DNA of 64,000 nt. Origin: an uncultured Opitutaceae bacterium. GTDB taxonomy: Bacteria; Verrucomicrobiota; Verrucomicrobiia; Opitutales; Opitutaceae. Position 1 is the stretch's first letter, and each line of letters begins with the position of its first letter. The stretch lies in the NCBI GenBank assembly GCA_903891325.1, contig CAITEC010000118.1:1-64000 (forward strand), written 5' to 3'. The position numbers were made by a program, and so were the translations under genes. Shown here in pieces: positions 1 to 64,000 of this stretch. Under the pieces are notes generated by a model. The model did not search any database and had not been told where the DNA came from. It saw only the letters and a list, made by a program, of their open reading frames with translations.

Positions 1-23
1 CCACCTTCGAGCCGAATTTCCCG

Positions 24-1022
24 TCAACACCCACCGTACCCAAGGGGATGCCCCGAATGCCACTTCCATGCCGTGGCCACGATGGAATCGATGTCGGGAA
101 AACGGGGTTCCCAACCGAGCTCGCGCCTCGCCTTGGAGGCGTCGGCGTAAAGCGAGGGGGGATCGCCCGGCCTCCGCGGCTTCTCGAGAACCGCAATCTT
201 CCGGCCTGAGACCTTTTCGACGGCCCGGATCACCTCGCGGTTGGAGGTCGGCCGTCCCGTGCCCAAGTTGTAGAAGAGGGAAGCTCCCGGCGTTTCAAGC
301 TGCCTGAAAACAGCGATGTGGGCCCGGCTCAGGTCGTCGATGTGCACGTAGTCCCGGAGGCAGGTGCCGTCCGGGGTCGGGTAGTCCGTCCCGTAGAGCT
401 CGAGGTGGGCGCGCTTTCCGGTCGCCGCATCGATCGCCAGGGGGATGAGGTGGGTCTCCGGGGCGTGATCCTCGCCGATTGTCCCGTCCTCCGAGGCCCC
501 GGCCGCGTTGAAATACCGAAACGCCGCGAAGCTCAGGCCGTGGGCGCGGGAGAGGGCCTTCAGCGCATTTTCAACGTCGAGCTTTCCCTGGCCGTAGGGA
601 TTGATCGGCGCCTGGGGAAATGACTCGACGATGGGCAGGGTTGCCGGGACGCCGTAGGTCGCGCAGGTGGACGAAAAGACGAATTTGCCCACCTTCGCCG
701 TTCGCATCGCGGCAAGGAGGTGCAGGGTGCCGGCGACGTTGTTCAGGTAGTACTTCAGGGGATCGGAGACCGACTCGCCCACATAGCAGAAAGCCGCGAA
801 GTGCATCACCGCGTCGATTTTTTCGTCCCGGAGGACCCTGACCGCCGCCGGCTCGTCCCCGCAGTCGGCCACGTGGAGGGGCACGCCGGGAGCGAGGGCG
901 CCGCGGTGCCCGTAGACGAGGTTGTCGAGGACGACGGGCCGATGGCCCGCCGCGGCGAGCTGGCGGACGCAATGGCTGCCGATGTAACCAGCTCCCCCGA
1001 CGACAAGTACGTTCATGGCCAT
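24..1022 (-). CDS. galE: UDP-glucose 4-epimerase
   Basis: Extended short-chain dehydrogenase that interconverts UDP-glucose and UDP-galactose in the cytoplasm, supplying galactose units for surface polysaccharides. The 332-residue protein has the usual family length. Its N-terminus carries the NAD-binding glycine motif GGAGYIGS. The catalytic Ser/Thr run (SSTCATYG) and the Tyr-x3-Lys pair (YGQGK) follow, and a C-terminal substrate-binding part is complete. Translation may begin at the first Met or at Met3, two codons later. It is transcribed away from the fatty-acid-like operon across a 56-bp gap, so the two promoters must lie close together. OleD is also an extended SDR, but this protein reads as a true GalE. 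Confidence 0.95.
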   Translation of the reverse strand: MAMNVLVVGGAGYIGSHCVRQLAAAGHRPVVLDNLVYGHRGALAPGVPLHVADCGDEPAAVRVLRDEKIDAVMHFAAFCYVGESVSDPLKYYLNNVAGTLHLLAAMRTAKVGKFVFSSTCATYGVPATLPIVESFPQAPINPYGQGKLDVENALKALSRAHGLSFAAFRYFNAAGASEDGTIGEDHAPETHLIPLAIDAATGKRAHLELYGTDYPTPDGTCLRDYVHIDDLSRAHIAVFRQLETPGASLFYNLGTGRPTSNREVIRAVEKVSGRKIAVLEKPRRPGDPPSLYADASKARRELGWEPRFPDIDSIVATAWKWHSGHPLGYGGC

Positions 1023-1078
1023 GAGGCTTGTATTGCTTTCGGCAGGGGGTTGGCTAGCGATTTCCCGTCGGAACTCGA

Positions 1079-2317
1079 ATGAATCAAGCCCGCGTCGTCA
1101 TCACCGGGGTCGGCCTCACGGCCCCCAATGGCAATTCCCTCCAGGAATTTCGGCGCAACCTGCTGACCGGAGTGGCCGGCGTCGAGACAATCGAGGTCCG
1201 GTACATGGGTCCCCAGCCCGCGGGGGTGTGCCATTTTGATCCACTTAAGTATCAGAAGAAGAAGGAGCTGCGCGTGGGTACCCGCGCCGGGAGCATCAGC
1301 ATCTATTGCGCCCGGGAAGCCGTCTCGGACAGCGGCATCAACTTCGCGGCGGTGCCCACCGACCGGATCGGGATCTACATCGGCTGCACCGAGCACGGCA
1401 ACGTGGAGACCGAGAACGAGATCTACGCGATTTCCAAGTTCAAGTACGACACGCGTTTCTGGTCGCACTACCACAACCCCCGGACGGTCGCCAACAACCC
1501 GGCCGGGGAGGTTTCGCTGCACATGGGGATCACCGGCCCGGCCTACACGATCGGGGCGGCCTGCGCGGCGGGAAACCTGGGGTTGATCCACGCCGCCCAG
1601 ATGCTGCGGCTGGGCGAGGTCGACCTGGCCATCTGCGGGGGAATAAGCGAGAGCATCCACACCTTCGGCATATTCGCCGGGTTCAAGTCGCAGGGGGCGC
1701 TCGCCTCGCACGAGGACCCGAAGAAGGCCTCGCGCCCCTTCGACAAGGCGCGAAACGGGATCGTCGTCTCCGAGGGCGGCTGCCTCTACACGCTGGAGCG
1801 CCTGGACGATGCCACGGCCCGCGGGGCGAGGATCTATGGGGAGATCGGCGGCTATTGCGTGAATAGCGACGCGAGCGACTACGTCCTGCCCAACCCGACC
1901 CGCCAGGCCGAGTGCGTGCGCCGGGCGATCGCCCACGCGGGGCTCCAGGCGTCCGGAATCCACATTGTGAACACCCACGCGACCGCGACGCCCCAGGGCG
2001 ATATCCAGGAGTGCGAGGCGATCCGGGCGGTCTTCGGCGAGGGCTGCCCCGACACGTGGATCAACAACACCAAGAGCTTCATCGGGCACTGCATGGGCGC
2101 GGCCGGGGCCCTGGAATTGGCCGGGAACCTGCCGTCATTCGATGACCTTGTGGTCCATCCGACGATCAACGTGGACAACCTCGACCCGCAGTGCGCCCTC
2201 CCGGGACTGGTGCTGAACGTTCCCCGCAAAGTGGGGAAGGTCGACACGATCCTCAACAACTCCTTCGGGATGCTCGGGATCAATTCCACGTTGATAGTGA
2301 AGCGATTTCTGGCATAG
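1079..2317 (+). CDS. FabF-like beta-ketoacyl-ACP synthase
   Basis: Condensing enzyme of the KAS I/II fold (412 residues), expected to extend an ACP-bound acyl chain with malonyl-ACP. The complete Cys-His-His triad is visible: Cys162 in GAACAAGN, His300 in NTHATATPQGD and His337 in the KSFIGHCMGAAGA motif. It is the first gene of an eight-gene operon and is followed after 24 bp by its own ACP. This arrangement marks a dedicated synthase rather than the housekeeping FabF. The sequence is divergent outside the motifs, with an unusual segment around residues 120-140 rich in aromatic residues. A polyketide-type or ladderane-type KAS role is possible; the product cannot be read from sequence. Confidence 0.88.
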   Translation: MNQARVVITGVGLTAPNGNSLQEFRRNLLTGVAGVETIEVRYMGPQPAGVCHFDPLKYQKKKELRVGTRAGSISIYCAREAVSDSGINFAAVPTDRIGIYIGCTEHGNVETENEIYAISKFKYDTRFWSHYHNPRTVANNPAGEVSLHMGITGPAYTIGAACAAGNLGLIHAAQMLRLGEVDLAICGGISESIHTFGIFAGFKSQGALASHEDPKKASRPFDKARNGIVVSEGGCLYTLERLDDATARGARIYGEIGGYCVNSDASDYVLPNPTRQAECVRRAIAHAGLQASGIHIVNTHATATPQGDIQECEAIRAVFGEGCPDTWINNTKSFIGHCMGAAGALELAGNLPSFDDLVVHPTINVDNLDPQCALPGLVLNVPRKVGKVDTILNNSFGMLGINSTLIVKRFLA

Positions 2318-2341
2318 TGTGGGCTGTCTGCCCATCAACCT

Positions 2342-2605
2342 ATGACCAAAGACGATTGCAAGAAACTGGTACTCGCCATTATAGCGGATATCGCTCCCGA
2401 CGAGGACCTTTCGAATGTGAAGCCCGAGGTTCGCCTCCGCGACCAGCTTCAGCTCGATAGCATGGACTTTCTCGATATCGTGATGGAGCTGCGCAAGCGC
2501 AACGGCATCGAGGTCCCGGAGGCCGATTACGGCCACCTGGCGTCACTGGACAGCTGCGCGGACTACCTGACCCCGAAATTTAACGCGCTCGCAGCCAAGG
2601 GCTGA
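2342..2605 (+). CDS. dedicated acyl carrier protein
   Basis: Small acidic ACP of 87 residues. Ser40 in the motif LDSMDFLD is the predicted 4'-phosphopantetheine attachment site; the usual DSL is here DSM, as is common in specialised ACPs. It lies between a FabF-like synthase and two FAD oxidoreductases. The likely role is to carry the growing acyl chain between the enzymes of this operon. The helix II region after the serine is rich in charged residues (ELRKRNGIEV), so its partner specificity may differ from that of the primary-metabolism ACP. Confidence 0.9.
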   Translation: MTKDDCKKLVLAIIADIAPDEDLSNVKPEVRLRDQLQLDSMDFLDIVMELRKRNGIEVPEADYGHLASLDSCADYLTPKFNALAAKG

Positions 2606-2617
2606 TCGCGTTTCCGG

Positions 2618-4066
2618 TTGAACACCCGCACCCACTACGACGTCGCCATCATTGGCGCCGGTCTCTCCGGCTTGGCCGCCGGGGTCCGTCTGGCGCACTT
2701 CGGGAAGCGCGTCTGCATCCTTGAGCGCCACAGCGCGCCGGGCGGGTTGAACAGCTTCTACAGCCTGGACGGGCGCAAGTTCGACGTCGGCCTGCATGCG
2801 GTGACCAATTTTGGCCGCCCGGGATCCCGCGGGACTCCCCTCCTGAAGGTGCTCCGCCAGCTCCGGATCGACCGGGACGAGATTGAATTCTGCGAGCAGC
2901 GCCAGTCCCGGGTCGCCTTTGGGCCGGCGGGGGAGACCTCGCTGCGCTTCACCAACGACTTCACGGTATTCGAGGGCGAGGTCGCCCGCCTTTTTCCCGC
3001 GGCGATGGACGGGTTCCGCAGGCTGGTCACCCTGATCCGCTCGACGGAGCCCTCGCCGGCCGCGACCGGTGTCTCCGCCCGCGAGATCGTGCGCCGGCAC
3101 GTCGGCGATCCGCTCCTCGAGGAGATGCTCCTTTGCCCGGTCCTCTTCTACGGCGGCCCGCGGGAGCACGATATCGACTTCGCCCAGTTTGCCCTCCTCT
3201 TCCAGGCAATCCTCCTGGAAGGGCTGGCGCGGCCCTACGAGGGAATCCGGGCGATCCTGCGCGTTCTCCTGGACAAGTACCGGCAGGCCGGCGGCGAGCG
3301 GCGGATGAACTGCGGGGTCTCGCGCATCGTCCAGCGCGATGGCCGGGCCGTGTCGCTTGTCCTCGACGGCGGCGGGGAGGTCTCCGCCGACGAGGTCCTG
3401 TCGGCGATCGGCGGTCCGGAGACGGCGGCCCTGATCGCCCCGGCGGTCGGGACTCCCGGGAACCCGGCCCCGGGCGTGATCACCTATGTCGAGACCGTCT
3501 CGGTCCTCAATCGCGAGCCGGCCGACCTGGGCCTGGGCGGGGATACGATCGTCTTCTTCAACGACTCGCCCCGCTTCCATTACGAGCGGCCCGGGAACCA
3601 GGTGGACGTCCGCAGCGGGGTGATCTGCATGCCCAACAATTTCGACTTCGGCGCCGGCCGCCGCCTTCCCGAGGGCCTGCTCCGCGTGACCTGCCTGGCC
3701 AATTACGACCTGTGGGCCCCGCTGCCCGAGGAGACCTACCAGGCTGACAAGCGCCGCTGGTTCCCCCTCGTGCAGGGCGCGGCCCGGCGCGTCCTCGGGC
3801 CGGTCGCCGACGCGGCGTTCGACGCGGCGACGATCGCGACCGACATGTACACCCCCCGGACAATCGCCCGGTTCACCGGGCGGGCGAACGGCGCGATCTA
3901 CGGGGCGCCGGTCAAGAGCCCGGACGGCGCGACGGCGCTCTCAAACCTGCACCTGTGCGGAACCGACCAGGGGCTGCTCGGGATCGTCGGGTCGATGCTC
4001 AGCGGGATATCAATGGCGAACCGGCACGTCCTGTTGAAGGCCGGCGGAGTGGGGGCGGCGCCATGA
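2618..4066 (+). CDS. CrtI-like FAD-dependent oxidoreductase A
   Basis: Member of the phytoene desaturase / carotenoid isomerase-like flavoprotein family, 482 residues. The N-terminal dinucleotide-binding motif is [12 protein letters not shown] at about residues 10-21. The C-terminal FAD-contacting segment is near residues 440-465 ([14 protein letters not shown]). The predicted start is TTG, because no ATG lies near the conserved Rossmann strand. It overlaps the next gene by 4 bp (ATGA). No carotenoid genes such as crtB are adjacent; the neighbours are fatty-acid-type enzymes. The substrate is therefore more likely an ACP-bound or free acyl chain that is desaturated, isomerised or cyclised. 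That substrate assignment is inference from context. Confidence 0.82.
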
Positions 4067-5511
4067 AGTACGACTGGCTGAAGGGCGTCGCCGACGAGTA
4101 CGACGTGATCGTGATCGGGAGCGGGCTGGGGGGGCTCACCGGGGCCAACTGCCTCGCCAAGTCGGGCCACCGCGTCCTGCTGCTTGAGCACCACTACCAG
4201 TTCGGCGGGCTCGCCACCTGGTTCACGCGCAAGGGCGGCCACATCTTCGACATCTCGCTGCACGGATTCCCCTCGGGGATGATCAAGTCGTGCCGGAAGT
4301 ACTGGACCCGCGAGATCGCCGACGCGATCGTCCCGCTGCGCGACATCCGCTTTGTGAACCCGCAGATGGACGTGCGCACGACCTTCACCCGCGAGGACTA
4401 CACGCGGCTCCTGACCGGGCATTTTGGGATCGCGCAGGAGCGGGTGGATGCCTTCTACGGCCACCTTCGCGGCATGAACTTCTACGACGGGAACCGGGAG
4501 ACGACCGGCGAGATGCTGGAGCGCTTCTTTCCCGGTCGCGACGACGTGACCCGGCTGCTGATGGAACCGATCGCCTATGCGAACGGCTCCACCCTGGACG
4601 ATCCGGCGATCTCCTACGGTATCGTCTTCTCGAACTTCATGGGGTCGGGAGTCTACACCTTCCAGGGCGGATCCGACCTCCTCGTCGACCGGATGGCGAC
4701 CGAACTCCGGAAAAACGGCGTCGAGCTGCGCAAGCGGGTGCTCGTCGAGCGGATCCTCATCGAGGAGCGCAACGGGCGGAAGGTGGCCGCCGGGGTCGTC
4801 GCCAACGGGGGCCGGGTGATCCGGGCCCGGGCGGTCCTTTCCAACTCGAGCCTGGGGAGCACGCTCTTCCGGCTGATCGGCGAGGAGAACCTGCCCCCCG
4901 CCTACGCCGCGGAGGCCCACGCGGTCCGCTTCAACTCCAGTTCCTGCCAGGTCTACATGGGCGTCCGGAAGGGCGAGACGCTCCCGCACATCGGGGACCT
5001 GGTCTTCACCTCGGACAGCGCCAGGTTCACGAGCGCCGAGCTGACCGACTTCCACACGACGAGCCGAACCTACTCGATGTACTACCCGGACACGCGTCCG
5101 GGGTCCGACCGCTACGCGGTCGTGGCCTCGATCAACGGGCTTTACGCGGACTGGCAGAAACTCTCCGAGGAGGACTACCGGCGCGAGAAGCAGCGGCTGA
5201 TCGACGAGGCTATCTCCGGGCTCGAGCGCTTCATCCCCGGGGTCCGGGCAAAGCTTGACTGGGTCGAGGCGGCGACGCCGCGCACGATCGAGCGCTACAC
5301 GACCCACCCGGCCGGGACCTCCTTTGGAACGAAGTTCGAGGGGCTCAAGGTTTCGATGGAACTGCCGGAGGTCATTGCCGGGGCGCACCACGCCGGCTCG
5401 GTCGGGATCATCATGTCCGGCTGGCTCGGGACCATCAACTATGGGGTGATCACCGCCAACAAGATCGACCGCTATCTGTTCGGGCTCGCCCAGCCGGGAA
5501 ATGGGGCGTAG
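4063..5511 (+). CDS. CrtI-like FAD-dependent oxidoreductase B
   Basis: Second phytoene desaturase-like flavoprotein, also 482 residues when read from the ATG that overlaps the preceding stop codon. The FAD motif [13 protein letters not shown] lies at residues 17-29, followed by a Glu-containing strand ([11 protein letters not shown]). The C-terminal segment ([13 protein letters not shown]) fits the FAD-binding end of the family. It is clearly paralogous to the preceding gene but far from identical, so the two may act in sequence or as a heterodimer. Family members oxidise, isomerise or saturate polyenes. A long-chain acyl substrate is inferred from the FabF, ACP, FabZ and FabI neighbours. Confidence 0.82.
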
Positions 5512-5534
5512 ATCAGCCCCTTGCAGCACCCTCC

Positions 5535-5984
5535 ATGTTTCCGCCCGTAACCGAGCTCATCCCCCACCGCCCGCCCTTTCTCTTCGTGGACGAGATCGTC
5601 TCCGCGGACGCCGACGGGCTCATCGCGCGCAAGACATGGCGGGCCGACGAGGATTTTTACAAGGGCCACTACCCGGGGTCGCCGATCACCCCGGGGGTCC
5701 TCCTCTGCGAGTCGGTTTTCCAGGCCGGTGCGCTTTTCCTGGCCCGGGCGGTCGCCGCGGGCGGGACCGGCTCGGCGTCGGCAGGCGTCCCGCTGCTCGT
5801 GAAAATCAGCGACGTGCGTTTCCGGCAGCCGGTCTACCCCGGGGACACGGTCACGATCGAGGTGAAGCGGAAGGATGCGATGGGCGGATTCACGATGATG
5901 TCCGGGACCGTCAGAAACGGGGACAAGCGGATCCTCAGCGTGGACTTTGCCGTGGCCTGGAAGGCGCCGCAGGCCCATGCCTGA
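5535..5984 (+). CDS. FabZ-like 3-hydroxyacyl-ACP dehydratase
   Basis: Hot-dog fold dehydratase of 149 residues that should remove water from 3-hydroxyacyl-ACP to give the trans-2-enoyl form. The FabZ signature is intact: LIPHRPPFLFVD at the N-terminus, then His45 in GHYPGSPITPGV and Glu59 in LLCESVFQ as the catalytic pair. The family usually has Phe and Met where this protein has Tyr46 and Thr52, so it is a divergent member. The stop lies 8 nt inside the next gene, which suggests translational coupling. It supplies the dehydration step missing between the synthase and the FabI-like reductase of the operon; no dedicated ketoreductase (FabG) is seen here. Confidence 0.88.
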   Translation: MFPPVTELIPHRPPFLFVDEIVSADADGLIARKTWRADEDFYKGHYPGSPITPGVLLCESVFQAGALFLARAVAAGGTGSASAGVPLLVKISDVRFRQPVYPGDTVTIEVKRKDAMGGFTMMSGTVRNGDKRILSVDFAVAWKAPQAHA

Positions 5985-6795
5985 CTTCCTCAAGCTCTCC
6001 GGGGGGACCTTCCTGGTCCTCGGCGTGGCCAACCGAAAGAGCGTGGCCTGGTTTGTCGGCCGATCCCTCGAGGAGCAGGGCGCGCGGGTCCTCTACAGCG
6101 TGCGCTCCGAGGACCGGCGCAAGTCCCTCGCCGAGCCGCTTGCCGGAAAGCCGGTCTTTGTCTGCGACGTGGAGCGGGAGGGCGCGGCCGGGGAACTGGC
6201 CGCCGCGATCACGGCGGCCGGGCACGGCCCGATCCAGGGGATCGTCCACTCGATCGCCTTCGGCAACTACGCGGGCGGATTCAAGCCCTTCCACGAGACC
6301 AGCCGGGCCGACTTCCTCCAGTCCGCCGCGATCTCCGCCTTCTCGCTCGTCGAGGTTGCGCGGGCCTTCAAGCCGCTGCTGGCCCGGGATGCCTCCGTCG
6401 TGACGATCGGCATCTCATCCCTGAAGGTGACCCCGGACAATTACGGCTACATGGGCCCGATCAAGGCGGCCCTGGAGTCCTGCGCGCGCTTTCTCGCGAA
6501 ATCCTTCAGCGCCGATTCCGAGGTCCGGTTCAATGTCGTCGGCTCCGGCCCGCTGAAGACGAGTGCCTCCTCGGGGATTCCCGGCTACGTGGAGAGCTAC
6601 CTTTACGCCGAGAAGCTCACCTTCCGCCGCCGCAGCCTCTCGACGCAGGAAGTCGCCGACGCGGTCCTTTTTCTCCTGAGCGCCCGGAGCAGCGGGATCA
6701 ACGGCGCGACCCTCGTCGTCGACGCCGGCCTGGGGAGCAATTACTTCGACCAGGAGGTGATCCGGCTCGCCATGCGCCCCGGCGGCGGGACGTGA
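5977..6795 (+). CDS. FabI-like enoyl-ACP reductase
   Basis: NAD(P)H-dependent enoyl-ACP reductase of the SDR fold, 272 residues from the ATG that overlaps fabZ by 8 nt. The N-terminal nucleotide motif is the FabI form (LGVANRKSVAWFVG) rather than GxxxGxG. The catalytic Tyr-x6-Lys spacing is present in YGYMGPIKAALES. The C-terminus (GINGATLVVDAGLG) is typical of the family. As one of two reductive flavin/NAD steps in the operon it could saturate the chain. Its partner KAS, ACP and dehydratase are all in the same transcript. The triclosan-type FabI architecture is well supported; chain length is unknown. Confidence 0.87.
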   Translation: MPDFLKLSGGTFLVLGVANRKSVAWFVGRSLEEQGARVLYSVRSEDRRKSLAEPLAGKPVFVCDVEREGAAGELAAAITAAGHGPIQGIVHSIAFGNYAGGFKPFHETSRADFLQSAAISAFSLVEVARAFKPLLARDASVVTIGISSLKVTPDNYGYMGPIKAALESCARFLAKSFSADSEVRFNVVGSGPLKTSASSGIPGYVESYLYAEKLTFRRRSLSTQEVADAVLFLLSARSSGINGATLVVDAGLGSNYFDQEVIRLAMRPGGGT

Positions 6796-7832
6796 GCATG
6801 CATTTCCAGAACGTATGCATCGAGTCGCTGGCGGTCGCCCTGCCCGGCGAAGCCTGGACCTCGGCGCAGATCGAGGAGCGGCTGCGGCCCCTCTACGAGC
6901 GCCTGAGGCTGCCCTTCGGGCGGCTGGAGCTGATGACCGGCATCCGCGAGCGGCGATTCTGGCCGGTTGGGACGCGCCCGTCGGAGGCGAGCGCGGCGGC
7001 CGGCCGGGCGGTCCTCGCCAAGTCGGCCCTCGGGGCGTCGCAGGTCGAGCTTTTCATCCACGCGGCGGTGTCGCGGGACATGCTCGAGCCGGCCACCGCG
7101 TCCTTCGCCCACCGGCTGATCGGGCTTCCGGCTTCGGCCCAGATTTTCGACGTCTCCAATGCCTGCCTGGGCTTCATGAACGCGATGACCGTCGCGGCCG
7201 GGCTGATCGAGTCCGGGCAGATCACCTGCGCGATGATCGCCGCCGGCGAGAACGGACGGCCCCTGGTCGAGCACACGATCGGGACGCTCCTGGGGGGAAA
7301 TTTTGACCGCAACGCAATCAAGCCGTACTTCGCGAACCTGACGATCGGCTCGGGGGCGGCGGCGGCGATCCTCTGCCACCGGTCTCTGGTCGCGGGTCGG
7401 CCGCACCGGCTGCTCGGGGGCGCCTGCAGGGCGGCCACCGGGTACAGCGAGCTCTGCCAGGGCGACACGCAGGGCGCCGGGGGACTGGGGATGCAGACGG
7501 ACTCCGAGCAGCTCCTGCTCGCCGGGGTCGGGCTCGCCGGCGAGACCTGGACTGCGTTCAAGGCGGCGACCGGCTGGGACGCGGACCGGGTTGACCGGCT
7601 CATCGGGCACCAGGTGGGCTCCGCTCACCGGCGCAAGGTATACGAGGCCCTGGGACTGGACCTGGCCAAGGACTTCTCCACCTTCGAGACGCTCGGAAAC
7701 ATGGGATCGGTCTCGCTTCCCGCAACCCTTTCGGCGGCCGTCGACGCGGGCGCCGTGGCGGAGGGCAACCGGGTGGCCCTCTTCGGAATTGGCAGCGGGC
7801 TCAACTGCCTGATGCTCGCCCTCGAATGGTGA
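6792..7832 (+). CDS. oleA: OleA-type acyl-CoA/ACP head-to-head condensing enzyme
   Basis: Thiolase-fold enzyme annotated in databases as KAS III but with OleA hallmarks. OleA joins two acyl thioesters by a non-decarboxylative Claisen condensation to a 2-alkyl-3-ketoacid. The triad is Cys125 (VSNACLGF), His273 (IGHQVGSAHRR) and Asn303 (TLGNMGSVSLP). Glu99 in SRDMLEPATA matches the OleA-specific glutamate that acts as the second-subunit base. The start is a GTG overlapping the fabI stop (GTGA); an ATG two codons on is possible. The following gene is OleB, which strengthens the assignment. Length 346 residues, as in the family. Confidence 0.88.
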   Translation: MSMHFQNVCIESLAVALPGEAWTSAQIEERLRPLYERLRLPFGRLELMTGIRERRFWPVGTRPSEASAAAGRAVLAKSALGASQVELFIHAAVSRDMLEPATASFAHRLIGLPASAQIFDVSNACLGFMNAMTVAAGLIESGQITCAMIAAGENGRPLVEHTIGTLLGGNFDRNAIKPYFANLTIGSGAAAAILCHRSLVAGRPHRLLGGACRAATGYSELCQGDTQGAGGLGMQTDSEQLLLAGVGLAGETWTAFKAATGWDADRVDRLIGHQVGSAHRRKVYEALGLDLAKDFSTFETLGNMGSVSLPATLSAAVDAGAVAEGNRVALFGIGSGLNCLMLALEW

Positions 7833-8719
7833 CGGAAGAAGACCCGCTCGTTCCCCCGTGGCTGGCGCGCGAGTACCCGTACGCTCCCCGCAGGTTCATC
7901 ACCCCGGGCGGGGCTGCGATGAGTTACCTGGATGAGGGCCCGCGGGAGGACGAGGCCGTCCTCATGCTGCACGGCAACCCGACGTGGTCCTTTTATTTCC
8001 GGCGGCTCGTCGCCGCGCTTGCACCGGGCCGGCGCTGCATCGTCCCCGACCACGTGGGCATGGGCCTTTCGGAAAAGCCGGGGGGCTACGACTACAGCCT
8101 CGCCTCCCGGATCGCGGACATCGAGGCCCTGGTCGCCGGGCTCGGCCTCCGGCGCGTTCACCTGGTCGTCCACGATTGGGGAGGGGCGATTGGCTTCGGG
8201 TGGGCCTGCCGCCATCCCGGACAGGTCGGCCGGATCGTCATCCTCAACACAGCGGCGTTTCACTCGTCCCGGATTCCCGGGCGGATCGCCCTGTGCCGCA
8301 GCAAGCCGGCCGGGGAGTGGATCGTCCGGGGGCTGAACGGGTTTGCCCGGCCGGCCACCTGGATGGCCATGCATCGCCGCCGGCTGAGCCCGCTTGAGCG
8401 CCGCGCCTACCTGCACCCCTACGGGTCCTGGGCGGACCGGATCGCCGTCCACCGCTTCGTGGCGGACATCCCGATGGAGGAGGGCCACCGGAGTCGCGCC
8501 ACCCTCGACTCGATTTCCCGGGGACTGGCGCAATTCGCGTCCCATCCGATCCTGATCCAATGGGGGGGCAGGGACTTCTGCTTTGACGACAGCTTCCTGG
8601 CCCGCTGGCGGGAAATCTTCCCCGGCGCCGCCTGCGAACGCTACCCGGATGCCGGCCACTACGTCCTGGAGGACGCCGGGGAGGGAATCATCGCCCGGAT
8701 AGCGGCGTTTTTGGGCTAG
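7826..8719 (+). CDS. oleB: OleB-type alpha/beta hydrolase (beta-lactone decarboxylase)
   Basis: Haloalkane-dehalogenase-fold hydrolase of 297 residues that overlaps oleA by 7 bp. In the Ole pathway OleB decarboxylates a beta-lactone to give the cis-olefin and CO2. The oxyanion region is HGNPTWSFYF. The nucleophile is Asp117 in VVHDWGG with the adjacent Trp118. The predicted acid is Asp250 (WGGRDFCFDD) and the histidine is His278 (DAGHYVLEDA). Family-typical segments NTAAF and SWADRIAVHRFV are present. The usual partners OleC (beta-lactone synthetase) and OleD (ketoacid reductase) are not downstream; ndk follows instead. Confidence 0.87.
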   Translation: MVTEEDPLVPPWLAREYPYAPRRFITPGGAAMSYLDEGPREDEAVLMLHGNPTWSFYFRRLVAALAPGRRCIVPDHVGMGLSEKPGGYDYSLASRIADIEALVAGLGLRRVHLVVHDWGGAIGFGWACRHPGQVGRIVILNTAAFHSSRIPGRIALCRSKPAGEWIVRGLNGFARPATWMAMHRRRLSPLERRAYLHPYGSWADRIAVHRFVADIPMEEGHRSRATLDSISRGLAQFASHPILIQWGGRDFCFDDSFLARWREIFPGAACERYPDAGHYVLEDAGEGIIARIAAFLG

Positions 8720-8755
8720 GCATCGGGCGGGGGGTATGTATGATCGACCCTCTGT

Positions 8756-9172
8756 ATGCAAAGAACCCTGATTATCTTTAAGCCCGATTGCATGGGCAAG
8801 AGGCACGTCGGCAATGTCCTCGACCGCTTTGAGCGCGCGGGTTTCTCCATCATTGCCGCCAAGCTGACCCGGCTGACCCCCGCGATCCTCCGCGATCACT
8901 ACGCGCATGTCGCCGACAAGCCCTTTTACCCTGAAATCGAGCGATTTATGGGTTCGGCTCCGGTCATCGTGATGGCGCTCCAGGGCGACGGCATCGTGCA
9001 GAAGGTGCGCGACCTGCTCGGGCCCACCGACTCGCGGAAGGCGCCCAAGGGGACGATTCGCGGCGACTACGGCACGGACATGATGACCAACGTCGTCCAC
9101 GCCTCCGATTCCGACGAGAACGCGAAGAGCGAGATCGCCCGCTTCTTCACGCCCGCCGAAGTCCTCGCCTGA
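8756..9172 (+). CDS. ndk: nucleoside diphosphate kinase
   Basis: Transfers the gamma-phosphate between nucleoside triphosphates through a phosphohistidine. The 138-residue protein starts RTLIIFKPDC and has the catalytic His115 in the motif NVVHASDS, with the nearby GTIRGDYG substrate loop. It lies 36 bp after oleB and may be read from that transcript or from its own promoter; a TATGAT hexamer sits 12 nt before the start. It ends 6 bp from the convergent sialidase gene. It appears to be a housekeeping gene at the operon border rather than part of the Ole module. Confidence 0.96.
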   Translation: MQRTLIIFKPDCMGKRHVGNVLDRFERAGFSIIAAKLTRLTPAILRDHYAHVADKPFYPEIERFMGSAPVIVMALQGDGIVQKVRDLLGPTDSRKAPKGTIRGDYGTDMMTNVVHASDSDENAKSEIARFFTPAEVLA

Positions 9173-9178
9173 AGCGGC

Positions 9179-10495
9179 CTAGCGCAGGTCGGTGCGGGCG
9201 GCCTCGAGCCTGAAGCCCATGGTCTCGCCCTCGTGCTTCCACAGGTTGTTGTCGTAGACAACATAGAGAACCCCGGGGGAAATCTCGCGGACTCCCATGT
9301 AATGGGTGGTCGGCATGCCCGAGCGGAAGCGCACGACGTGGCTCCAGGTGTCGCCCCCGTCGCAGCTGAACGCAAGGTAGTCGCCGTTCTCCGGCGCGCG
9401 CCAGTTCTCCACGTAGCGCCGCCCGGGGATCCGCACGCCGATCGCGCAGACGAGCGTCCCGTTGCCCATCGCGATGAGATCGGGATCGACGACCGCCCCG
9501 GTCATGTCGTCGGGCGCGGCCGGGGCCCCGTTTGCCGGGAAAAGCCCCCGCCACTTGCCCGAGTCCCGGATATCGATCCCCGAAAAACCCTCGGGGACCG
9601 GGCGGCTCCAGGTGGCCCCGCCGTCGTCGGAGCGGGAGCCGTACAGGTCCCGACCGGTGCGCATGAGGCAGATCAGCCGGCCGGCGTGGCGGCCTTCCGG
9701 CACGCGGACGAGGACCGGCTCGCCGAAACCCTCGGTGCCGACCGTGCCATCCGCGGCGACTGTCGAGAGGAGCGCCCAGCTCGCCCCGCGGTCGCGGGAG
9801 CGAAGGACGATCGTGCGCGTCTTCATCATCGAGTGCAGGTAGGTCGCCGGCGTCGTGTCGTCCTTGAACCAGCAGTAGGCCGTCGCGAGAAGATCGCCGC
9901 CGGGCATTTCCAGGATTGAGCGGTGCAGCCGGGCCGCGGAGTGGGGCCGCCCCGCATCGTCGGTGGAACCCGCGAACTTCACGCCGGGGATGTGAAAATC
10001 GACGTTGCGCGGCCCCTCCCAGGTCCGGAAGTCGTCCCGCGAGACCCAGAGTTCGCCGATCCCGTGGCCGGGTTTCCCGGCCGGCACGATGAAGCTGTCG
10101 AGCATCAGGATGGGGCCGTCCGCGCACTGCAGCGCGCCGCCCTCGATGTTGACATCGTCGTGGCCGGGATCGCGGATGAGCCGCCGCCAGGTCGCGCCCC
10201 CGTCGCGCGAGAGGGCCATCCCCAGGAGGATCGGGTAGACGATCTTGCCCTTCGTGTTGAAGGGCTTCTGCCCACCCAGTTGCGCCTGGCAGAGCAGCGT
10301 GCCGCGCGCCGACGCGAAGAGGAAGGGCTGCCGGCACTTGCCGGTCATGACGACGACGGGCGGGTGCATGACCAGGCGCAGCCGCGGGTCGGCGGCGATC
10401 GTGACGAGCCGGTCCCCATCCGAGGGATCGGTCGCCCCGGCGCAGTGCAGCCAGACCAGGGGAAGGAGCAGGAGAAGGCGGACTTTTGGGCTCAT
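9179..10495 (-). CDS. secreted sialidase-like BNR-repeat protein
   Basis: Predicted exported six-bladed propeller of the sialidase (GH33-like) superfamily, 438 residues from the chosen Met. A hydrophobic signal peptide follows it (residues 4-20, LLLLLPLVWLHCAGA). Asp-box repeats of the type S-x-D-x-G-x-T-W are seen at residues 96-103, 233-240, 289-296 and 377-384, with a degenerate one near 151-159. Upstream in-frame codons exist but would bury the signal peptide. The family removes sialic acid or related sugars from glycans, yet many verrucomicrobial members have unassigned substrates. It faces lexA across 104 bp. Confidence 0.8.
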   Translation of the reverse strand: MSPKVRLLLLLPLVWLHCAGATDPSDGDRLVTIAADPRLRLVMHPPVVVMTGKCRQPFLFASARGTLLCQAQLGGQKPFNTKGKIVYPILLGMALSRDGGATWRRLIRDPGHDDVNIEGGALQCADGPILMLDSFIVPAGKPGHGIGELWVSRDDFRTWEGPRNVDFHIPGVKFAGSTDDAGRPHSAARLHRSILEMPGGDLLATAYCWFKDDTTPATYLHSMMKTRTIVLRSRDRGASWALLSTVAADGTVGTEGFGEPVLVRVPEGRHAGRLICLMRTGRDLYGSRSDDGGATWSRPVPEGFSGIDIRDSGKWRGLFPANGAPAAPDDMTGAVVDPDLIAMGNGTLVCAIGVRIPGRRYVENWRAPENGDYLAFSCDGGDTWSHVVRFRSGMPTTHYMGVREISPGVLYVVYDNNLWKHEGETMGFRLEAARTDLR

Positions 10496-10580
10496 GCGGG
10501 GTCTCCCAGTCATGACGCCTCCCGGCGCGGACGCACGGCAAAAGCTCCGGCGGCGGTTTTCCCTTGCCATTCCCGGCACT

Positions 10581-10598
10581 ACTGGTCAATTGACCAGT
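10581..10598. promoter_or_regulatory. candidate LexA operator (perfect 18-bp palindrome)
   Basis: The sequence ACTGGTCAATTGACCAGT is a perfect palindrome that ends one base before the lexA ATG. A possible -35 hexamer TTGCCA (10564-10569) lies 16 bp before TCAATT inside the palindrome. A repressor bound here would cover the -10 region. LexA autoregulates in most bacteria, so an autoregulatory operator is the simplest reading. I make no claim that it matches a published LexA box. Confidence 0.7.
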
Positions 10599-10599
10599 C

Positions 10600-11211
10600 A
10601 TGCTAACCGAACGCCAGCAGGCCGTCCTGGATTTCATCCGGACATCCCAGCAGACGAGGGGGGTGCCGCCCTCGACCCGCGAGATCCAGCGCAAATTCGG
10701 GTTCAAGGCGCAGAACGCGGCCTTCTGCCATCTCCGGGCGCTTGCCGCCAAGGGCATGGTGACCCAGCTCGACGGCCGGACCTGGGGCCTGCGCGTCTCC
10801 GAGGTGCAGTCGCACCTCTTCGACCTGCCCGTCTTCGGATCGATCCCCGCAGGCCTGCCGGCCATGGAGGAACAGACGCCCGATGAGCGGATCGGCGTGG
10901 ATCCGGCCGTCTTCGGGGTCCGCCAGGCGCGCCCGCACCACTTCTGGGCCCTGCGGGTGCGGGGCGACTCGATGATCGACGCGCACATCCTGGATGGCGA
11001 CGTGGTCGCCCTCGAGCGGCGCGAGCCGAGGGCCGGCGACATCATCGCCGCACTGGTCGACGAGACGACGACAACCCTGAAGCGCCTGGTCTACGAGCAG
11101 GGCAGGGCGATCCTCCGCGCCGAGAACCGACGCTATGCCGACATCATCCCGGACCAGCGGCTCGAGTCGCAGGGCGTGGTGGTCGGGGTGATCCGCCGCG
11201 TGGCGGCCTGA
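10600..11211 (+). CDS. lexA: LexA repressor
   Basis: SOS repressor of 203 residues. The winged helix occupies residues 1-65 (LTERQQAVLDFI, then STREIQRKFGF). The self-cleavage bond is Ala84-Gly85 in SIPAGLPA. The serine-lysine dyad is Ser124 (GDSMIDAHI) and Lys161 (TTTLKRLV). All parts needed for RecA-stimulated autocleavage are present. It heads an apparent lexA-imuA-imuB-dnaE2 operon, so the repressor controls its own synthesis and inducible mutagenesis. There is no Shine-Dalgarno sequence because the palindrome abuts the start; translation may be leaderless. Confidence 0.95.
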   Translation: MLTERQQAVLDFIRTSQQTRGVPPSTREIQRKFGFKAQNAAFCHLRALAAKGMVTQLDGRTWGLRVSEVQSHLFDLPVFGSIPAGLPAMEEQTPDERIGVDPAVFGVRQARPHHFWALRVRGDSMIDAHILDGDVVALERREPRAGDIIAALVDETTTTLKRLVYEQGRAILRAENRRYADIIPDQRLESQGVVVGVIRRVAA

Positions 11212-11223
11212 AGATGAGCGCTC

Positions 11224-11877
11224 GTGCCCCACGCCCCGATCAGACTCGACGCGCTGCGCTCGCTGCTTGCCGCCCGCTTCCCGGAAAAATCCCGGGGGCG
11301 CGGAGCCCCCGTGCGCACGGGCGTCGCGGGAATTGACGCGGCGCTGGGCGGCGGGCTGCCCGCGGGCCGGCTGACCGAGCTGGTCTCCCCGGCTGCCAGC
11401 ACGGGGGGCCAGACGGTCCTCACGCGCCTGCTCGTCTCAAGCCGGGCGGCGCGGCAGCGCGTCGCGCTGGTCGATGCGGCCGACGGCTTCGCGCCGGAGG
11501 CGGTGCCCGCCGACGCCCTCCGGCACCTGGTGTGGGTGCGCGCCACGGCGCTCGCCGACGCGCTCGAGGCCGCCGACCTGCTCGTGCGCGACGGCAACTA
11601 CGCGGCGGTGGTCCTCGATCTGCGCGGGGTCCCGGAGCGCCCGCTGCGCCGGATTCCCGCCTCGGGCTGGTACCGGCTCCAGCGCGCCGCCGAGGGAGGC
11701 CCGGCCGCCGTCCTGGTCCAGACGCCCTTCGGGCTCGTGCCCGCGGTGCCCTGGAGGCTCGTCCTGGGCGCACCACGGACCCTTGCCGACGCCGGACTTC
11801 CGCAGGAGGCGATAGCCGCGGGGATCGGGGTGGAGGTTGTCCGCGGCCACGAGAGCGCCCGGGAGCAGGCCGGATGA
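11224..11877 (+). CDS. imuA: ImuA, RecA-like mutasome component
   Basis: RecA/SulA-like protein of 217 residues that partners ImuB and DnaE2 in damage-induced mutagenesis. It begins with GTG, 12 bp after lexA. The N-terminal core carries VRTGVAGIDAALGGGLPAGR, the family's entry to the RecA-like fold. The Walker A lysine found in RecA is not obvious (SPAASTGGQTV), consistent with a degenerate ATPase. Its stop overlaps the imuB start by 4 bp. The length and position make the call secure; the biochemical role of ImuA-type proteins is mainly protein-protein interaction. Confidence 0.85.
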   Translation: MPHAPIRLDALRSLLAARFPEKSRGRGAPVRTGVAGIDAALGGGLPAGRLTELVSPAASTGGQTVLTRLLVSSRAARQRVALVDAADGFAPEAVPADALRHLVWVRATALADALEAADLLVRDGNYAAVVLDLRGVPERPLRRIPASGWYRLQRAAEGGPAAVLVQTPFGLVPAVPWRLVLGAPRTLADAGLPQEAIAAGIGVEVVRGHESAREQAG

Positions 11878-13334
11878 ATTGCCCGGGCTACGCGGTCCTG
11901 CGCGTCGGGGACTTCTCCCTGCGGTCGCTGATCCGGGGCGACGCGGCGCTGGCGGGCCGGCCTGTTGCGATCATCGCCGGGGAGGGAAGGCTGGCCCGCC
12001 TGGCCGAGGTCTCGCCCGAGGCGGCGGGAGCCGAGGTGGGTCTGGCGGCGGGCCTGGCCATGGCCCGCCGCCCGGATATCATCCTGCGGACGCGCGACCC
12101 GGCCGCGGAGGCCGAGGCAAACCGGCTGCTGGTCGCCGCCGCCTTCACGCTCTCCCCGCGCGTCGAATTGACCGCCCCGGGCTGCTGCACGGTGGATCTC
12201 CAGGGCGCCGCCCCCGAGCGCGTCCGCGCGCTGATGGACCGATGCCTGGCCGAGCTGGCGCGGGCCGCGCTGCCGGCCCGGATCGGTGCGGGGGCGACCC
12301 CGCTGCTGGCCGACTACGCGGCCCGCAGGTCGGGCGGCGTCCTCATCGTCGATGACGCCCGGGAATTCCTCCGGCCGCTGCCGCTCGGCTTCGCGGACCC
12401 GCTGCCCGCCCACGCGGCGATTCTCGCTGACTGGGGCCTGGCGACGCTGGGCGAGCTCACGGCCCTGCCGAAGGCGGAGGTGGGCCTGCGACTCGGGGCG
12501 GAGGGCGTCGCCCTGTGGGAGCGGGCGGCGGGTGAAACCCGGCGCGTCCTCCGGCTGGCCGAGCCGGCGCGGACCTTCGTGGCGCAGTGGGCCTACGAGC
12601 CGCCGGTCGAGTCGATCGAGCCGCTTTTTTTCCGGCTGCGGCGGTTTGCGGAGCGGCTGGCCCTCGAGCTCCGCGCCGCCGGCTTCGTGGCGGAAACCCT
12701 CGCCCTGTCGCTCTCGCTCGAGGACGGGACGGAGCACCGCAGGGAATTTCGGCTGCCGGAGCCGGGTGCCGATGTGGACTCGTGGCTGCGCGTCCTGCAG
12801 ACACACCTGGAAAGCGTCCGAACCCCCGCCCGGGTGACCGGCGTCCGCCTGGGAGCCTCGCCGGCGCGGCCCGCGCAACGCCAGGACGGGCTCTTCGACA
12901 CCGGGCTGCGCGACCCGGCCGCCTTCTGGGAAAACCTCGCCCGGCTCTCGGCCCTGGTGGGCGAGGGCCGGGTCGGCACCCCGGCGCCGGCCGATACGCA
13001 CGAGCCGGATGCCTTCACGCTGCAGCGACCGCCGGAGGCCGTGCCGGCGGTGGCCGATCCGCCTGTCCACGGCCCGCGCGGGCTCGCGCTGCGCCGGTTC
13101 CGGCCCCCGCGGCCGGCGCGCGTCCTGTGCTCCGGTGACCGGCCGGTCGGGATCGAGAGCGAGGTCGCGGCCGGCGCGGTGTGCCGGGCGCGCGGACCCT
13201 GGAGGGAATGCGGCCGGTGGTGGGAGCCGGGCGGCTGGGAGGCGGAGATCTGGCACGTCGAATTGGCGGCCGGAGGTCTCTATCAGCTCGCCCGCGGCGC
13301 GGAGGGCTGGCGCGTGGAGGGGGTGCTGGACTGA
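11874..13334 (+). CDS. imuB: ImuB, non-catalytic Y-family polymerase
   Basis: DinB-superfamily protein of 486 residues acting as the scaffold of the ImuA-ImuB-DnaE2 mutasome. The N-terminus (YAVLRVGDFSLRSL) lacks the metal-binding acidic residues of an active Y-family polymerase, so it should not polymerise. A beta-clamp-binding motif QDGLF is visible at residues 337-341, in the linker after the little-finger region. This fits the known need of ImuB to bring DnaE2 to the sliding clamp. The stop and the dnaE2 start share one base (TGATG), showing tight translational coupling. Confidence 0.9.
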   Translation: MNCPGYAVLRVGDFSLRSLIRGDAALAGRPVAIIAGEGRLARLAEVSPEAAGAEVGLAAGLAMARRPDIILRTRDPAAEAEANRLLVAAAFTLSPRVELTAPGCCTVDLQGAAPERVRALMDRCLAELARAALPARIGAGATPLLADYAARRSGGVLIVDDAREFLRPLPLGFADPLPAHAAILADWGLATLGELTALPKAEVGLRLGAEGVALWERAAGETRRVLRLAEPARTFVAQWAYEPPVESIEPLFFRLRRFAERLALELRAAGFVAETLALSLSLEDGTEHRREFRLPEPGADVDSWLRVLQTHLESVRTPARVTGVRLGASPARPAQRQDGLFDTGLRDPAAFWENLARLSALVGEGRVGTPAPADTHEPDAFTLQRPPEAVPAVADPPVHGPRGLALRRFRPPRPARVLCSGDRPVGIESEVAAGAVCRARGPWRECGRWWEPGGWEAEIWHVELAAGGLYQLARGAEGWRVEGVLD

Positions 13335-16300
13335 TGGCCTACGCCGAGCTCCATGCGCGCAGCGCGTTCTCCTTCCTGCGCGGCGCCTCGCTCCCCGAGG
13401 CGCTCGCCGCGGAGGCCGCCCGCCTGGGCCTGGCGGCGATCGCGCTGTGCGACCGCGACGGGGTCTACGGCGCCGTGCGGCTTTACATGGCCGCGAGGCA
13501 GACCGGGCTGCGGCCGCTCGTCGGCTGCGAGCTCACGATGGAGGACGGGAGCGTTCTCCCCGTCCTGGTGGCCTCCAGGGGAGGCTACCAGCGGCTGTGC
13601 GCGCTGCTGACCGCCGCCAACCTGCGGGCCGCGAAGGGCGAGGGCCGCGTCCGCTGGGGCGAACTGGCGGAGGATACCGGCGGGCTGATCGCGCTCACCG
13701 GGGACGAGGAGGGCCCCGTCCGCCGGGCATGGCGCGAGCGCGGGGCAGGCGCCGCCGCCGACGCGGGGCGGAGGCTGGCGGCCCTCTTCGGGGCCGACCG
13801 GCTCTACGTCGAATTGCAGCGCCACCTGCTCCCTGGGGAGGACGCCGGCAACGAGTTTCTCGTCGACTGGGCGCGGGCGGCCCGCATTCCGATCCTGGCG
13901 ACCGGCGGGGCCGTGCAGGCCTCGCCCGCCGACAGCGGCGTCCTCGATGTCTTCACCTGCCTGCGGCACCGCACGACGCTCGATGCCGCCGGCCGCCGGC
14001 TCTCGCGCAACCGCGAGCGCCACCTGAAGGACGGCCGGGCGATGGCCGCGCTGTTTGCAGACCTGCCGGAGGCCGTTGAGAACGCGGGCCGGCTGGCGGA
14101 GCGCCTGCAGTTCACGCTCGCGGACTTCGGCTACCGCTTCCCGGACTTTTCCGTCCCCGCCGGACAGACCCAGGAGTCGCACCTGCGGGCGATGACGCGC
14201 CTGGGGGCGGAGCGGCGCTACGGCACGGTGAGCGGGGCGGTCCATCGGCAGCTCGAGCGCGAGCTGGAGCTGATTTCCCGGCTGGGATTTGCGGGATATT
14301 TCCTGATCGTCTGGGACCTGTGCGAGTTTGCCCGCAGGAAGGGGATCCTTGTCCAGGGGAGGGGAAGCGCGGCGAACAGCGCGGTGTGCTATTCGCTGGG
14401 GATAACCGCCGTGGACCCGATCGGCGCCAAGCTGCTCTTCGAGCGCTTCCTCAGCGAGGGGCGCACCGACTGGCCCGACATCGACCTGGACCTGCCCAGT
14501 GCGGCGCGGCGCGAGGAGGTCATCCAGGAGGTGTACCGGCTCTACGGGCGGGAGGGGGCGGCGATGACCGCCAACGTGATCACCTTCAAGGGGCGCAGCA
14601 CGCTGCGCGAGGTGGGCGGGGTCTTCGGCGTGCCGCCGGATGTCATCGGCCGGTTTTCCAGCCTCTTCCACGGGGGGGACTTTCCCCAGACCCTCGAGCT
14701 CAGGGAGCAGCTGGGGATGGCCGGGCTCGGCGCCTCCCACCCGCGGCTTCCGGCGCTGCTGGAGACCTGCCGGCGGGTCCACGGGCTGCCCCGGTACCTC
14801 GGCCAGCACTCCGGGGGCATGGTCCTGAGCGCCGGGCGCCTCTCTCAGTTCGTGCCCCTTGAGAATGCGCGGATGCCGGGCCGCTCCGTCCTGCAGTGGG
14901 ACAAGAGCGACTGCGAGGACATGGGGATGGTGAAGATCGACCTGCTCGGGCTGGGGATGATGGCGGTCCTCCAGGACTGCCTGGAAATCTGCGGAAAGCG
15001 GGGCAGGCCGGTGGACCTCGCGCGGCTGCCCAAGGACGACCCGGCGGCCTTCGCGATGATCCGCGAGGCGGACACGGTGGGGATGTTCCAGATCGAGAGC
15101 CGGGCGCAGATAGCGACCCTGCCGCGGATGAAGCCGGAGACCTTCTACGACCTGGTCGTGGAGGTCGCGATCATCCGGCCGGGGCCGATCCACGGGGACG
15201 CGGTCAATCCCTACCTGGAGCGGCGCGCCGGGCGCCAGCCGGTGACCTACCCCGACGAGCGTTCACGGCCGATCCTTGAACGCACGCTCGGGATCATCCT
15301 CTTCCAGGAACAGGTCCTCTCGCTGGCGATGGTGCTGGGTGGATTCACCGCCGCGGAGGCCGACGAGTTCCGCAGGGCGATCGGCTTCACCCGCTCCCCC
15401 GAGCGGATCGAGCGGGTCAAGGTGAAGTTCGCCGCGGCCCTGCGGCGAAACGGGGTGGGCGAGGCGGCGGCGGAGAGCATCCTGAAGTCGATCGCCTCCT
15501 TCGCCCTCTACGGGTTCCCCGAGAGCCACGCGATCAGCTTTGCCCTGATCGCCTACGCAAGCGCCTGGCTGAAGGCGCACCGGGCCGCGGAATTCTACGC
15601 CTCGCTGCTCAACTGCCAGCCGATGGGCTTTTACTCGCCGGCGACGCTCGTGCAGGACGCCCGGCGGCACGGGATGAAAATACTCCCGGCCTGCGTCCTG
15701 CACTCTGACGCGGCGTGCCGGGTGGATGGCGACGAGGTGATCCGGCTGGGCCTGGGCTCGATCCGGGGGATCCGGGCCGGCGCGATCCGCGGGCTGCTGG
15801 CGGCCCGGGCCGGGCGATCCTTTGAGTCCCTGGGAGACTTCCTGCGGCGGACGGAGTTCAGCGCCGCGGAGCTGCGCTCCCTGGCGGGAGCCGGGGCGCT
15901 CAACGGGCTGGCCGGGCACCGAAGGGCAGCGCTCTGGGGAGTCGAGGCCGTGCAGGGCGGCGACGAGCTCTTCCGATGGGCGGCGGCGGAGGATCCGGGA
16001 GGGCCGGCGCCGCTTGCGATGATGAGCCCCCTGGAGCGCCTGCAGGCCGACTACCGCCACACCGCGCTCACGACGGGGCCCCACCCGATGCGGCTCCTGC
16101 GGGAGAAGCTGCCGGGGCTTTGCCCGGCGGGAAAGCTGGGGGAGGGGCGCACGGGGCGGCGCGTGTCGATCGGGGGCGCGGTCATCACCCGGCAGAGGCC
16201 CGGGACGGCGAAGGGGGTCTGCTTCATCACGCTGGAGGACGAGACCGGGTTCGCCAACGCGATCGTCTGGCCCGCGCTCTTCGAGAAGGCGCGCCTGGTG

Positions 16301-16435
16301 ATCAGCATGGAGCCCGCGCTCGTGATCACCGGGAAGCTGCAGAACGAGGAGGGGGTGATCCATGTGATAGCGGAGCGGATCGAGCCGCTGCCTGCGATCG
16401 GGTTGCCGGAACAGGCGTCGCACGACTTTCATTAG
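13334..16435 (+). CDS. dnaE2: error-prone DNA polymerase III alpha subunit DnaE2
   Basis: C-family polymerase of 1033 residues, the size expected for DnaE2 rather than replicative DnaE1. The N-terminal PHP domain begins AELHARSAFSFLRGAS. The catalytic aspartates are in DWPDIDLDLPS, preceded by the QGRGSAANSAVCYSLGI palm motif. The fingers and clamp region follow, and an OB-fold lies at the C-terminus (KGVCFITLEDETGFANAI). The start overlaps imuB. In this cassette the enzyme extends past lesions during the SOS response, at a cost in fidelity. Confidence 0.95.
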   Translation: MAYAELHARSAFSFLRGASLPEALAAEAARLGLAAIALCDRDGVYGAVRLYMAARQTGLRPLVGCELTMEDGSVLPVLVASRGGYQRLCALLTAANLRAAKGEGRVRWGELAEDTGGLIALTGDEEGPVRRAWRERGAGAAADAGRRLAALFGADRLYVELQRHLLPGEDAGNEFLVDWARAARIPILATGGAVQASPADSGVLDVFTCLRHRTTLDAAGRRLSRNRERHLKDGRAMAALFADLPEAVENAGRLAERLQFTLADFGYRFPDFSVPAGQTQESHLRAMTRLGAERRYGTVSGAVHRQLERELELISRLGFAGYFLIVWDLCEFARRKGILVQGRGSAANSAVCYSLGITAVDPIGAKLLFERFLSEGRTDWPDIDLDLPSAARREEVIQEVYRLYGREGAAMTANVITFKGRSTLREVGGVFGVPPDVIGRFSSLFHGGDFPQTLELREQLGMAGLGASHPRLPALLETCRRVHGLPRYLGQHSGGMVLSAGRLSQFVPLENARMPGRSVLQWDKSDCEDMGMVKIDLLGLGMMAVLQDCLEICGKRGRPVDLARLPKDDPAAFAMIREADTVGMFQIESRAQIATLPRMKPETFYDLVVEVAIIRPGPIHGDAVNPYLERRAGRQPVTYPDERSRPILERTLGIILFQEQVLSLAMVLGGFTAAEADEFRRAIGFTRSPERIERVKVKFAAALRRNGVGEAAAESILKSIASFALYGFPESHAISFALIAYASAWLKAHRAAEFYASLLNCQPMGFYSPATLVQDARRHGMKILPACVLHSDAACRVDGDEVIRLGLGSIRGIRAGAIRGLLAARAGRSFESLGDFLRRTEFSAAELRSLAGAGALNGLAGHRRAALWGVEAVQGGDELFRWAAAEDPGGPAPLAMMSPLERLQADYRHTALTTGPHPMRLLREKLPGLCPAGKLGEGRTGRRVSIGGAVITRQRPGTAKGVCFITLEDETGFANAIVWPALFEKARLVISMEPALVITGKLQNEEGVIHVIAERIEPLPAIGLPEQASHDFH

Positions 16436-16484
16436 CGGGTCAATCAGCCGACACGGTAAATTCTTATGCGATTTCAGGATTGAG

Positions 16485-16557
16485 GGTGGAGCGCGATCTC
16501 CGAGCGCGCTGTGCGGCAATAGTCCCAAACCAGCGTGCCCGGAGGTCCCGCTCCACC
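16485..16557. repeat. 73-bp palindromic repeat, copy 1
   Basis: Long imperfect hairpin downstream of dnaE2. Arms 16485-16510 and 16532-16557 pair over 26 positions with one C-C mismatch and three G-U type differences. A second copy lies at 40270-40341. The arms of the two copies are identical base for base; only the 20/21-nt loop differs. It may act as a dnaE2 terminator, but the dispersed copy indicates a repeat element. The rest of the 210-bp gap (16436-16645) shows nothing else that I recognise. Confidence 0.85.
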
Positions 16558-16645
16558 TTCAAACATACACACTGCTGCTTTTAGCTAGGATTGTGATTGC
16601 TGTGGCGGTCCCACTCAATTTGTTCGAACTTTCCACCTAATCACC

Positions 16646-18658
16646 ATGGCCGACAAACTCAGTTGGGGAATCCTAAGCACGGGGCGCATCGCCGGCATCT
16701 TTGCCGCCGGGGTCGCCCGCTCCGAAAGCGGCCAGCTCGCCGCGGTGGGAAGCCGCACCGAGGAGTCGGCGCGGAAATTTGCCGCGGAATTCGGCGTGCC
16801 GCGCGCCCATGGCAGCTACGAGGCGCTCCTGGCCGATCCGGGCGTCCAGGCCGTGTATATCGCCACTCCCCATCCCCAGCACGCGGAGTGGATCATCCGC
16901 GCGGCCGAGGCGGGAAAGCACGTCCTGTGCGAGAAGCCGCTGACACTCAACTACGCCGAGGCCATGGTGGCGGCGGCCGCCTGCCGGAAGCACGGGGTCC
17001 TGCTGATGGAAGCCTTCATGTACCGCTGCCACCCGCAGACCGCAAAGATCGTCGAGTTGGTTTCCAGCGGCGCCCTGGGAAGGGTCGGCCTCGTCCAGGC
17101 GACCTTCGGGTTCAACGCCGGCTTCAATGCAGGGAGCCGGCTCTGGTCCAACGAACTCGCCGGCGGCGGCATTCTCGACGTGGGCTGCTACGCCGTGTCG
17201 ATGGCGCGACTGGTGGCCGGGGCCGCGGCGGGCAAGCCCTTCCTCGATCCGGTGAGCGTGTCCGGGGGAGCCCGGCTCAATCCGCAGACCGGTGTCGACG
17301 AGCTCGCCGCCGCGACGCTGACCTTTTCAAACGGGATCGTCGCCCAGGTCGCCACGAGCATCGCGCTGGGCCAGGACAACTCGGTGCGGATCTACGGGTC
17401 TGAGGGCTGGCTCCACGTGCCGTCCCCCTGGATTCCCACGCCGGAGGGGGGGACGACGACCATGACCCTGCACAAGGGCGGGGCGGCGACCGACATTTCG
17501 ATCGAGACGCCGCAACGGCTGTACAGCCTGGAGGCGGACGCCTTTGCGGCCGCGCTGGCGGGAAATCTCAAGGACGTTCCGCAGATCCCGGTTGCCGACA
17601 CTCTGGGCAACATGACCGCGCTTGACGCCTGGCGCGAGGCGGCCGGGCTCACGTACGAGGCGGAGAAGCCCGCGGCCTTCCTGCACACGATCAGCCGGCG
17701 CCCGCTCGCCCGGGACGCCGACGCGCCGATGAAGTTCGCGCCGGTCGCCAACCTGCCCTTTCCGGTCGCCCGCCTGATCCTGGGAATGGACAACCAGCGG
17801 ACCATGCCCCACGCGGCGGCCATGTGCGACGACTACATCGAGCGCGGTGGAAACGCCTTCGACACGGCCTGGGTCTACGGCTCCGGGCTCCAGGAAAAGC
17901 TCCTTGGCCAGTGGATCCGCAACCGCGGCGTCCGCTCGCAGGTCGTCGTCATCGCCAAGGGTGCCCACACCCCCTTCTGCACTCCGGAGTGGCTCACCCG
18001 CCAGCTCATGGAGTCGCTGGACCGGCTCCAGACCGACTATGCGGACGTGTACTTCATGCACCGCGACAACCGGGAGGTCCCGGTCGGTGAATTTGTCGAC
18101 GTTCTCAACGAGCACGTGCAGGCGGGGCGGATAAAGGTATTCGGCGGGTCAAACTGGAGCCTGGAGCGGATGGCGGCCGCGAACCGGTATGCGCGCCGGA
18201 AGGGGCTGCGGGGCTTCGAGGCGCTCAGCAACAACTTCAGCCTCGCGCGCATGATCGACGCACCCTGGACGGACTGCCTGAGCGCCAGCGATCCGGATTC
18301 GCGCCGCTGGCTCAAGCGCACCCAGATTCCCGTGTTCGCCTGGTCGAGCCAGGCCGGCGGCTTCTTCACCGACCGCGCCGCAGCGGGCCCGAAGAGCGAC
18401 CCGTGGATCGTTCGCTGCTGGTATTCCGAGGACAACTGGGAACGCCGGAAGCGGGCGATCGCGCTCGCCGAAACGAAGGGCGTCCTGCCGACCAACATCG
18501 CCGCGGCCTATGTCCTGCACCAGCCCTTCCCGACCTTTGCGCTGATCGGCCCGCGGGTCCTCTCCGAGACGGTCGGATCAATCGACGCCCTGAAGGTCGA
18601 GCTGACGCCAAAGGAAGTGCGCTGGCTGAACCTGGAAACGGAACGGCGTCCGTCGTAG
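16646..18658 (+). CDS. Gfo/Idh/MocA oxidoreductase fused to aldo/keto reductase
   Basis: Two-domain protein of 670 residues. Residues 1-340 form a Gfo/Idh/MocA dehydrogenase: Rossmann motif near residue 10 (GILSTGRIAG) and the EKP motif at 96-98. Residues 370-665 form an aldo/keto reductase with tetrad Asp406, Tyr411, Lys438 and His472 (FDTAWVYG, IAKGAH, YFMHRDN). Both halves are redox enzymes for sugars or polyols, so the fusion may run successive NAD(P)-linked steps on one carbohydrate. The gene ends exactly where the convergent Gfo/Idh gene ends. Substrate is unknown. The ATG is unambiguous because the Rossmann strand begins a few residues later. Confidence 0.88.
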   Translation: MADKLSWGILSTGRIAGIFAAGVARSESGQLAAVGSRTEESARKFAAEFGVPRAHGSYEALLADPGVQAVYIATPHPQHAEWIIRAAEAGKHVLCEKPLTLNYAEAMVAAAACRKHGVLLMEAFMYRCHPQTAKIVELVSSGALGRVGLVQATFGFNAGFNAGSRLWSNELAGGGILDVGCYAVSMARLVAGAAAGKPFLDPVSVSGGARLNPQTGVDELAAATLTFSNGIVAQVATSIALGQDNSVRIYGSEGWLHVPSPWIPTPEGGTTTMTLHKGGAATDISIETPQRLYSLEADAFAAALAGNLKDVPQIPVADTLGNMTALDAWREAAGLTYEAEKPAAFLHTISRRPLARDADAPMKFAPVANLPFPVARLILGMDNQRTMPHAAAMCDDYIERGGNAFDTAWVYGSGLQEKLLGQWIRNRGVRSQVVVIAKGAHTPFCTPEWLTRQLMESLDRLQTDYADVYFMHRDNREVPVGEFVDVLNEHVQAGRIKVFGGSNWSLERMAAANRYARRKGLRGFEALSNNFSLARMIDAPWTDCLSASDPDSRRWLKRTQIPVFAWSSQAGGFFTDRAAAGPKSDPWIVRCWYSEDNWERRKRAIALAETKGVLPTNIAAAYVLHQPFPTFALIGPRVLSETVGSIDALKVELTPKEVRWLNLETERRPS

Positions 18659-19795
18659 CTAAAGAGCAACAACCTTCCGCTCCCGGTTCGACGCCAGCGC
18701 GGCGGCCCACCACTGGTGGTGCGCAATCGCCTCGTCCGGGGTGGCGCAGCCGAACTTGTCGCCCAAGAGCCCCGCGCGCTCGGCGATGTAGGCGGCCCAC
18801 ATCTGCATGAGGGTGTCGGAAAACCCGGGCTCGAGGATGCCCGCGGTGATGGTCTTGTACTGCGTGGAGAAGCCCAGGTCGGTCTTCTCCCACCACTGCT
18901 CCTTGTCGCGGCGGTAAATCCAAAGTGTCTTGGGCTCCTTGGTCGAGTAGCGGACGCCCCGCTCGGTACCGAGGAGCTCAAAGCTCCAGGTGTTGGTCTC
19001 GGTCGGCGCCAGGCGCTTCATCTCCAGCGTGAGCAGCGCGGATTGGCCGCCGATTTCAGCGGGGCAGTGCAGCGAGGCGTTGTCCCAGGTATCGCAGGCG
19101 GTCATGCCGCCCCTGCCGTCCGGGCGCTCGCCGTAGCCGCGCTGAAGGAAGGCGTGCACGGAAAGGGGCTTCCAGCCGAGCCGCAGGGGCATATGGGCGA
19201 CGTGCAGCCCGAGGTCGTTCATGACCCCGGCCTCGCCGCAGAACCGCGCCTGGCGCTTCCAGTTGGCGGGCTTGGTCGGGTCCAGGTCGCTGGAGTGAAG
19301 GAAGGAGCAGCGGGCCTCGAGTATGCGGCCCAGGTTCCCGGAACGCGCCATCTCGAAGGCGCGCAGGGCCCCGGGCAGGAATGGAAATTCCGACGACACC
19401 CGCACGAAGCGGCCGAGACGGGCGGCCTCGTCGCGGATCCGGCGGGCGGCCGCCAGGTCGATCCCGAAGGGTTTTTCCGCCAGCAGGTCCTTCCCCGCGC
19501 GGAGGACATCGAAGGCGATCTCCTCGTGAAGGTGATGCGGGACGGCCAGGTAGACGACATCCACGTCGTCCCGGGCCAGCAGCTCGCGGTGGCTGGAGGT
19601 GAGGCAGGTCACGCCGGGGACCTGCCGGAACCAGTCGAGCAGGGCGGGCTGCAGGTCGCAGACGGCGGTCAGGGCGGCGGGCACCGGGTACTTGTCCAGC
19701 GCGAACCAGCGGCCGAAGACGCTGGCGACCTCGCGGCCCATCATGCCGCCGCCGATGACGCCGATCCGAACGGGGGAAACGGATGCGGGGGCCAT
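18659..19795 (-). CDS. Gfo/Idh/MocA family oxidoreductase
   Basis: NAD(P)-dependent sugar-type dehydrogenase of 378 residues. The Rossmann motif is GVIGGGMMGREV near residue 12 and the conserved lysine motif is AEKPFG near residue 112. A His-rich segment (NDLGLHVAHMPLRLGW) fits the catalytic C-terminal domain. It starts one base after the end of the upstream aldolase gene, so the two are co-transcribed. A shared pathway of sugar oxidation and aldol cleavage is plausible. It is only distantly similar to the dehydrogenase half of its convergent neighbour. Confidence 0.85.
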   Translation of the reverse strand: MAPASVSPVRIGVIGGGMMGREVASVFGRWFALDKYPVPAALTAVCDLQPALLDWFRQVPGVTCLTSSHRELLARDDVDVVYLAVPHHLHEEIAFDVLRAGKDLLAEKPFGIDLAAARRIRDEAARLGRFVRVSSEFPFLPGALRAFEMARSGNLGRILEARCSFLHSSDLDPTKPANWKRQARFCGEAGVMNDLGLHVAHMPLRLGWKPLSVHAFLQRGYGERPDGRGGMTACDTWDNASLHCPAEIGGQSALLTLEMKRLAPTETNTWSFELLGTERGVRYSTKEPKTLWIYRRDKEQWWEKTDLGFSTQYKTITAGILEPGFSDTLMQMWAAYIAERAGLLGDKFGCATPDEAIAHHQWWAAALASNRERKVVAL

Positions 19796-19796
19796 G

Positions 19797-20627
19797 TCAG
19801 CGAAGAAGCTTCAGTGCGTCGCGGGCGGAAACCTTGTCGTGCACCACCGCCATGAGCGCCCGGGTCATGCCGCCGGGATTGGGGTGCTGGATGATGTTCC
19901 GCCCGTAGACGATGCCGGAGGCCCCCTGGGCCAGGATTGCCTCGGTGCGGGCGAGGATCTCCTCCTCGGAGGCCCTGCTTCCGCCCCGCACCAGGACCGG
20001 GACTCCACCGGCCGTCTCGACGACCTTGTGGTAGGCCGACGTGTCGTCGGTGGGGTCCGCCTTGATGATATCCGCGCCCAGCTCGACCGCCTGGCGGACC
20101 AGGGGAACGATCTTCGCGAGGTCGCCGTCCACCATGTAGCCGCCCGCCTTCGCGTTGGGCTGGAAGACGAGGGGCTCGATCATGAGCGGCATCCCGTAGG
20201 CATCGCACGCGGGCTTCAACCGGAGGATGTTCTGGATGCACTGGTCGGAGACCTCGGGCGCGTTGGGAATCCGGAAAAGGTTGACCACCACGCAGGCCGC
20301 ATCGAGCCGGACGGCCTGCAGGACGGCGTCCTCGAGGATTCGCGAGTAAAGGACCTTCGGAAGCTCGGTCCCGTAGACATTGGCGACATCGGTGCGGAGC
20401 ACCAGGGCCGGCTTCGGCCGGGAGGGATGCCGCTGGAGGTGGGGCGCCTGGCCGGTCGTAAGCTGTATGGCATCGGGCGCCGCGGCGATCACTGTCTCGA
20501 TCGCGCGCGGCAGGTTTTCGATCCCCGGGAGAAAGGCTCCCTCCCCGAAGAAGCCGTGATCGAGCGCCACGTCAAAGCAGCGTCCGGTCCTCGGGTTGAA
20601 GAGACGGTGGAGGCGGGCCTGTTTCAT
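19797..20627 (-). CDS. class I aldolase of the DhnA/FbaB/LsrF type
   Basis: TIM-barrel Schiff-base aldolase of 276 residues. The N-terminal CFDVALDHGFFGEG segment is the family's strand 1 with Asp/His. The predicted Schiff-base lysine is in GADIIKADPT near residue 190. The C-terminal phosphate-binding part is VLVRGGSRA and GASGIVYGRNI. Members cleave fructose-1,6-bisphosphate, 2-amino-3,7-dideoxy sugars or the autoinducer derivative handled by LsrF. The next gene on the same transcript is a sugar dehydrogenase, which favours carbohydrate degradation. Confidence 0.8.
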   Translation of the reverse strand: MKQARLHRLFNPRTGRCFDVALDHGFFGEGAFLPGIENLPRAIETVIAAAPDAIQLTTGQAPHLQRHPSRPKPALVLRTDVANVYGTELPKVLYSRILEDAVLQAVRLDAACVVVNLFRIPNAPEVSDQCIQNILRLKPACDAYGMPLMIEPLVFQPNAKAGGYMVDGDLAKIVPLVRQAVELGADIIKADPTDDTSAYHKVVETAGGVPVLVRGGSRASEEEILARTEAILAQGASGIVYGRNIIQHPNPGGMTRALMAVVHDKVSARDALKLLR

Positions 20628-20638
20628 CGTGATTTGGT

Positions 20639-20758
20639 TTACTTTTCGCCCGAGCGCACTGCGGCGACGAAGGCGAGGATGAGGACGATCACCAGGACAA
20701 CGGTCAGGATCGGCGCCCCGTGCGGATGGCGATGGAAGAGGCTGTGGAAGTGGTCCAT
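20639..20758 (-). CDS. small single-pass membrane protein
   Basis: A 39-residue reading frame starting MDHFHSLFHRHPHG. It has a His-rich cytoplasmic or periplasmic head and one strong hydrophobic helix (APILTVVLVIVLILAFVAAV), then a short charged tail. It lies 31 bp after ppk2 and 11 bp before the aldolase on the same strand. A longer in-frame version would overlap ppk2 and is less likely. No family is recognised. The composition of the helix supports a real gene, but the call rests on that alone. Confidence 0.45.
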   Translation of the reverse strand: MDHFHSLFHRHPHGAPILTVVLVIVLILAFVAAVRSGEK

Positions 20759-20789
20759 GATTGAAGGGGTTTCGGAGACAATGCTTGGG

Positions 20790-21665
20790 TCAGCGCGATT
20801 CGTTGGCAAGCTGTCTTCGGATCGCAAGGAGCTCGCGCCGCTGCGTCGGCGAACGGGGATAGGCCAGGGCCATTTCGCCAAGGGCCTCCAGGATGATCCG
20901 CGAGACGATCAGCCGGGCGTTCGGCTTGTCGTCGGCGGGTACGACGTACCAGGGCGCCGCCTTCGTTGAGGTGGCCGAAAGGCAGGCCTCGTAGGCGTCC
21001 TGGTAGTCATCCCAGCGGGCCCTCTCCAGGATATCCGAGCGGCTGAATTTCCAGTTCTTGTCCGGGTCGTCGATCCGGGCGAGGAAGCGCTTTCGCTGCT
21101 CCTCCTTGGACAGGTGAAGGAAGATCTTCACGATCCGGGTTCCATTGCAACCGAGGTGGCGCTCCAGGTCGCGGATGGAGCGGTAGCGCTTCTCCCAGAT
21201 GTCCTTGTCGGCCAAAACCTCCGCGGGCAGCGGCTCGGACCTGAGAATTTCCGGATGCACGCGGACAATCAGGACCTCCTCGTAGTAGGAGCGGTTGAAG
21301 ATCCCGATCCGGCCCCTCTCCGGCAGGCAGCGCGTCGTGCGCCACAGGAAATCGTGCGAGAGTTCGCCGGGGCTGGGGTGCTTGAAGCTGAACACCTGGC
21401 ACCCCTGGGGATTGACGCCGGACATGACGTGCTCGATCACCCCGTCCTTTCCCGCCGCGTCCATTGCCTGGAGGATCACGAGGAGGGAGTGCCGGCCGTC
21501 GGCGTAGAGGAGATTCTGGGCCTTGCTCAGCCCCGCGACGTGGTCCTCCAGGATCCGCTGGTAATCGGCCTTCGAGTCGTAGCAGGGATCGACCAGGGTC
21601 GGCCACTTCCTGAGCTTGACCTTCCCACTGGGCGGCACGCGGAACTTCCTGGGTTTTATCTTCAT
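20790..21665 (-). CDS. ppk2: polyphosphate kinase 2 family protein
   Basis: P-loop kinase of 291 residues that uses polyphosphate to phosphorylate nucleotides, or the reverse. Walker A is [11 protein letters not shown] near residue 68. The Walker B/lid region is [20 protein letters not shown] near residue 120. A one-domain PPK2 of this length fits class I or III; I cannot separate ADP from AMP preference by eye. Upstream is the divergent ribonuclease gene, so the promoter is within 21666-21726. The gene is probably co-transcribed with the small membrane protein behind it. Confidence 0.92.
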
Positions 21666-21726
21666 GCACCATTCCTATCCGCGCTGAGGCTTGATTTCAA
21701 CCCGTACCCGCACATCGTTTGGGGCG

Positions 21727-23220
21727 ATGGCGAACCCCGACGACCTCTCAGACAAGGCCCGTTTGCAGCGTCTTGCCCGGCAGGAGATGGTGAACCGGGG
21801 ACTGGAGCCCGATTTCAGCCCTGCGGCGATGGCCGAACTCGCGCGGATCACCGGCCCGGCGGTCGCCCCGGCCGGCGCCGGCCGGGACCTGCGAAACCTC
21901 CTCTGGTGCTCGATCGACAACGACGACTCCAGGGACCTGGACCAGCTCACGGTGGCCGCGGAGATGCCCGACGGCGCGGTCAAGGCCATGGTGGCGATCG
22001 CCGATGTCGACGGGCTTGTCCCCCGGGGAACCGCCCTTGATGCGCACGCCCGGCGCAACACGACATCGGTCTACACGATGGGCCAGATCTTCCCCATGTT
22101 TCCCGAGAAACTTTCGACGAACCTCACGTCGCTCGGGCCGGACGCGGACCGGCTGGCGATCGTCGTCGAGATGGTCTTCGACCGGGCGGGCTCGCTCCAG
22201 CACTTCGAGCATTACCGGGCGACCGTTCGGAACCGCGCGAAGCTCGCGTATAATTCCGTGGCGGCGTGGCTGGAGCAGGGGACGGCGCCTCCGCCGGCGC
22301 TGGCGGCCGTCGAGGGCCTCGAGGCTAACCTCCGGCTTCAGGACCAGCTCGCCCAAAAGCTGAAGGCCCAGCGGCACCGCCGCGGCGCGCTCGACCTGGA
22401 GACCGTCCAGGCGCGGCCGATTTTCGACGGATCGATCCTCCAGGACCTCGTGGACGACCGCAAGAACCGGGCAAAGGACATCATCGAGGACTTCATGATC
22501 GCGTCGAACAGCGTCACCGCGCAGTTCCTGGAGGCCCGGGGCCTCGCCTCGCTGCGCCGGATTGTCCGCACGCCGAAGCATTGGGACCGGATTGTCGAGC
22601 TTGCGGCCGAGCGGGGAGGGGCGCTCCCTGCCGATCCGGACTCCCGCGCGCTTGAGGACTTCCTGGTGGCCTCCCGGAAAAAGGATCCTCTCCGCTTTCC
22701 GGACCTGTCGCTGAGCGTCATCAAGCTGATGGGCGCCGGGGAATACGTGGTCGAGCGGCCGGGAATCCCGGTTCCGGGGCATTTCGGGCTGGCCGTTCGC
22801 GACTACGCGCACTCGACGGCCCCGAATCGGCGCTATCCGGACGTCATCGTCCAGCGCCTTCTGAAGGCCGCGCTCTCAAAGGCCCGCTCCCCCTACACCC
22901 CCGCCGAGCTCGATGAACTCGCCCGGCACTGCACGGACGCGGAGGATGCCGCCAAGAAGGTGGAGCGCCAGGTTTCGAAGGGCGCCGCCGCGTTGCTGCT
23001 CCGCAAGCGCATCGGTGCGCGCTTTGACGCGATCATCACCGGTGTGACCGACGGCGGCACCTGGGTCCGGCTCCCGAAGCCGCCCGTCGAGGGGATGCTC
23101 GTGGCCGGATACGAGGGCGCCAAGGTCGGCGAGGCCCTCTGCGTGGAACTGGTGGCCGTCGACCTGGAGCGCTGCCACATCGACTTCAAGCGGGTGCCGG
23201 ATGGGGCGGGGCGGGGCTAG
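21727..23220 (+). CDS. RNB-domain (RNase II/R-type) exoribonuclease
   Basis: Hydrolytic 3'-5' exoribonuclease core of 497 residues. The catalytic aspartate cluster is in CSIDNDDSRDLDQL near residue 60. The C-terminal parts include YAHSTAPNRRYPDVIVQRLL, the highly conserved RNB end. Cold-shock and full S1 domains typical of RNase R are missing, so this is a compact single-RNB protein with a short beta-rich tail. The Met chosen is the ATG at 21727; an upstream alternative would add a basic leader of 12 residues. It converges with a lipoprotein gene 8 bp away. Confidence 0.88.
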   Translation: MANPDDLSDKARLQRLARQEMVNRGLEPDFSPAAMAELARITGPAVAPAGAGRDLRNLLWCSIDNDDSRDLDQLTVAAEMPDGAVKAMVAIADVDGLVPRGTALDAHARRNTTSVYTMGQIFPMFPEKLSTNLTSLGPDADRLAIVVEMVFDRAGSLQHFEHYRATVRNRAKLAYNSVAAWLEQGTAPPPALAAVEGLEANLRLQDQLAQKLKAQRHRRGALDLETVQARPIFDGSILQDLVDDRKNRAKDIIEDFMIASNSVTAQFLEARGLASLRRIVRTPKHWDRIVELAAERGGALPADPDSRALEDFLVASRKKDPLRFPDLSLSVIKLMGAGEYVVERPGIPVPGHFGLAVRDYAHSTAPNRRYPDVIVQRLLKAALSKARSPYTPAELDELARHCTDAEDAAKKVERQVSKGAAALLLRKRIGARFDAIITGVTDGGTWVRLPKPPVEGMLVAGYEGAKVGEALCVELVAVDLERCHIDFKRVPDGAGRG

Positions 23221-23228
23221 CCCCGCTC

Positions 23229-23498
23229 TCAGTGGCCGTAGGGATTGCCGCCGCCGATACTTCCATTCCCGTGGTTCTTGCTCGGGTTGTTGTTGCCGCT
23301 CTGCGAGCCCATGCTGGCTCCTGAATTCTGGACGTTGTTGATTGAGCGCACCATTTCCTGGGTGGATTGCTCATTGCCGGTGGGGTTTGCGACGCCGGGG
23401 GCGAAAACGGGACTGTCGGTTTGGCATCCCGCGAGGGCCAGGGCGCCGAGCGCGGCGGTGACGAGCAACGGACGGTTCATGTGAGGGGTCGTGGTCAT
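23229..23498 (-). CDS. small lipoprotein, Asn/Gly-rich tail
   Basis: Exported lipoprotein of 89 residues, or 83 if Met7 is used. The signal sequence RPLLVTAALGALALAGC ends in a lipobox with Cys24 (numbered from Met1). The mature part is low complexity: Ser, Asn, Gln and Gly-rich, ending SIGGGNPYGH. No enzymatic motif is visible. It lies downstream of a membrane protein and a membrane-anchored sigma factor on the same strand, so it may be expressed with them. Function unknown. Confidence 0.65.
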   Translation of the reverse strand: MTTTPHMNRPLLVTAALGALALAGCQTDSPVFAPGVANPTGNEQSTQEMVRSINNVQNSGASMGSQSGNNNPSKNHGNGSIGGGNPYGH

Positions 23499-23543
23499 TG
23501 GTTTTGGGTGTTTGACTGGTTCGGATTCCCGAGAGAATTCCTG

Positions 23544-24470
23544 CTATTGCAGGCCGGAGGGGGTCGCGGCGTTGGCCGACGAATCGCGGGCGGCGAAATA
23601 CTGGGATGCGAGCTGATAAACCTGCATCTTGTCGCGGGCGACCTCCAGCACCGAGAACTGGGAGGGCAGGAGCAGGGGCCGGGCCTGGTCCACGACGGTG
23701 GGCCAGTCCAAAGTCCCCGCCGACGCCGCTCCGCCCGCCTGATAGGCGCCGCTTGCGTTGGCGAGTAGCTGCAGCAACTGGGCCTCCTGCGTCCCGGACA
23801 GGGGCGCGGGAGAGAAGGCGACATTTTCGGCAACGGTATTGACCACGTCCATCAGGGGCTGGGCCCGGTAAAAGTTCTGCAATTGCCCGTAGCCCGCGTC
23901 CCCCAGCAAGCTCCGCTGCGCTGCCTGGTGCTGGGAGCCCTCGCCGGCCAGCAGCGCGGTGACCGCCGGATCGTTGGTGGGGATGCCCTGGGTGTCTGCC
24001 GTTGCGAAGATGTCGACCTGGGCCTCCCAGTGCCGGCACTCAAGTGCCGCGAACTTCCCGACCTGATCGGCATCAAGGTTGAGCGCCCGGAAAAACGGCC
24101 CGAGGTTTTGCGCCATGCCCGCCCGGAAGGCCCTCAGTCCCAGTTCACGCAGTCTCGGGTCCGCGGCAACCAGCGCGATGCGGCTCATTTCGTCGAGTTT
24201 CCGCGCGCTTCCGACCCTGAAGGGAGTGGGTCCATCCTGCCGCCGTCCCGCTTCGAACGCCCGGATGGTCTCGGCATCGCGGGCTGCCTCAGCGAGCCGC
24301 TTTTCGGCGACCCGGAGCTCGACACGCAGGGCGGCCTGCCTCGACTCCAGTTCCACCAGCGTGCTTCTCGCCTTGTGCGACGCGTAGCCGCCGAGGCACG
24401 CGAGGCCGAGCAGGACGGCAACACACCCGACAAAGCCGGCGACCATGATCCTTGTTCCGGTGGAGCTCAT
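23544..24470 (-). CDS. membrane-anchored protein paralogous to the sigma-factor C-terminus
   Basis: Protein of 308 residues with an N-terminal transmembrane helix at residues 8-30, then a coiled-coil (residues 33-70, ELESRQAALRVELRVAEKRL). A soluble helical domain follows, predicted to be periplasmic. Segments such as LNADQVGKFAALECRHWEA and LPSQFSVLEVARDKMQVY correspond to LSPSQISRFDELMASDW and LPPAQFTAVQGALLNVQF in the upstream sigma-factor gene. The start overlaps that gene's stop by 4 bp. It may interact with or compete with the sigma-factor sensor. Family unknown. Confidence 0.7.
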   Translation of the reverse strand: MSSTGTRIMVAGFVGCVAVLLGLACLGGYASHKARSTLVELESRQAALRVELRVAEKRLAEAARDAETIRAFEAGRRQDGPTPFRVGSARKLDEMSRIALVAADPRLRELGLRAFRAGMAQNLGPFFRALNLDADQVGKFAALECRHWEAQVDIFATADTQGIPTNDPAVTALLAGEGSQHQAAQRSLLGDAGYGQLQNFYRAQPLMDVVNTVAENVAFSPAPLSGTQEAQLLQLLANASGAYQAGGAASAGTLDWPTVVDQARPLLLPSQFSVLEVARDKMQVYQLASQYFAARDSSANAATPSGLQ

Positions 24471-26098
24471 TGCGATGCGCCGGCGGCCCGCGCCTGATTG
24501 AATTGAGCCTGGGCCAGTTGCGCCTGAAACTGGACATTGAGCAGCGCACCCTGAACGGCGGTGAATTGGGCGGGCGGGAGCGTGCTCCTGGCCTCATTAA
24601 GGACCGCGTCCCAATCGACCGCCGCGGCAACGGTATTGATGAATCCCAAGCCGATGCCCTCGGGGGTGTGAGGGTGTGAAGTGACGTTGCCGGCGATGCT
24701 CCGGGCCAGCTGGTCGCACTGCTCTTCCGACAAGGGCACGCCGGCCTCGCCGGCGGCGACCGCCGCTTCGTTGGTGAAGTAATAGGGGTGGAGGAGATTT
24801 TCGCGGTAGCCCTGGAGCGCCTGGGTGGCTTGCGGGCCAAGCACCTCGTCCAGTTGCACCCGGGTTCGATCGGAAAGCGGGCCGAGGCCGAATTGGTTGG
24901 GTGTGATTGCGAGCCCGTTGACCCAGTCGGAGGCCATCAATTCATCGAATCGCGAGATTTGCGACGGCGAGAGATTGGCCAGTCGAAAGTAGGGGCCGAA
25001 GCGCCGAAGAATGGCGCTCTCATTCATCTGCATGAGGAGGGCCTGGGCCTGCGGAAAGGACGTCAAAAACCGGCGTCCCTCCTCGAGGGGATCCGGGCCG
25101 GGTTTCCCGGCAGCCGCTGCCGGCACGGAGCGGCCGGGGGCGGCGCGCCCATGGGAGTCGGCCGCGGTGCCGGATGCCGTCCCGGCCAGGAGCCCTGAAA
25201 GCGTCCGCTCCTCGGATTGCTCCCTGCTTTTCAAGGATCGCAAGTTGGCCGTCTCGGCATCGACCTCCTGGTAAGCGGCGGTCAGCGCAATTTGGGCGCG
25301 CCGATTTGCCCTGACCTCATGGACGGTCAATCCAACCGTTGCGGTTGCGATGATGGCCGCCGCCCCGAAAATTCCCACTGGGCCGATCGCCGACTTGGCA
25401 GCGCTGAGCAACTTAAGTGCCCCGAAGGGGCTTGCGGAGCCGGCGGCTGCCGCGGAGGCGAGCGCAAGCCCGGTCACATTTACGGCCATGCCGGCGGGAG
25501 CCGCTGTTCCGGCATGGGCGCCCAAAGCCGTCGCCAACGTGGCGGCGGACGAAGTGATGCCACGCCGCAGGAGCCGCGTGCGCAACCGCTCGAGCGCGCG
25601 GGCGACCCGCTTATTGGCGGCCTGTTCCGTCAGCGAGAGGTGGGAGGCAATCTCGGCAAAGCCCTGGCCTTCGAAGTACCGCAGCAGGATGGCCATCCGG
25701 TCCTTTTCTCCCAGGCCGAGGAGGGCCTCGTCGAGAAAGGGCCGGATATGGACCCAGTCGTTCTGGAGGGAGGCGTCGTCCGGCCCGTCTTGCATGGCGT
25801 AGACTACGTTTTCGCGAACTCTGCGGCGCCCCTCCGCCTCCAGGAGCTTGCAAACCTTGTAACGGGTTGTGGTGTAGAGCCATCCGACGATGCTGGTGTG
25901 GCCCAAGAGGGACGGTGCCCTTTGGGCGAGGACGATGAAGACCGACTGGGCGACATCCTGCGCGTGGTGGGATTGGCCCCCCATCTGGCGCCGGGCGGAA
26001 TGGAATACCAGGCCGATGTGCCGTTCCACGAGGGTGGCGAAGGCTTCCTGGGATTGATCATCGACGAAACGGCGTAGCAATTGGGCGTCATCGATCAT
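24467..26098 (-). CDS. ECF sigma factor with transmembrane and extracytoplasmic domains
   Basis: Residues 1-180 form an ECF sigma-70: region 2 (LRRFVDDQSQEAFATLVERH, AQDVAQSVFIVLAQ) and region 4 (GQGFAEIASHLSLTEQAANKRV). A transmembrane helix lies at about 239-260 (GPVGIFGAAAIIATATVG), followed by a coiled-coil and a roughly 200-residue domain expected in the periplasm. Length 543 residues, against about 190 for an ordinary ECF. Such fusions may hold the sigma factor at the membrane until a signal arrives; that is inference. Met at 26098 (MIDDAQLL) is preferred; an earlier in-frame Met (26146) would add a basic leader. Confidence 0.82.
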   Translation of the reverse strand: MIDDAQLLRRFVDDQSQEAFATLVERHIGLVFHSARRQMGGQSHHAQDVAQSVFIVLAQRAPSLLGHTSIVGWLYTTTRYKVCKLLEAEGRRRVRENVVYAMQDGPDDASLQNDWVHIRPFLDEALLGLGEKDRMAILLRYFEGQGFAEIASHLSLTEQAANKRVARALERLRTRLLRRGITSSAATLATALGAHAGTAAPAGMAVNVTGLALASAAAAGSASPFGALKLLSAAKSAIGPVGIFGAAAIIATATVGLTVHEVRANRRAQIALTAAYQEVDAETANLRSLKSREQSEERTLSGLLAGTASGTAADSHGRAAPGRSVPAAAAGKPGPDPLEEGRRFLTSFPQAQALLMQMNESAILRRFGPYFRLANLSPSQISRFDELMASDWVNGLAITPNQFGLGPLSDRTRVQLDEVLGPQATQALQGYRENLLHPYYFTNEAAVAAGEAGVPLSEEQCDQLARSIAGNVTSHPHTPEGIGLGFINTVAAAVDWDAVLNEARSTLPPAQFTAVQGALLNVQFQAQLAQAQFNQARAAGASQ

Positions 26099-26246
26099 TT
26101 GCTGTTCACCATATAATTCCCGCCGAGGCCGAAATTCGACACTCATTTGTCGATTGTCGGGAATGTCGTTTAGGCACCGCGGCGGCCTGCCCATGCCAAT
26201 TTCGGTTGCCGGCCCCGGCGGCGCCGGTTGCAATGGCGCGCCCCGA

Positions 26247-26500
26247 ATGCCAACGCCCCAAGATCCCCCCGGCCGTGTGTCCCGGCTTGCCTGGGAACAC
26301 CTCAGGTCCGTCGCGGAGGATTTCGACAGGGCGCCCGATGCCCATCACCGGGCTGCCGCCGGCTACCGTGTTCTTCTCGCGAGGCATTTCCGCCACCTGA
26401 TCCCGGCCGACGCCAGCGTGCTCGAGGTGGGCTGCGGCAACGGCGAGCTCCTGCGGCATCTCCCGAACCGGGACATCACCGGGATCGACGTCTCGGCGTG
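26247..26500 (+). pseudogene. truncated SAM-dependent methyltransferase
   Basis: The reading frame starts MPTPQDPPGR and reaches the SAM-binding motif I, VLEVGCGNGELLRHLP, followed by the acidic strand end GIDVS. Family similarity stops at about 26500, after only some 85 residues. A complete methyltransferase would need at least another 120 residues. Beyond the break the DNA codes for a HigA remnant on the other strand. The gene was therefore cut by insertion or recombination. It is divergent from the sigma-factor gene. Confidence 0.75.
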
Positions 26501-26672
26501 CCAAGCGCCGACCGAGGCCAGCCTTCGAACATTCGACATCGTAAGCCTGCTGAAGATTCAGCCAAAAACGTTCTCCGGTTCCGAAAAATCGACCGAGCCG
26601 AAGCGCCGTGTCCGCGGTGATGGCTCTCCGGCCCTTGACGATCTCTGTCAGGTGGGAAGCGGGAATGCCCGT
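26495..26672 (-). pseudogene. HigA-type antitoxin fragment
   Basis: Read on the minus strand from 26672 this stretch gives GIPASHLTEIVKGRRAITAD, then TALRLGRFFGTGERFWLNLQ and QAYDVE. This is the recognition helix and C-terminal half of a HigA/VapI-like XRE antitoxin. It resembles the intact HigA at 27188-27493 (ISAILAGTRAITVDTGLRL). The N-terminal helix and any toxin partner are missing, because the 136-bp repeat begins exactly where the fragment ends. The frame then runs on into antisense methyltransferase sequence without a native stop. Confidence 0.7.
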
Positions 26673-26808
26673 GGTTCTTTTCTAGGGGGTCAGACTGATG
26701 CGGTTGAGGTACGGCTCTGTCGGATGGGCCTCGAAAGCGATCCGAAGCGCCGTCCATGCATCGAGTGGCCTCAAGTTTTCTGGACCTCAACACCATCAGC
26801 TTGACCCC
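26673..26808. repeat. 136-bp direct repeat, copy A (left of higBA)
   Basis: This segment recurs at 27522-27658 with an 850-bp offset and about nine tenths identity. It begins GGTTCTTTTCTAGGGGGTCA and ends CATCAGCTTGACCCC. The near-terminal GGGGGTCA and TTGACCCC are inverted repeats of each other, as at the ends of a miniature transposable element. The pair flanks the intact higBA operon. No convincing protein is encoded within it. Confidence 0.85.
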
Positions 26809-26864
26809 ATGGATAGTCCCAGATCGCCGGGGCGGCGACAGCCGAGGGCGGTAGATAATGACGC

Positions 26865-26892
26865 TTGACGTCACTATCGTTTGGCGTAACTA
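26865..26892 (+). promoter_or_regulatory. candidate higBA promoter
   Basis: TTGACG (26865-26870) and TAACTA (26887-26892) are separated by 16 bp and lie just ahead of the toxin start at 26902. The stretch also holds the short repeated element TGACG (TGACGCTTGACG), a possible site for HigA autorepression. The assignment rests on hexamer match and position only. Confidence 0.4.
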
Positions 26893-26901
26893 TTCGGTTA
26901 G

Positions 26902-27183
26902 ATGATTCTTTCTTTCCGCTGCGAAGCCACCGAAAGGATTCATCAAGGCGACAAGACGGCTGAATTGCCTGCCGACATCCAGAAAGTAGCCCTGCGCAAA
27001 CTTCAACAACTCGACATCGCAAAGAAACTCGACGATCTCCGAATTCCACCCGGCAATAGGCTCGAGCCACTTAGGGGCGAACGCCGAGGGCAATACTCCA
27101 TCCGCATCAATGACAAATACCGCATCTGTTTCGTTTGGACCGAGCGCGGCGTCGAAGACGTGGAGATCGTAGATTACCATTAA
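26902..27183 (+). CDS. higB: HigB-type (RelE superfamily) toxin
   Basis: Type II toxin of 93 residues in the ParE/RelE fold, expected to be a ribosome-dependent mRNA interferase. Family landmarks include KKLDDLRIPPGNRLEPLRG and the C-terminal QYSIRINDKYRICFVW, which carries the Arg and Tyr residues typical of HigB. It precedes its antitoxin by only 4 bp, the inverted toxin-first order characteristic of higBA. Composition is richer in A and T than the surrounding genes, which suggests transfer. It sits between two direct repeats. Confidence 0.92.
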   Translation: MILSFRCEATERIHQGDKTAELPADIQKVALRKLQQLDIAKKLDDLRIPPGNRLEPLRGERRGQYSIRINDKYRICFVWTERGVEDVEIVDYH

Positions 27184-27187
27184 AACC

Positions 27188-27493
27188 ATGACACAAAAAC
27201 TACCACTGCCCACGGCCGGAGAAATGCTCCGCGAGGAGTTCCTCAAGCCCATGGCAATCACGCCCTATAAATTGGCGAAGGATCTCCGCGTGCCACAAAC
27301 CCGCATCTCGGCAATCCTTGCTGGCACCCGCGCTATCACGGTGGATACGGGCTTGCGTCTGGATCGCTACTTTGGGCTTTCCGAGGGATGGTGGTTCAGG
27401 CTCCAGACGGATTGTGACCTGCGCAGGGCGCATCGCGAACTAAGCGTACGCATCGCTCGAGAGGTTAAGCCACGCGAATTTGCCGCGGCCTAA
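27188..27493 (+). CDS. higA: HigA-type antitoxin
   Basis: XRE-family antitoxin of 101 residues that should neutralise the preceding toxin and repress the operon. The helix-turn-helix spans residues 25-50 (ITPYKLAKDLRVPQTRISAI), followed by the HigA signature RAITVDTGLRLDRYFGLSEG. The C-terminal WWFRLQTDCDLRRA segment is standard for the family. The gene is complete, with an intact start and stop. A second, broken HigA lies in antisense to the left, so at least two higBA-like modules have passed through this site. Confidence 0.92.
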   Translation: MTQKLPLPTAGEMLREEFLKPMAITPYKLAKDLRVPQTRISAILAGTRAITVDTGLRLDRYFGLSEGWWFRLQTDCDLRRAHRELSVRIAREVKPREFAAA

Positions 27494-27521
27494 CGGACTC
27501 CTGCCGAAGGGACGAATTGAG

Positions 27522-27658
27522 GGTTCTTTTCGAGGGGGGTCAGACTGACGCGGTTGAGGTACCGCTCCGTCCGATCGCCCTCGAAAGCGATCCGAAGCGC
27601 CGTCAATCCATCGAGTGGCCTCAAGTTTACTGGAGCTCAACACCATCAGCTTGACCCC
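27522..27658. repeat. 136-bp direct repeat, copy B (right of higBA)
   Basis: Second copy of the element at 26673-26808, in the same orientation and starting 28 bp after the higA stop. Differences are scattered single bases plus a one-base length change in the G run. As in copy A, the terminal GGGGGTCA and TTGACCCCC are inverted. Recombination between the copies would delete the higBA module. Confidence 0.85.
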
Positions 27659-27660
27659 CT

Positions 27661-27903
27661 GGGTCCCTTCAGTTGCCAGGGGATTGCCTAAAAGTAGCCG
27701 AGAGCGGAATCTCTGCGCAGAACATTGGAGACGTGCTAACAAAGCACCATTTCAACGCTGCGCTTATCGGAACTTCGCTTCTAAAAAGCAGCAGGGAAGA
27801 GATGAAGTCGGCTTTGGACAAAATCCAATACGCAGCCGCCTCCGCATACGGACCCGAGTTAAGTGTGGCTTCTGTTAAGCAAGAGGCTTCTTACGCCGTT
27901 TAA
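27661..27903 (+). pseudogene. C-terminal fragment of a TrpC-like TIM-barrel enzyme
   Basis: The frame reads CLKVAESGISAQNIGDVL, then FNAALIGTSLLKS and a helical tail. This is the strand 7 and strand 8 phosphate-binding end of an indole-3-glycerol-phosphate synthase-like barrel (the VAESGI and ALIGTSLL elements). The other six strands are missing. The left boundary coincides with the end of repeat copy B. A related phosphate-binding barrel such as TrpF or ThiE cannot be excluded. It is a remnant and not expected to be active. Confidence 0.55.
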
Positions 27904-27980
27904 TTCCTGGCGGTGTTGGTCTAGAGGATGACGACCAAGTACAGACTGTACCACTACCAATTGAGAGGACACCGCCGTAA

Positions 27981-28571
27981 GCGCCTCCTGGCCTTGCGTT
28001 CGCTCTTTCAAAGGAATACGAGCTCCCGTCTAGAATACCCCATGGCAGCATCAGCACTAATCCAGATATCGTCGCAGACCGCTTCCACGCAGTCCGGCTG
28101 GCCGGCCAGCACCTCATGCGCGTCGCCCGCCAGCTCTGCCCGGAATTGGCCTGGAAGCGCTCCTGGCTGGGCCTGCTTAGAATGAGAAGCGATCGGCTCG
28201 ATCTCGAACAGCGGCTGCGCCTCAAAAAACTCTTTGAGCGGCAGCCCCAACTCCAGGGTGTCTACCATATGAAGGAGAGGATCTGCAGACTGCTCTGCCT
28301 AAAGCACCTCAGCAAGCGGACCTGCCGGGAGCATATCCCCCAGCTACTGCAGGAGATCAACACCCTCGGCCAGAGTGGCTTGGAGGCTGCACAGACCCTG
28401 GCCAAGTCCCTCTCAGAATGGATCGAGCAGATCGTCCGCATGTGGCGCTTCACCCGTAACAACGGCATCACCGAGGGCTTCCACAGAAAAATGAAACTGA
28501 TCCAACGACGGGCCTATGGCTTCCGATCGTTTAACAACTACCGACTCCGCGTCATCGCTCAGTGCGGTTAA
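27981..28571 (+). mobile_element. ISL3-type transposase remnant
   Basis: The open frame from 27981 lacks a start and begins inside the transposase. The segment NPDIVADRFHAVRLAGQHL fits the DDE core region of ISL3 transposases. The end EQIVRMWRFTRNNGITEGFH, followed by LIQRRAYGFRSFNNYRLRV, is the very typical C-terminus of that family. Roughly half of a normal ISL3 transposase is present, so the element is inactive. A TAATGTCCCTGTCCCC sequence at 28591-28606 could be its right end. The zinc-ribbon N-terminus is missing. Confidence 0.75.
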
Positions 28572-28608
28572 ACCATAACAACTAACAAAATAATGTCCCT
28601 GTCCCCAA

Positions 28609-28642
28609 ACTTTGGCGTAGACCCCCACTTTGGCGTAGACCC
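28609..28642. repeat. short direct repeat at the tRNA-Glu 3' side
   Basis: ACTTTGGCGTAGACCC occurs at 28609-28624 and again at 28627-28642, followed by a third partial GTAGACCC. A one-mismatch copy, ACTTTCGCGTAGACCC, lies at 40348-40363, on the 3' side of tRNA-Ser. The motif thus lies downstream of both tRNA genes in the window. Confidence 0.7.
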
Positions 28643-28667
28643 GTAGACCCACCCGTATGCTCCAGGC

Positions 28668-28742
28668 TGGCGCCCTCAAGGGGAATCGAACCCCTATTTG
28701 AGCCTTGAGAGGGCTCCGTCCTAACCGTTAGACGATGAGGGC
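28668..28742 (-). tRNA. tRNA-Glu (anticodon CTC)
   Basis: A complete cloverleaf of 75 nt on the minus strand. The acceptor stem is GCCCTCA with TGAGGGC, the anticodon arm is GAGCC-CTCTCAA-GGCTC giving anticodon CTC, and the T arm contains GGTTCGATTCC. The 3' CCA is encoded after the discriminator G. The 3' end faces the mosaic region of gene fragments, the usual side for tRNA-targeted integration. Confidence 0.95.
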
Positions 28743-28943
28743 AAAAAGCGGAGTGTTTAAAGTCCCATTTTGCCGTCTGGCGTCAAGATTAGTTTCCGGG
28801 AACCGCCGAGTTCCCTTGATTTCGGGGTCAGCCGGAAAGCGTCAGGCCCCGGGGCATTACCCACCGCGCGTACCGGAAGGAGGCGCGGATCCCGGAGCCT
28901 GACTTTGTCCAACCTGGCGGCAATGCCCGGTGGCACCCCGCAA

Positions 28944-29147
28944 TCAATCCCGATCAACCGACGCACGAATCCCCAAAAGCAAATAGTGCTGTTTCAGCCG
29001 TTCCATTTCCGGAATCGTGAGTCGAAGCTCCATCGTGTCGGTGTTGAGCCGGGCGCAGGCGAGCACGCTGGCAAAGTCGAACTCCGACTTCCTCACGTCG
29101 CGAAGTTCCTCGAGGAATTCAAATTCCAGCATTTCGAAGGGACTCAT
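28944..29147 (-). CDS. hypothetical protein, 67 residues
   Basis: Acidic, Leu-rich small protein starting MSPFEMLEFEFLEEL. A Shine-Dalgarno-like AGGA sits six bases before the ATG at 29147, which decides against the longer frame that begins further upstream. No membrane segment or known motif is seen. The N-terminal half looks alpha-helical, and TMELRLTIPEMERLKQHYLL suggests a second helix pair. The 200 bp between tRNA-Glu and this gene (28743-28943) contain nothing I can support. Confidence 0.45.
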   Translation of the reverse strand: MSPFEMLEFEFLEELRDVRKSEFDFASVLACARLNTDTMELRLTIPEMERLKQHYLLLGIRASVDRD

Positions 29148-29238
29148 CGCGAGTCCTAGTTGGGCCAGAGGTCCATGCAACCCAACCCAAAAAACTACCC
29201 GATTTCGGGTAGTCCCGGGCATGGACCCCGCCGCACCG

Positions 29239-29571
29239 TCACTTGACGATGAGGTCGTCGCTGACGTCCTTGACCCCGGGGATGCTCTTGGCGTCCTTCT
29301 CTGCCGCCGACTTCTGGTCGGACGTGTTCACAAAGCCGCTCAATTGAACGACTCCCTTGACTGTCTGGACGCTGACCTCGGTCGACTTCACTGCGCCGTC
29401 GGCCAGAAGGGCATTCTTGACCTTGGTGGTGATGGCGGTGTCGTCAACGTACTGGCCGGTGCTGTCGCTGGTGGGGGTCGCCGCGCAGCCGCCGGAAAGG
29501 GCGCTGATCGAGATGACGCCGGCCAGGGCGAGCAGGGATGAGAGAACAGTGGATTTGATGGATGTGGACAT
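29239..29571 (-). CDS. BON-domain periplasmic lipoprotein (OsmY-like)
   Basis: Stress-type protein of 110 residues. An N-terminal signal (VLSSLLALAGVISISALSGGC) ends at a cysteine in a lipobox-like context. One BON domain follows: DDTAITTKVKNALLADGAVK, then VSVQTVKGVVQLSGFVNTSD and the closing VKDVSDDLIV. BON domains bind phospholipid surfaces and are common in osmotic-stress proteins. A longer frame would extend back over the CsbD gene and is rejected. The CsbD-like gene lies 4 bp upstream, so both are stress-induced partners in one operon. Confidence 0.88.
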   Translation of the reverse strand: MSTSIKSTVLSSLLALAGVISISALSGGCAATPTSDSTGQYVDDTAITTKVKNALLADGAVKSTEVSVQTVKGVVQLSGFVNTSDQKSAAEKDAKSIPGVKDVSDDLIVK

Positions 29572-29575
29572 AAAA

Positions 29576-29791
29576 TTAGCTTTTCTGGGTTCCGAATACC
29601 TTCTCCTTGATTTCGCCGATCTTCTTCTGCGCGCTGCCGCTGATCTGATCGGATTTCCCGCGGCTCTCCAGTTTTTCGCATCCGACGGTCTTTCCCGTGC
29701 ATTCCTCAACCTTCCCGGCAAGATGCCTGGCGGTGCCCTCGACCTTGTCCTGGGTGCTGGACTTCATCGCGATGGGGTTTCGGCTCTTCAT
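29576..29791 (-). CDS. CsbD-like general stress protein
   Basis: Small hydrophilic protein of 71 residues. It has the CsbD pattern of an Asp-Lys-Val-Glu-Gly-type segment (QDKVEGTARHLAGKVEECTG) followed by GKSDQISGSAQKKIGEIKEK. Translation could instead begin at Met9. Members accumulate in stress or stationary phase and their molecular action is unknown. It forms a pair with the BON lipoprotein downstream. It is divergent from the transglutaminase operon across 112 bp. Confidence 0.85.
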   Translation of the reverse strand: MKSRNPIAMKSSTQDKVEGTARHLAGKVEECTGKTVGCEKLESRGKSDQISGSAQKKIGEIKEKVFGTQKS

Positions 29792-29858
29792 GGCGACAGC
29801 TTAGCCCACATTGCGCGCCGGTTCTATGGGGTGAAACCCACCTCCGGCATTCCCTCAA

Positions 29859-29887
29859 TTGACCTGCGTGGCGGCATGGGTTATGCG
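29859..29887 (+). promoter_or_regulatory. candidate promoter of the transglutaminase operon
   Basis: TTGACC (29859-29864) and TATGCG (29882-29887) are separated by 17 bp, and the operon's first ATG is at 29904. A G-rich tract (GGGGGACA) follows and may serve as ribosome-binding site. Support is from hexamer similarity and spacing. Confidence 0.45.
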
Positions 29888-29903
29888 GTCGGGGGACACC
29901 CAC

Positions 29904-32900
29904 ATGGCCCTGCACGTCGCCCTCCACCACCGCACAACCTACCGCTACGACCGGGCTATCATGCTGGGACCCCAGACGGTCCGCCTGAGGCCCGCCCCGC
30001 ACTGCGCCACGCCCATCCTCAGCTACTCGCTGAAGGTCGAGCCGGCGGAGCACTTCGTCAACTGGCTCCAGGATCCCCAGGGCAACCGCAACGCGCGCTT
30101 TGTTTTTCCCAAGCCGACCCGGGTGTTCTCAGTGGAGGTGGACCTGATCGCCGAGATGACCGTGCGGAACCCCTTCGACTTTTTCCTGGAACCGGAGGCC
30201 GAAAAGATACCCTTTGCCTACGAGACGGCCCTCGCGGTCGAACTGCTGCCTTTCTTGCGAAAGGATCCCGCCGAGCCGGCCTTCAGGAAGTTCCTGGGGG
30301 AAATCGACCTGACCCCGCGTCCCACCGTCGATTTCCTCGTGGGCCTCAATTCCCGGGTCAACCGGGCCGTCAAGTACATCATCCGGCTCGAGCATGGGGT
30401 GCAGTCGCCCAATGAGACGCTGGCCCGCGGCAGCGGCTCGTGCCGGGACTCGGCCTGGCTTCTGGTGCAGTTGCTCCGGCACATCGGGCTGGCCGCGCGT
30501 TTCGCGTCCGGATACCTGATCCAGCTCCGCCCGGACGTGCGGGCCGCCGGTGACGCTCCGGGAGCGCCGGAGGATTTCGGGGACTTGCACGCCTGGTGCG
30601 AGGTGTACCTCCCGGGCGCCGGATGGATCGGCTTGGACCCGACCTCGGGGCTCATGGCCGGCGAGGGCCACCTGCCGCTGGCGTGCTCCCCCGAGCCCTC
30701 GGGGGCGGCGCCGATCAGCGGCTCGGTCGAAAAGTGCGAGAGCACGCTCGCCTTCGAGCTGAGCATCCGGCGGATCGTCGAGTCGTCCCGGGTGACGCTG
30801 CCCTATTCGGATGAAACCTGGGCGAAGATCGACGGGGTTGGCGCCAAGGTAGACGCGCTCCTCAAGGCCGGCGATGTGCGACTGACCGTCGGCGGCGAGC
30901 CGACCTTTGTGGCCAGCGACGATATGGACGGGCCGGAGTGGAACACGGAGGCGCTCGGGCCGAGGAAGCGCGAATTGGCCGGAAAGCTCTTCGAGCGGGT
31001 GTTCGCGACCTACGGCCATGGCGGATTTGTCCAGCACGGGCAGGGCAAGTGGTACCCCGGCGAGCCCCTGCCGCGCTGGGTCCTGGCCTGTTTCTGGCGG
31101 AAGGACCGAAAACCGATCTGGCGCGAACCGCGGCTCCTTGCCGATCCGCTCGTGTCGGCGGGGCGGGGCGCCGCGGATGCACGGCGTTTTGCCGCCGGGT
31201 TGGCGGGGCGACTGGGCATCGGGGAAAACCGCCTGGTCCCGGGATTTGAGGACGCCTTTTACCATGCGTGGAAGGAGCGGCGCCTGCCGGCGGGATACGA
31301 TCCGGCGGAGCTCAGCCTGGCCGACAAGGCCGAGCGGGCACGGCTCGCCGCGGCCCTGGAGACGGGGCTCGACACGCCCGCCGGCTTTGCGCTTCCGATC
31401 ATGCGGGGTCACACCGGGGCCTGGCTCTCGTCGGCCTGGCATTTCGCGGCGGGCCGGATGTTCCTCATCCCGGGCGACTCCCCGATGGGGCTTCGGCTTC
31501 CGCTTGGCCTCCAGCCGTGGAGGCTGCCCGGCGATGTCGGGCCCATCCTGGAGAGCGAGGTCCGGATTGCCCTCTGCGTCGAGGCCAGGGGAGGACAGGT
31601 GCTGGTGTTTCTGCCGCCCCTGGAAGAGGCGGACGACTACCTGGCCCTCGTCGCGGCCGTCGAGGCGACTGCGGGTTCGCTGGAGATTCCGGTGGTCCTG
31701 GAAGGCTACAACCCGCCGGTCGACCCCCTGATTGACAATATCAAGATCACGCCGGATCCCGGCGTGATCGAGGTGAACATCAACCCGTCCTCGAGCTGGG
31801 CGGAACTCAAGGAGAAGACCGACTGGCTCTACGCAACCGCGCGGGAATGCGGGCTTGGCGCGGAGAAGTTCATGATCGACGGTCGGCACGCCGGGACCGG
31901 CGGCGGCAATCACGTTGTGCTCGGCGGGCCCTCGCCGGAGGACAGCCCGCTCCTGCGCAGGCCCCACCTGCTGAAGAGCCTGGTGGCCTATTGGCACCAG
32001 CATCCCGCGCTCAGCTACCTTTTCAGCGGCCTATTCATCGGGCCGACGAGCCAGAGCCCCCGGATCGACGAGGCGAGGAACGACAGCGTGTACGAGATGG
32101 AAATCGCCTTTCTCGAGCTGGACCGCCAGCTCGCGAAATCGGGCCGGGGGCCGGGGGCCTGCCCGCCCTGGCTGGTGGACAGGATATTCCGGAACCTGCT
32201 GGTCGATGTCACGGGGAACACCCACCGGGCCGAGTTCTGCATCGACAAGCTCTACTCGCCGGACAGCGCGTCCGGTCGCCTCGGCCTCCTGGAGTTCCGG
32301 GGCTTTGAGATGCCGCCGCATCCGCGGATGAGCCTCGTGCAGCAATTGCTGATCCGGGCCCTCGTGGCCCGCTTCTGGGAGCATCCGTACACGCCCCGAA
32401 GCCTCGTGCGCTGGGGAACGGAACTTCACGACCGCTTCATGCTGCCGCATTTCGTGGAGATGGACATCGGGGATGTCGTGGCCGATCTCCGGGACTGGGG
32501 CATTCCCTTTTCGGAAAGCTGGTTCGCCCCCCACCTGGAGTTTCGCTTCCCGGTCTTCGGAACCCTGCAGTATCGCGACATGGAGCTGGAGCTGCGCAAC
32601 GCGCTGGAGCCCTGGCACGTGATGGGCGAGGAGAGCGTGGGCGCGACTGTCCGCTTCGTGGACTCTTCGGTGGAGCGCCTGCAGGTGCGGCTCAGGGGGC
32701 TGATCCCGGCCCGCTATCAGGTCGCCTGCAATGGCGTGCTGGTTCCGCTCCACGCGACGGGGGTGGTGGGCGAATTCGTCGCGGGCGTGCGGTACCGGGC
32801 CTGGCAGCCGCCCTCGGCCCTGCACCCCACGATCGGGATCGACAGCCCCCTCGTATTCGACCTCGTGGACACGTGGACGGGCCGGGCGGTCAGCGGCTGC

Positions 32901-33191
32901 ACCTACCATGTCATCCACCCGGGCGGGCGCAACTACGCCAAGGTTCCCGTCAATTCCTACGAGGCGGAGGGGCGGCGACTGGCGCGCTTTTCCCCCTTCG
33001 GGCACACCCCCGGCGGGTTGGATCCGCTCGATCCGGCCCGCGGCACCGAGACGCGGCGCTTCGCCCGCTTCTTTCCCTTCGGGCATGCGCCCGGCAGGCT
33101 CGATCCCCTGGAGACAGTCACCGGCTCGGCGGAATTCCGCTACACGGTGGACCTGCGGCTTGCCGCAAAGCGCAAAAACGGGCAGCGTTAG
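29904..33191 (+). CDS. transglutaminase-like protein with DUF2126 domain
   Basis: Protein of 1095 residues. The N-terminal transglutaminase-associated beta domain (residues 1-110) leads to a papain-like core with Cys180 (GSGSCRDSAWL), His229 (DLHAWCEVYLP) and Asp245 (GLDPTSG). From about residue 320 the large DUF2126 domain follows (RLTVGGEPTFVASDDMDGPEW). The core is intact, so peptidase or transamidase activity is likely. It heads a three-gene operon with an ATP-grasp/alpha-E protein and a second transglutaminase. Aravind and colleagues predicted that such sets make or modify peptides. Met at 29904 is chosen because the conserved domain starts directly after it. Confidence 0.88.
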   Translation: MALHVALHHRTTYRYDRAIMLGPQTVRLRPAPHCATPILSYSLKVEPAEHFVNWLQDPQGNRNARFVFPKPTRVFSVEVDLIAEMTVRNPFDFFLEPEAEKIPFAYETALAVELLPFLRKDPAEPAFRKFLGEIDLTPRPTVDFLVGLNSRVNRAVKYIIRLEHGVQSPNETLARGSGSCRDSAWLLVQLLRHIGLAARFASGYLIQLRPDVRAAGDAPGAPEDFGDLHAWCEVYLPGAGWIGLDPTSGLMAGEGHLPLACSPEPSGAAPISGSVEKCESTLAFELSIRRIVESSRVTLPYSDETWAKIDGVGAKVDALLKAGDVRLTVGGEPTFVASDDMDGPEWNTEALGPRKRELAGKLFERVFATYGHGGFVQHGQGKWYPGEPLPRWVLACFWRKDRKPIWREPRLLADPLVSAGRGAADARRFAAGLAGRLGIGENRLVPGFEDAFYHAWKERRLPAGYDPAELSLADKAERARLAAALETGLDTPAGFALPIMRGHTGAWLSSAWHFAAGRMFLIPGDSPMGLRLPLGLQPWRLPGDVGPILESEVRIALCVEARGGQVLVFLPPLEEADDYLALVAAVEATAGSLEIPVVLEGYNPPVDPLIDNIKITPDPGVIEVNINPSSSWAELKEKTDWLYATARECGLGAEKFMIDGRHAGTGGGNHVVLGGPSPEDSPLLRRPHLLKSLVAYWHQHPALSYLFSGLFIGPTSQSPRIDEARNDSVYEMEIAFLELDRQLAKSGRGPGACPPWLVDRIFRNLLVDVTGNTHRAEFCIDKLYSPDSASGRLGLLEFRGFEMPPHPRMSLVQQLLIRALVARFWEHPYTPRSLVRWGTELHDRFMLPHFVEMDIGDVVADLRDWGIPFSESWFAPHLEFRFPVFGTLQYRDMELELRNALEPWHVMGEESVGATVRFVDSSVERLQVRLRGLIPARYQVACNGVLVPLHATGVVGEFVAGVRYRAWQPPSALHPTIGIDSPLVFDLVDTWTGRAVSGCTYHVIHPGGRNYAKVPVNSYEAEGRRLARFSPFGHTPGGLDPLDPARGTETRRFARFFPFGHAPGRLDPLETVTGSAEFRYTVDLRLAAKRKNGQR

Positions 33192-33215
33192 GCGATTTTT
33201 CCCCAGCAGACCCCA

Positions 33216-35723
33216 ATGCCCGAACCCCACGCCCCGCCCGGCAACGACGATCTCCTGCCTGGTTACGCGGGGCTCCCGGGGCGTTTCGACGAGTGCCGGG
33301 ACGAGGACGGCTCGATAAGGCCGCACTGGGCGGAATTCCTCCGGAGCCTGGGCGCGGTGCCTTCGGCGACGCTGGCGACCGCCGCCGAGGCGTCCGCACG
33401 GGCAGTCCTGGAGCAGGACGTGAGCATGAATGTCTATGCGGGCGACCGGTCGGAATCGAAGCCCTGGCCGCTGGACGTTGTCCCGCTGCTGCTCAGCCCG
33501 GCCGATTGGGAGGTCCTGAGCAATGGGCTGCGCCAGAGGGCGCGCCTGTACAATACGCTGCTCGCCGACCTCTACGGTCCGCAGAAATTCCTGCAGGACG
33601 GCGTCCTGCCCGCCCGGCTGGCGATGGCCAATCCCCACTTTCTGCGGCCCTGCGCGGGTATCGGCAACCAGCCCGGGGTCTTCCTGCACCATTATGCCGC
33701 GGACATCGCGCGCTCGCCGGACGGCCAGTGGTGGGTGCTCCAGGACCGGCTGGACGCCCCGTCGGGATTTGGCTACTCCCTGCAAAACCGGGCGATCGTG
33801 CAATCGGCCCTCTCGCAGCCGTTCAACGGCTTGCGCGTGGGGCGCCTGGAGGGCTTCTTTCGCGACTTCCAGTCCTCGCTCTCCAACCTGGCGCCTTTCC
33901 GGGTGCGGGGCGAGGATCCGCGGGTTGTCTTCCTGTCCCCGGGGCCCGCCAACGAGACCTATTTTGAGCACGCTTATCTCGCGCGGCACCTGGGGCACCC
34001 GCTGGTCGAGGGAGCGGACCTCACGACCCGGGATGGGCAGGTCTTCCTTCGGACCGTCGGCGGACTCAAGCGCGTGGACGCGGTCATCCGGCGGGTGGAC
34101 TCGTCGTTCTGCGATCCCCTCGAACTCGACCCGCACTCCGTCCTGGGCGTCCCCGGGTTTGTCCACGCCGCGCACGGCAACCGGGTCGCGATCGCCAACC
34201 GGCTCGGCGGGGCCGCGCTGGAGAGTGCGAGCCTCCTGGGCTTCCTCAAGCCGCTCTGCCGCGCGGTCCTGGGTGAGGACCTGCGCCTGCCGAGCGTGGG
34301 CACCTGGTGGTGCGGCCACCCGGAGGCGCTCGCCTACGTGCTGAAGAATCTCGGCAGCCTGGTCATCAAGCCGTCCTTCCGGGTGCGCGGCGGATTTTCC
34401 ACGCGGTACGGCGCCTTGCTTACCGAGAGCGAGCGAGAGGCGCTCGCCGCGGAGATTGCGGCCAACCCCGGGGACTACTGCGGCCAGGAACGGGTCTTTC
34501 TGGGCACCACGCCGGCCTGGGCCGGGGGAAGCCTCCGCCCGGTTCCCTTCGTGATGAGGCTTTTCGTCGCCTGGCAGGACCGCGACTACCGGGTGATGCC
34601 CGGAGGGCTGACCCGGTTTGACCCGAGTGGCGAGGACGCGATCGTGTCGCTGCAGCGGGGAAGCGTGAGCAAGGACACCTGGGTGGTCTCCGCGAAGCCC
34701 GGCCAGGCCCCTCGGCCCGCTCCTCTGGCCGAGCCCGACGCAGGCTATCAGCGCCCCGAGAGCACGCCCAGCCGGGTCGCGGACAACTTCTACTGGTTCG
34801 GCCGGTATCTCGAACGCACGGCCCAAATGGTGCGGCTCCTGGACAGGCTCGACCCGCTTCTCCGGAGCGAAGTGGCGGCGCTCGATCCGGCCGTGGTCGG
34901 CGACTCACTGCGAATCCTCCTCGCCGCGCAGCAGAGCTGGCCGGAGGACGGCGCGACAGCCGGGGAAATGGCCGCGCAGATCCGGGTGGACGCCGATGAT
35001 CCCGATCATCCCGGAAGCCTGGCGGCCAACCTGGCGCAGCTCATCCGGGTGATGGACCAGTTGAAAGTCAGTCTGCCCCCGGAGTTCTGGCGGATCCTCC
35101 GGCGGTTGCGGGGTATCGCCGCCCAGGAGCAACCCCAGTTCGAGTCCGACTTCGGCCAGCAGCTCGGGATCCTGAAGGCGCTGGGAAGCGAGACCATCGC
35201 CCACGACCTGGGATGGCGCTTCCTCATGCTGGGCCGGTGGATCGAGCGCGCGCTCCAGCTGATCTTCCTCGCCGGCGAATTTCTCCTGCCCACGGGCCGG
35301 GAGGGGCCTGCGCAAGGCCCGCCTGGGGAATTTCGGCTGCAGACGCTGCTTCATTTCACGGACACGCTCTTCACCTACCGGGGCGTCTACCACGGGATCC
35401 AGCGCCCGGACTCGATCGTCGCCTGGCTGATCGCCGCGCCGGAGAATCCCCGCGGCCTGCGTTTCCAGGTGGACCAGGTCGCCGAGCACCTGGCGGCGCT
35501 GCCCGCGGTTCCCTCCCAGCGATCGGTTCCCGACCTGAAGGCAACGGCCCTCCGCCTGGGGGCGGCCATCAGGCAATCCGATCCCTCGTTGCTGGCGCGC
35601 GACCCGCAACTGGCCCGCGCGTTCCTCGCAGGGGCCCGGGAAACCCTGACGGAGATCAACGACCGGCTGACCCAGGTCTACTTCAGCCACTCCGAGGTGC
35701 CCGAGGCGATCCAGGGAAGCTAG
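33216..35723 (+). CDS. circularly permuted ATP-grasp protein fused to alpha-E domain
   Basis: Fusion protein of 835 residues. Residues 1-480 match the circularly permuted ATP-grasp type 2 family (DUF404/DUF407), including PGVFLHHYAADIARSPDGQW, LVIKPSFRVRGGFSTRYG and PFVMRLFVAWQDRDYRVMPG. The C-terminal 300 residues are the helical alpha-E domain (DUF403), starting RVADNFYWFGRYLERTAQMV. In many bacteria these are separate genes. The enzyme is predicted to form an amide or peptide-like bond at the expense of ATP, feeding or countering the adjacent transglutaminases. No substrate is known. Confidence 0.88.
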   Translation: MPEPHAPPGNDDLLPGYAGLPGRFDECRDEDGSIRPHWAEFLRSLGAVPSATLATAAEASARAVLEQDVSMNVYAGDRSESKPWPLDVVPLLLSPADWEVLSNGLRQRARLYNTLLADLYGPQKFLQDGVLPARLAMANPHFLRPCAGIGNQPGVFLHHYAADIARSPDGQWWVLQDRLDAPSGFGYSLQNRAIVQSALSQPFNGLRVGRLEGFFRDFQSSLSNLAPFRVRGEDPRVVFLSPGPANETYFEHAYLARHLGHPLVEGADLTTRDGQVFLRTVGGLKRVDAVIRRVDSSFCDPLELDPHSVLGVPGFVHAAHGNRVAIANRLGGAALESASLLGFLKPLCRAVLGEDLRLPSVGTWWCGHPEALAYVLKNLGSLVIKPSFRVRGGFSTRYGALLTESEREALAAEIAANPGDYCGQERVFLGTTPAWAGGSLRPVPFVMRLFVAWQDRDYRVMPGGLTRFDPSGEDAIVSLQRGSVSKDTWVVSAKPGQAPRPAPLAEPDAGYQRPESTPSRVADNFYWFGRYLERTAQMVRLLDRLDPLLRSEVAALDPAVVGDSLRILLAAQQSWPEDGATAGEMAAQIRVDADDPDHPGSLAANLAQLIRVMDQLKVSLPPEFWRILRRLRGIAAQEQPQFESDFGQQLGILKALGSETIAHDLGWRFLMLGRWIERALQLIFLAGEFLLPTGREGPAQGPPGEFRLQTLLHFTDTLFTYRGVYHGIQRPDSIVAWLIAAPENPRGLRFQVDQVAEHLAALPAVPSQRSVPDLKATALRLGAAIRQSDPSLLARDPQLARAFLAGARETLTEINDRLTQVYFSHSEVPEAIQGS

Positions 35724-35726
35724 CCC

Positions 35727-36620
35727 ATGCCGCGCTACAGCATCATCCACACGACGCACTACCTGCTCGCCTCGCAGGCGACCGCGGCCTGGCAGGCGCT
35801 TCACCTCCAGCCCCGCAACGAGGCGAACCAGCACTGCGACGCCTTCGAGCTCCAGGTCTCGCCGCACCCGACGGACCTCACCTCGCGGATCGACTATTTT
35901 GGAAACAAGCAGCACCTCTTCACCCTCAGGGAACCGCTCCGCGAGCTGACGGTGACCAGCCGCAGCCTCGTCCGGCGCGAGGAACCGGCTCCCCCTCCCG
36001 ACGGGCCGGCCCCGACCCTGGCGGAAACACCCGGCCGGGTTGAAAAGGCGGTGGAGGAGATCGATTTCTCGCTGGAGCAATTCCTTCACGCCTCGCCCAT
36101 GGTTCCGCTCCTTCCCGAGGCGGGGATCCTCGCGGAGGATTTGGCCGGGAACCTCGGGGGCGACGCTCCGCTGCCCGAGTGGCTGGCGAGGATGGGGGCC
36201 GGCTTCTGCGATGCCTTCACCTTCGACCGGGAGGCGACCCGGATTTCCACGCCGCTTTCGGAGGTGATCGTCGAGCGGCGGGGCGTGTGCCAGGATTTTG
36301 CGCACCTGATGATCAGTTGCCTGCGGCAAAAGGGCGTCCCGGCGGCCTACGTGAGCGGCTACCTGCTCACCCGGCCCCCGCCCGGGCAGCCCCGGATGAT
36401 TGGCGCAGACGCATCCCACGCCTGGGTATCCGCGTACATTCCCGGGACGGGATGGGTGGACTACGACCCGACGAATGCCTGTCCGGCCGGCAGGAGACAC
36501 ATCGTGGTCGCCCGCGGCAGGGACTTTTCCGACGTGAGCCCGGTGAAGGGCCTGTTCAGCGGCGGGGGCGCGCAGACGCTCAACACCGGGGTGACCGTCG
36601 AGGAGACCGGTCCCTCCTGA
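35727..36620 (+). CDS. transglutaminase-like cysteine protein
   Basis: Protein of 297 residues, 3 bp after the ATP-grasp gene. The N-terminal beta domain (residues 1-85) is followed by an intact triad: Cys188 (RRGVCQDFAHL), His231 (DASHAWVSAYIP) and Asp247 (VDYDPTNACPAG). It is the small partner of the 1095-residue transglutaminase upstream. Lacking a signal peptide, it should be cytoplasmic like the rest of the operon. The set of two transglutaminases with one ATP-grasp/alpha-E protein is widely conserved and often called a peptide-modification system. Confidence 0.9.
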   Translation: MPRYSIIHTTHYLLASQATAAWQALHLQPRNEANQHCDAFELQVSPHPTDLTSRIDYFGNKQHLFTLREPLRELTVTSRSLVRREEPAPPPDGPAPTLAETPGRVEKAVEEIDFSLEQFLHASPMVPLLPEAGILAEDLAGNLGGDAPLPEWLARMGAGFCDAFTFDREATRISTPLSEVIVERRGVCQDFAHLMISCLRQKGVPAAYVSGYLLTRPPPGQPRMIGADASHAWVSAYIPGTGWVDYDPTNACPAGRRHIVVARGRDFSDVSPVKGLFSGGGAQTLNTGVTVEETGPS

Positions 36621-36651
36621 GCGGGCTCGCCGGGTCTGCCCGGGCGTGCCC

Positions 36652-37932
36652 TCAGCGCAGGTCCGCAACGCTCGAGGGGCGGGCGCAACCCGGGCCCTTG
36701 TCGAGCCAGGCCTTCCCGATCCTTCTCACCTCCGCCCAGTCGCGGGCCGATCCCAGCAGGACGTAGGAGACGCGGGTGGCCGTCCACCGGTTGAAGGCCA
36801 TATCCTTGCAGAATCCCGAGTAGTCCCGCCAGAAGGACGAAAGGCGTTTCCCCTCCGGGACGAAGAATTGCCCGATCGATCCGAAGCTGTAGGAATAGGG
36901 CGAGCCCGGTTTCCAGTACGAGGTCTGTGAGTTTGCCCAGCCGATCGGCCAGTGGTCCCACAGGCCCTGGCCCCAGCCGGACCCACCCGCCGCACCGGGG
37001 GTGCTGTGGTCCACGTACTGGTTGAACTTTCCCGAGAAGCCGCTCGCCTCGCCCAGCGCGATGAAAAGGAGCCGGCCGCGGAAGGGCATGACCAGGGCGC
37101 AGCCGCGCGAGCGGGTGATCGCGTCCAGGGTCGCATCGTCGCCGTTGCGCCGGACCGATCCCTTCTCCCCCCAGAAGATGTCGTAGCGGCGGTCGCTGTA
37201 GAGATCCAGCGCGGCGAGGGCGTCGACGTCGCCATGCGCCGGATCACGGACAAATGAATCCCTGACGAAGGCCCCCTGCGGCAGCACGCCGAAGAGCTCG
37301 ATTGGCTGGGTGCTGTAGCCGGCCACGCTCCCGGGCATCAGGCTCTCGTAGGACATCCGGCGCAGCACCAGTCCATTGGGATAGGCGAAGTAGTCCTCCG
37401 TGCCCCGAAGGCGCGGATGGGCGTCGCTGTCCTTGTTCACCGCAAAATACGTCCAGCGCACCCACACGCGCGCGGGACCGGCCTGGATGACGTCCACGAA
37501 GCTGTTTCGCTCCTTGCGTCCCTCATTGTTGAAGAGCTCCGCGTCACCCAGGTTGCCCTCGAAGAACTGGCTGCACAGCGCCGAGCCGTCGGGCAGCTCG
37601 AGGAGGGGACAGTAGCTCGCCTCGTGGCTGAAGATGAATCGGCAGGGATCGTTCTTCCAGGAGACAACCAGCGCCCTCCTCGCATTCCCGTCCGCGTGCG
37701 GCGGGCTGGGGGCGAGGGAACCGGTGTAATGCCCCGGGGCGTAGTCGGTGACCTCGGCGACGGACACGCCGGCCGTTCCCAGGGCCGGGAGCGCCGCCAT
37801 CGTGGTCGGCGCGGGCTTGACGAAGATCGGATCGGGACCGTCCTCGATCGCCGCGCGGGCGGGATTCGAAAATATCAGGGCCGCGGCGAGGAGAGGCAAA
37901 GCGCCGAGCGGGTGACGTCCAAAATAGTGCAT
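36652..37932 (-). CDS. secreted protein of unknown function
   Basis: Exported protein of 426 residues with a signal peptide (ALPLLAAALIFSNPARAA). The mature region is rich in aromatic residues and has several Trp-containing segments such as FIFSHEASYCPLLELPDGSA and LWDHWPIGWANSQTSYWKPG. Four to five cysteines are present. The pattern suggests a beta-rich extracytoplasmic fold, perhaps carbohydrate-active, but I recognise no family. It follows the UroD-like gene on the same strand across a hairpin-rich gap. Convergent with the transglutaminase operon. Confidence 0.7.
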   Translation of the reverse strand: MHYFGRHPLGALPLLAAALIFSNPARAAIEDGPDPIFVKPAPTTMAALPALGTAGVSVAEVTDYAPGHYTGSLAPSPPHADGNARRALVVSWKNDPCRFIFSHEASYCPLLELPDGSALCSQFFEGNLGDAELFNNEGRKERNSFVDVIQAGPARVWVRWTYFAVNKDSDAHPRLRGTEDYFAYPNGLVLRRMSYESLMPGSVAGYSTQPIELFGVLPQGAFVRDSFVRDPAHGDVDALAALDLYSDRRYDIFWGEKGSVRRNGDDATLDAITRSRGCALVMPFRGRLLFIALGEASGFSGKFNQYVDHSTPGAAGGSGWGQGLWDHWPIGWANSQTSYWKPGSPYSYSFGSIGQFFVPEGKRLSSFWRDYSGFCKDMAFNRWTATRVSYVLLGSARDWAEVRRIGKAWLDKGPGCARPSSVADLR

Positions 37933-37962
37933 TTAAAATAGACTTATGGCTGTTCCGGTTCG

Positions 37963-38013
37963 ATGTAGCCGGCCTCCCAGAGGCCGGTCCGGGGTCTGGG
38001 ACCCCGGCTACAT
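37963..38013. repeat. branched palindrome of the GTAGCCGG family, copy 1
   Basis: Outer stem 37963-37972 (ATGTAGCCGG) pairs with 38004-38013. Two hairpins lie inside: GGCCTC-CCA-GAGGCC (37971-37985) and an 8-bp stem CCGGGGTC-TGG-GACCCCGG (37989-38007). A T run follows on the plus side. The first 25 bases are identical to those of the hairpin at 61402-61434. It lies between two minus-strand genes and may also act as a terminator. Confidence 0.85.
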
Positions 38014-38032
38014 TTTTCTTTGCAATCGATCC

Positions 38033-38983
38033 TTAGTAATTCCCCTCCTGGCGCCAGACATCGAGCATCGTCTCGTAGCTGGCCAGCGGCATCCCGGTGT
38101 AGACGCAGTTGCTCGTGGAGAAGATGTAGCCACCTCCCGGCATCCCGTGCCGCAGCGAGTAGCGCGCCGATTCCCGGATCTGCTCCGGGGTCCCCGTGTC
38201 CATGACCCCGCAGTGGACGTTCCCGATCAGGCACAGATCCTTCCCGTAGAGGCGCTTCACCTCGGCAATATCCACGCCGCCCTGGGGATCGAGGGAGTGG
38301 AGGGCGTGCGGCCGGGTCTGCACGAGCTGGTCAAGGATCGGCATGATGTTTCCATCGGTGTGCTTGATCACGTAGTAGCCCAGGTCGCGGTAACCCCGCG
38401 TGACCTCCGCCAGGTAGGGGGTCACAAATTCCGAGAAGGCCGCCGGGCTCATGAAGGGCCCGGTGTTGAAGCAGTAGTCGGCACAGAGGGCGAAGCCGTC
38501 GAGCCCGCCCGGCCGCCGGTTCCTTGCGGCCCGCTCCAGGGACTCCTTCACCCATCCGGCGGTGCGCGCCTTCAGGACAGCGGGTTCCTCGACCATCTGG
38601 CAGGAGAAGGACTCCATGTCCGTCCCATTGGGCACCGCGAAGGTCGCATCGCCGTGGGCCATCAGGAAGTAGCGGTCTCCGCTGCGCTCCCGGATGAGGG
38701 CGACCATGCGATTGAGCTCATCGTCGGTCCCGGGATTGGGATGGATGAAGATCGCGCTGTGCTCGAAGCGCTCGGCGGTCGCGATGTAGAGGTCGGCCAT
38801 GTCGCGCCGGTGCAGCTCGCGCTCCCGCTCCTCCATCTGGAACCACTGCTCGTAGGTGCGGTGGATCGGGTGCAGCTTCCCGAAGGCCTCCATCGTGAGG
38901 AAGAAAACCAGTTCGAAGTGCGGAACGCGGCCGGTCAGGGGCCTGCGCTCCAGGGCGGCGATCATGCGTTCCCGGGGTGTCAT
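38033..38983 (-). CDS. uroporphyrinogen decarboxylase-like protein
   Basis: UroD/MtaA-type TIM barrel of 316 residues. Family features are MTPRERMIAALERRPLTGRV at the N-terminus, KHTDGNIMPILDQLVQTRPH and the C-terminal IGNVHCGVMDTGTPEQIRES. True HemE has Arg and Asp residues for porphyrin carboxylates; this protein instead resembles the corrinoid methyltransferase-like group. A methyl-transfer or demethylation role on a small metabolite is possible. The following MFS transporter and the secreted protein may act in the same uptake and breakdown route. The start is the only reasonable Met. Confidence 0.75.
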   Translation of the reverse strand: MTPRERMIAALERRPLTGRVPHFELVFFLTMEAFGKLHPIHRTYEQWFQMEERERELHRRDMADLYIATAERFEHSAIFIHPNPGTDDELNRMVALIRERSGDRYFLMAHGDATFAVPNGTDMESFSCQMVEEPAVLKARTAGWVKESLERAARNRRPGGLDGFALCADYCFNTGPFMSPAAFSEFVTPYLAEVTRGYRDLGYYVIKHTDGNIMPILDQLVQTRPHALHSLDPQGGVDIAEVKRLYGKDLCLIGNVHCGVMDTGTPEQIRESARYSLRHGMPGGGYIFSTSNCVYTGMPLASYETMLDVWRQEGNY

Positions 38984-38999
38984 GGGGCGAGGGGAGGAA

Positions 39000-40205
39000 T
39001 CATTGTCCCGCAGTGCGCGGGCGCGAGGCGTAAAGCAGGACGGGAATTGCCGCCGCCTGGAGAACCACGGAGAGGATCACGACTCCTGTCAGGGAGCGAT
39101 CGTAGAGCCAGCCCATGGCGACGCTGCCGGCAAACCAGGCGATGCCGAACCCCGAGTCGAAGAGCCCAAACCCGGCCGCCTTGCGCTCCGCGGGAAGGAT
39201 CCGGGAAAGCACCGCCTTCAGGAGCGAATCCTGCGCGCCCACGCCCAGTCCCCAAAGGAGCATCCCGACGAGGACCGCGGCGGCTCCGCCCCAGAAGACA
39301 AAGGGGGCGAAGAAGACGGGAAAGAGGAAGGCGCCGATGAGGACGGGCCGGCCGAAGCGGTCGAGGAGGCGCCCGAAGACGAGGGCCGAGAGGGCGCCGG
39401 AGACCATGGCAACCGAATAAAATACCGGGATCATCGACTCGGAAACGACCCGGGTATGCTGGAAGTGGAAACCGATCAGCGCAAAGTCGGCGAAACCCGC
39501 GGCAATCAATCCGCCGCCGAGCACGTACCACCAGTAGCCGCCCGTGTAGCCGGTTGTCCCCGGGACGAGCGGCTTCCGGTCGCGGGGTTCATGGCCGCGC
39601 GGGTAGAGGAACCGGGCGACGGCGACCGTGGCCAGGCAGCAGAGGGCGGAACCGAGGAGCAGGGCAAAGGCGTGATGGTAGCTGCCGCGGTGGTAGAGGA
39701 CCGCGGCCATTACCAGGGGACCGATGGTTGCGCCCGTCTGGTCGAGGGCCTCGTTCAGGCCGAAGACCCATCCGTGGCCGATCGACTTGCCGGCCTCGGA
39801 GAGCATGGCCTCGACCGAGGGCTTCCGGATGGCCTTGCCGGTGCGCTCGGCGATGATGAGGATCGCGGCGACCTTCCAGTTTCCGGCGAGCGCCAGCGCC
39901 GGCACGGCGAACATGTTGATCGTGTATCCTATGAAGATGGAGAGCCAGTAGCGGCGCGTCTTGTCGGCGATGTAGCCGGTGAGGCTGCGGAGGGCGTAGC
40001 CGACCAGTTCGCCAAACCCGGCGATAAATCCGACCGCAGTGGCCGTGGCACCGAGGGAACCCAGGAAGGGACCGGTGATGCTCCGTGCGCCCTCGTAGGT
40101 GAAGTCGGCGAAGAGGTTGACCAGGCCGAGGATGAGGACGAATCGGAAGGCGAGCTTCGCAATGCGAAGCTCGTCCGCCGGAGCCCAACGGGCGGAGGAG
40201 GACAT
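39000..40205 (-). CDS. MFS transporter
   Basis: Major facilitator of 401 residues with about twelve membrane helices. The loop 2-3 motif is present in the form YALRSLTGYIADKTRRYW and its repeat near residue 270 is VFGRLLDRFGRPVLIGAFLF. Met at 40205 (MSSSARWAP) is chosen; the upstream extension runs into the repeat at 40270 and is not coding. The neighbouring UroD-like gene begins 16 bp downstream, so the two are co-transcribed. Substrate cannot be told, though MFS drug/sugar efflux members look similar. Confidence 0.85.
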   Translation of the reverse strand: MSSSARWAPADELRIAKLAFRFVLILGLVNLFADFTYEGARSITGPFLGSLGATATAVGFIAGFGELVGYALRSLTGYIADKTRRYWLSIFIGYTINMFAVPALALAGNWKVAAILIIAERTGKAIRKPSVEAMLSEAGKSIGHGWVFGLNEALDQTGATIGPLVMAAVLYHRGSYHHAFALLLGSALCCLATVAVARFLYPRGHEPRDRKPLVPGTTGYTGGYWWYVLGGGLIAAGFADFALIGFHFQHTRVVSESMIPVFYSVAMVSGALSALVFGRLLDRFGRPVLIGAFLFPVFFAPFVFWGGAAAVLVGMLLWGLGVGAQDSLLKAVLSRILPAERKAAGFGLFDSGFGIAWFAGSVAMGWLYDRSLTGVVILSVVLQAAAIPVLLYASRPRTAGQ

Positions 40206-40269
40206 TACCGACCGTAATAGGGGAAGAGCCGATTGGGGATCAATTGGAATCGCTGGCGCGTATTTCCGT

Positions 40270-40341
40270 GGTGGAGCGCGATCTCCGAGCGCGCTGAGCG
40301 ACGATAGCCCAAGCCAGCGTGCCCGGAGGTCCCGCTCCACC
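40270..40341. repeat. 72-bp palindromic repeat, copy 2
   Basis: Arms 40270-40295 and 40316-40341 match the copy at 16485 exactly over 26 bases each; only the loop 40296-40315 differs. It lies upstream of the MFS transporter, inside a 368-bp gap before tRNA-Ser. The gap also contains the short repeat at 40348 and three tandem units. Confidence 0.88.
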
Positions 40342-40429
40342 TCTGAAACTTTCGCGTAGACCCTGAAATACGGCTTTGGTGCAGACCCGCTTGTCCGGCA
40401 GCTTGCCCGGCGGAACGAAGTGGAGGCGG

Positions 40430-40547
40430 GACCCGGGCTTCGTCCGACTACGCCGGGGTCCGAACTGATGACCCGGGCTTCGCTGGGCTTCGTCGGGGTC
40501 CGAAATATTGACGACCCGGCTTCGTCCGACTACGCCGGGGTCCGAAC
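40430..40547. repeat. three tandem hairpin-forming repeats
   Basis: Units start at 40430, 40470 and 40513, each about 36 bp (GACCCGGGCTTCG ... CGGGGTCCGAA). Units 1 and 3 share the core GTCCGACTACGCCGGGG; unit 2 has a changed centre. In each unit GACCC pairs with GGGTC. The array lies on the 3' side of tRNA-Ser and ends in the terminator-like hairpin. Spacing is too short and irregular for CRISPR. Confidence 0.8.
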
Positions 40548-40576
40548 TTTTCGCTGCTTGGCAGCGAAAAGTTCGG
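40542..40576 (-). terminator. 16-bp hairpin overlapping the tRNA-Ser 3' end
   Basis: CCGAACTTTTCGCTGC (40542-40557) pairs perfectly with 40561-40576 around a TTG loop. The right arm includes the discriminator base and first two acceptor bases of tRNA-Ser. It could terminate the tRNA transcript, although in RNA it would compete with the acceptor stem. Confidence 0.6.
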
Positions 40577-40662
40577 AGAGGAAGGGATTCGAACCCTCGG
40601 TACAGTTTTACCCGTACAACGGTTTAGCAAACCGTCCCTTTCGACCACTCAGGCACCTCTCC
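40574..40662 (-). tRNA. tRNA-Ser (anticodon GCT)
   Basis: An 89-nt class II tRNA. The acceptor GGAGAGG pairs with CCTCTCC. The anticodon arm is ACGGT-TTGCTAA-ACCGT with anticodon GCT, and there is a long variable arm (TGTACGGGTAAAACTGTAC). The T arm is GAGGGTTCGAATCCCTT. The CCA is not encoded, unlike in tRNA-Glu of this window. A 51-bp repeat begins 7 bp upstream of its 5' end. Confidence 0.95.
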
Positions 40663-40668
40663 TTAACT

Positions 40669-40719
40669 GAACCTGCGATGCAAAACGCACGCGCCCGGCA
40701 GGGCAAGGAGAATAGCTAA
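40669..40719. repeat. 51-bp direct repeat, copy 1
   Basis: Starts GAACCTGCGATGC and ends AGCTAA. The second copy at 42070-42120 differs at 8 of 51 positions. The two flank a 1.35-kb segment with a secreted-protein gene and a toxin-antitoxin pair. Copy 1 lies directly in front of tRNA-Ser, so it may include that gene's promoter. Confidence 0.85.
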
Positions 40720-40809
40720 TCTGAGTGCCACAATGGATCCCGGCTCTGACAATTCTGCATTTCCCCTAGCTAACAACTCGAATGGGGGTAGTACCGCTAC
40801 TACCCAGGG

Positions 40810-41313
40810 TTAGTGTGAATCCGGCCACACGTAGGGAATGAAGCCATCCGGAATCAAAAGCGGGCCTTTCCCCCTGGTTTTCGCGAGCCATTCGGCAGGG
40901 ATTGGCGGCCGAAACTTCCCCCCTGCGGGCATCAAATGCGCATAGCCGTTGAGATCGTAGGCCAAGGCAAAAGCTACAGGCCCACTCACGGCAGGGACCT
41001 CGATTTTCTCGATTGCCACTTTCAATCGGGAGCGATCAGGCGCTTTCGATAGTGATGAAACAAACCACACCCGCGACTGGCCTCCTGGTTTCAAAACGAC
41101 CACCACATCCAGTCCTTCACATTCCATTGTCGTCAATGACCCGTTGCAGACGACCTCGAGCTTCTGGATGAAGAGGGCAAAGGGCCGCACGTCACCCATG
41201 CGCTCATTCATGACGGCATCCGGTTGGTAGAGTACGACGTTCGACATCGTCGCGCTTGCTGCAAACAGCGGGGCCGCCAGGACTAATGCGAGCGACAGGA
41301 TTGGGGATTTCAT
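40810..41313 (-). CDS. secreted hypothetical protein
   Basis: Exported protein of 167 residues. Signal peptide MKSPILSLALVLAAPLFAASA, then a beta-rich mature part (MSNVVLYQPDAVMNERMGDV, LEVVCNGSLTTMECEGLDVV). A longer frame upstream would antisense the toxin-antitoxin genes and is rejected. Two cysteines near residue 65 may bridge. No family is recognised. Its composition is less GC-rich than the genes outside the 51-bp repeats, so it may have arrived with the module. Confidence 0.6.
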   Translation of the reverse strand: MKSPILSLALVLAAPLFAASATMSNVVLYQPDAVMNERMGDVRPFALFIQKLEVVCNGSLTTMECEGLDVVVVLKPGGQSRVWFVSSLSKAPDRSRLKVAIEKIEVPAVSGPVAFALAYDLNGYAHLMPAGGKFRPPIPAEWLAKTRGKGPLLIPDGFIPYVWPDSH

Positions 41314-41460
41314 GGTGTAATTAGAATTCGTCGGGTGGGGGGACCTGCCCCGGCCGACTGAAGTGGTTTGGGTGGGAATCCGGTAGTGTTCCCCTGGAAA
41401 ATGCCTGTATTTCGGAACTTCTATTTGACGCACGCTCATCCATAAAGTACCGTTTTTACC

Positions 41461-41709
41461 ATGAAATCTACCGTTAGTGTTTCCGAGGGCCAAAATTCCT
41501 TTCCTGCCATGGTGAAGGCGGCCGAGGGCGGTTCCGTCGTCACGGTCACAAGACATGACAAACCAGTAGCTTACATAATGGGCTATGACCGCATGACTGC
41601 GGTGGCCGAGACCCTCGAAATCCTGGGCAACACTGCTGCCATGCGCGCCATCGAAGAACACAAGGCCGGCAAGACCAAGTTCGGAAAGTTGGAAGATATT
41701 CCCGAATGA
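41461..41709 (+). CDS. Phd/YefM-type antitoxin
   Basis: Antitoxin of 82 residues. The N-terminal beta-strand and helix MKSTVSVSEGQNSFPAMVKA and the HDKPVAYIMGYDRM turn are typical of Phd/YefM proteins, which bind DNA with the N-terminus and the toxin with the C-terminus. The C-terminal part (AMRAIEEHKAGKTKFGKLED) matches the neutralising tail. It overlaps the toxin start by 4 bp. A TTGACG hexamer at 41425-41430 may belong to the operon promoter. Confidence 0.88.
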   Translation: MKSTVSVSEGQNSFPAMVKAAEGGSVVTVTRHDKPVAYIMGYDRMTAVAETLEILGNTAAMRAIEEHKAGKTKFGKLEDIPE

Positions 41710-41993
41710 TCCGAGTCATTCGGCCTGCAGTTCAGATCATCTACTACGTCCGGCGGCTCGCCCCTGAACCCCGTCGAGCGATCAGGCATGCCCTGAAGGA
41801 ACTGGCCCACGATCGCGGCGACATCAATGCCTTAGAAGGGACACTGGCTGGATATTATCGGCTGCGGGTCGGGCGCCACCGGATCATCTTCCGCTACGCT
41901 GCGGACGAGGCGATCGAGGCAGTGTTCATCGAGGAACGCAGCCTTGTCTACGATGTTTTCGAGGCAGAATTCGTCAGCAAGCTGAAGCGATAG
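41706..41993 (+). CDS. RelE/ParE-family toxin
   Basis: Toxin of 95 residues. The RelE/ParE fold is shown by RLAPEPRRAIRHALKELAHD, the LEGTLAGYYRLRVGRHRIIF core and the final AVFIEERSLVYDVFEAEF strand. The Arg-rich YRLRVGRHRII stretch is the usual active region. Probable function is mRNA cleavage at the ribosome or gyrase poisoning; the two cannot be separated by eye. The gene follows its antitoxin in the standard order and lies within the 51-bp repeats. Confidence 0.9.
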   Translation: MIRVIRPAVQIIYYVRRLAPEPRRAIRHALKELAHDRGDINALEGTLAGYYRLRVGRHRIIFRYAADEAIEAVFIEERSLVYDVFEAEFVSKLKR

Positions 41994-42069
41994 TCGGGAT
42001 TGGCCACGCAACCTGTGGCCGGAGGGGGAACAGGCTATGTTGGAAGTGCGCAGCCACCTCACGTCGAGT

Positions 42070-42120
42070 GAACCTGCGATGCGAAACGCAAGCGGCCGGC
42101 GGGGTAGGGACAAAAGCTAA
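42070..42120. repeat. 51-bp direct repeat, copy 2
   Basis: Second copy of 40669-40719, at the far end of the module and 20 bp from the dus stop codon. Without the module, dus, one repeat copy and tRNA-Ser would stand in a row on the minus strand. This fits insertion of the module with duplication of the sequence in front of the tRNA. Confidence 0.85.
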
Positions 42121-42139
42121 CCGTTTGCCCGCAAGTATC

Positions 42140-43216
42140 CTAGGCGGTCACCGTTTCCAGCGAGCATCCATCCGAATCCGGTGTCTCGCAATTCGGCCGG
42201 GCGATGACGCCGGGGTAGGGCTCTGGGGAAAATTCCCTTCCCGGATCGGCCATCAGGTGGCGGTCGAAGACCGCGAAGAGCTCGGCCTCGGTCTCGGTAC
42301 GGCGCATGTCGCGCAGGAAGTCCCCGGCGGGGTCCACGCTCTGGCCCACGAAATTGAGGTACTTCTTCATCTTGTTCACGTGCGCCTGCTCGGGGATCCC
42401 GTCGTGGCGGGTCGCCGCATACAGGCGGCCAACGTAGTCACGGACGTCGCCGAGCGTCACCCGGCGCGGTGCTTTCCCCTGTGATGCATCCCGAATCTGG
42501 CCGAAAATCCACGGGTTGCGGATCGCGTGGCGGCCGATCATGACACCCCGGGCTCCCGTTTGGGAAAGGACCGTGGCGGCCTTGGCCGCGGACGTGATGT
42601 TGCCGTTGGCCAGGACGGGGCAGGGGGCCCGGGATGCCGCGCGGGCGATAAACTCATAGTGGACGTCGCTGCGGTACCCCTCCTTCACCGTTCGCCCATG
42701 GACACTCAGGAGGTTCGGGCGGTGCGCGCCGATCGTGTCCACCAGTTCGTCGAAGCAGGCGGTGTCGTCAAAGCCCAGGCGCATCTTCACCGTGAGAAGC
42801 CCGCCGCCGACGCATTCGCGCAGGGCGCGCAGGATCTCCGAGATCTTCTCCGGGTCCCTCAGCAGGCCGCCACCGACGTTCTTCTTGTAAACCTTGGGTG
42901 CGGGGCAGCCAAGATTCAGGTCGATCCCGGCGATGGGATGGCGCGCGAGGTCCGCGGCGGTGCGGACCATGTGCGGAATGTCCTCGCCGATCATCTGCGC
43001 AAAGACGGGCCGACCGGTGTCGTTCTCGTCGATCGACCGCAGGATGTGCCTCTCCGGGCGGGACTGCGCGTGGACGCGGAAAAACTCCGTGAAGAAAAGG
43101 TCCGGCGCGCCGTAGTGCGCGATCACGCGCATGAACGCCAGGTCGGTGACGTCCTGCATCGGCGCGAGGGCCGTGAGGGGCGCCCCGCCAGGGGGTGGAA
43201 ACTCGATGGAAATCAC
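42140..43216 (-). CDS. dus: tRNA-dihydrouridine synthase
   Basis: FMN enzyme of 358 residues that reduces uridine in the tRNA D-loop. The catalytic Cys104 is in DLNLGCPAPKVYKKNVGGGL. The FMN and RNA-binding motifs are LTALAPMQDVTDLAFMRV and LLSVHGRTVKEGY, with GVMIGRHAIRNPWIF near residue 230. The length and the Asp-Leu-Asn-Leu-Gly-Cys motif fit a DusB-like protein. It is the last gene of the long minus-strand operon, overlapping the BFN gene by 4 bp. A C-terminal tail of about 30 residues looks unconserved. Confidence 0.93.
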   Translation of the reverse strand: MISIEFPPPGGAPLTALAPMQDVTDLAFMRVIAHYGAPDLFFTEFFRVHAQSRPERHILRSIDENDTGRPVFAQMIGEDIPHMVRTAADLARHPIAGIDLNLGCPAPKVYKKNVGGGLLRDPEKISEILRALRECVGGGLLTVKMRLGFDDTACFDELVDTIGAHRPNLLSVHGRTVKEGYRSDVHYEFIARAASRAPCPVLANGNITSAAKAATVLSQTGARGVMIGRHAIRNPWIFGQIRDASQGKAPRRVTLGDVRDYVGRLYAATRHDGIPEQAHVNKMKKYLNFVGQSVDPAGDFLRDMRRTETEAELFAVFDRHLMADPGREFSPEPYPGVIARPNCETPDSDGCSLETVTA

Positions 43217-43680
43217 AGCTCGGACTCGTCGCCCTCCTCGGACTGCTGCTTGAGTACGTTCTCGAGCAGTTCCGACATGTCGTCCACCGCGTCGAGGACC
43301 GCGCGGGCGACGTAAATGGGGCGCTTCTGCTGGAGGGCCAGGACGATCGAATCGCTCGGGCGGGCGTCGATCTCGACAATCTTTCGGCCGAGCTCGTTCT
43401 CCATCCTGAGGATGACCCGGGCGTAGAAGGTTCCCTCGCGCTGGTCGTTGACCAGGACGTGCTCCAGCCGGGCGCCCAGGCCCAGGAGAATGCTCCCGAT
43501 CAGGTCGTGGGTGAGCGGCCGGGATTTCTTCACGCCCTTCAGGGTCGCCTGGATCGCGCTGCCGACGAAGCGGTCAACCTGGATGACGAAGGTCTTGCTT
43601 TCGTCGCCGATGAATATGGCGCAGGCGTTGGCGGTGGGCATCACCCCCTTGACCATTATGGCAACGACGTCCTTCTGCAT
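43213..43680 (-). CDS. bifunctional nuclease (BFN/DUF151) domain protein
   Basis: Protein of 155 residues. The DUF151 core includes SRPLTHDLIGSILLGLGARL and IDARPSDSIVLALQQKRPIY, both conserved motifs. Family members in plants show DNase and RNase activity; bacterial homologues are common but poorly studied. It overlaps dus and lies 54 bp after lpxI. A link with tRNA modification is suggested only by the neighbour. Confidence 0.9.
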   Translation of the reverse strand: MQKDVVAIMVKGVMPTANACAIFIGDESKTFVIQVDRFVGSAIQATLKGVKKSRPLTHDLIGSILLGLGARLEHVLVNDQREGTFYARVILRMENELGRKIVEIDARPSDSIVLALQQKRPIYVARAVLDAVDDMSELLENVLKQQSEEGDESEL

Positions 43681-43734
43681 GGGGGCAGGTTGCCTGAACG
43701 GGGAAAAAAGCGCAAGCCGGCGCGAACCCCGGGG

Positions 43735-44586
43735 CTATTCGAAGCCGAAGAGGCTGATTCCCCACTCGGCGGCCTTCGCGAGGACCGCGGGGCGGTCCAG
43801 GATGATCACCCGGCCGGCCTCGAGGGCGGCGGCGCCGATCGTGGACTCGCGCATGGTCTCCAGGCTGCGCAGGCCGAAGCACGGGACGTCAAAACGGTAG
43901 TCCTGGCGGGCCTTCACCGTCTTCACCAGGAGGCACTGGTCGCTCTTGAATCCGCCCGCCCGGCGCATCATCTCGTCGGTGCCCTCGAAGGCCTCCACGG
44001 CGATCACCGTTCCCTTGCGGACGACGCAGGCCTGCCCGATGTCGAGCCGGGCGCACTCGCGGGCGATGTGGATGCCGTGGTCGAGGTAGTCTCGCTCGAT
44101 CGGAAAGGAGCGGCCGGTCATGCAGCCCGTCGTGGCCAACTGGTCGTCGAGGAAGGCCCGGGCGTCGAGGACGGTGATACCCAGGGCCTCAATCTCGGCG
44201 GCGACGGCCCCGAAGATGGTCTCCGCGTTGCGGCGCTTGAGCGACAGGAGCATCCGGGTTGCCTTGAGGTCGGGATGGAGGCCCTTGAAGAGCCGCCGGG
44301 GCGTGATCTGGCCGGCCATCAGCGCGTAGCCGGCGCCGAAATCCTCCAGCGCGCGGAGGGCCTTGCCGATCTGCCCGACCTTGAGGATCCGGCGTTCCGC
44401 CTCGGGAACGGACTCAACGAGGGCGACGGGGGTCTCCTCCTCGAAGGCGATCAGCCGGAGCGGGACCCCGGCGCGCCGCACGGCGGCGGCGACGAGGGCC
44501 GGGTAGAGCCCCTGGCCGGCGATCAGCGCCACGGGGCGGGCGGGATCAAAGCCGGGGGGCAGGAAGGAGGATGGCGGTTGCGGCAT
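43735..44586 (-). CDS. lpxI: UDP-2,3-diacylglucosamine pyrophosphatase LpxI
   Basis: DUF1009/LpxI family protein of 283 residues that hydrolyses UDP-2,3-diacylglucosamine to lipid X, replacing LpxH in many Gram-negative bacteria. N-terminal motif VALIAGQGLYPALVAAA; C-terminal features GTDEMMRRAGGFKSDQCLLV and the closing LETMRESTIGAAALEAGRV. Presence of lpxI shows that lipid A is made. The gene follows the capsule kinase by 23 bp and may be co-expressed with envelope functions. Confidence 0.93.
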   Translation of the reverse strand: MPQPPSSFLPPGFDPARPVALIAGQGLYPALVAAAVRRAGVPLRLIAFEEETPVALVESVPEAERRILKVGQIGKALRALEDFGAGYALMAGQITPRRLFKGLHPDLKATRMLLSLKRRNAETIFGAVAAEIEALGITVLDARAFLDDQLATTGCMTGRSFPIERDYLDHGIHIARECARLDIGQACVVRKGTVIAVEAFEGTDEMMRRAGGFKSDQCLLVKTVKARQDYRFDVPCFGLRSLETMRESTIGAAALEAGRVIILDRPAVLAKAAEWGISLFGFE

Positions 44587-44609
44587 CGGGGGCGCCCGTC
44601 CGTGTTCCG

Positions 44610-46772
44610 TCAGGTCTGGGCGCCGTAGTACTTCTTGTAACTGCGATAATACCGGTAATTCGAGTAATATTCGATGCGCCGCGGCGAGAGGCCGTTCAGG
44701 ACGATCCCCAGGACCACGTTCTTCCCGTTCAGGAGCGTGCGCATGTAGAGCTTGATGTGCTTGCGGTACGAGCGGTTGAAGCGGCAGACGTAGACGATCT
44801 CGTCGGTGCGGGCCGCAAGGAGCAGGGCGTCGGTCACCGCTCCCATCGGGGGCGAGTCGACCACGACCAGGTCGTAGTGCTTCTTGAGCTGCTAGAGGAG
44901 CTGGCCGAAGACGGGGGTCTCGAGCATCTCGGTGGGACTCTTCGAGCGGCCGCCGGAACTGAGGAGGGAGAGGTTGTCGGTGATCTTGGTGATCCCAAGG
45001 TGCGGATTGGTCACGAGGTTGCCCTCGAGGCTGGCCCCGTTCACGAACCAGGAGATCAGCCCGACGCTGTTCTGCTGGCGGAAGTGCCGGTGGAGCATGG
45101 GGCGGCGAAGGTCGCAGTCCACAAGCAGGGTGTTCTTGCCGTGACGGGCGAAGCAGCCGGCGAGATTGCTCGACACGAGGGTCTTGCCCTCGCCCGGGAT
45201 CGTGCTGGTGACCAGGAGCGACTTGGGGTAGTCGAGCTTCGAGTGGATCTTGATCGAGCTGTAGATGTTGAGGAAGGGCTCGACGCCCGAGGTCTGCTTG
45301 TTGTCGATCAGCAGCGTGTACTTCTCCTCGTTCTTGACGCCGGAGAGGTCGGGGATGATCCCGAGCAGGTTGACCCCGATGAAGCTCTCGATGTCCCAGG
45401 CGCTCTTGATCCGGTCGTCGATGAAGGTTAGGCCCACGGCGACGATCAGGAAGGTCATGATCCCCAGGATCACGCTCATCCGGAAGATCCGGCTGAAGTT
45501 CGGCGCGTAGGGGGTGTAATTGGGGATCGCCAGGTCCACCGGGTGCAGCGGAACGCGCTCCAGGTCCCGGGTGGTGTTCGTCTGGTTGTAGCGGTCGAGG
45601 ATCTGGGTGTAGTTGGACTTCGCCTCGGCCGACTGGGTCTCCAGGCTGTCGTACTCGATCTTCATCTCGCGGAGGGCGAGCTCCTCCCTTTCCCGCTTGT
45701 CATACTCGTGCTGCAGCGAGTCCACGTTCTTGCGCTTCTCGGCGAGGCTCGTGTTCAGGTCCGCGATCGCGGTGCCGATTTCCCTGCCGAGGACGTCGCG
45801 GGTCTCGGCGATGCGCCCATCCACGTCGATCATCCTGGGGTGCCTCTCCAGGTAGGTCTCGGACAGCGCGGCCTTTGTCTGGACCAGCCCGCTGAGCTGG
45901 CTGCGCAGCGAGGAGACGGCGCCGTGGCTGGCGATGTAGTCGATCTCCAGCAGGTCGCGGTGGCGCGCCCGAAAATCATTGATCTGCTGGAGCAAGTTCT
46001 CGTCGGAGAGGAGGGCGAGCCGGGCCGACGTGAGGTCGGTGTTCACCGTCTTCAGGCCCTCGGTGACCAGGTCGATGCTCTTGTCCAGCGAGACGAGCTG
46101 GTGGACGCGCATGTAGTTCTCGAGCGCCTTGTCGGCGTCCTCGGACTGCTTGCGCAGCTCCTCGGACCGGGACTTGAGGAAGCCCATGGCGAAGTCGTCC
46201 TTCCCGCTCACGTCGTCGCGGATGCTCAGCATGAACTGCTTCACGTAGCGGTTGGCGATCAGCGCGGCGGCCTCCGGGTCCTGGTGGACCACGGTGATGC
46301 TGATCAGGAAGCTCTTGCCGACCGAGTCGGGCTGGACGCCGCCGAGCATGGAACCGACCGGCGGGGGCGGCTGCCCGGGGGGCAGATTCTTGAGCGCGGG
46401 CTTGAGGATCACCTTCTGCTCGTCGGGGGTCAGGGAGTCGATGACGCTCTGCCGCAGCCGGTTGCTCTGGAGGATCTGGAGGTAGGTGTTGATGTCCATC
46501 TCCGAGTGCACGCCCGGATCGACCACGCCCTGGCTGGTGACGATTGTCTCGGTCTTCTCAAACTGCAGCGTCGCCTTGGCGGAGTACATCGGCACGGCGC
46601 GCGACTGCCAGTAGCCCAGGCCGATCGACACGAGCAGCGCGAGCGGCAGCGCGATCCAGATGCGCTCGCGCAGTATGATGTAGTAGTCGCGGAGCGTCCG
46701 GCTCTGTATCGCCTCCTCGTCGGGGCCCGGCCCGACGTGGGACTTGACTGCGAGGGGATGGGTATCGGCCAT
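44610..46772 (-). pseudogene. Wzc-type tyrosine kinase, interrupted by an in-frame TAG
   Basis: Polysaccharide co-polymerase with a cytoplasmic tyrosine kinase, 720 codons if read through. The Wzz part is at 25-130, coiled-coils at 200-390 and a transmembrane helix near 425-450. Walker A is STIPGEGKT with Lys530, and Walker A' is LLVDCDLRRP near 549. Codon 627 (44892-44894) is TAG. The same frame continues QLKKHYDLVVVDSPP, the Walker B motif, and ends in a tail with eight tyrosines (RRIEYYSNYRYYRSYKKYY). A single GAG-to-TAG change explains it. The shortened product lacks Walker B and the autophosphorylation cluster. Confidence 0.88.
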
Positions 46773-46783
46773 GGGTGTTGCGT

Positions 46784-47413
46784 TTAGATGATCTTTTCCG
46801 GCACGAAGACGATGTCGCCGGGCTGGAGCTGCTGGGAATTGTCGACAGACTTGGAGGACTTGCGGCCCTTGATGATGCTCTCGATGTCCATGTGGGTCAC
46901 AATCTTCGTCCCGTCCGGGGTGTAGTGGGTCACGATGACATTGGAGCCCTTGGCGGTGTCCGTGAAGCCCCCGGCCTTGGTGACCAGGTCGACGACCGAC
47001 CAGGTCGACTCAAGCGGCAGCTCGTAGCGGGACGGATTGCGCACCTGGCCCTGGATCGTGACCTCGCGGGGCGCGTATTCCTCGATTGAAATCGTGACCT
47101 GGGGATGGCGGAGGTAGCGCTTGCCAATGTAGGCGTTCTGGACGGCCTCCTGCGCCTGGTTGACCGTGAGGTCCGCCAGGTGGATGTCGCCGACCAGCGG
47201 GAGGTTGATGTTCCCGGTGGCGTCAACCCGGGTGATCGTCGTCAGGTCGGGCTCCGAGAACACCTCGACGCGGAGCTTGTCGGTGATCGTCAGGGTGTAG
47301 ACGTATCCCGTGGATCCGGCCATCGGCTTCGGGGTCTGGGCGTGCGCCGGGGCCGCGAACGCGGCGAGGGCCGCGAAAAGGGCCAGGGCTTTCTTGGCGG
47401 GTGTGGGCATCAT
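46784..47413 (-). CDS. Wza-like polysaccharide export protein
   Basis: Periplasmic/outer-membrane export protein of 209 residues. A signal peptide (ALALFAALAAFAAPAHA) is followed by the Poly_export domain (TITDKLRVEVFSEPDL, NINLPLVGDIHLADLTVNQA). A SLBB-like repeat comes next (REVTIQGQVRNPSRYELPL). The final QPGDIVFVPEKII is typical of the family. No lipobox Cys is seen, so the form is a short soluble or peripheral one. It lies 11 bp before the kinase gene. Confidence 0.9.
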   Translation of the reverse strand: MMPTPAKKALALFAALAAFAAPAHAQTPKPMAGSTGYVYTLTITDKLRVEVFSEPDLTTITRVDATGNINLPLVGDIHLADLTVNQAQEAVQNAYIGKRYLRHPQVTISIEEYAPREVTIQGQVRNPSRYELPLESTWSVVDLVTKAGGFTDTAKGSNVIVTHYTPDGTKIVTHMDIESIIKGRKSSKSVDNSQQLQPGDIVFVPEKII

Positions 47414-47416
47414 GGT

Positions 47417-48547
47417 CTAGTAGTCGGCGCTGAGGGTCAGGCTGATCGTGTTGCTCGTGAATTCTGCGCTTGAGAAATTAGAATAATTGATCGTGTGGGC
47501 GTAGGCAAGGTTCGCGCGGACGTGCGTGGTGATGGCCGTCCCGAGGTTGGCGATGAACTGCCACAGCGTGTCGCGGCGGCCGCCGCCGGCGACGCCCAGG
47601 AAGTCCGTGCCCGTGTACGAGATGTCAAAGCTCGTGCGCAGGCGGCGGATCGCGCTCACGTCGGTGTTCAGGGAGACGCTGGTCGTGTCCAGCGACACGT
47701 CCGTGGAGGAGGTGCTGAAGGCCTTGTTGACCGCGCTGGAGAAGCTCAGCAGGTGGGAATAGCGCCACGCCAGGGCGCCACTTGCGGTCAGGGAGCCGTA
47801 GTTGGAGGTGAGGCCGGACTCGATGCTGTGCCGCTCCTCGAAGCCTCCGCTGATCGAGCCGGTCACCTTCGGCAGCAGGCTGCCGCTCGCCCCGAAGGTC
47901 AGGCTGTGGTCGTAGTTCGTGGTCGAGGTCGTGTGGCTGAAGCCGAAATTGTAGCCCCCCGAGAAATCGAGCTTGGAATCGTACACGTAGTTCAGGTCGA
48001 GCCCGTCGGATATCGAGCCCAGGTTGGCGTACAGGACCTTGTTCGTGTAAAGCGTGTCGCCGTAGCTGGTGGTGTTCGTGAAATAGTAGCGCTCGTTGAC
48101 CGGGTAGCGAAGGTTCAGCGAGGTGTTGTAATTCCAGGCGATCGCCCGGTTGTTCGAGTCGGGATCGGGCTGGTCCGTTTTCTGGGCCGACAAGGCCAGC
48201 GCCCCGGTCGTCCTCCCGGTCCCCTTTGTGAAGGTCACCGCGTAGCTCGGATCCGCGAAGTTTTGCGAGGTGAAGCTCGCGAACGAGCCGAAATCCCAGT
48301 TCACCGCCGCGGTGACGGAAATAAGCCCGGCGCGCCGGGTGTAATTCATCCCCAGGGTGTAGTTCTGGGTCGAGGAGCCGCGCGCCGCCTTCTGGGCGAA
48401 AACGTTGCTGTCGTAGCCGAATGTGTAGGTGGCGTTCACGAATACCTGGTCCGTTCCGTCATTGAATGTCAGCAGCGCCCGGGCCCGCGGGGTGGCCGCG
48501 ATCAACAATACCAGCAGGCTGGCGCAGAGGCGGCATCTTTGGCGCAT
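47417..48547 (-). CDS. outer-membrane beta-barrel protein of the EPS operon
   Basis: Protein of 376 residues with a signal peptide (ASLLVLLIAATPRARA). The mature part is made of alternating hydrophobic strands (VFVNATYTFGYDSNVFA, LNLRYPVNERYYFTNTTSYG) and ends in a strand with a terminal aromatic residue (ISLTLSADY), as in outer-membrane barrels. Three bases separate it from the export gene. It may form the outer-membrane conduit or an anchoring barrel for the exported polysaccharide. The family resembles exopolysaccharide-associated barrels of verrucomicrobia and myxobacteria. Confidence 0.75.
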   Translation of the reverse strand: MRQRCRLCASLLVLLIAATPRARALLTFNDGTDQVFVNATYTFGYDSNVFAQKAARGSSTQNYTLGMNYTRRAGLISVTAAVNWDFGSFASFTSQNFADPSYAVTFTKGTGRTTGALALSAQKTDQPDPDSNNRAIAWNYNTSLNLRYPVNERYYFTNTTSYGDTLYTNKVLYANLGSISDGLDLNYVYDSKLDFSGGYNFGFSHTTSTTNYDHSLTFGASGSLLPKVTGSISGGFEERHSIESGLTSNYGSLTASGALAWRYSHLLSFSSAVNKAFSTSSTDVSLDTTSVSLNTDVSAIRRLRTSFDISYTGTDFLGVAGGGRRDTLWQFIANLGTAITTHVRANLAYAHTINYSNFSSAEFTSNTISLTLSADY

Positions 48548-48580
48548 TGATTCGTGGTGGTGGAGATTGCCCGCGTCGGG

Positions 48581-51259
48581 TCAGGTGCCGGGGGTCACCG
48601 ACGTGCTCGTGGTGTCCGTAGGCAGGGTGTTGGGCGTCGTCGGCGTGGCGGTGATCGTTGTTCCCGTGGTGCCGGTCGCCGTGCCGCTCGAGTCGCCGGA
48701 ATTGGTCGTGCCGAAGGTCACGGTCGTCGTCGAGCCGCTGAGATTGTTGGCGACATCAACCAGGTTTCCGCCCGCCAGTTTCTCGACGATGATCGACGTG
48801 CCCTGGACGACTCCGGCGCTGGAGGCCGTGGAGGAGGTCGAGGTGCCGCTGGTGATGGTGGCGATGGTGTCGGCCGCGACGCTCGCAGCCGCCGAGACCG
48901 CCGCCGAGGAGGCGGCGGAGGACTGGGATGCCTGGGAGCCGCTCGCCACCGATCCGGCGGAGGCGGTCACGGTCGCGGCGGCGCTGGAGGCGGACGCCAG
49001 CGCACCCTGGGTCACGGTCGCCTCGGACTGGCCCGACGCCACGGCCACCGCCGTCGTGATCGCGGCCGCCGAGCCCGGGGATGCGGCGGAAATGGTCGCC
49101 GCGAGCAGTCCGGAGGCCGTTCCGCCCGAGGCGGAGAGGTTCTGCTGGATGAACTGCATGAGCGCGGTGGCGACCGGGACGGCCTGGGAGGGCGCGGTGG
49201 TCGTCACGGCGGCGCCGAGCGCGGCCGCGGTCTGGGAGACGGCGGTGCTTGAGAGGGCAACCGGGCTGGCGACCGTGATCTGCTGCATGACGGCAGCGGC
49301 GACCGGGCCGGCCTGCGCGGGCGTCGAGGCGGTGACGGCCGCCGCGAGCGTCGCTCCCTGCTGGGTGAGGGCCGCGGTTCCGGCCTGGGGGTTGGCCTGG
49401 GCGATCGCCTGCATCAGGGCTCCGGAGACCGGCCCGGCCTGCGCGGGGACGGAGACGGACATCGCGGCCGCGATGCTGGAGGCGGCCTGGGTCAGTGCGG
49501 AAATGGACTGGCCGGGGTTCTGGCCGGCGGACACCTGGAGGACCGCGGTGGCCACCTGCGCGGACTGGGAGGGGGAGGAACTTCCCGCGGCGGCGGCGAT
49601 CGTCGTGGCCTGGGACGGGGAATTGCGGGTGAGGGCCGCGGCGACCTGCGCAGCCTGCGCGGGAACGGCGGAAACGGTTGCCGCGGTCACCGACGCGGCC
49701 GCACCGGTGGTGTTGCCGGCGGTCGATGCGCCCGGGGAATTGACCGCGGACATCGCCTCGGTGGCAAAGCGGGAGGCCTGGGTGGGCATGGCCGCGGCGG
49801 CCACCCCGACGACCTGGGAGATGAGGTTGATGGCGGACGCGGAGGGGAGGCTTCCGATGTTGTTCTGGACGATGGTGGAGACGGTATTTACAGCGGTCCG
49901 GAGGACGCGGGCGATCGCGGGATTCTCGGCGACCGCCTGGCTCAGGGGAATCGGGGGCTGCGCCTGGCCGCTTGCCGAGGTGATGGTTATGTTGCCCGCG
50001 GCAATCGAGTAGGAGGTGCCCGAGGGCGTGACGAAGGTCACGCTGTCGGCCGTGGCGGCGACCGAGAAATCGTTGGCCGTCACGGAAACGGAGAACGAGG
50101 TGCCGTGCGCGGTGGCGATGCCGTTGGGCGTCCGGACCCCGTAGTTGTCGATCTTCCGCTTCGCCGGGTCGGGATCCAGGACGGAGACCAGGGTTCCCCG
50201 CTTCAGGTCGAGGAGCGCGGTCTGCTTCTGCACCGTGCCTCCGGACGTCGCGGTGGCAAGTTTCTCGATCACCACCCGGGCGTCCGACTTGATGTCGGAA
50301 AGCGCCCCGGGAAAGGGCTGCAGGTAGACCTCGGCGTCCGTCGAGGTCGTTATGATCGCGCCCTGGGCAAGCTTGGTTCCGGAAACCAGCGGGACGACAG
50401 CGCCGTCCGAGCCGGATTGCGACGTGGCCTCGCCGACGACGGTCAGGACAACCGCCTCACCCGGGATCGTGACAATGGGACTGTTTGAGGTGAACCCGGG
50501 CTGCGAACCGGTGCTGCCGCCGCCCACCACGGCGCCCTGGGTGGGAACAGGCCCCGGAGCCTTAGCCCCGGGTTGGGCCGCCGCGGCCCCGTTGACCGTG
50601 TCCTCGGCCGAGGAGGCCAGGGTGATCTGGCCGGTGAGGGTGTAGCGAATGTACGCCTGCTCGCTGGACTTGATGCGGGTGCCGATCGACGTGAAATTCC
50701 CGTCCGCACCGCGGACCTGGATGCTGGCGGCGCCGGTGACCAGCGCGAAATGGGTCTGCTTCTCGGTGACCTCGATGAACGCCTTTTCGCCGCCGGGCTG
50801 CCCGTTGAGGACCGACACCCGCGAATGCTCGGTTTCGAAGATCAGCCTGGTGCCGCTGAGCAACTGGGGGGTGCTGATGACGATGCGGCCCGTGCCGACG
50901 GTGACCAGCGTATCGGAATTCGACGGCTCGATCAGCAGGTTGTTATTCGGGAGAAAGGGCTGCTGCTCAAACTTGTTGATCTTGAAGGCGGTCTTCTCGT
51001 CAAGGAAGAGAGTCGTCTCGTTTGAGAGGACCAGGGTTGCGTTTCCGCCCGGAAAGGACCTCAGGCGCGCCCCGCGCGCCAGGACGACGTCACCCTTCCT
51101 CAGGTCGAATATCCGGCTTTCGGACACGCACTCAACCCGTCCCGAGACCCTGCTCACGTAAAACTTCCCCAGAAGATTCTCCTTGGTTTCCGCCAACGCA
51201 AACTGGGGCACCACCAGAAGTAAGATGCCAATTGCCAGCAGTTTAATATTAATTTTCAT
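48581..51259 (-). CDS. secreted FecR-domain protein with Ala-rich repeats
   Basis: Protein of 892 residues. A signal peptide (IKLLAIGILLLVVPQFALA) comes first. FecR-type domain 1 lies near 25-140 (GRVECVSESRIFDLRKGDVV) and a second near 270-395 (LDLKRGTLVSVLDPD, RTPNGIATAHGTSFSVSV). From about 440 to 800 come degenerate repeats of some 45 residues with the core STPAQAGPVAAAVMQ, followed by a Thr/Ser-rich tail. The Met at 51259 is preferred. It is the first gene of the polysaccharide operon and may be a scaffold or surface protein. The first codons are unusually AT-rich. Confidence 0.72.
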   Translation of the reverse strand: MKINIKLLAIGILLLVVPQFALAETKENLLGKFYVSRVSGRVECVSESRIFDLRKGDVVLARGARLRSFPGGNATLVLSNETTLFLDEKTAFKINKFEQQPFLPNNNLLIEPSNSDTLVTVGTGRIVISTPQLLSGTRLIFETEHSRVSVLNGQPGGEKAFIEVTEKQTHFALVTGAASIQVRGADGNFTSIGTRIKSSEQAYIRYTLTGQITLASSAEDTVNGAAAAQPGAKAPGPVPTQGAVVGGGSTGSQPGFTSNSPIVTIPGEAVVLTVVGEATSQSGSDGAVVPLVSGTKLAQGAIITTSTDAEVYLQPFPGALSDIKSDARVVIEKLATATSGGTVQKQTALLDLKRGTLVSVLDPDPAKRKIDNYGVRTPNGIATAHGTSFSVSVTANDFSVAATADSVTFVTPSGTSYSIAAGNITITSASGQAQPPIPLSQAVAENPAIARVLRTAVNTVSTIVQNNIGSLPSASAINLISQVVGVAAAAMPTQASRFATEAMSAVNSPGASTAGNTTGAAASVTAATVSAVPAQAAQVAAALTRNSPSQATTIAAAAGSSSPSQSAQVATAVLQVSAGQNPGQSISALTQAASSIAAAMSVSVPAQAGPVSGALMQAIAQANPQAGTAALTQQGATLAAAVTASTPAQAGPVAAAVMQQITVASPVALSSTAVSQTAAALGAAVTTTAPSQAVPVATALMQFIQQNLSASGGTASGLLAATISAASPGSAAAITTAVAVASGQSEATVTQGALASASSAAATVTASAGSVASGSQASQSSAASSAAVSAAASVAADTIATITSGTSTSSTASSAGVVQGTSIIVEKLAGGNLVDVANNLSGSTTTVTFGTTNSGDSSGTATGTTGTTITATPTTPNTLPTDTTSTSVTPGT

Positions 51260-51381
51260 TTCCGTACGGGATTCGGGATCACATTGCGGGCACATCTAGG
51301 GTGTTTTCCCTAGGCACTGCAACAATAATAAGGTAACTCACTCTCCCTCAGGATGAAATAAGTAAAGATACGTAGGACGTG

Positions 51382-53955
51382 TCAGGACTCCAGGACCAGG
51401 TTCAGGATTCGGTTGGGCACGTAGATGACCTTCTTGATCGTTTTGCCGTCCAGATAGGGTGCGACCCGGGAATTTCCCCTTGCCGCGGCAATGGCATCGG
51501 CTTCCGAAAGCCCGAGCGCAACAAGCGCGTCGCCGCGGTGCTTCCCGTTAACCTGGAAGACCAGCTTGGCGGACTGGGCGCGGACCTGCTCCGGATCAAA
51601 GCGCGGCCAGCCCGCGGAATGGATAGGGGAGGCCCCCCCGAGGCGCGCCCAAAGCTCCTCCGCCATGTGGGGCGCGAAGGGTGCCAGGACTTGGAGGAGG
51701 GCTCGGACGGTCGAGGTTCGCACCGCCGGCGCCTTTTGCAGGGCATTTGCAAAGACCATCATCTGGGAGATCGCCGTGTTGAAGCGCAGCGCCTCGATGT
51801 CGTCGCCGACCTTGCGGATCGTCTCGTGCAGCAGCCTCGGGAGATCCCCGGGCTCCTCCGCGTCGTCGGAAATCTTGGCGTTGCGCGCGCCGTCCTCCCC
51901 GATGCATTCGCGCCAGACCTTCTGGAGGAAGCGGTAAACTCCCTCGATCCCGCGCGGGTTCCAGGGCTTCATTGCGTCCAGGGGCCCGAGGAACATGAGG
52001 TAGAGCCGGAGGGCGTCCGTACCGTGGGTTGCGGTCGTGATCTCCGGGTTCGCGACATTCCCGCGGCTCTTCGACATCTTTTCGCCATCCTCGCCGAGGA
52101 TGATTCCCTGGTGAAACAAGCGGGTGAAGGGCTCGGACTGCGGGACGACGCCCATGTCGAAGAGGACCTTGTGCCAGAAGCGCGCGTAGAGAAGGTGAAG
52201 GACGGCGTGCTCCGCGCCGCCGACATAGAGGTCCGGGACGCCCCAGTAGCGCAGCGCCTCCGGGGAGGCCAGGGCCCTGTCGTTCCGCGGGTCGACAAAG
52301 CGCAGGTAGTACCAGCAGGAACCCGCCCACTGGGGCATCGTATTGGTCTCGCGCCGGGCGCGGATCCACGACGGGCCCGCGGGCCGGGGGCCGGAGGCGG
52401 GGACCGCGGCGCCGGTCTCGTGGTCATACCAGATCTCAAGCCAGTCGGGCACATTGGCCAGCGCGCTCTCGCCGTCGCCGCTGGGCAGGTAGGACTGGAC
52501 CTCGGGCAGGCGAAGGGGCAGCGCGGACTCGGGGAGCGGCAGGGCGAAGAGGGTCACGCCGCCGCTCGTGTACTGGACCGGGACGGCGGGAACGCCCGCG
52601 GGGCGGGCTGCGACGGCCCGGCGATAGTCCGCCTCGCTCGTCCAGACGATCGGGATCGGTTCGCCCCAGTAGCGCTGCCGCGAGAAAAGCCAGTCGCGCA
52701 GCTTGTAATTGACGGCCTCCTTCGCGGCGCCGCGGGCGGCAAGGTCCGCGGTTATCCGGCGCTTGGCCTCCCGCCACGGAAGGCCCTCGTAGCCCGGTGA
52801 ATTCACCAGGCTTCCGTCTCCGGTGAAGGGCAGGGCGTCGGGACCCTCGGCGGGCGCGATCACCCGCGGCGTGGGCAGGCCGTATTTGAGCGCAAAGGCG
52901 TAGTCGCGCTCGTCGTGGGCCGGGACGGCCATGATCGCGCCGGTCCCGTATCCCATCAGCACATAATCGGCGATCCAGACGGGCACGCGCGCGCCATTGG
53001 CCGGGTTGATGGCATGGCCGCCGGTGAAGACACCGGACTTGTCCTTGGCCAGGTCGGTGCGCTGCAGGTCGCTCTTTGCGGCGGCCTGCCGGCGGAATGC
53101 CTCGACCTCGGCGCGGCGGTCCGGCGTTGTGAGCGCGTCGACGAGGGGGTGCTCGGGGGCGAGCACCATGAAGGTGCAGCCAAAGAGGGTGTCGGGGCGC
53201 GTCGTGAACACCCTGAGCTGCCCGAGGGACGCGGGCTCGAGCCCGAAGAGAACCTCGGCGCCCTCGCTGCGGCCGATCCAGCTCTCCTGCATGCGTTTTG
53301 TCGAGTCCGGCCAGTTGACGTCCTTCAGGTCCGCGAGAAGCCGCTCGGCATAGGCGGTGATGCGCAGGACCCACTGGCGCAGGTTCCGGCGCTCGACCGG
53401 GTAGCCGCCCACCTCGCTGCGCCCGTCGACGATTTCCTCGTTGGCCAGGACCGTCCGCATTTCCGGGCACCACCAGACGGGGCGCTCATCCACGTACGCG
53501 AGGCCGCGGCTGAAGAGCTGGAGGAAGATCCACTGGGTCCACCGGAAGTAGGCCGGATCGGTCGTGTCCACCTCGCGTTCCCAGTCGTAGGAGTAGCCGA
53601 ACGCCTTGATCTGGCGCTTGAAATTCCGGATGTTATTCTGCGTGTTCGCCGCCGGATGGGTTCCGGTTTTCACCGCGTGCTGCTCGGCGGGCAGGCCGAA
53701 GGCGTCCCATCCCATGGGATGGAGGACGTTGAACCCCCGGGCGCGCCGGTAGCGCGCGATGATGTCCGTGGGGGTGTAGTTGGCATGGTGCCCCACGTGC
53801 AGACCGGCGCCGGAGGGATAGGGAAACATGTCCAGGACGTAGTACTTCGGCGCGTCCGCTCCGGTGAGCGCGCGGAAGGAGTGATTTTCGTCCCAGAAAG
53901 ATTGCCAGTGGCGCTCAATCCCCTGAAAGTCGTATTCTTTGCACGTGGTGGGCAT
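51382..53955 (-). CDS. leuS: leucyl-tRNA synthetase
   Basis: Class Ia synthetase of 857 residues that charges tRNA-Leu. The HIGH motif is in GLHVGHHANYTPTDII, the KMSKS motif in GEKMSKSRGNV. The CP1 editing region contains the threonine-rich VFTTRPDTLFGCTFMVLAPE and the GTGAIMAVPAHDERD motifs. Complete at both ends. Its ATG lies only 17 bp from the divergent TTG start of the HtrA gene, so the two promoters must overlap the coding regions. Upstream of its terminator is the 122-bp gap before the EPS operon. Confidence 0.97.
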   Translation of the reverse strand: MPTTCKEYDFQGIERHWQSFWDENHSFRALTGADAPKYYVLDMFPYPSGAGLHVGHHANYTPTDIIARYRRARGFNVLHPMGWDAFGLPAEQHAVKTGTHPAANTQNNIRNFKRQIKAFGYSYDWEREVDTTDPAYFRWTQWIFLQLFSRGLAYVDERPVWWCPEMRTVLANEEIVDGRSEVGGYPVERRNLRQWVLRITAYAERLLADLKDVNWPDSTKRMQESWIGRSEGAEVLFGLEPASLGQLRVFTTRPDTLFGCTFMVLAPEHPLVDALTTPDRRAEVEAFRRQAAAKSDLQRTDLAKDKSGVFTGGHAINPANGARVPVWIADYVLMGYGTGAIMAVPAHDERDYAFALKYGLPTPRVIAPAEGPDALPFTGDGSLVNSPGYEGLPWREAKRRITADLAARGAAKEAVNYKLRDWLFSRQRYWGEPIPIVWTSEADYRRAVAARPAGVPAVPVQYTSGGVTLFALPLPESALPLRLPEVQSYLPSGDGESALANVPDWLEIWYDHETGAAVPASGPRPAGPSWIRARRETNTMPQWAGSCWYYLRFVDPRNDRALASPEALRYWGVPDLYVGGAEHAVLHLLYARFWHKVLFDMGVVPQSEPFTRLFHQGIILGEDGEKMSKSRGNVANPEITTATHGTDALRLYLMFLGPLDAMKPWNPRGIEGVYRFLQKVWRECIGEDGARNAKISDDAEEPGDLPRLLHETIRKVGDDIEALRFNTAISQMMVFANALQKAPAVRTSTVRALLQVLAPFAPHMAEELWARLGGASPIHSAGWPRFDPEQVRAQSAKLVFQVNGKHRGDALVALGLSEADAIAAARGNSRVAPYLDGKTIKKVIYVPNRILNLVLES

Positions 53956-53972
53956 CGCTTGAACCAGTCACC

Positions 53973-55331
53973 TTGAACCTTTCACTCCCCCGGTCAACCG
54001 CGCACCTGCTGCGCCTTCTGATCCTCGGCGCGGCCGCGCTCGCACCGGTCCTTGCGGCGGCGGGAATGGGCAGGGGATTCAACCAGCTCCTGGACTCCGT
54101 GGTCCGCATCGACGTCCGCGAGGTCGATTACGACGGGGGAGCGCGCCGCTTCCAGGCAAGCATCGGCTCCGGGGTGCTGCTCTCGTCCGACGGGCTGGTC
54201 CTGACCAACGCCCATGTCGCCAGCCCGCGCGCCGTTGAGATCACGATAACGCTGGCGAGCCTCGAGCGGGTGGGCGCGAGGCTGGTCGGTTGGGACCACT
54301 GGACGGACCTGGCTCTTCTCCGGCTGGACATGGGGGAGGTCAGGCGCCGCCGGCTCAAGCTCACCCACGGGGAGTTCGGGGACAGCGACCGGCTCTTCCC
54401 CGGGGAGACCGTCTACGCCGTCGGGACCCCGTTCGGGCTGACCCGGACGGTCACCCGGGGAATCATCTCAAACTCAAACCGCTATTTTGAGGACGACAAC
54501 GGCGTCAATGGCTACGAGACGGGCGCGTTCAACACCTGGCTGCAGACCGATGCGGCCATCAACCCCGGGAACTCCGGCGGCCCGCTTGTGACCGAGGACG
54601 GCAGGATCGTCGGCATAACCTCGCGGGGATACCTGGGTGCGAACAACCTGGGCTTCGCGATCCCGGCGAATGTCGCGAAGGGAATCGTGGCGGGGCTCGT
54701 CCAGACCGGGACCATCACGCGAAGCTATGTGGGGATCGTGCCGAAGGCCCTGCAGGATTTCGAGGGATTCTACGCCCTGGCCCTGGACACCGGGATGCTG
54801 ATCGACAGCGTCGACCCGGGCTCGCCCGCGGCGCGCGCGGGGCTGCTGGGGGGGGACGTCCTCCTGGCGATCAATGGCCGGAAGGTGGACGGGCGCTTTC
54901 CCGAGCAGCTGCCCCCGATCCAGAACCTGATCGCGAGCCAGCCCGTCGGCTCCGTCCTTGTCCTGACGCTGAAGCGCGGGACCCGCGTGAGCGACGCCAG
55001 CGTGGTCACCGAGAGGCTCGAGAGCAGCATGGGGGAGGAGTCGGTCCTCGACGCCTGGGGCCTAAGCGTGCGGAAGGTCTCGCGGACCTTCGCCCGCGAG
55101 AACCAGCTCCCCGACGACACGGGGGTGCTTGTCATCGGCATCCATCCGGGTTTTCCTGCCGACGCCGCCGGCATCCAGGCCGGAGACCTTGTGACCAAGA
55201 TCAACGAAAAGCCCCTGACATCGATCGATGTCGTCAACCAGGCCCAGGCCGCGTACGCCGCGAAGCCGGGCCCGACGCTCCTTGAGACGGTGCGCGACCG
55301 CCGCGTCTCCCTTTACATATTGAAACCATGA
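53973..55331 (+). CDS. HtrA/DegP-type serine protease
   Basis: Periplasmic S1C protease of 452 residues. The start is TTG, needed to include the signal peptide (LLRLLILGAAALAPVLAAA). The triad is His81 (LTNAHVAS), Asp112 (WTDLALLRL) and Ser201 (INPGNSGGPL). Two PDZ domains follow: one near 260-345 (VDPGSPAARAGLLGGDVLLA) and one near 375-440 (HPGFPADAAGIQAGDLVTKI). Quality control of envelope proteins is the expected role. The stop overlaps the start of a catalytically dead paralogue, so the two proteins are probably made together. Confidence 0.92.
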   Translation: MNLSLPRSTAHLLRLLILGAAALAPVLAAAGMGRGFNQLLDSVVRIDVREVDYDGGARRFQASIGSGVLLSSDGLVLTNAHVASPRAVEITITLASLERVGARLVGWDHWTDLALLRLDMGEVRRRRLKLTHGEFGDSDRLFPGETVYAVGTPFGLTRTVTRGIISNSNRYFEDDNGVNGYETGAFNTWLQTDAAINPGNSGGPLVTEDGRIVGITSRGYLGANNLGFAIPANVAKGIVAGLVQTGTITRSYVGIVPKALQDFEGFYALALDTGMLIDSVDPGSPAARAGLLGGDVLLAINGRKVDGRFPEQLPPIQNLIASQPVGSVLVLTLKRGTRVSDASVVTERLESSMGEESVLDAWGLSVRKVSRTFARENQLPDDTGVLVIGIHPGFPADAAGIQAGDLVTKINEKPLTSIDVVNQAQAAYAAKPGPTLLETVRDRRVSLYILKP

Positions 55332-56731
55332 TGCCCGTGTCCGGTCGACGGGCCGCCGCCCTTTTCATCATCCTTGCCGCCGCCTGCCGGATGCGGGGCG
55401 CCGACATCCCGGCCCTTCTCGCGGAGCGCGTCAGGAGCGTCGTGGCGGTCGAATACTTCACTGAGACGGAGAGCGAGCGCCGGACGACCGTCGCCTACGG
55501 GACGGTCATCGACGACCGGGGAACGATCATCCTGCCGCCCGGCGCGATCGACGGGCACGTGCCCCCGGCCCAGCTGAAGGACTTCAAGGTCTTCGTCCCG
55601 GGAGACCCGTCCAACGGCGCGGGAACCTACCTGGGGCAGGACGCCTACACCGGGTGGCACTTTGTGCGGGCCGACGAGAAGATCCGGGAGAGGCTTGTGC
55701 CGGTGACCCGGTTCGCGGCGGCGCGTCATGCGCCGGTCCCCGTCCTGGGCGACGAGGTCTGGGGAATCGGCCTGCGGCCGCTTGAGGAGGACTTCATGCC
55801 CTACTACCTCGGCAGCCACCTCGCGCTCGTCCAGTCGCTGCCGCAGCTCACCGGGGAAGCCCAGCAGGAAGTGGCCGGACCGGGGCTCCCGGTGTTCAAC
55901 CGCGACGGGGTGCTGGTCGGCCTTGGCCTTAATTCGGGCGGCCAACCCTACGTGCTGTACTCGCAGGCCAACCGGGGCGGGGCGCCCGTCTACCTTGTCG
56001 ACGTCGAGGAGAGCAGCCTTTTCCTGCTTGCCGGGGAGGTCCTGCCCTACCTCAACCGCATCCCGGGTCGGGTGGACGGCCGCCCGCTCGCCTGGCTGGG
56101 CGCGGACGGGCTCGCGCCCATGGACAGGGACGTCGCCGACTTCCTGAAGCTTGGCGGGCATTCCGGCGCCGTGGTCAGCGAGGTGCTGGAGGGGAGCCCC
56201 GCGGAGAGGGCCGGGATGAAGGACCACGACATCATCATCGCGATCGACGGCAGCCCGCTGCCGGTGTTCCGCCCGACCCGCTACGTCACCGAATATGTGG
56301 ACCGCGAGGTCGAGCGGCGGCGGCCCGGTGACGTGATGACCCTGACGGTCCTGCGGGGATCGGAGCGGCTCACCCTGATGGCGACGCTCGGGGACCAGCC
56401 GACCCTCATCCGGGAGGCCAAGCGGAAGTATTTTGACCGGATCGGATTCACGGCGCGCGAGTTTGTCTACGGGGACGCCGTCGACCGTCGGACCCGGGTC
56501 GTCAACTCGGCCGGGGTCATCGTGCACTACGTGAAGCCGAACACCCCCGCGTCAATCGCCGGGCTCGAGCCCGACGACTGGATCAAGGACATCGACGGGG
56601 TGGCCGTCCGATCCTTCGCCGACGCCGTGGATAAACTCTCGGCGATCGAGTTCGACCCGCTCCGCTCCGAGTTCGTGCTCCTGGTCAGCCGGGGAGGGGA
56701 CACCGCCGTCCTTCACGTTAAGCTCAAGTAG
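55328..56731 (+). CDS. catalytically dead HtrA-like PDZ protein
   Basis: Paralogue of the upstream HtrA, 467 residues, with a signal peptide (AALFIILAAACRMRGA). The protease-like domain is kept, but the catalytic positions are lost. Where HtrA has TNAH this protein has PPGA (near residue 73). Where it has TDL this has TGW. The GNSGGPL loop is replaced by GPGLPVF. Two PDZ domains remain: near 255-340 (LEGSPAERAGMKDHDIIIAI) and near 395-455 (TPASIAGLEPDDWIKDIDG). It may be a regulator, adaptor or hetero-oligomer partner of the active protease. Confidence 0.85.
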   Translation: MMPVSGRRAAALFIILAAACRMRGADIPALLAERVRSVVAVEYFTETESERRTTVAYGTVIDDRGTIILPPGAIDGHVPPAQLKDFKVFVPGDPSNGAGTYLGQDAYTGWHFVRADEKIRERLVPVTRFAAARHAPVPVLGDEVWGIGLRPLEEDFMPYYLGSHLALVQSLPQLTGEAQQEVAGPGLPVFNRDGVLVGLGLNSGGQPYVLYSQANRGGAPVYLVDVEESSLFLLAGEVLPYLNRIPGRVDGRPLAWLGADGLAPMDRDVADFLKLGGHSGAVVSEVLEGSPAERAGMKDHDIIIAIDGSPLPVFRPTRYVTEYVDREVERRRPGDVMTLTVLRGSERLTLMATLGDQPTLIREAKRKYFDRIGFTAREFVYGDAVDRRTRVVNSAGVIVHYVKPNTPASIAGLEPDDWIKDIDGVAVRSFADAVDKLSAIEFDPLRSEFVLLVSRGGDTAVLHVKLK

Positions 56732-56753
56732 GCACGCCACGGAGACTCATCCC

Positions 56754-57344
56754 ATGTTCACCGGAATCGTAGAGGAGGCAGGCAGGATCATTTCCTTCGA
56801 GCCGGGCGCCCGGGCCTGGAGCCTGCGGGTGGCCGCCCGGATCGTCGACGGGGGGACGGCGGTGGGCGACAGCATCGCGGTGAACGGATGCTGCCTCACG
56901 GCCGTGGCGGTCTCGCCCGGGGTGCTCGGCTTCGACCTGCTCGAGGAATCCCGGCGCCTGACCAATTTCGCGGCGCTTGGCGCCGGCGCGGCGGTGAATC
57001 TCGAGCGGAGCCTCCGCCACGACGGCCGCATCGGCGGGCACTTTGTGACCGGGCATGTCGACGGGCTGGGCAGGGTCGCGGTGTTCGAGCAGCGCGGGGC
57101 CGATCACTACCTGCGCGTGGAGGTCCCGAAGGGAGGCGGGAGGCACCTGGTCCTGAAGGGGAGCATCGCGGTCGACGGGGTCTCGCTGACCATCGCGGAG
57201 GTGGAGGGCGACGCCTTTGCCGTCTGGCTCATTCCGCACACCCTGGGCGCAACAAACCTTGGCGGGCTCCGGGTCGGAAGCCCTGTGAACATTGAATTCG
57301 ACCTCCTGGGAAAATACGTGGAGAAGCTGCTCGGCCGTGCGTAA
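56754..57344 (+). CDS. ribE: riboflavin synthase alpha chain
   Basis: Dismutates two 6,7-dimethyl-8-ribityllumazines to riboflavin. The 196-residue protein has the two lumazine-binding repeats. Repeat 1 is MFTGIVEEAGRI with DSIAVNGCCLTAV, repeat 2 has GHFVTGHVDG, then KGSIAVDGVSLTIAEV. Complete and of standard length. It lies 22 bp behind the HtrA-like gene and overlaps the glycosylase gene by 8 bp, so it is in one operon with them, although no functional link to proteases is evident. Confidence 0.95.
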   Translation: MFTGIVEEAGRIISFEPGARAWSLRVAARIVDGGTAVGDSIAVNGCCLTAVAVSPGVLGFDLLEESRRLTNFAALGAGAAVNLERSLRHDGRIGGHFVTGHVDGLGRVAVFEQRGADHYLRVEVPKGGGRHLVLKGSIAVDGVSLTIAEVEGDAFAVWLIPHTLGATNLGGLRVGSPVNIEFDLLGKYVEKLLGRA

Positions 57345-58242
57345 TTCAATCCAGGCGCTTTCCGACGAACTGCGGCGGCTCAAGGAGGCCGGCGTCAAGA
57401 CGCTGCCCGTTTCCGAGGCGAGCGTGAAGGCGCTCGCCGCGGCCGTAAGGCGCCGCGCCGGGGCCTCCGCGCCCGCGGCACCGGCACCGGCGATCCGCCC
57501 GGCCCGGGTGGCCGCGGCGAAGGCGAGCCCGGCCCCCGAACCGGCCGCCGCGGAGCCCAAGGCGTCACTTCCTCCTCCTCCGGCATTCGAGCTGCCGGCA
57601 GGCGACAAGCCGTCGCGCTGGGCCGCCCTGGGGGACCGGGTGCGGGGCGACCCGACCTGCCTCGCGCATGTGCGGCCCGGGAAAAAGATCGTGCTGGGCG
57701 TCGGCAACCTCGATGCGAAGATCATGTTCGTGGGCGAGGCCCCCGGGGCCGACGAGGAGATCCAGGGCGAGCCCTTCGTGGGCGCCGCCGGGCAGCTTCT
57801 CAACCGGATGATCGCGGGCATGGGCCTGTCCCGGGGCGATGTCTACATCGGCAATATCATGAACTGGAGGCCGGAACTCCCGCTCGGGCCGGGGGGCACC
57901 CAAGTGGGAAACCGGCCGCCGACCCCGGAGGAGATGGCGTATTGCCTGCCCTATCTGCGGGCTCAAATCGACATCGTGTCTCCCGCGCTCCTGGTCGCAC
58001 TTGGCGCCACGGCGGCCCAGGGCCTCCTCGGGGCGGGCACGTTCAAGGCGCTTGGCGAGATCCGGGGGCAATGGCGCGAGTTCCAGGGCCGTCCGCTCAT
58101 GATCACCTATCACCCGAGCTACATCCTGCGGAACCAGTCGAACCGATCGAAGCGGGTGATCTGGGAGGATTTCCTGAAGGTGATGGAGCGCGCCGGTCTC
58201 GCGATCTCGGGGAAGCAGCGGGGTTATTTCCTGGAGAAGTGA
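57337..58242 (+). CDS. uracil-DNA glycosylase, family 4/5-like
   Basis: Protein of 301 residues from a GTG start overlapping ribE. It removes uracil from DNA as the first step of base excision repair. The active-site motif A is GEAPGADEEIQGEPFVGAAG, and motif B is ITYHPSYILRNQ. A 90-residue N-terminal extension is rich in Ala and Pro and probably disordered. The four cysteines of the classic Fe-S family 4 enzyme are not all visible, so cluster binding is uncertain. Convergent with the HPt gene; both stop codons lie within a 16-bp palindrome at 58240-58255. Confidence 0.88.
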   Translation: MRNSIQALSDELRRLKEAGVKTLPVSEASVKALAAAVRRRAGASAPAAPAPAIRPARVAAAKASPAPEPAAAEPKASLPPPPAFELPAGDKPSRWAALGDRVRGDPTCLAHVRPGKKIVLGVGNLDAKIMFVGEAPGADEEIQGEPFVGAAGQLLNRMIAGMGLSRGDVYIGNIMNWRPELPLGPGGTQVGNRPPTPEEMAYCLPYLRAQIDIVSPALLVALGATAAQGLLGAGTFKALGEIRGQWREFQGRPLMITYHPSYILRNQSNRSKRVIWEDFLKVMERAGLAISGKQRGYFLEK

Positions 58243-58252
58243 CCGCGGCCGG

Positions 58253-58612
58253 TCAGGCCCGGTCTTGAGGGGCCTCGAGGATCCGCTCGAGCGCAGCCTC
58301 GTCCTTCAGCTCCCGAATGATCGGCTCGGAGCCGGCGATCCCCTGCCGCTGGGAGCGGATTTCAAGCCGTTCCGCGACCGCCCTCACGCGGGCGGCGCCC
58401 AGGTTGGCCGCGCTGCCCTTGATGCTGTGCGCGGCGCGCTGGAAGGCCGGGGCGTTGCCCTCGGCAAAGCTGCGGTCGATCTCGGCGAGCCGGGCGGGAA
58501 CGTCCGCCGCGAACAGAGCCACGATTTCCCTGAGAAAGTCATCGTTTCCGTCGGTATTAAGCGAGCGGAGGGTCCGGATGGTCGCCGGATCGATCAAGGG
58601 GAACTCGTCCAT
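58253..58612 (-). CDS. HPt-domain phosphotransfer protein
   Basis: Small four-helix HPt protein of 119 residues. The phospho-accepting His is in AAHSIKGSAANLGAARVRAV, with the adjacent Lys-Gly typical of the family. The start MDEFPLIDPATI is preferred over an upstream Met. It would relay phosphate between a hybrid histidine kinase and a response regulator encoded elsewhere; neither is in the window. Function therefore remains open, but flagellar genes nearby make a link with chemotaxis conceivable. Confidence 0.85.
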   Translation of the reverse strand: MDEFPLIDPATIRTLRSLNTDGNDDFLREIVALFAADVPARLAEIDRSFAEGNAPAFQRAAHSIKGSAANLGAARVRAVAERLEIRSQRQGIAGSEPIIRELKDEAALERILEAPQDRA

Positions 58613-58753
58613 CGGAGGGGAGCTAACACGGTTGCATGCCGGTATCAAGAGCCGCCGGGGGGCGCCTTGGTAATAGTCGCATCATGAAATCGAGATATGT
58701 TGATATTTGCTTGCAAAACGCCCTTTCGGGGCATCTCTATGGAACCCCAATCC

Positions 58754-59923
58754 ATGGCCAAATCATTCGTCTTCTCATCTGAGTCAGTGGGCGAGGGGCA
58801 TCCGGACAAGGTCGCCGACCTCATCTCGGACAGCGTCCTGGACGCCTGCCTTGCGGGCGACCGCTCCAGCCGCGTCGCCTGCGAGACCCTCGTCAAGTCC
58901 AACCAGGTCGTGCTCGCCGGCGAAATCACGACCCGGAGCCGCCTCAACTACGAGGCGATCGTCCGCGAGGCGATCCGAGGGATCGGCTACGTGAACGACG
59001 ACGACGTCTTCCACGCCGACAAGGTCTTTGTGCACAACCTGCTGACCCGCCAGTCGCCCGACATCGCCCAGGGCGTGGACGCGCGCAAGGCATCCGGGAA
59101 GAAGACCGCCGAGCAGGGCGCCGGCGACCAGGGGCTGATGTTCGGATTTGCCTGCAATGAGACCCCGGAGCTCATGCCGACCCCGGTGATGTTCGCCCAC
59201 CGCCTCGGGCGCGGGCTGACGGCGCTGCGCAAGGGGGGGAAGGCCGCGTGGCTCCGGCCGGATGCCAAGTCCCAGGTTTCGATCCGCTACGTGGACGGAA
59301 AGCCGGTGGAGATCGTCAATGTCGTCATTTCCACGCAGCACACCGCGGACGTGACGCACGGCGTCATCGAGGACTTTCTCATCGAGCGCCTCGTCCGGAA
59401 GGTCCTGCCGGCGCGGATGCTCACAAAAAAGACGGAATTTCTCATCAATCCGACCGGGCGCTTCGTCGTCGGCGGGCCGGAGGGGGACTCGGGGCTTACC
59501 GGGCGCAAGATCATCGTGGACACCTACGGCGGATGGGGCCGTCACGGCGGCGGGGCGTTTTCCGGGAAGGACCCCTCGAAGGTCGACCGGTCGGCCGCGT
59601 ACATGTGCCGCTGGGTCGCGAAGAACATCGTGGCCGCCGGGCTCGCCGACGCGGTCGAGATCCAGGTCGCTTACGCCATCGGCCATCCGGACCCGGTCAG
59701 CATCCACGTGGACACCCAGGGAACCGGCCGGCACGACGACGCGAAGATCGCGCGCGCCGTGGCCCGGGTGTTCAGCTTCAAGCCCGCGGACATCATCCGC
59801 CAGCTCAACCTCCTTCACCCCATCTACCGCCGGACGACCAACTACGGCCATTTTGGAAAGGCCGGCCTCTCGTGGGAGCGGACCAACCGGGCCGCCGCCC
59901 TCCGCGCAGCCGTCGGCCGCTGA
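58754..59923 (+). CDS. metK: S-adenosylmethionine synthase
   Basis: Makes SAM from methionine and ATP. Read from [19 protein letters not shown] the protein has 389 residues. Landmarks include the ATP motif [27 protein letters not shown] and [19 protein letters not shown], all intact. An in-frame Met five codons upstream (58739) could also serve. The gene is followed after 16 bp by ahcY, so the two form the methyl-cycle operon. The leader (58613-58738) contains a small GCCC/GGGC hairpin at 58720-58732 but no riboswitch I can identify. Confidence 0.97.
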
Positions 59924-59939
59924 ACACCGCCGCACCCTC

Positions 59940-61373
59940 ATGACAAACGCCACCAAGACCGCCGCCGCCAAGCCCGACCACCAGGTGAGGGACATCACCC
60001 TCGCAGAGTGGGGGCGCAAGGAAATCTCAGTCGCCGAGCACGAGATGCCCGGCCTCATGTCGATCCGCGCGAAATTCGGGCCGACGAAGCCGCTGGCCGG
60101 GGTCCGGATAACCGGGTCGCTGCACATGACGATCCAGACGGCGGTCCTCATCGAGACCCTGGTCCGGCTCGGCGCCGACGTGCGATGGGCATCGTGCAAC
60201 ATCTTTTCGACGCAGGACCACGCCGCCTCCGCGATCGCGGCGACGGGTGTGCCGGTCTTCGCATGGAAGGGGGAGACGCTCGAGGAGTACTGGGACTGCA
60301 CCTGGCGGGCGGTCTGCCATCCCGACGGGCGCGGGCCGCAGCTTGTCGTCGACGACGGCGGCGACGTGACGCTCCTCCTGCACAAGGGCTATGAGATGGA
60401 GGAGGGAAGCGGCTGGGTCTCCTCCCCCGGCGCCTCGCACGAGGAGCAGGTCATCAAGGATCTCCTCAAGCGGATCCATGCGGCGACCCCCACCATTTTC
60501 CACGAGTTCGCCAAGGAGTGGCGCGGCGTGTCGGAGGAGACGACCACCGGCGTCCACCGGCTCTACCAGCTCCACGAGAAGGGCCGGCTCCTAGTGCCCG
60601 CCATCAACGTCAACGACTCGGTCACCAAGTCTAAGTTCGACAATCTCTACGGGTGCCGCGAGTCGCTCGCCGACGGGCTGAAGCGGGCGACCGATGTCAT
60701 GATCGCCGGCAAGGTTGCGGTTGTCTGCGGCTATGGCGACGTCGGCAAGGGCTGCTCGCACTCGCTGCGCAGCTTCGGCGCCCGCGTGATTGTCACGGAA
60801 ATCGACCCAATCAACGCCCTGCAGGCGGCGATGGAGGGTTTCCAGGTCGCCCCCATCGAGGACACGCTCGGCTCCGGGGACCTGTACGTGACGACGACGG
60901 GAAACACCGACGTTATCACGCTCGAGCATCTCCAGGCGATGAAGGACCAGGCGATCGTCTGCAATATCGGGCACTTCGACAACGAGATCCAGGTCGCGCG
61001 CCTCTACGCGGCGCCGGGCGTTCGGCGGACGACGATCAAGCCCCAATACGACATGTTCACCTTCCCCGGCGGCCGGAGCATCTACCTGCTGGCCGAGGGA
61101 CGGCTGGTCAACCTCGGCTGCGCGACGGGGCATCCCTCCTTCGTCATGTCGAACAGCTTTACCAACCAGGTCCTCGCCCAGATGGACCTTTGGAACCACC
61201 GCGACAGCGCCAAGCCCGGCGTCACGCGGCTGCCCAAGCGCCTCGACGAGGAGGTCGCCCGGCTTCACCTGGAGCGGATTGGCGTCAAGCTGACCCGGCT
61301 CACCGCGGCCCAGGCCGAGTACATCGGCGTGCCGCTGGACGGGCCGTACAAGCCCGAGCATTACCGGTACTGA
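59940..61373 (+). CDS. ahcY: adenosylhomocysteinase
   Basis: NAD-dependent S-adenosylhomocysteine hydrolase of 477 residues, which clears the product of SAM-dependent methylation. The NAD motif is [20 protein letters not shown], and the substrate-binding residues include [20 protein letters not shown]. The C-terminal KPEHYRY is characteristic and essential in the family. It is immediately behind metK, giving a compact SAM recycling unit. Transcription probably ends at the 15-bp hairpin at 61402-61434. Start chosen at [11 protein letters not shown]. Confidence 0.97.
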
Positions 61374-61401
61374 GGGGGCGCGAAAGCGCGCTCTGCCGCA
61401 G

Positions 61402-61434
61402 AATGTAGCCGGCCTCCCAGAGGCCGGCTACATT
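61402..61434. terminator. bidirectional hairpin of the GTAGCCGG family, copy 2
   Basis: AATGTAGCCGGCCTC (61402-61416) pairs perfectly with 61420-61434 around a CCA loop. It lies between convergent ahcY and the FlgN-like gene, so termination in both directions fits. The first 25 bases of the shared core also form part of the branched palindrome at 37963. No strong T run follows, so it may be a repeat with terminator activity. Confidence 0.8.
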
Positions 61435-61441
61435 ATATCAA

Positions 61442-61810
61442 TCACGGATGCCGCGCGTAGAGCCGGTCCAGTGTCGCGGCCGAGGGCGGCGGCATCGGGG
61501 CCTCCGCGGTGGGCCGCGCCACGCTGAAACGCAGGAGCAGCTGCTCGTTTTCCTTGTCCAATTGCAGGACCTGCAAAATCCGCGTGCGGGCGCGGTCGAG
61601 CGCCGGGCGCCGGGACGCGTCGGGCCGCGGGGCCGCCCGCAGCGCGGCGAGCGATGCATCCAACCGCGCGAGGAGCGCGGCCTTCCGGCCGAGCAGTTCC
61701 GCGCCCGGGGCGCGCTTCTCCTGCTGGAGGCAGCGGTTCTCCTCCTGGGCGAGCCCGTAGAGCTCGTCGCAGATCTCCTGGTGGGCGGAAATGGGATCCG
61801 ACACGGTCAT
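61442..61810 (-). CDS. FlgN-like small helical protein
   Basis: Helical protein of 122 residues (HQEICDELYGLAQEENRCLQ, then long Ala/Leu/Arg helices). It starts within the TPR gene's stop (4-bp overlap). Size, helical content and nearness to flgK and flgL suggest a FlgN-type export chaperone for hook-associated proteins. This is inference; sequence similarity is too weak to prove it. Confidence 0.5.
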   Translation of the reverse strand: MTVSDPISAHQEICDELYGLAQEENRCLQQEKRAPGAELLGRKAALLARLDASLAALRAAPRPDASRRPALDRARTRILQVLQLDKENEQLLLRFSVARPTAEAPMPPPSAATLDRLYARHP

Positions 61811-62820
61811 GAGGGGGGCGGTTGGCGGGGGGAGGTGACCCGGGGACTTTCGGCGGGGGAGAAGAGGGTTGAGAACGTGCGGTCAGTGTTGTCCCGCCAC
61901 TCAAGGTGCGCAAGCCTCCAGGCGGCCATGCGGGCGAGCTCGGAGACCTCGGCCGGCGGAGCGTGGCCGGCGGCGGCGTTGCCTGCCGCGACGATCTGCC
62001 GGTAATCGGAGCGCGCCAGGTCGAGCTGGCCGAGCCGTTCGTGGCAGAGCGCCGTCTGGTAGGTGTCCGGGAGGCGCCACTCCGGGTTGGACGAGAGGGC
62101 GGCCAGGCCCTGGTAGATCGCGAGCGCGTCGAGCGCGTCGCCGTTCTGGAAGAACTCGTTCGCCACCTGGTTGCCGGTGCGCCGCTGCCAATAGGCCCAG
62201 CGCGCGGGGTCCGCCGCGGAATTTGCGTGCTCGGCCCGGAGCAGGTCGAAGGTGACCGCGAGGGCCTCCTGGGGGCGCTTGAGCTGGCGCAGCGTCGTCG
62301 CCAGGAGATAGCGGGCCTCCGGCACATTCTTGTCAGCGGGCCACTCCTCGAGATAGGTGTGCAGGGTGGCAACCGCCCCCTGGTTGTCGCCGCTGAGCTG
62401 CTGCGCGAAGGCGGCCATGAAATGGGCCCGGGCGCGGTCCGCCGGGGCCAGCTCAAGGAGCCGGACGCGGGAGAAATACTTCGCCGCGGACGCAAAGTCG
62501 CCGGACTCAAAGTAGGTCTGCGCAATCTCAAACTGCGCGGTCTTGGCAAGAAGCTGGTAGTGCCCGAAATCCTGCGAGGGGAATTTCAGCGTCGAGTTGA
62601 TCACGCTGTACAGGCAGCTTATCGCCATCGGGTAGACCTCCATGTCGCGCAGGGTCCGTCCGAGGTCCAGGAGGGCGTCGGGGAGGCGCTCATCGTCAGG
62701 GTATTCCTTGATGTACCTCTCGTAGATCGCCACGGCCTTGGTGAGCGAGCCCTGGCGCCGGTGGAGGCGCGCGAGGCCCAGCAGGGCCGACTTTGTCTGG
62801 TAGAGCGGGCGATCCCGCCC
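61807..62820 (-). CDS. TPR-repeat protein, truncated at its 5' end
   Basis: At least seven tetratricopeptide-like helix pairs are visible, for example AVAIYERYIKEYPDDERLPD, LLAKTAQFEIAQTYFESGDF and FAQQLSGDNQGAVATLHTYL. The frame stays TPR-like upstream of the first Met-type codon (62733), reading LYQTKSALLGLARLHRRQGS back to about 62815. No plausible start exists there. The gene is therefore cut at its 5' end, exactly where flgK begins in the other direction. Such TPR proteins often work in envelope or motility assembly. The downstream FlgN-like gene overlaps by 4 bp. Confidence 0.7.
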   Translation of the reverse strand, partial: GRDRPLYQTKSALLGLARLHRRQGSLTKAVAIYERYIKEYPDDERLPDALLDLGRTLRDMEVYPMAISCLYSVINSTLKFPSQDFGHYQLLAKTAQFEIAQTYFESGDFASAAKYFSRVRLLELAPADRARAHFMAAFAQQLSGDNQGAVATLHTYLEEWPADKNVPEARYLLATTLRQLKRPQEALAVTFDLLRAEHANSAADPARWAYWQRRTGNQVANEFFQNGDALDALAIYQGLAALSSNPEWRLPDTYQTALCHERLGQLDLARSDYRQIVAAGNAAAGHAPPAEVSELARMAAWRLAHLEWRDNTDRTFSTLFSPAESPRVTSPRQPPPS

Positions 62821-63779
62821 AGAGCTCCTCGCTGATGGCGCAGGCCAGCGTCCTCACCGGCCGCTTCCAGCAGGTGGACCAGAACCTCGCCCAGGTCGGC
62901 AACGACGTCGGCACCGTGAACGGCCTGCTCACCCAGGTGGCCCAGCTCAACAACCAGATCAACAGCATGCAGGCGACGGCGCCCGGGTCGGCCCTCCAGC
63001 TTGTCGACCAGCGCGAGGGGGTGCTCGAGCAGATCGCCGGCTACATGCCCGTGTCGGTGACCCAGAACTCAAGCGGGGAGGACCAGGTGAGCGTCACGGA
63101 TGCCAACGGCCAGGGCGTGGTGCTCGTGTCGAATGCCGCCGTGGTCAACACCGTGTCCCTTTCGGGCGGCGCGCTCTACGCGGGCTCGCCGCCGTCGGCG
63201 CTGGGTTTCGCCTCCGGCTCCCTCCAGGGCGCCCTCACCGCGGGCGGCGGCGCGGTGCAGGACCTCCGCAGCGCGCTCGACCAGATCGCCAGCCAGCTCG
63301 TGACCTCGGTCAACGCGGCGTACAATCCCTCGGGCACCCCGGGCGGGGACTTCTTCAGCGCGTCGGGAACGACCGCCGGCACCCTGTCGCTCGATCCGGG
63401 CCTGAACGCGGCCTCGCTGACCGCGGGCCTGGGCGGCGCGGGCAACAACACCGTGGCGCTGGCCGTCGCCGCGGTTGGAAACCAGGCCTTTTCCAGCGCC
63501 GGCGGCGACCAGATCGACGGGACGGTCAACCAGGCCTACGCAAACGCGGTGTCGTCGATCGGCCAGGCGCTGTCCACGGCGAACACGAACGTGACCGACC
63601 AGACCGACGTCCAGACGATCGTCGGCAACGAGCGGGCGAGCACAAGCGGCGTCTCCATCGACCAGGAAATGACCAACCTGGTGACCTATCAGCAGGCCTA
63701 CCAGGCCTCCTCCGAGGTGTTCCAGGTCGTCAATGAGATGATGAAAACACTCGAGTCCGCGATGGCGGTCTCGGGCTGA
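62808..63779 (+). CDS. flgK: flagellar hook-associated protein 1 (FlgK), 5' truncated
   Basis: The sequence begins inside FlgK (DPAQSSSLMAQASVLTGRFQ, then QVDQNLAQVGNDVGTVNGL) and continues through the D2/D3 regions to the conserved end VTYQQAYQASSEVFQVVNEM and MMKTLESAM. The first 130-150 residues (the rod-binding N-terminal helix and start) are missing. The 3' end and the spacing to flgL (13 bp) are normal. The protein caps the hook-filament junction. Loss of the N-terminus would abolish function unless the break is an assembly error. Confidence 0.85.
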   Translation, partial: GDPAQSSSLMAQASVLTGRFQQVDQNLAQVGNDVGTVNGLLTQVAQLNNQINSMQATAPGSALQLVDQREGVLEQIAGYMPVSVTQNSSGEDQVSVTDANGQGVVLVSNAAVVNTVSLSGGALYAGSPPSALGFASGSLQGALTAGGGAVQDLRSALDQIASQLVTSVNAAYNPSGTPGGDFFSASGTTAGTLSLDPGLNAASLTAGLGGAGNNTVALAVAAVGNQAFSSAGGDQIDGTVNQAYANAVSSIGQALSTANTNVTDQTDVQTIVGNERASTSGVSIDQEMTNLVTYQQAYQASSEVFQVVNEMMKTLESAMAVSG

Positions 63780-63792
63780 GCGAATCCCCGTC

Positions 63793-64000
63793 ATGCGAAT
63801 CACAAACAACATGGTGACAAGCTCCATCGTGACGGAGCTTCAGCAACTCGAGACCCAGCAGTCGGCCATCCAGTCGGAGGTGTCCAGCGGGCTGGCCGTG
63901 ACGCAGCCCTCGGACAACCCGGAGGCCTTCGGCCAGGTGATCGAGCTCCAGAGCCAGAGCTCGCAGCTCCAGCAATTCGGGCTGAACGCCACCCAGGCGT
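63793..64000 (+). CDS. flgL: flagellar hook-associated protein 3 (FlgL), partial
   Basis: The first 69 residues of FlgL, MRITNNMVTSSIVTELQQLE followed by TQQSAIQSEVSSGLAVTQPS, run off the window edge. The Met-Arg-Ile-Thr-Asn start and the Ser-Gly-x-x-Val-x-x-Pro-Ser-Asp motif are conserved in flagellins and FlgL. It follows flgK by 13 bp, the usual order. Confidence 0.92.
   Translation, partial: MRITNNMVTSSIVTELQQLETQQSAIQSEVSSGLAVTQPSDNPEAFGQVIELQSQSSQLQQFGLNATQA

Follow-up and report, generated by a model that had tools for sequence, protein, structure and literature searches.

At one seam in the window (the whole 64,000-nucleotide stretch of Opitutaceae DNA analysed here), a gene for a TPR protein and flgK meet head to head, each without its 5' part. 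We consider it highly probable that a real deletion of the flagellar cluster left this seam behind as its scar, the two half-genes having most likely been joined by the loss of a stretch that measures ~55-80 kb in relatives and holds nearly all flagellum genes. The strongest argument is a coincidence: the seam joins ancestral neighbours in their ancestral orientation, and the cluster between them is also missing from the genome.

Two truncated genes at one seam

The features around the seam, in order along the window, are as follows:

61442-61810, minus strand: small 122-aa gene, retained as an ORF; it adjoins the TPR gene in many relatives (tblastn)
61807-62808, minus strand: 3' remnant of the TPR gene (Pfam TPR); the 5' part (~95-105 aa) is missing
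62806-62811, no strand: probable deletion seam, between the last TPR-homologous residues (PL) and the first FlgK-homologous ones (GDP) in the alignments
62805-62818, no strand: inverted repeat GCGGG-CGAT-CCCGC, spanning the seam, at chance level
62808-63779, plus strand: surviving 3' portion of flgK, with FlgK_D1 and the C-terminal domain; the first ~155 residues are missing
63793-64000 within the window, plus strand: flgL, complete on the contig (63793-64695)

The minus-strand frame from 61810 to the seam belongs to the TPR family (Pfam TPR_6, E=6.7e-21), and the plus-strand frame from the seam to 63779 is FlgK (FlgK_D1, 5.4e-22; the flgK_ends profile match covers positions 124-434 of 437). 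The seam was placed by alignment to 15 TPR and 16 FlgK relatives: recognisable TPR homology extends as far as PLYQTKSALLG, whose PL codons lie at 62803-62808, and FlgK homology begins at GDP (62808-62816). These alignments confirm that both genes start internally, bearing out the initial annotation, which had described a minus-strand TPR frame running without a start up to the junction and plus-strand FlgK codons beginning at an internal position near 62808. The missing lengths listed above are measured against the same-genus relative G009. The TPR stump, at 62% identity to the intact G009 homologue, is without the N-terminal repeats seen in its relatives; the FlgK stump, starting at profile position 124 of 437, has neither the full length nor the N-terminal helical region of a functional FlgK. 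The latter stump also lacks 8 residues (24 bp) in D1 at ~62891 (62889-62899) that every one of the 16 relatives in the alignment has; this gap may be a second small lesion. Since both frames are still open, with GC3 of 0.89-0.94 against 0.90 in the neighbouring metK, decay of the stumps is not advanced. Both are nevertheless probably pseudogenes, because their starts and upstream regions are lost, and their expression is doubtful.

The inverted repeat does sit at the seam, as first noticed, and its 14 bases occur once in the window; the meaning attached to it falls away. Inverted repeats of the perfect 5+4+5 type number 121 in the window (67% GC), and any 30 bp is expected to contain ~0.38 repeats with arms of at least 5 and loops of 3-8, so finding one on the seam is evidence of nothing. 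We therefore rejected its significance on account of the high chance density of such repeats in GC-rich DNA.

To the right of the seam, contig C118 has just 1.9 kb left: the window cuts off inside flgL, and the contig itself runs to 64695, where the stop codon of flgL lies. Its last 141 bp (64555-64695) recur exactly as the opening 141 bp of contig C63 in reverse complement, which marks a branch in the assembly graph where flgL ends. With its default largest k, MEGAHIT leaves exactly this overlap, 141 bases, between graph nodes that adjoin, and C118 and C63 are therefore probably neighbours in the genome. On C63, fliW (Pfam FliW, 1.1e-27) comes next, then csrA, the latter read from the sequence. 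Through this overlap the ancestral order resumes right of the seam, the succession of flgK stump, flgL, fliW and csrA matching that of G009. Foreign DNA on this side was considered and rejected: GC, GC3 and tetranucleotide make-up are similar either side of the seam with no notable shift, and the best relatives come from the same family.

The interval in relatives and its absence from the window genome

Five relatives within the family (G009, G015, G016, G018 and G046) carry the TPR gene (minus strand) and flgK (plus strand) linked and divergent as at the seam, ~56-77 kb apart. In G009, which belongs to the same genus as the window genome, an intact TPR gene (20417-21775) and an intact flgK (81032-82483) lie divergently on contig C99 with ~60 kb between them. 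The corresponding positions in G018 are 314.6-315.7 kb and 384.7-386.1 kb on contig C25, and in G046 17226 (TPR) and 73497 (flgK) on contig C82, ~56 kb apart. The two genes are likewise divergent in G015 (~77 kb between, FlhA inside the interval) and in G016 (~57 kb between, FlhA located elsewhere).

The G009 interval encodes, in its first part, CheA, FliF, FliG, FliI, an FlgE/FlgG-type hook protein, FliM, FliP, FliR, FlhB and FlhA, and further on a FliA/WhiG sigma factor, MotA, MotB, FlgF, FlgG, FlgI, FliD and a flagellin. Most of it is common to G018, and in both genomes the main flagellar/chemotaxis cluster lies inside the interval, with the same borders, order and orientation: TPR - cluster - flgK - flgL - fliW - csrA. 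Whereas the interval is intact in these two relatives, it is gone from the window genome. The interval is not identical everywhere, given the displaced FlhA of G016 and the different layout in G017, and because FlhA lies outside it in G016 it is uncertain exactly which genes the ancestral interval held.

The window genome is a fragmented short-read-type MAG (3.29 Mb, 140 contigs) with an estimated completeness of 94.7%, so that ~5% may be missing. Searched with G009 proteins, it yielded no FlhA, FliG or FlgI; the initial annotation had proposed looking for the missing 5' parts elsewhere in the genome, and neither the N-terminus of FlgK nor that of the TPR protein was found, the TPR query merely matching the edge of the stump again. 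A second set of G009 queries recovered no FliD, FliF, FliP, FliR, FlhB, FliA, MotA, MotB or FlgG, the sole matches being two weak ones to general sigma factors. The FlhA family model (FHIPEP) gave zero candidates in the window genome and matched four further members of its genus; most sampled members of that genus are without FlhA. Within the 94.7% completeness, then, the interval is absent. The initial annotation held that a real breakpoint here would disable the hook, which understates the case: with the cluster genes not found, essentially the whole flagellum is gone. That the entire cluster and both gene halves went missing through incompleteness alone is possible but unlikely, since such a cluster would ordinarily fill one to a few contigs.

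The same G009-protein search did recover FliW and a flagellin, and the retained flagellar-linked genes are flgL, fliW, csrA and this flagellin. The flagellin gene is an intact-looking orphan on contig C78 (L058:10285-11175), present despite the export, motor and cap genes not being found. As the flagellin lies inside the interval in G009 yet survives on another contig here, either the clean deletion was not the sole rearrangement or flagellin was present in a second copy.

Origin of the junction

Both genes are internally truncated at one seam and, in relatives, flank one interval in the same orientation. Under a deletion, the ancestor would have had the TPR gene (minus strand), the large flagellar/chemotaxis interval and then flgK-flgL-fliW-csrA (plus strand), as relatives still have. 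One end of the deletion would have fallen within the TPR gene and the other within flgK, and removal of the interval (equivalent to ~55-80 kb in relatives) would have joined the two stumps at the cost of both 5' ends. We infer that this happened in one step, that the ends were joined without long homology and, from the open frames and genome-like codon bias of the remnants, that it was fairly recent. Without the genes for the export apparatus, motor, rod, hook and cap, a flagellum would not be buildable and the cells would be non-motile; flgL, fliW, csrA and the unlinked flagellin would be left-overs or act in other roles.

A mixed population, in which the deletion is real in some strains alone and the assembler kept the deleted form, is an unlikely account. 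In its favour, the 141-bp end common to C118 and C63 implies a graph branch near the end of flgL; however, with an undeleted strain present the contig would be expected to break at the seam, not 1.9 kb later, and cluster contigs of that strain should remain, whereas none is in the bin. Strain mixture is in any case compatible with a real deletion: it overlaps the best explanation and concerns how widespread the deletion is.

That the seam is a chimeric join, two true contig ends wrongly fused while the flagellar cluster is merely missing from the bin, had been raised in the initial annotation and strikes us as quite improbable. In its favour, the MAG is of short-read type, in 140 contigs and 94.7% complete, the contig ends 1.9 kb past the seam at an assembly branch, and flgK is likewise split over contig ends in another MAG, G005. 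Yet among all pairs of positions in 3.3 Mb, the join links ancestral neighbours of one cluster in their ancestral orientation; all cluster genes sought are absent, and no contig ends carry the missing halves. Moreover, no 12-18-mer at the seam recurs within the window, and composition is similar on its two sides.

The proposal of an inversion or deletion breakpoint holds for its second half, which is strongly supported by synteny, the absent interval and the resumption of gene order past flgL. An inversion that joined the missing 5' parts elsewhere would fit two 5'-truncated genes pointing away from one seam, but we rejected it as exceedingly improbable, as the reciprocal junction with the TPR and FlgK N-termini was not found in the assembly and the ancestral relative orientation is kept, although inverting a segment that ended in both genes would have altered it.

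Flagellar loss by large genomic deletion occurs in many non-motile bacteria, where, as here, a contiguous flagellar block is gone and stumps of the border genes are left. The present case differs from known deletions in its setting, an Opitutaceae-type MAG, in having both borders within ~6 bp, and in keeping flgL, fliW, csrA and a flagellin. The kind of event is already well known; what makes this case of interest is how clean its borders are, together with the TPR gene, whose presence follows that of flagella. Titles and abstracts on flagellar loss in Opitutaceae held nothing directly on point; one study describes two large deletions, neither of flagellar genes (PMC4628258).

The TPR gene and flagella across the family

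Across 150 genomes of the family, the TPR gene and FlhA occur together in 75, the TPR gene alone in 9, FlhA alone in 4 and neither in 62, a strong co-occurrence (Fisher p ~6e-27, uncorrected for phylogeny). In most genomes with the TPR gene alone, that gene is full-length, which means either that its tie to flagella is not strict or that these assemblies are incomplete. The N-terminal part is kept in 78 of 80 homologues from named genomes, the exceptions being one at a contig edge and that of G011.

Genes truncated at the 5' side are also found in G011 and G142, which like the window genome are FlhA-negative and have retained this TPR gene at its 3' side, its 5' part being replaced; their breakpoints differ from that of the window, and their upstream sequence is unrelated. 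On contig C101 of G011 (L071:2786-3910), the TPR part is fused in frame to a stretch of 60-odd residues; Pfam matches are confined to the TPR part, and none of the compared loci contains a homologue of the fused stretch. No FlhA, FlgK or FlgL was found in this genome, and its truncation lies near a contig end, which makes the case less secure. The gene in G142 (C259:10656-11678; L169) is cut off at its 5' side by unrelated sequence.

These cases suggest that flagellar loss repeatedly ended inside or near the TPR gene. The 122-aa protein encoded next to it (61442-61810), which has no Pfam or NCBIfam match, is possibly its flagellum-linked partner. Taken further, the TPR gene and its 122-aa neighbour might form an unrecognised flagellum-linked module of Opitutaceae, with the TPR gene a recurrent border of independent flagellar deletions; we put forward this combined reading only tentatively, its border part resting on 5' truncation in three FlhA-negative genomes with differing breakpoints.

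If the seam is read as a deletion scar, it catches one route of flagellum loss, by deletion of a block rather than by piecemeal decay. It also shows that synteny by itself can suffice to interpret a broken-looking hook gene in a MAG, and it draws attention to a TPR gene whose distribution in the family follows that of flagella.
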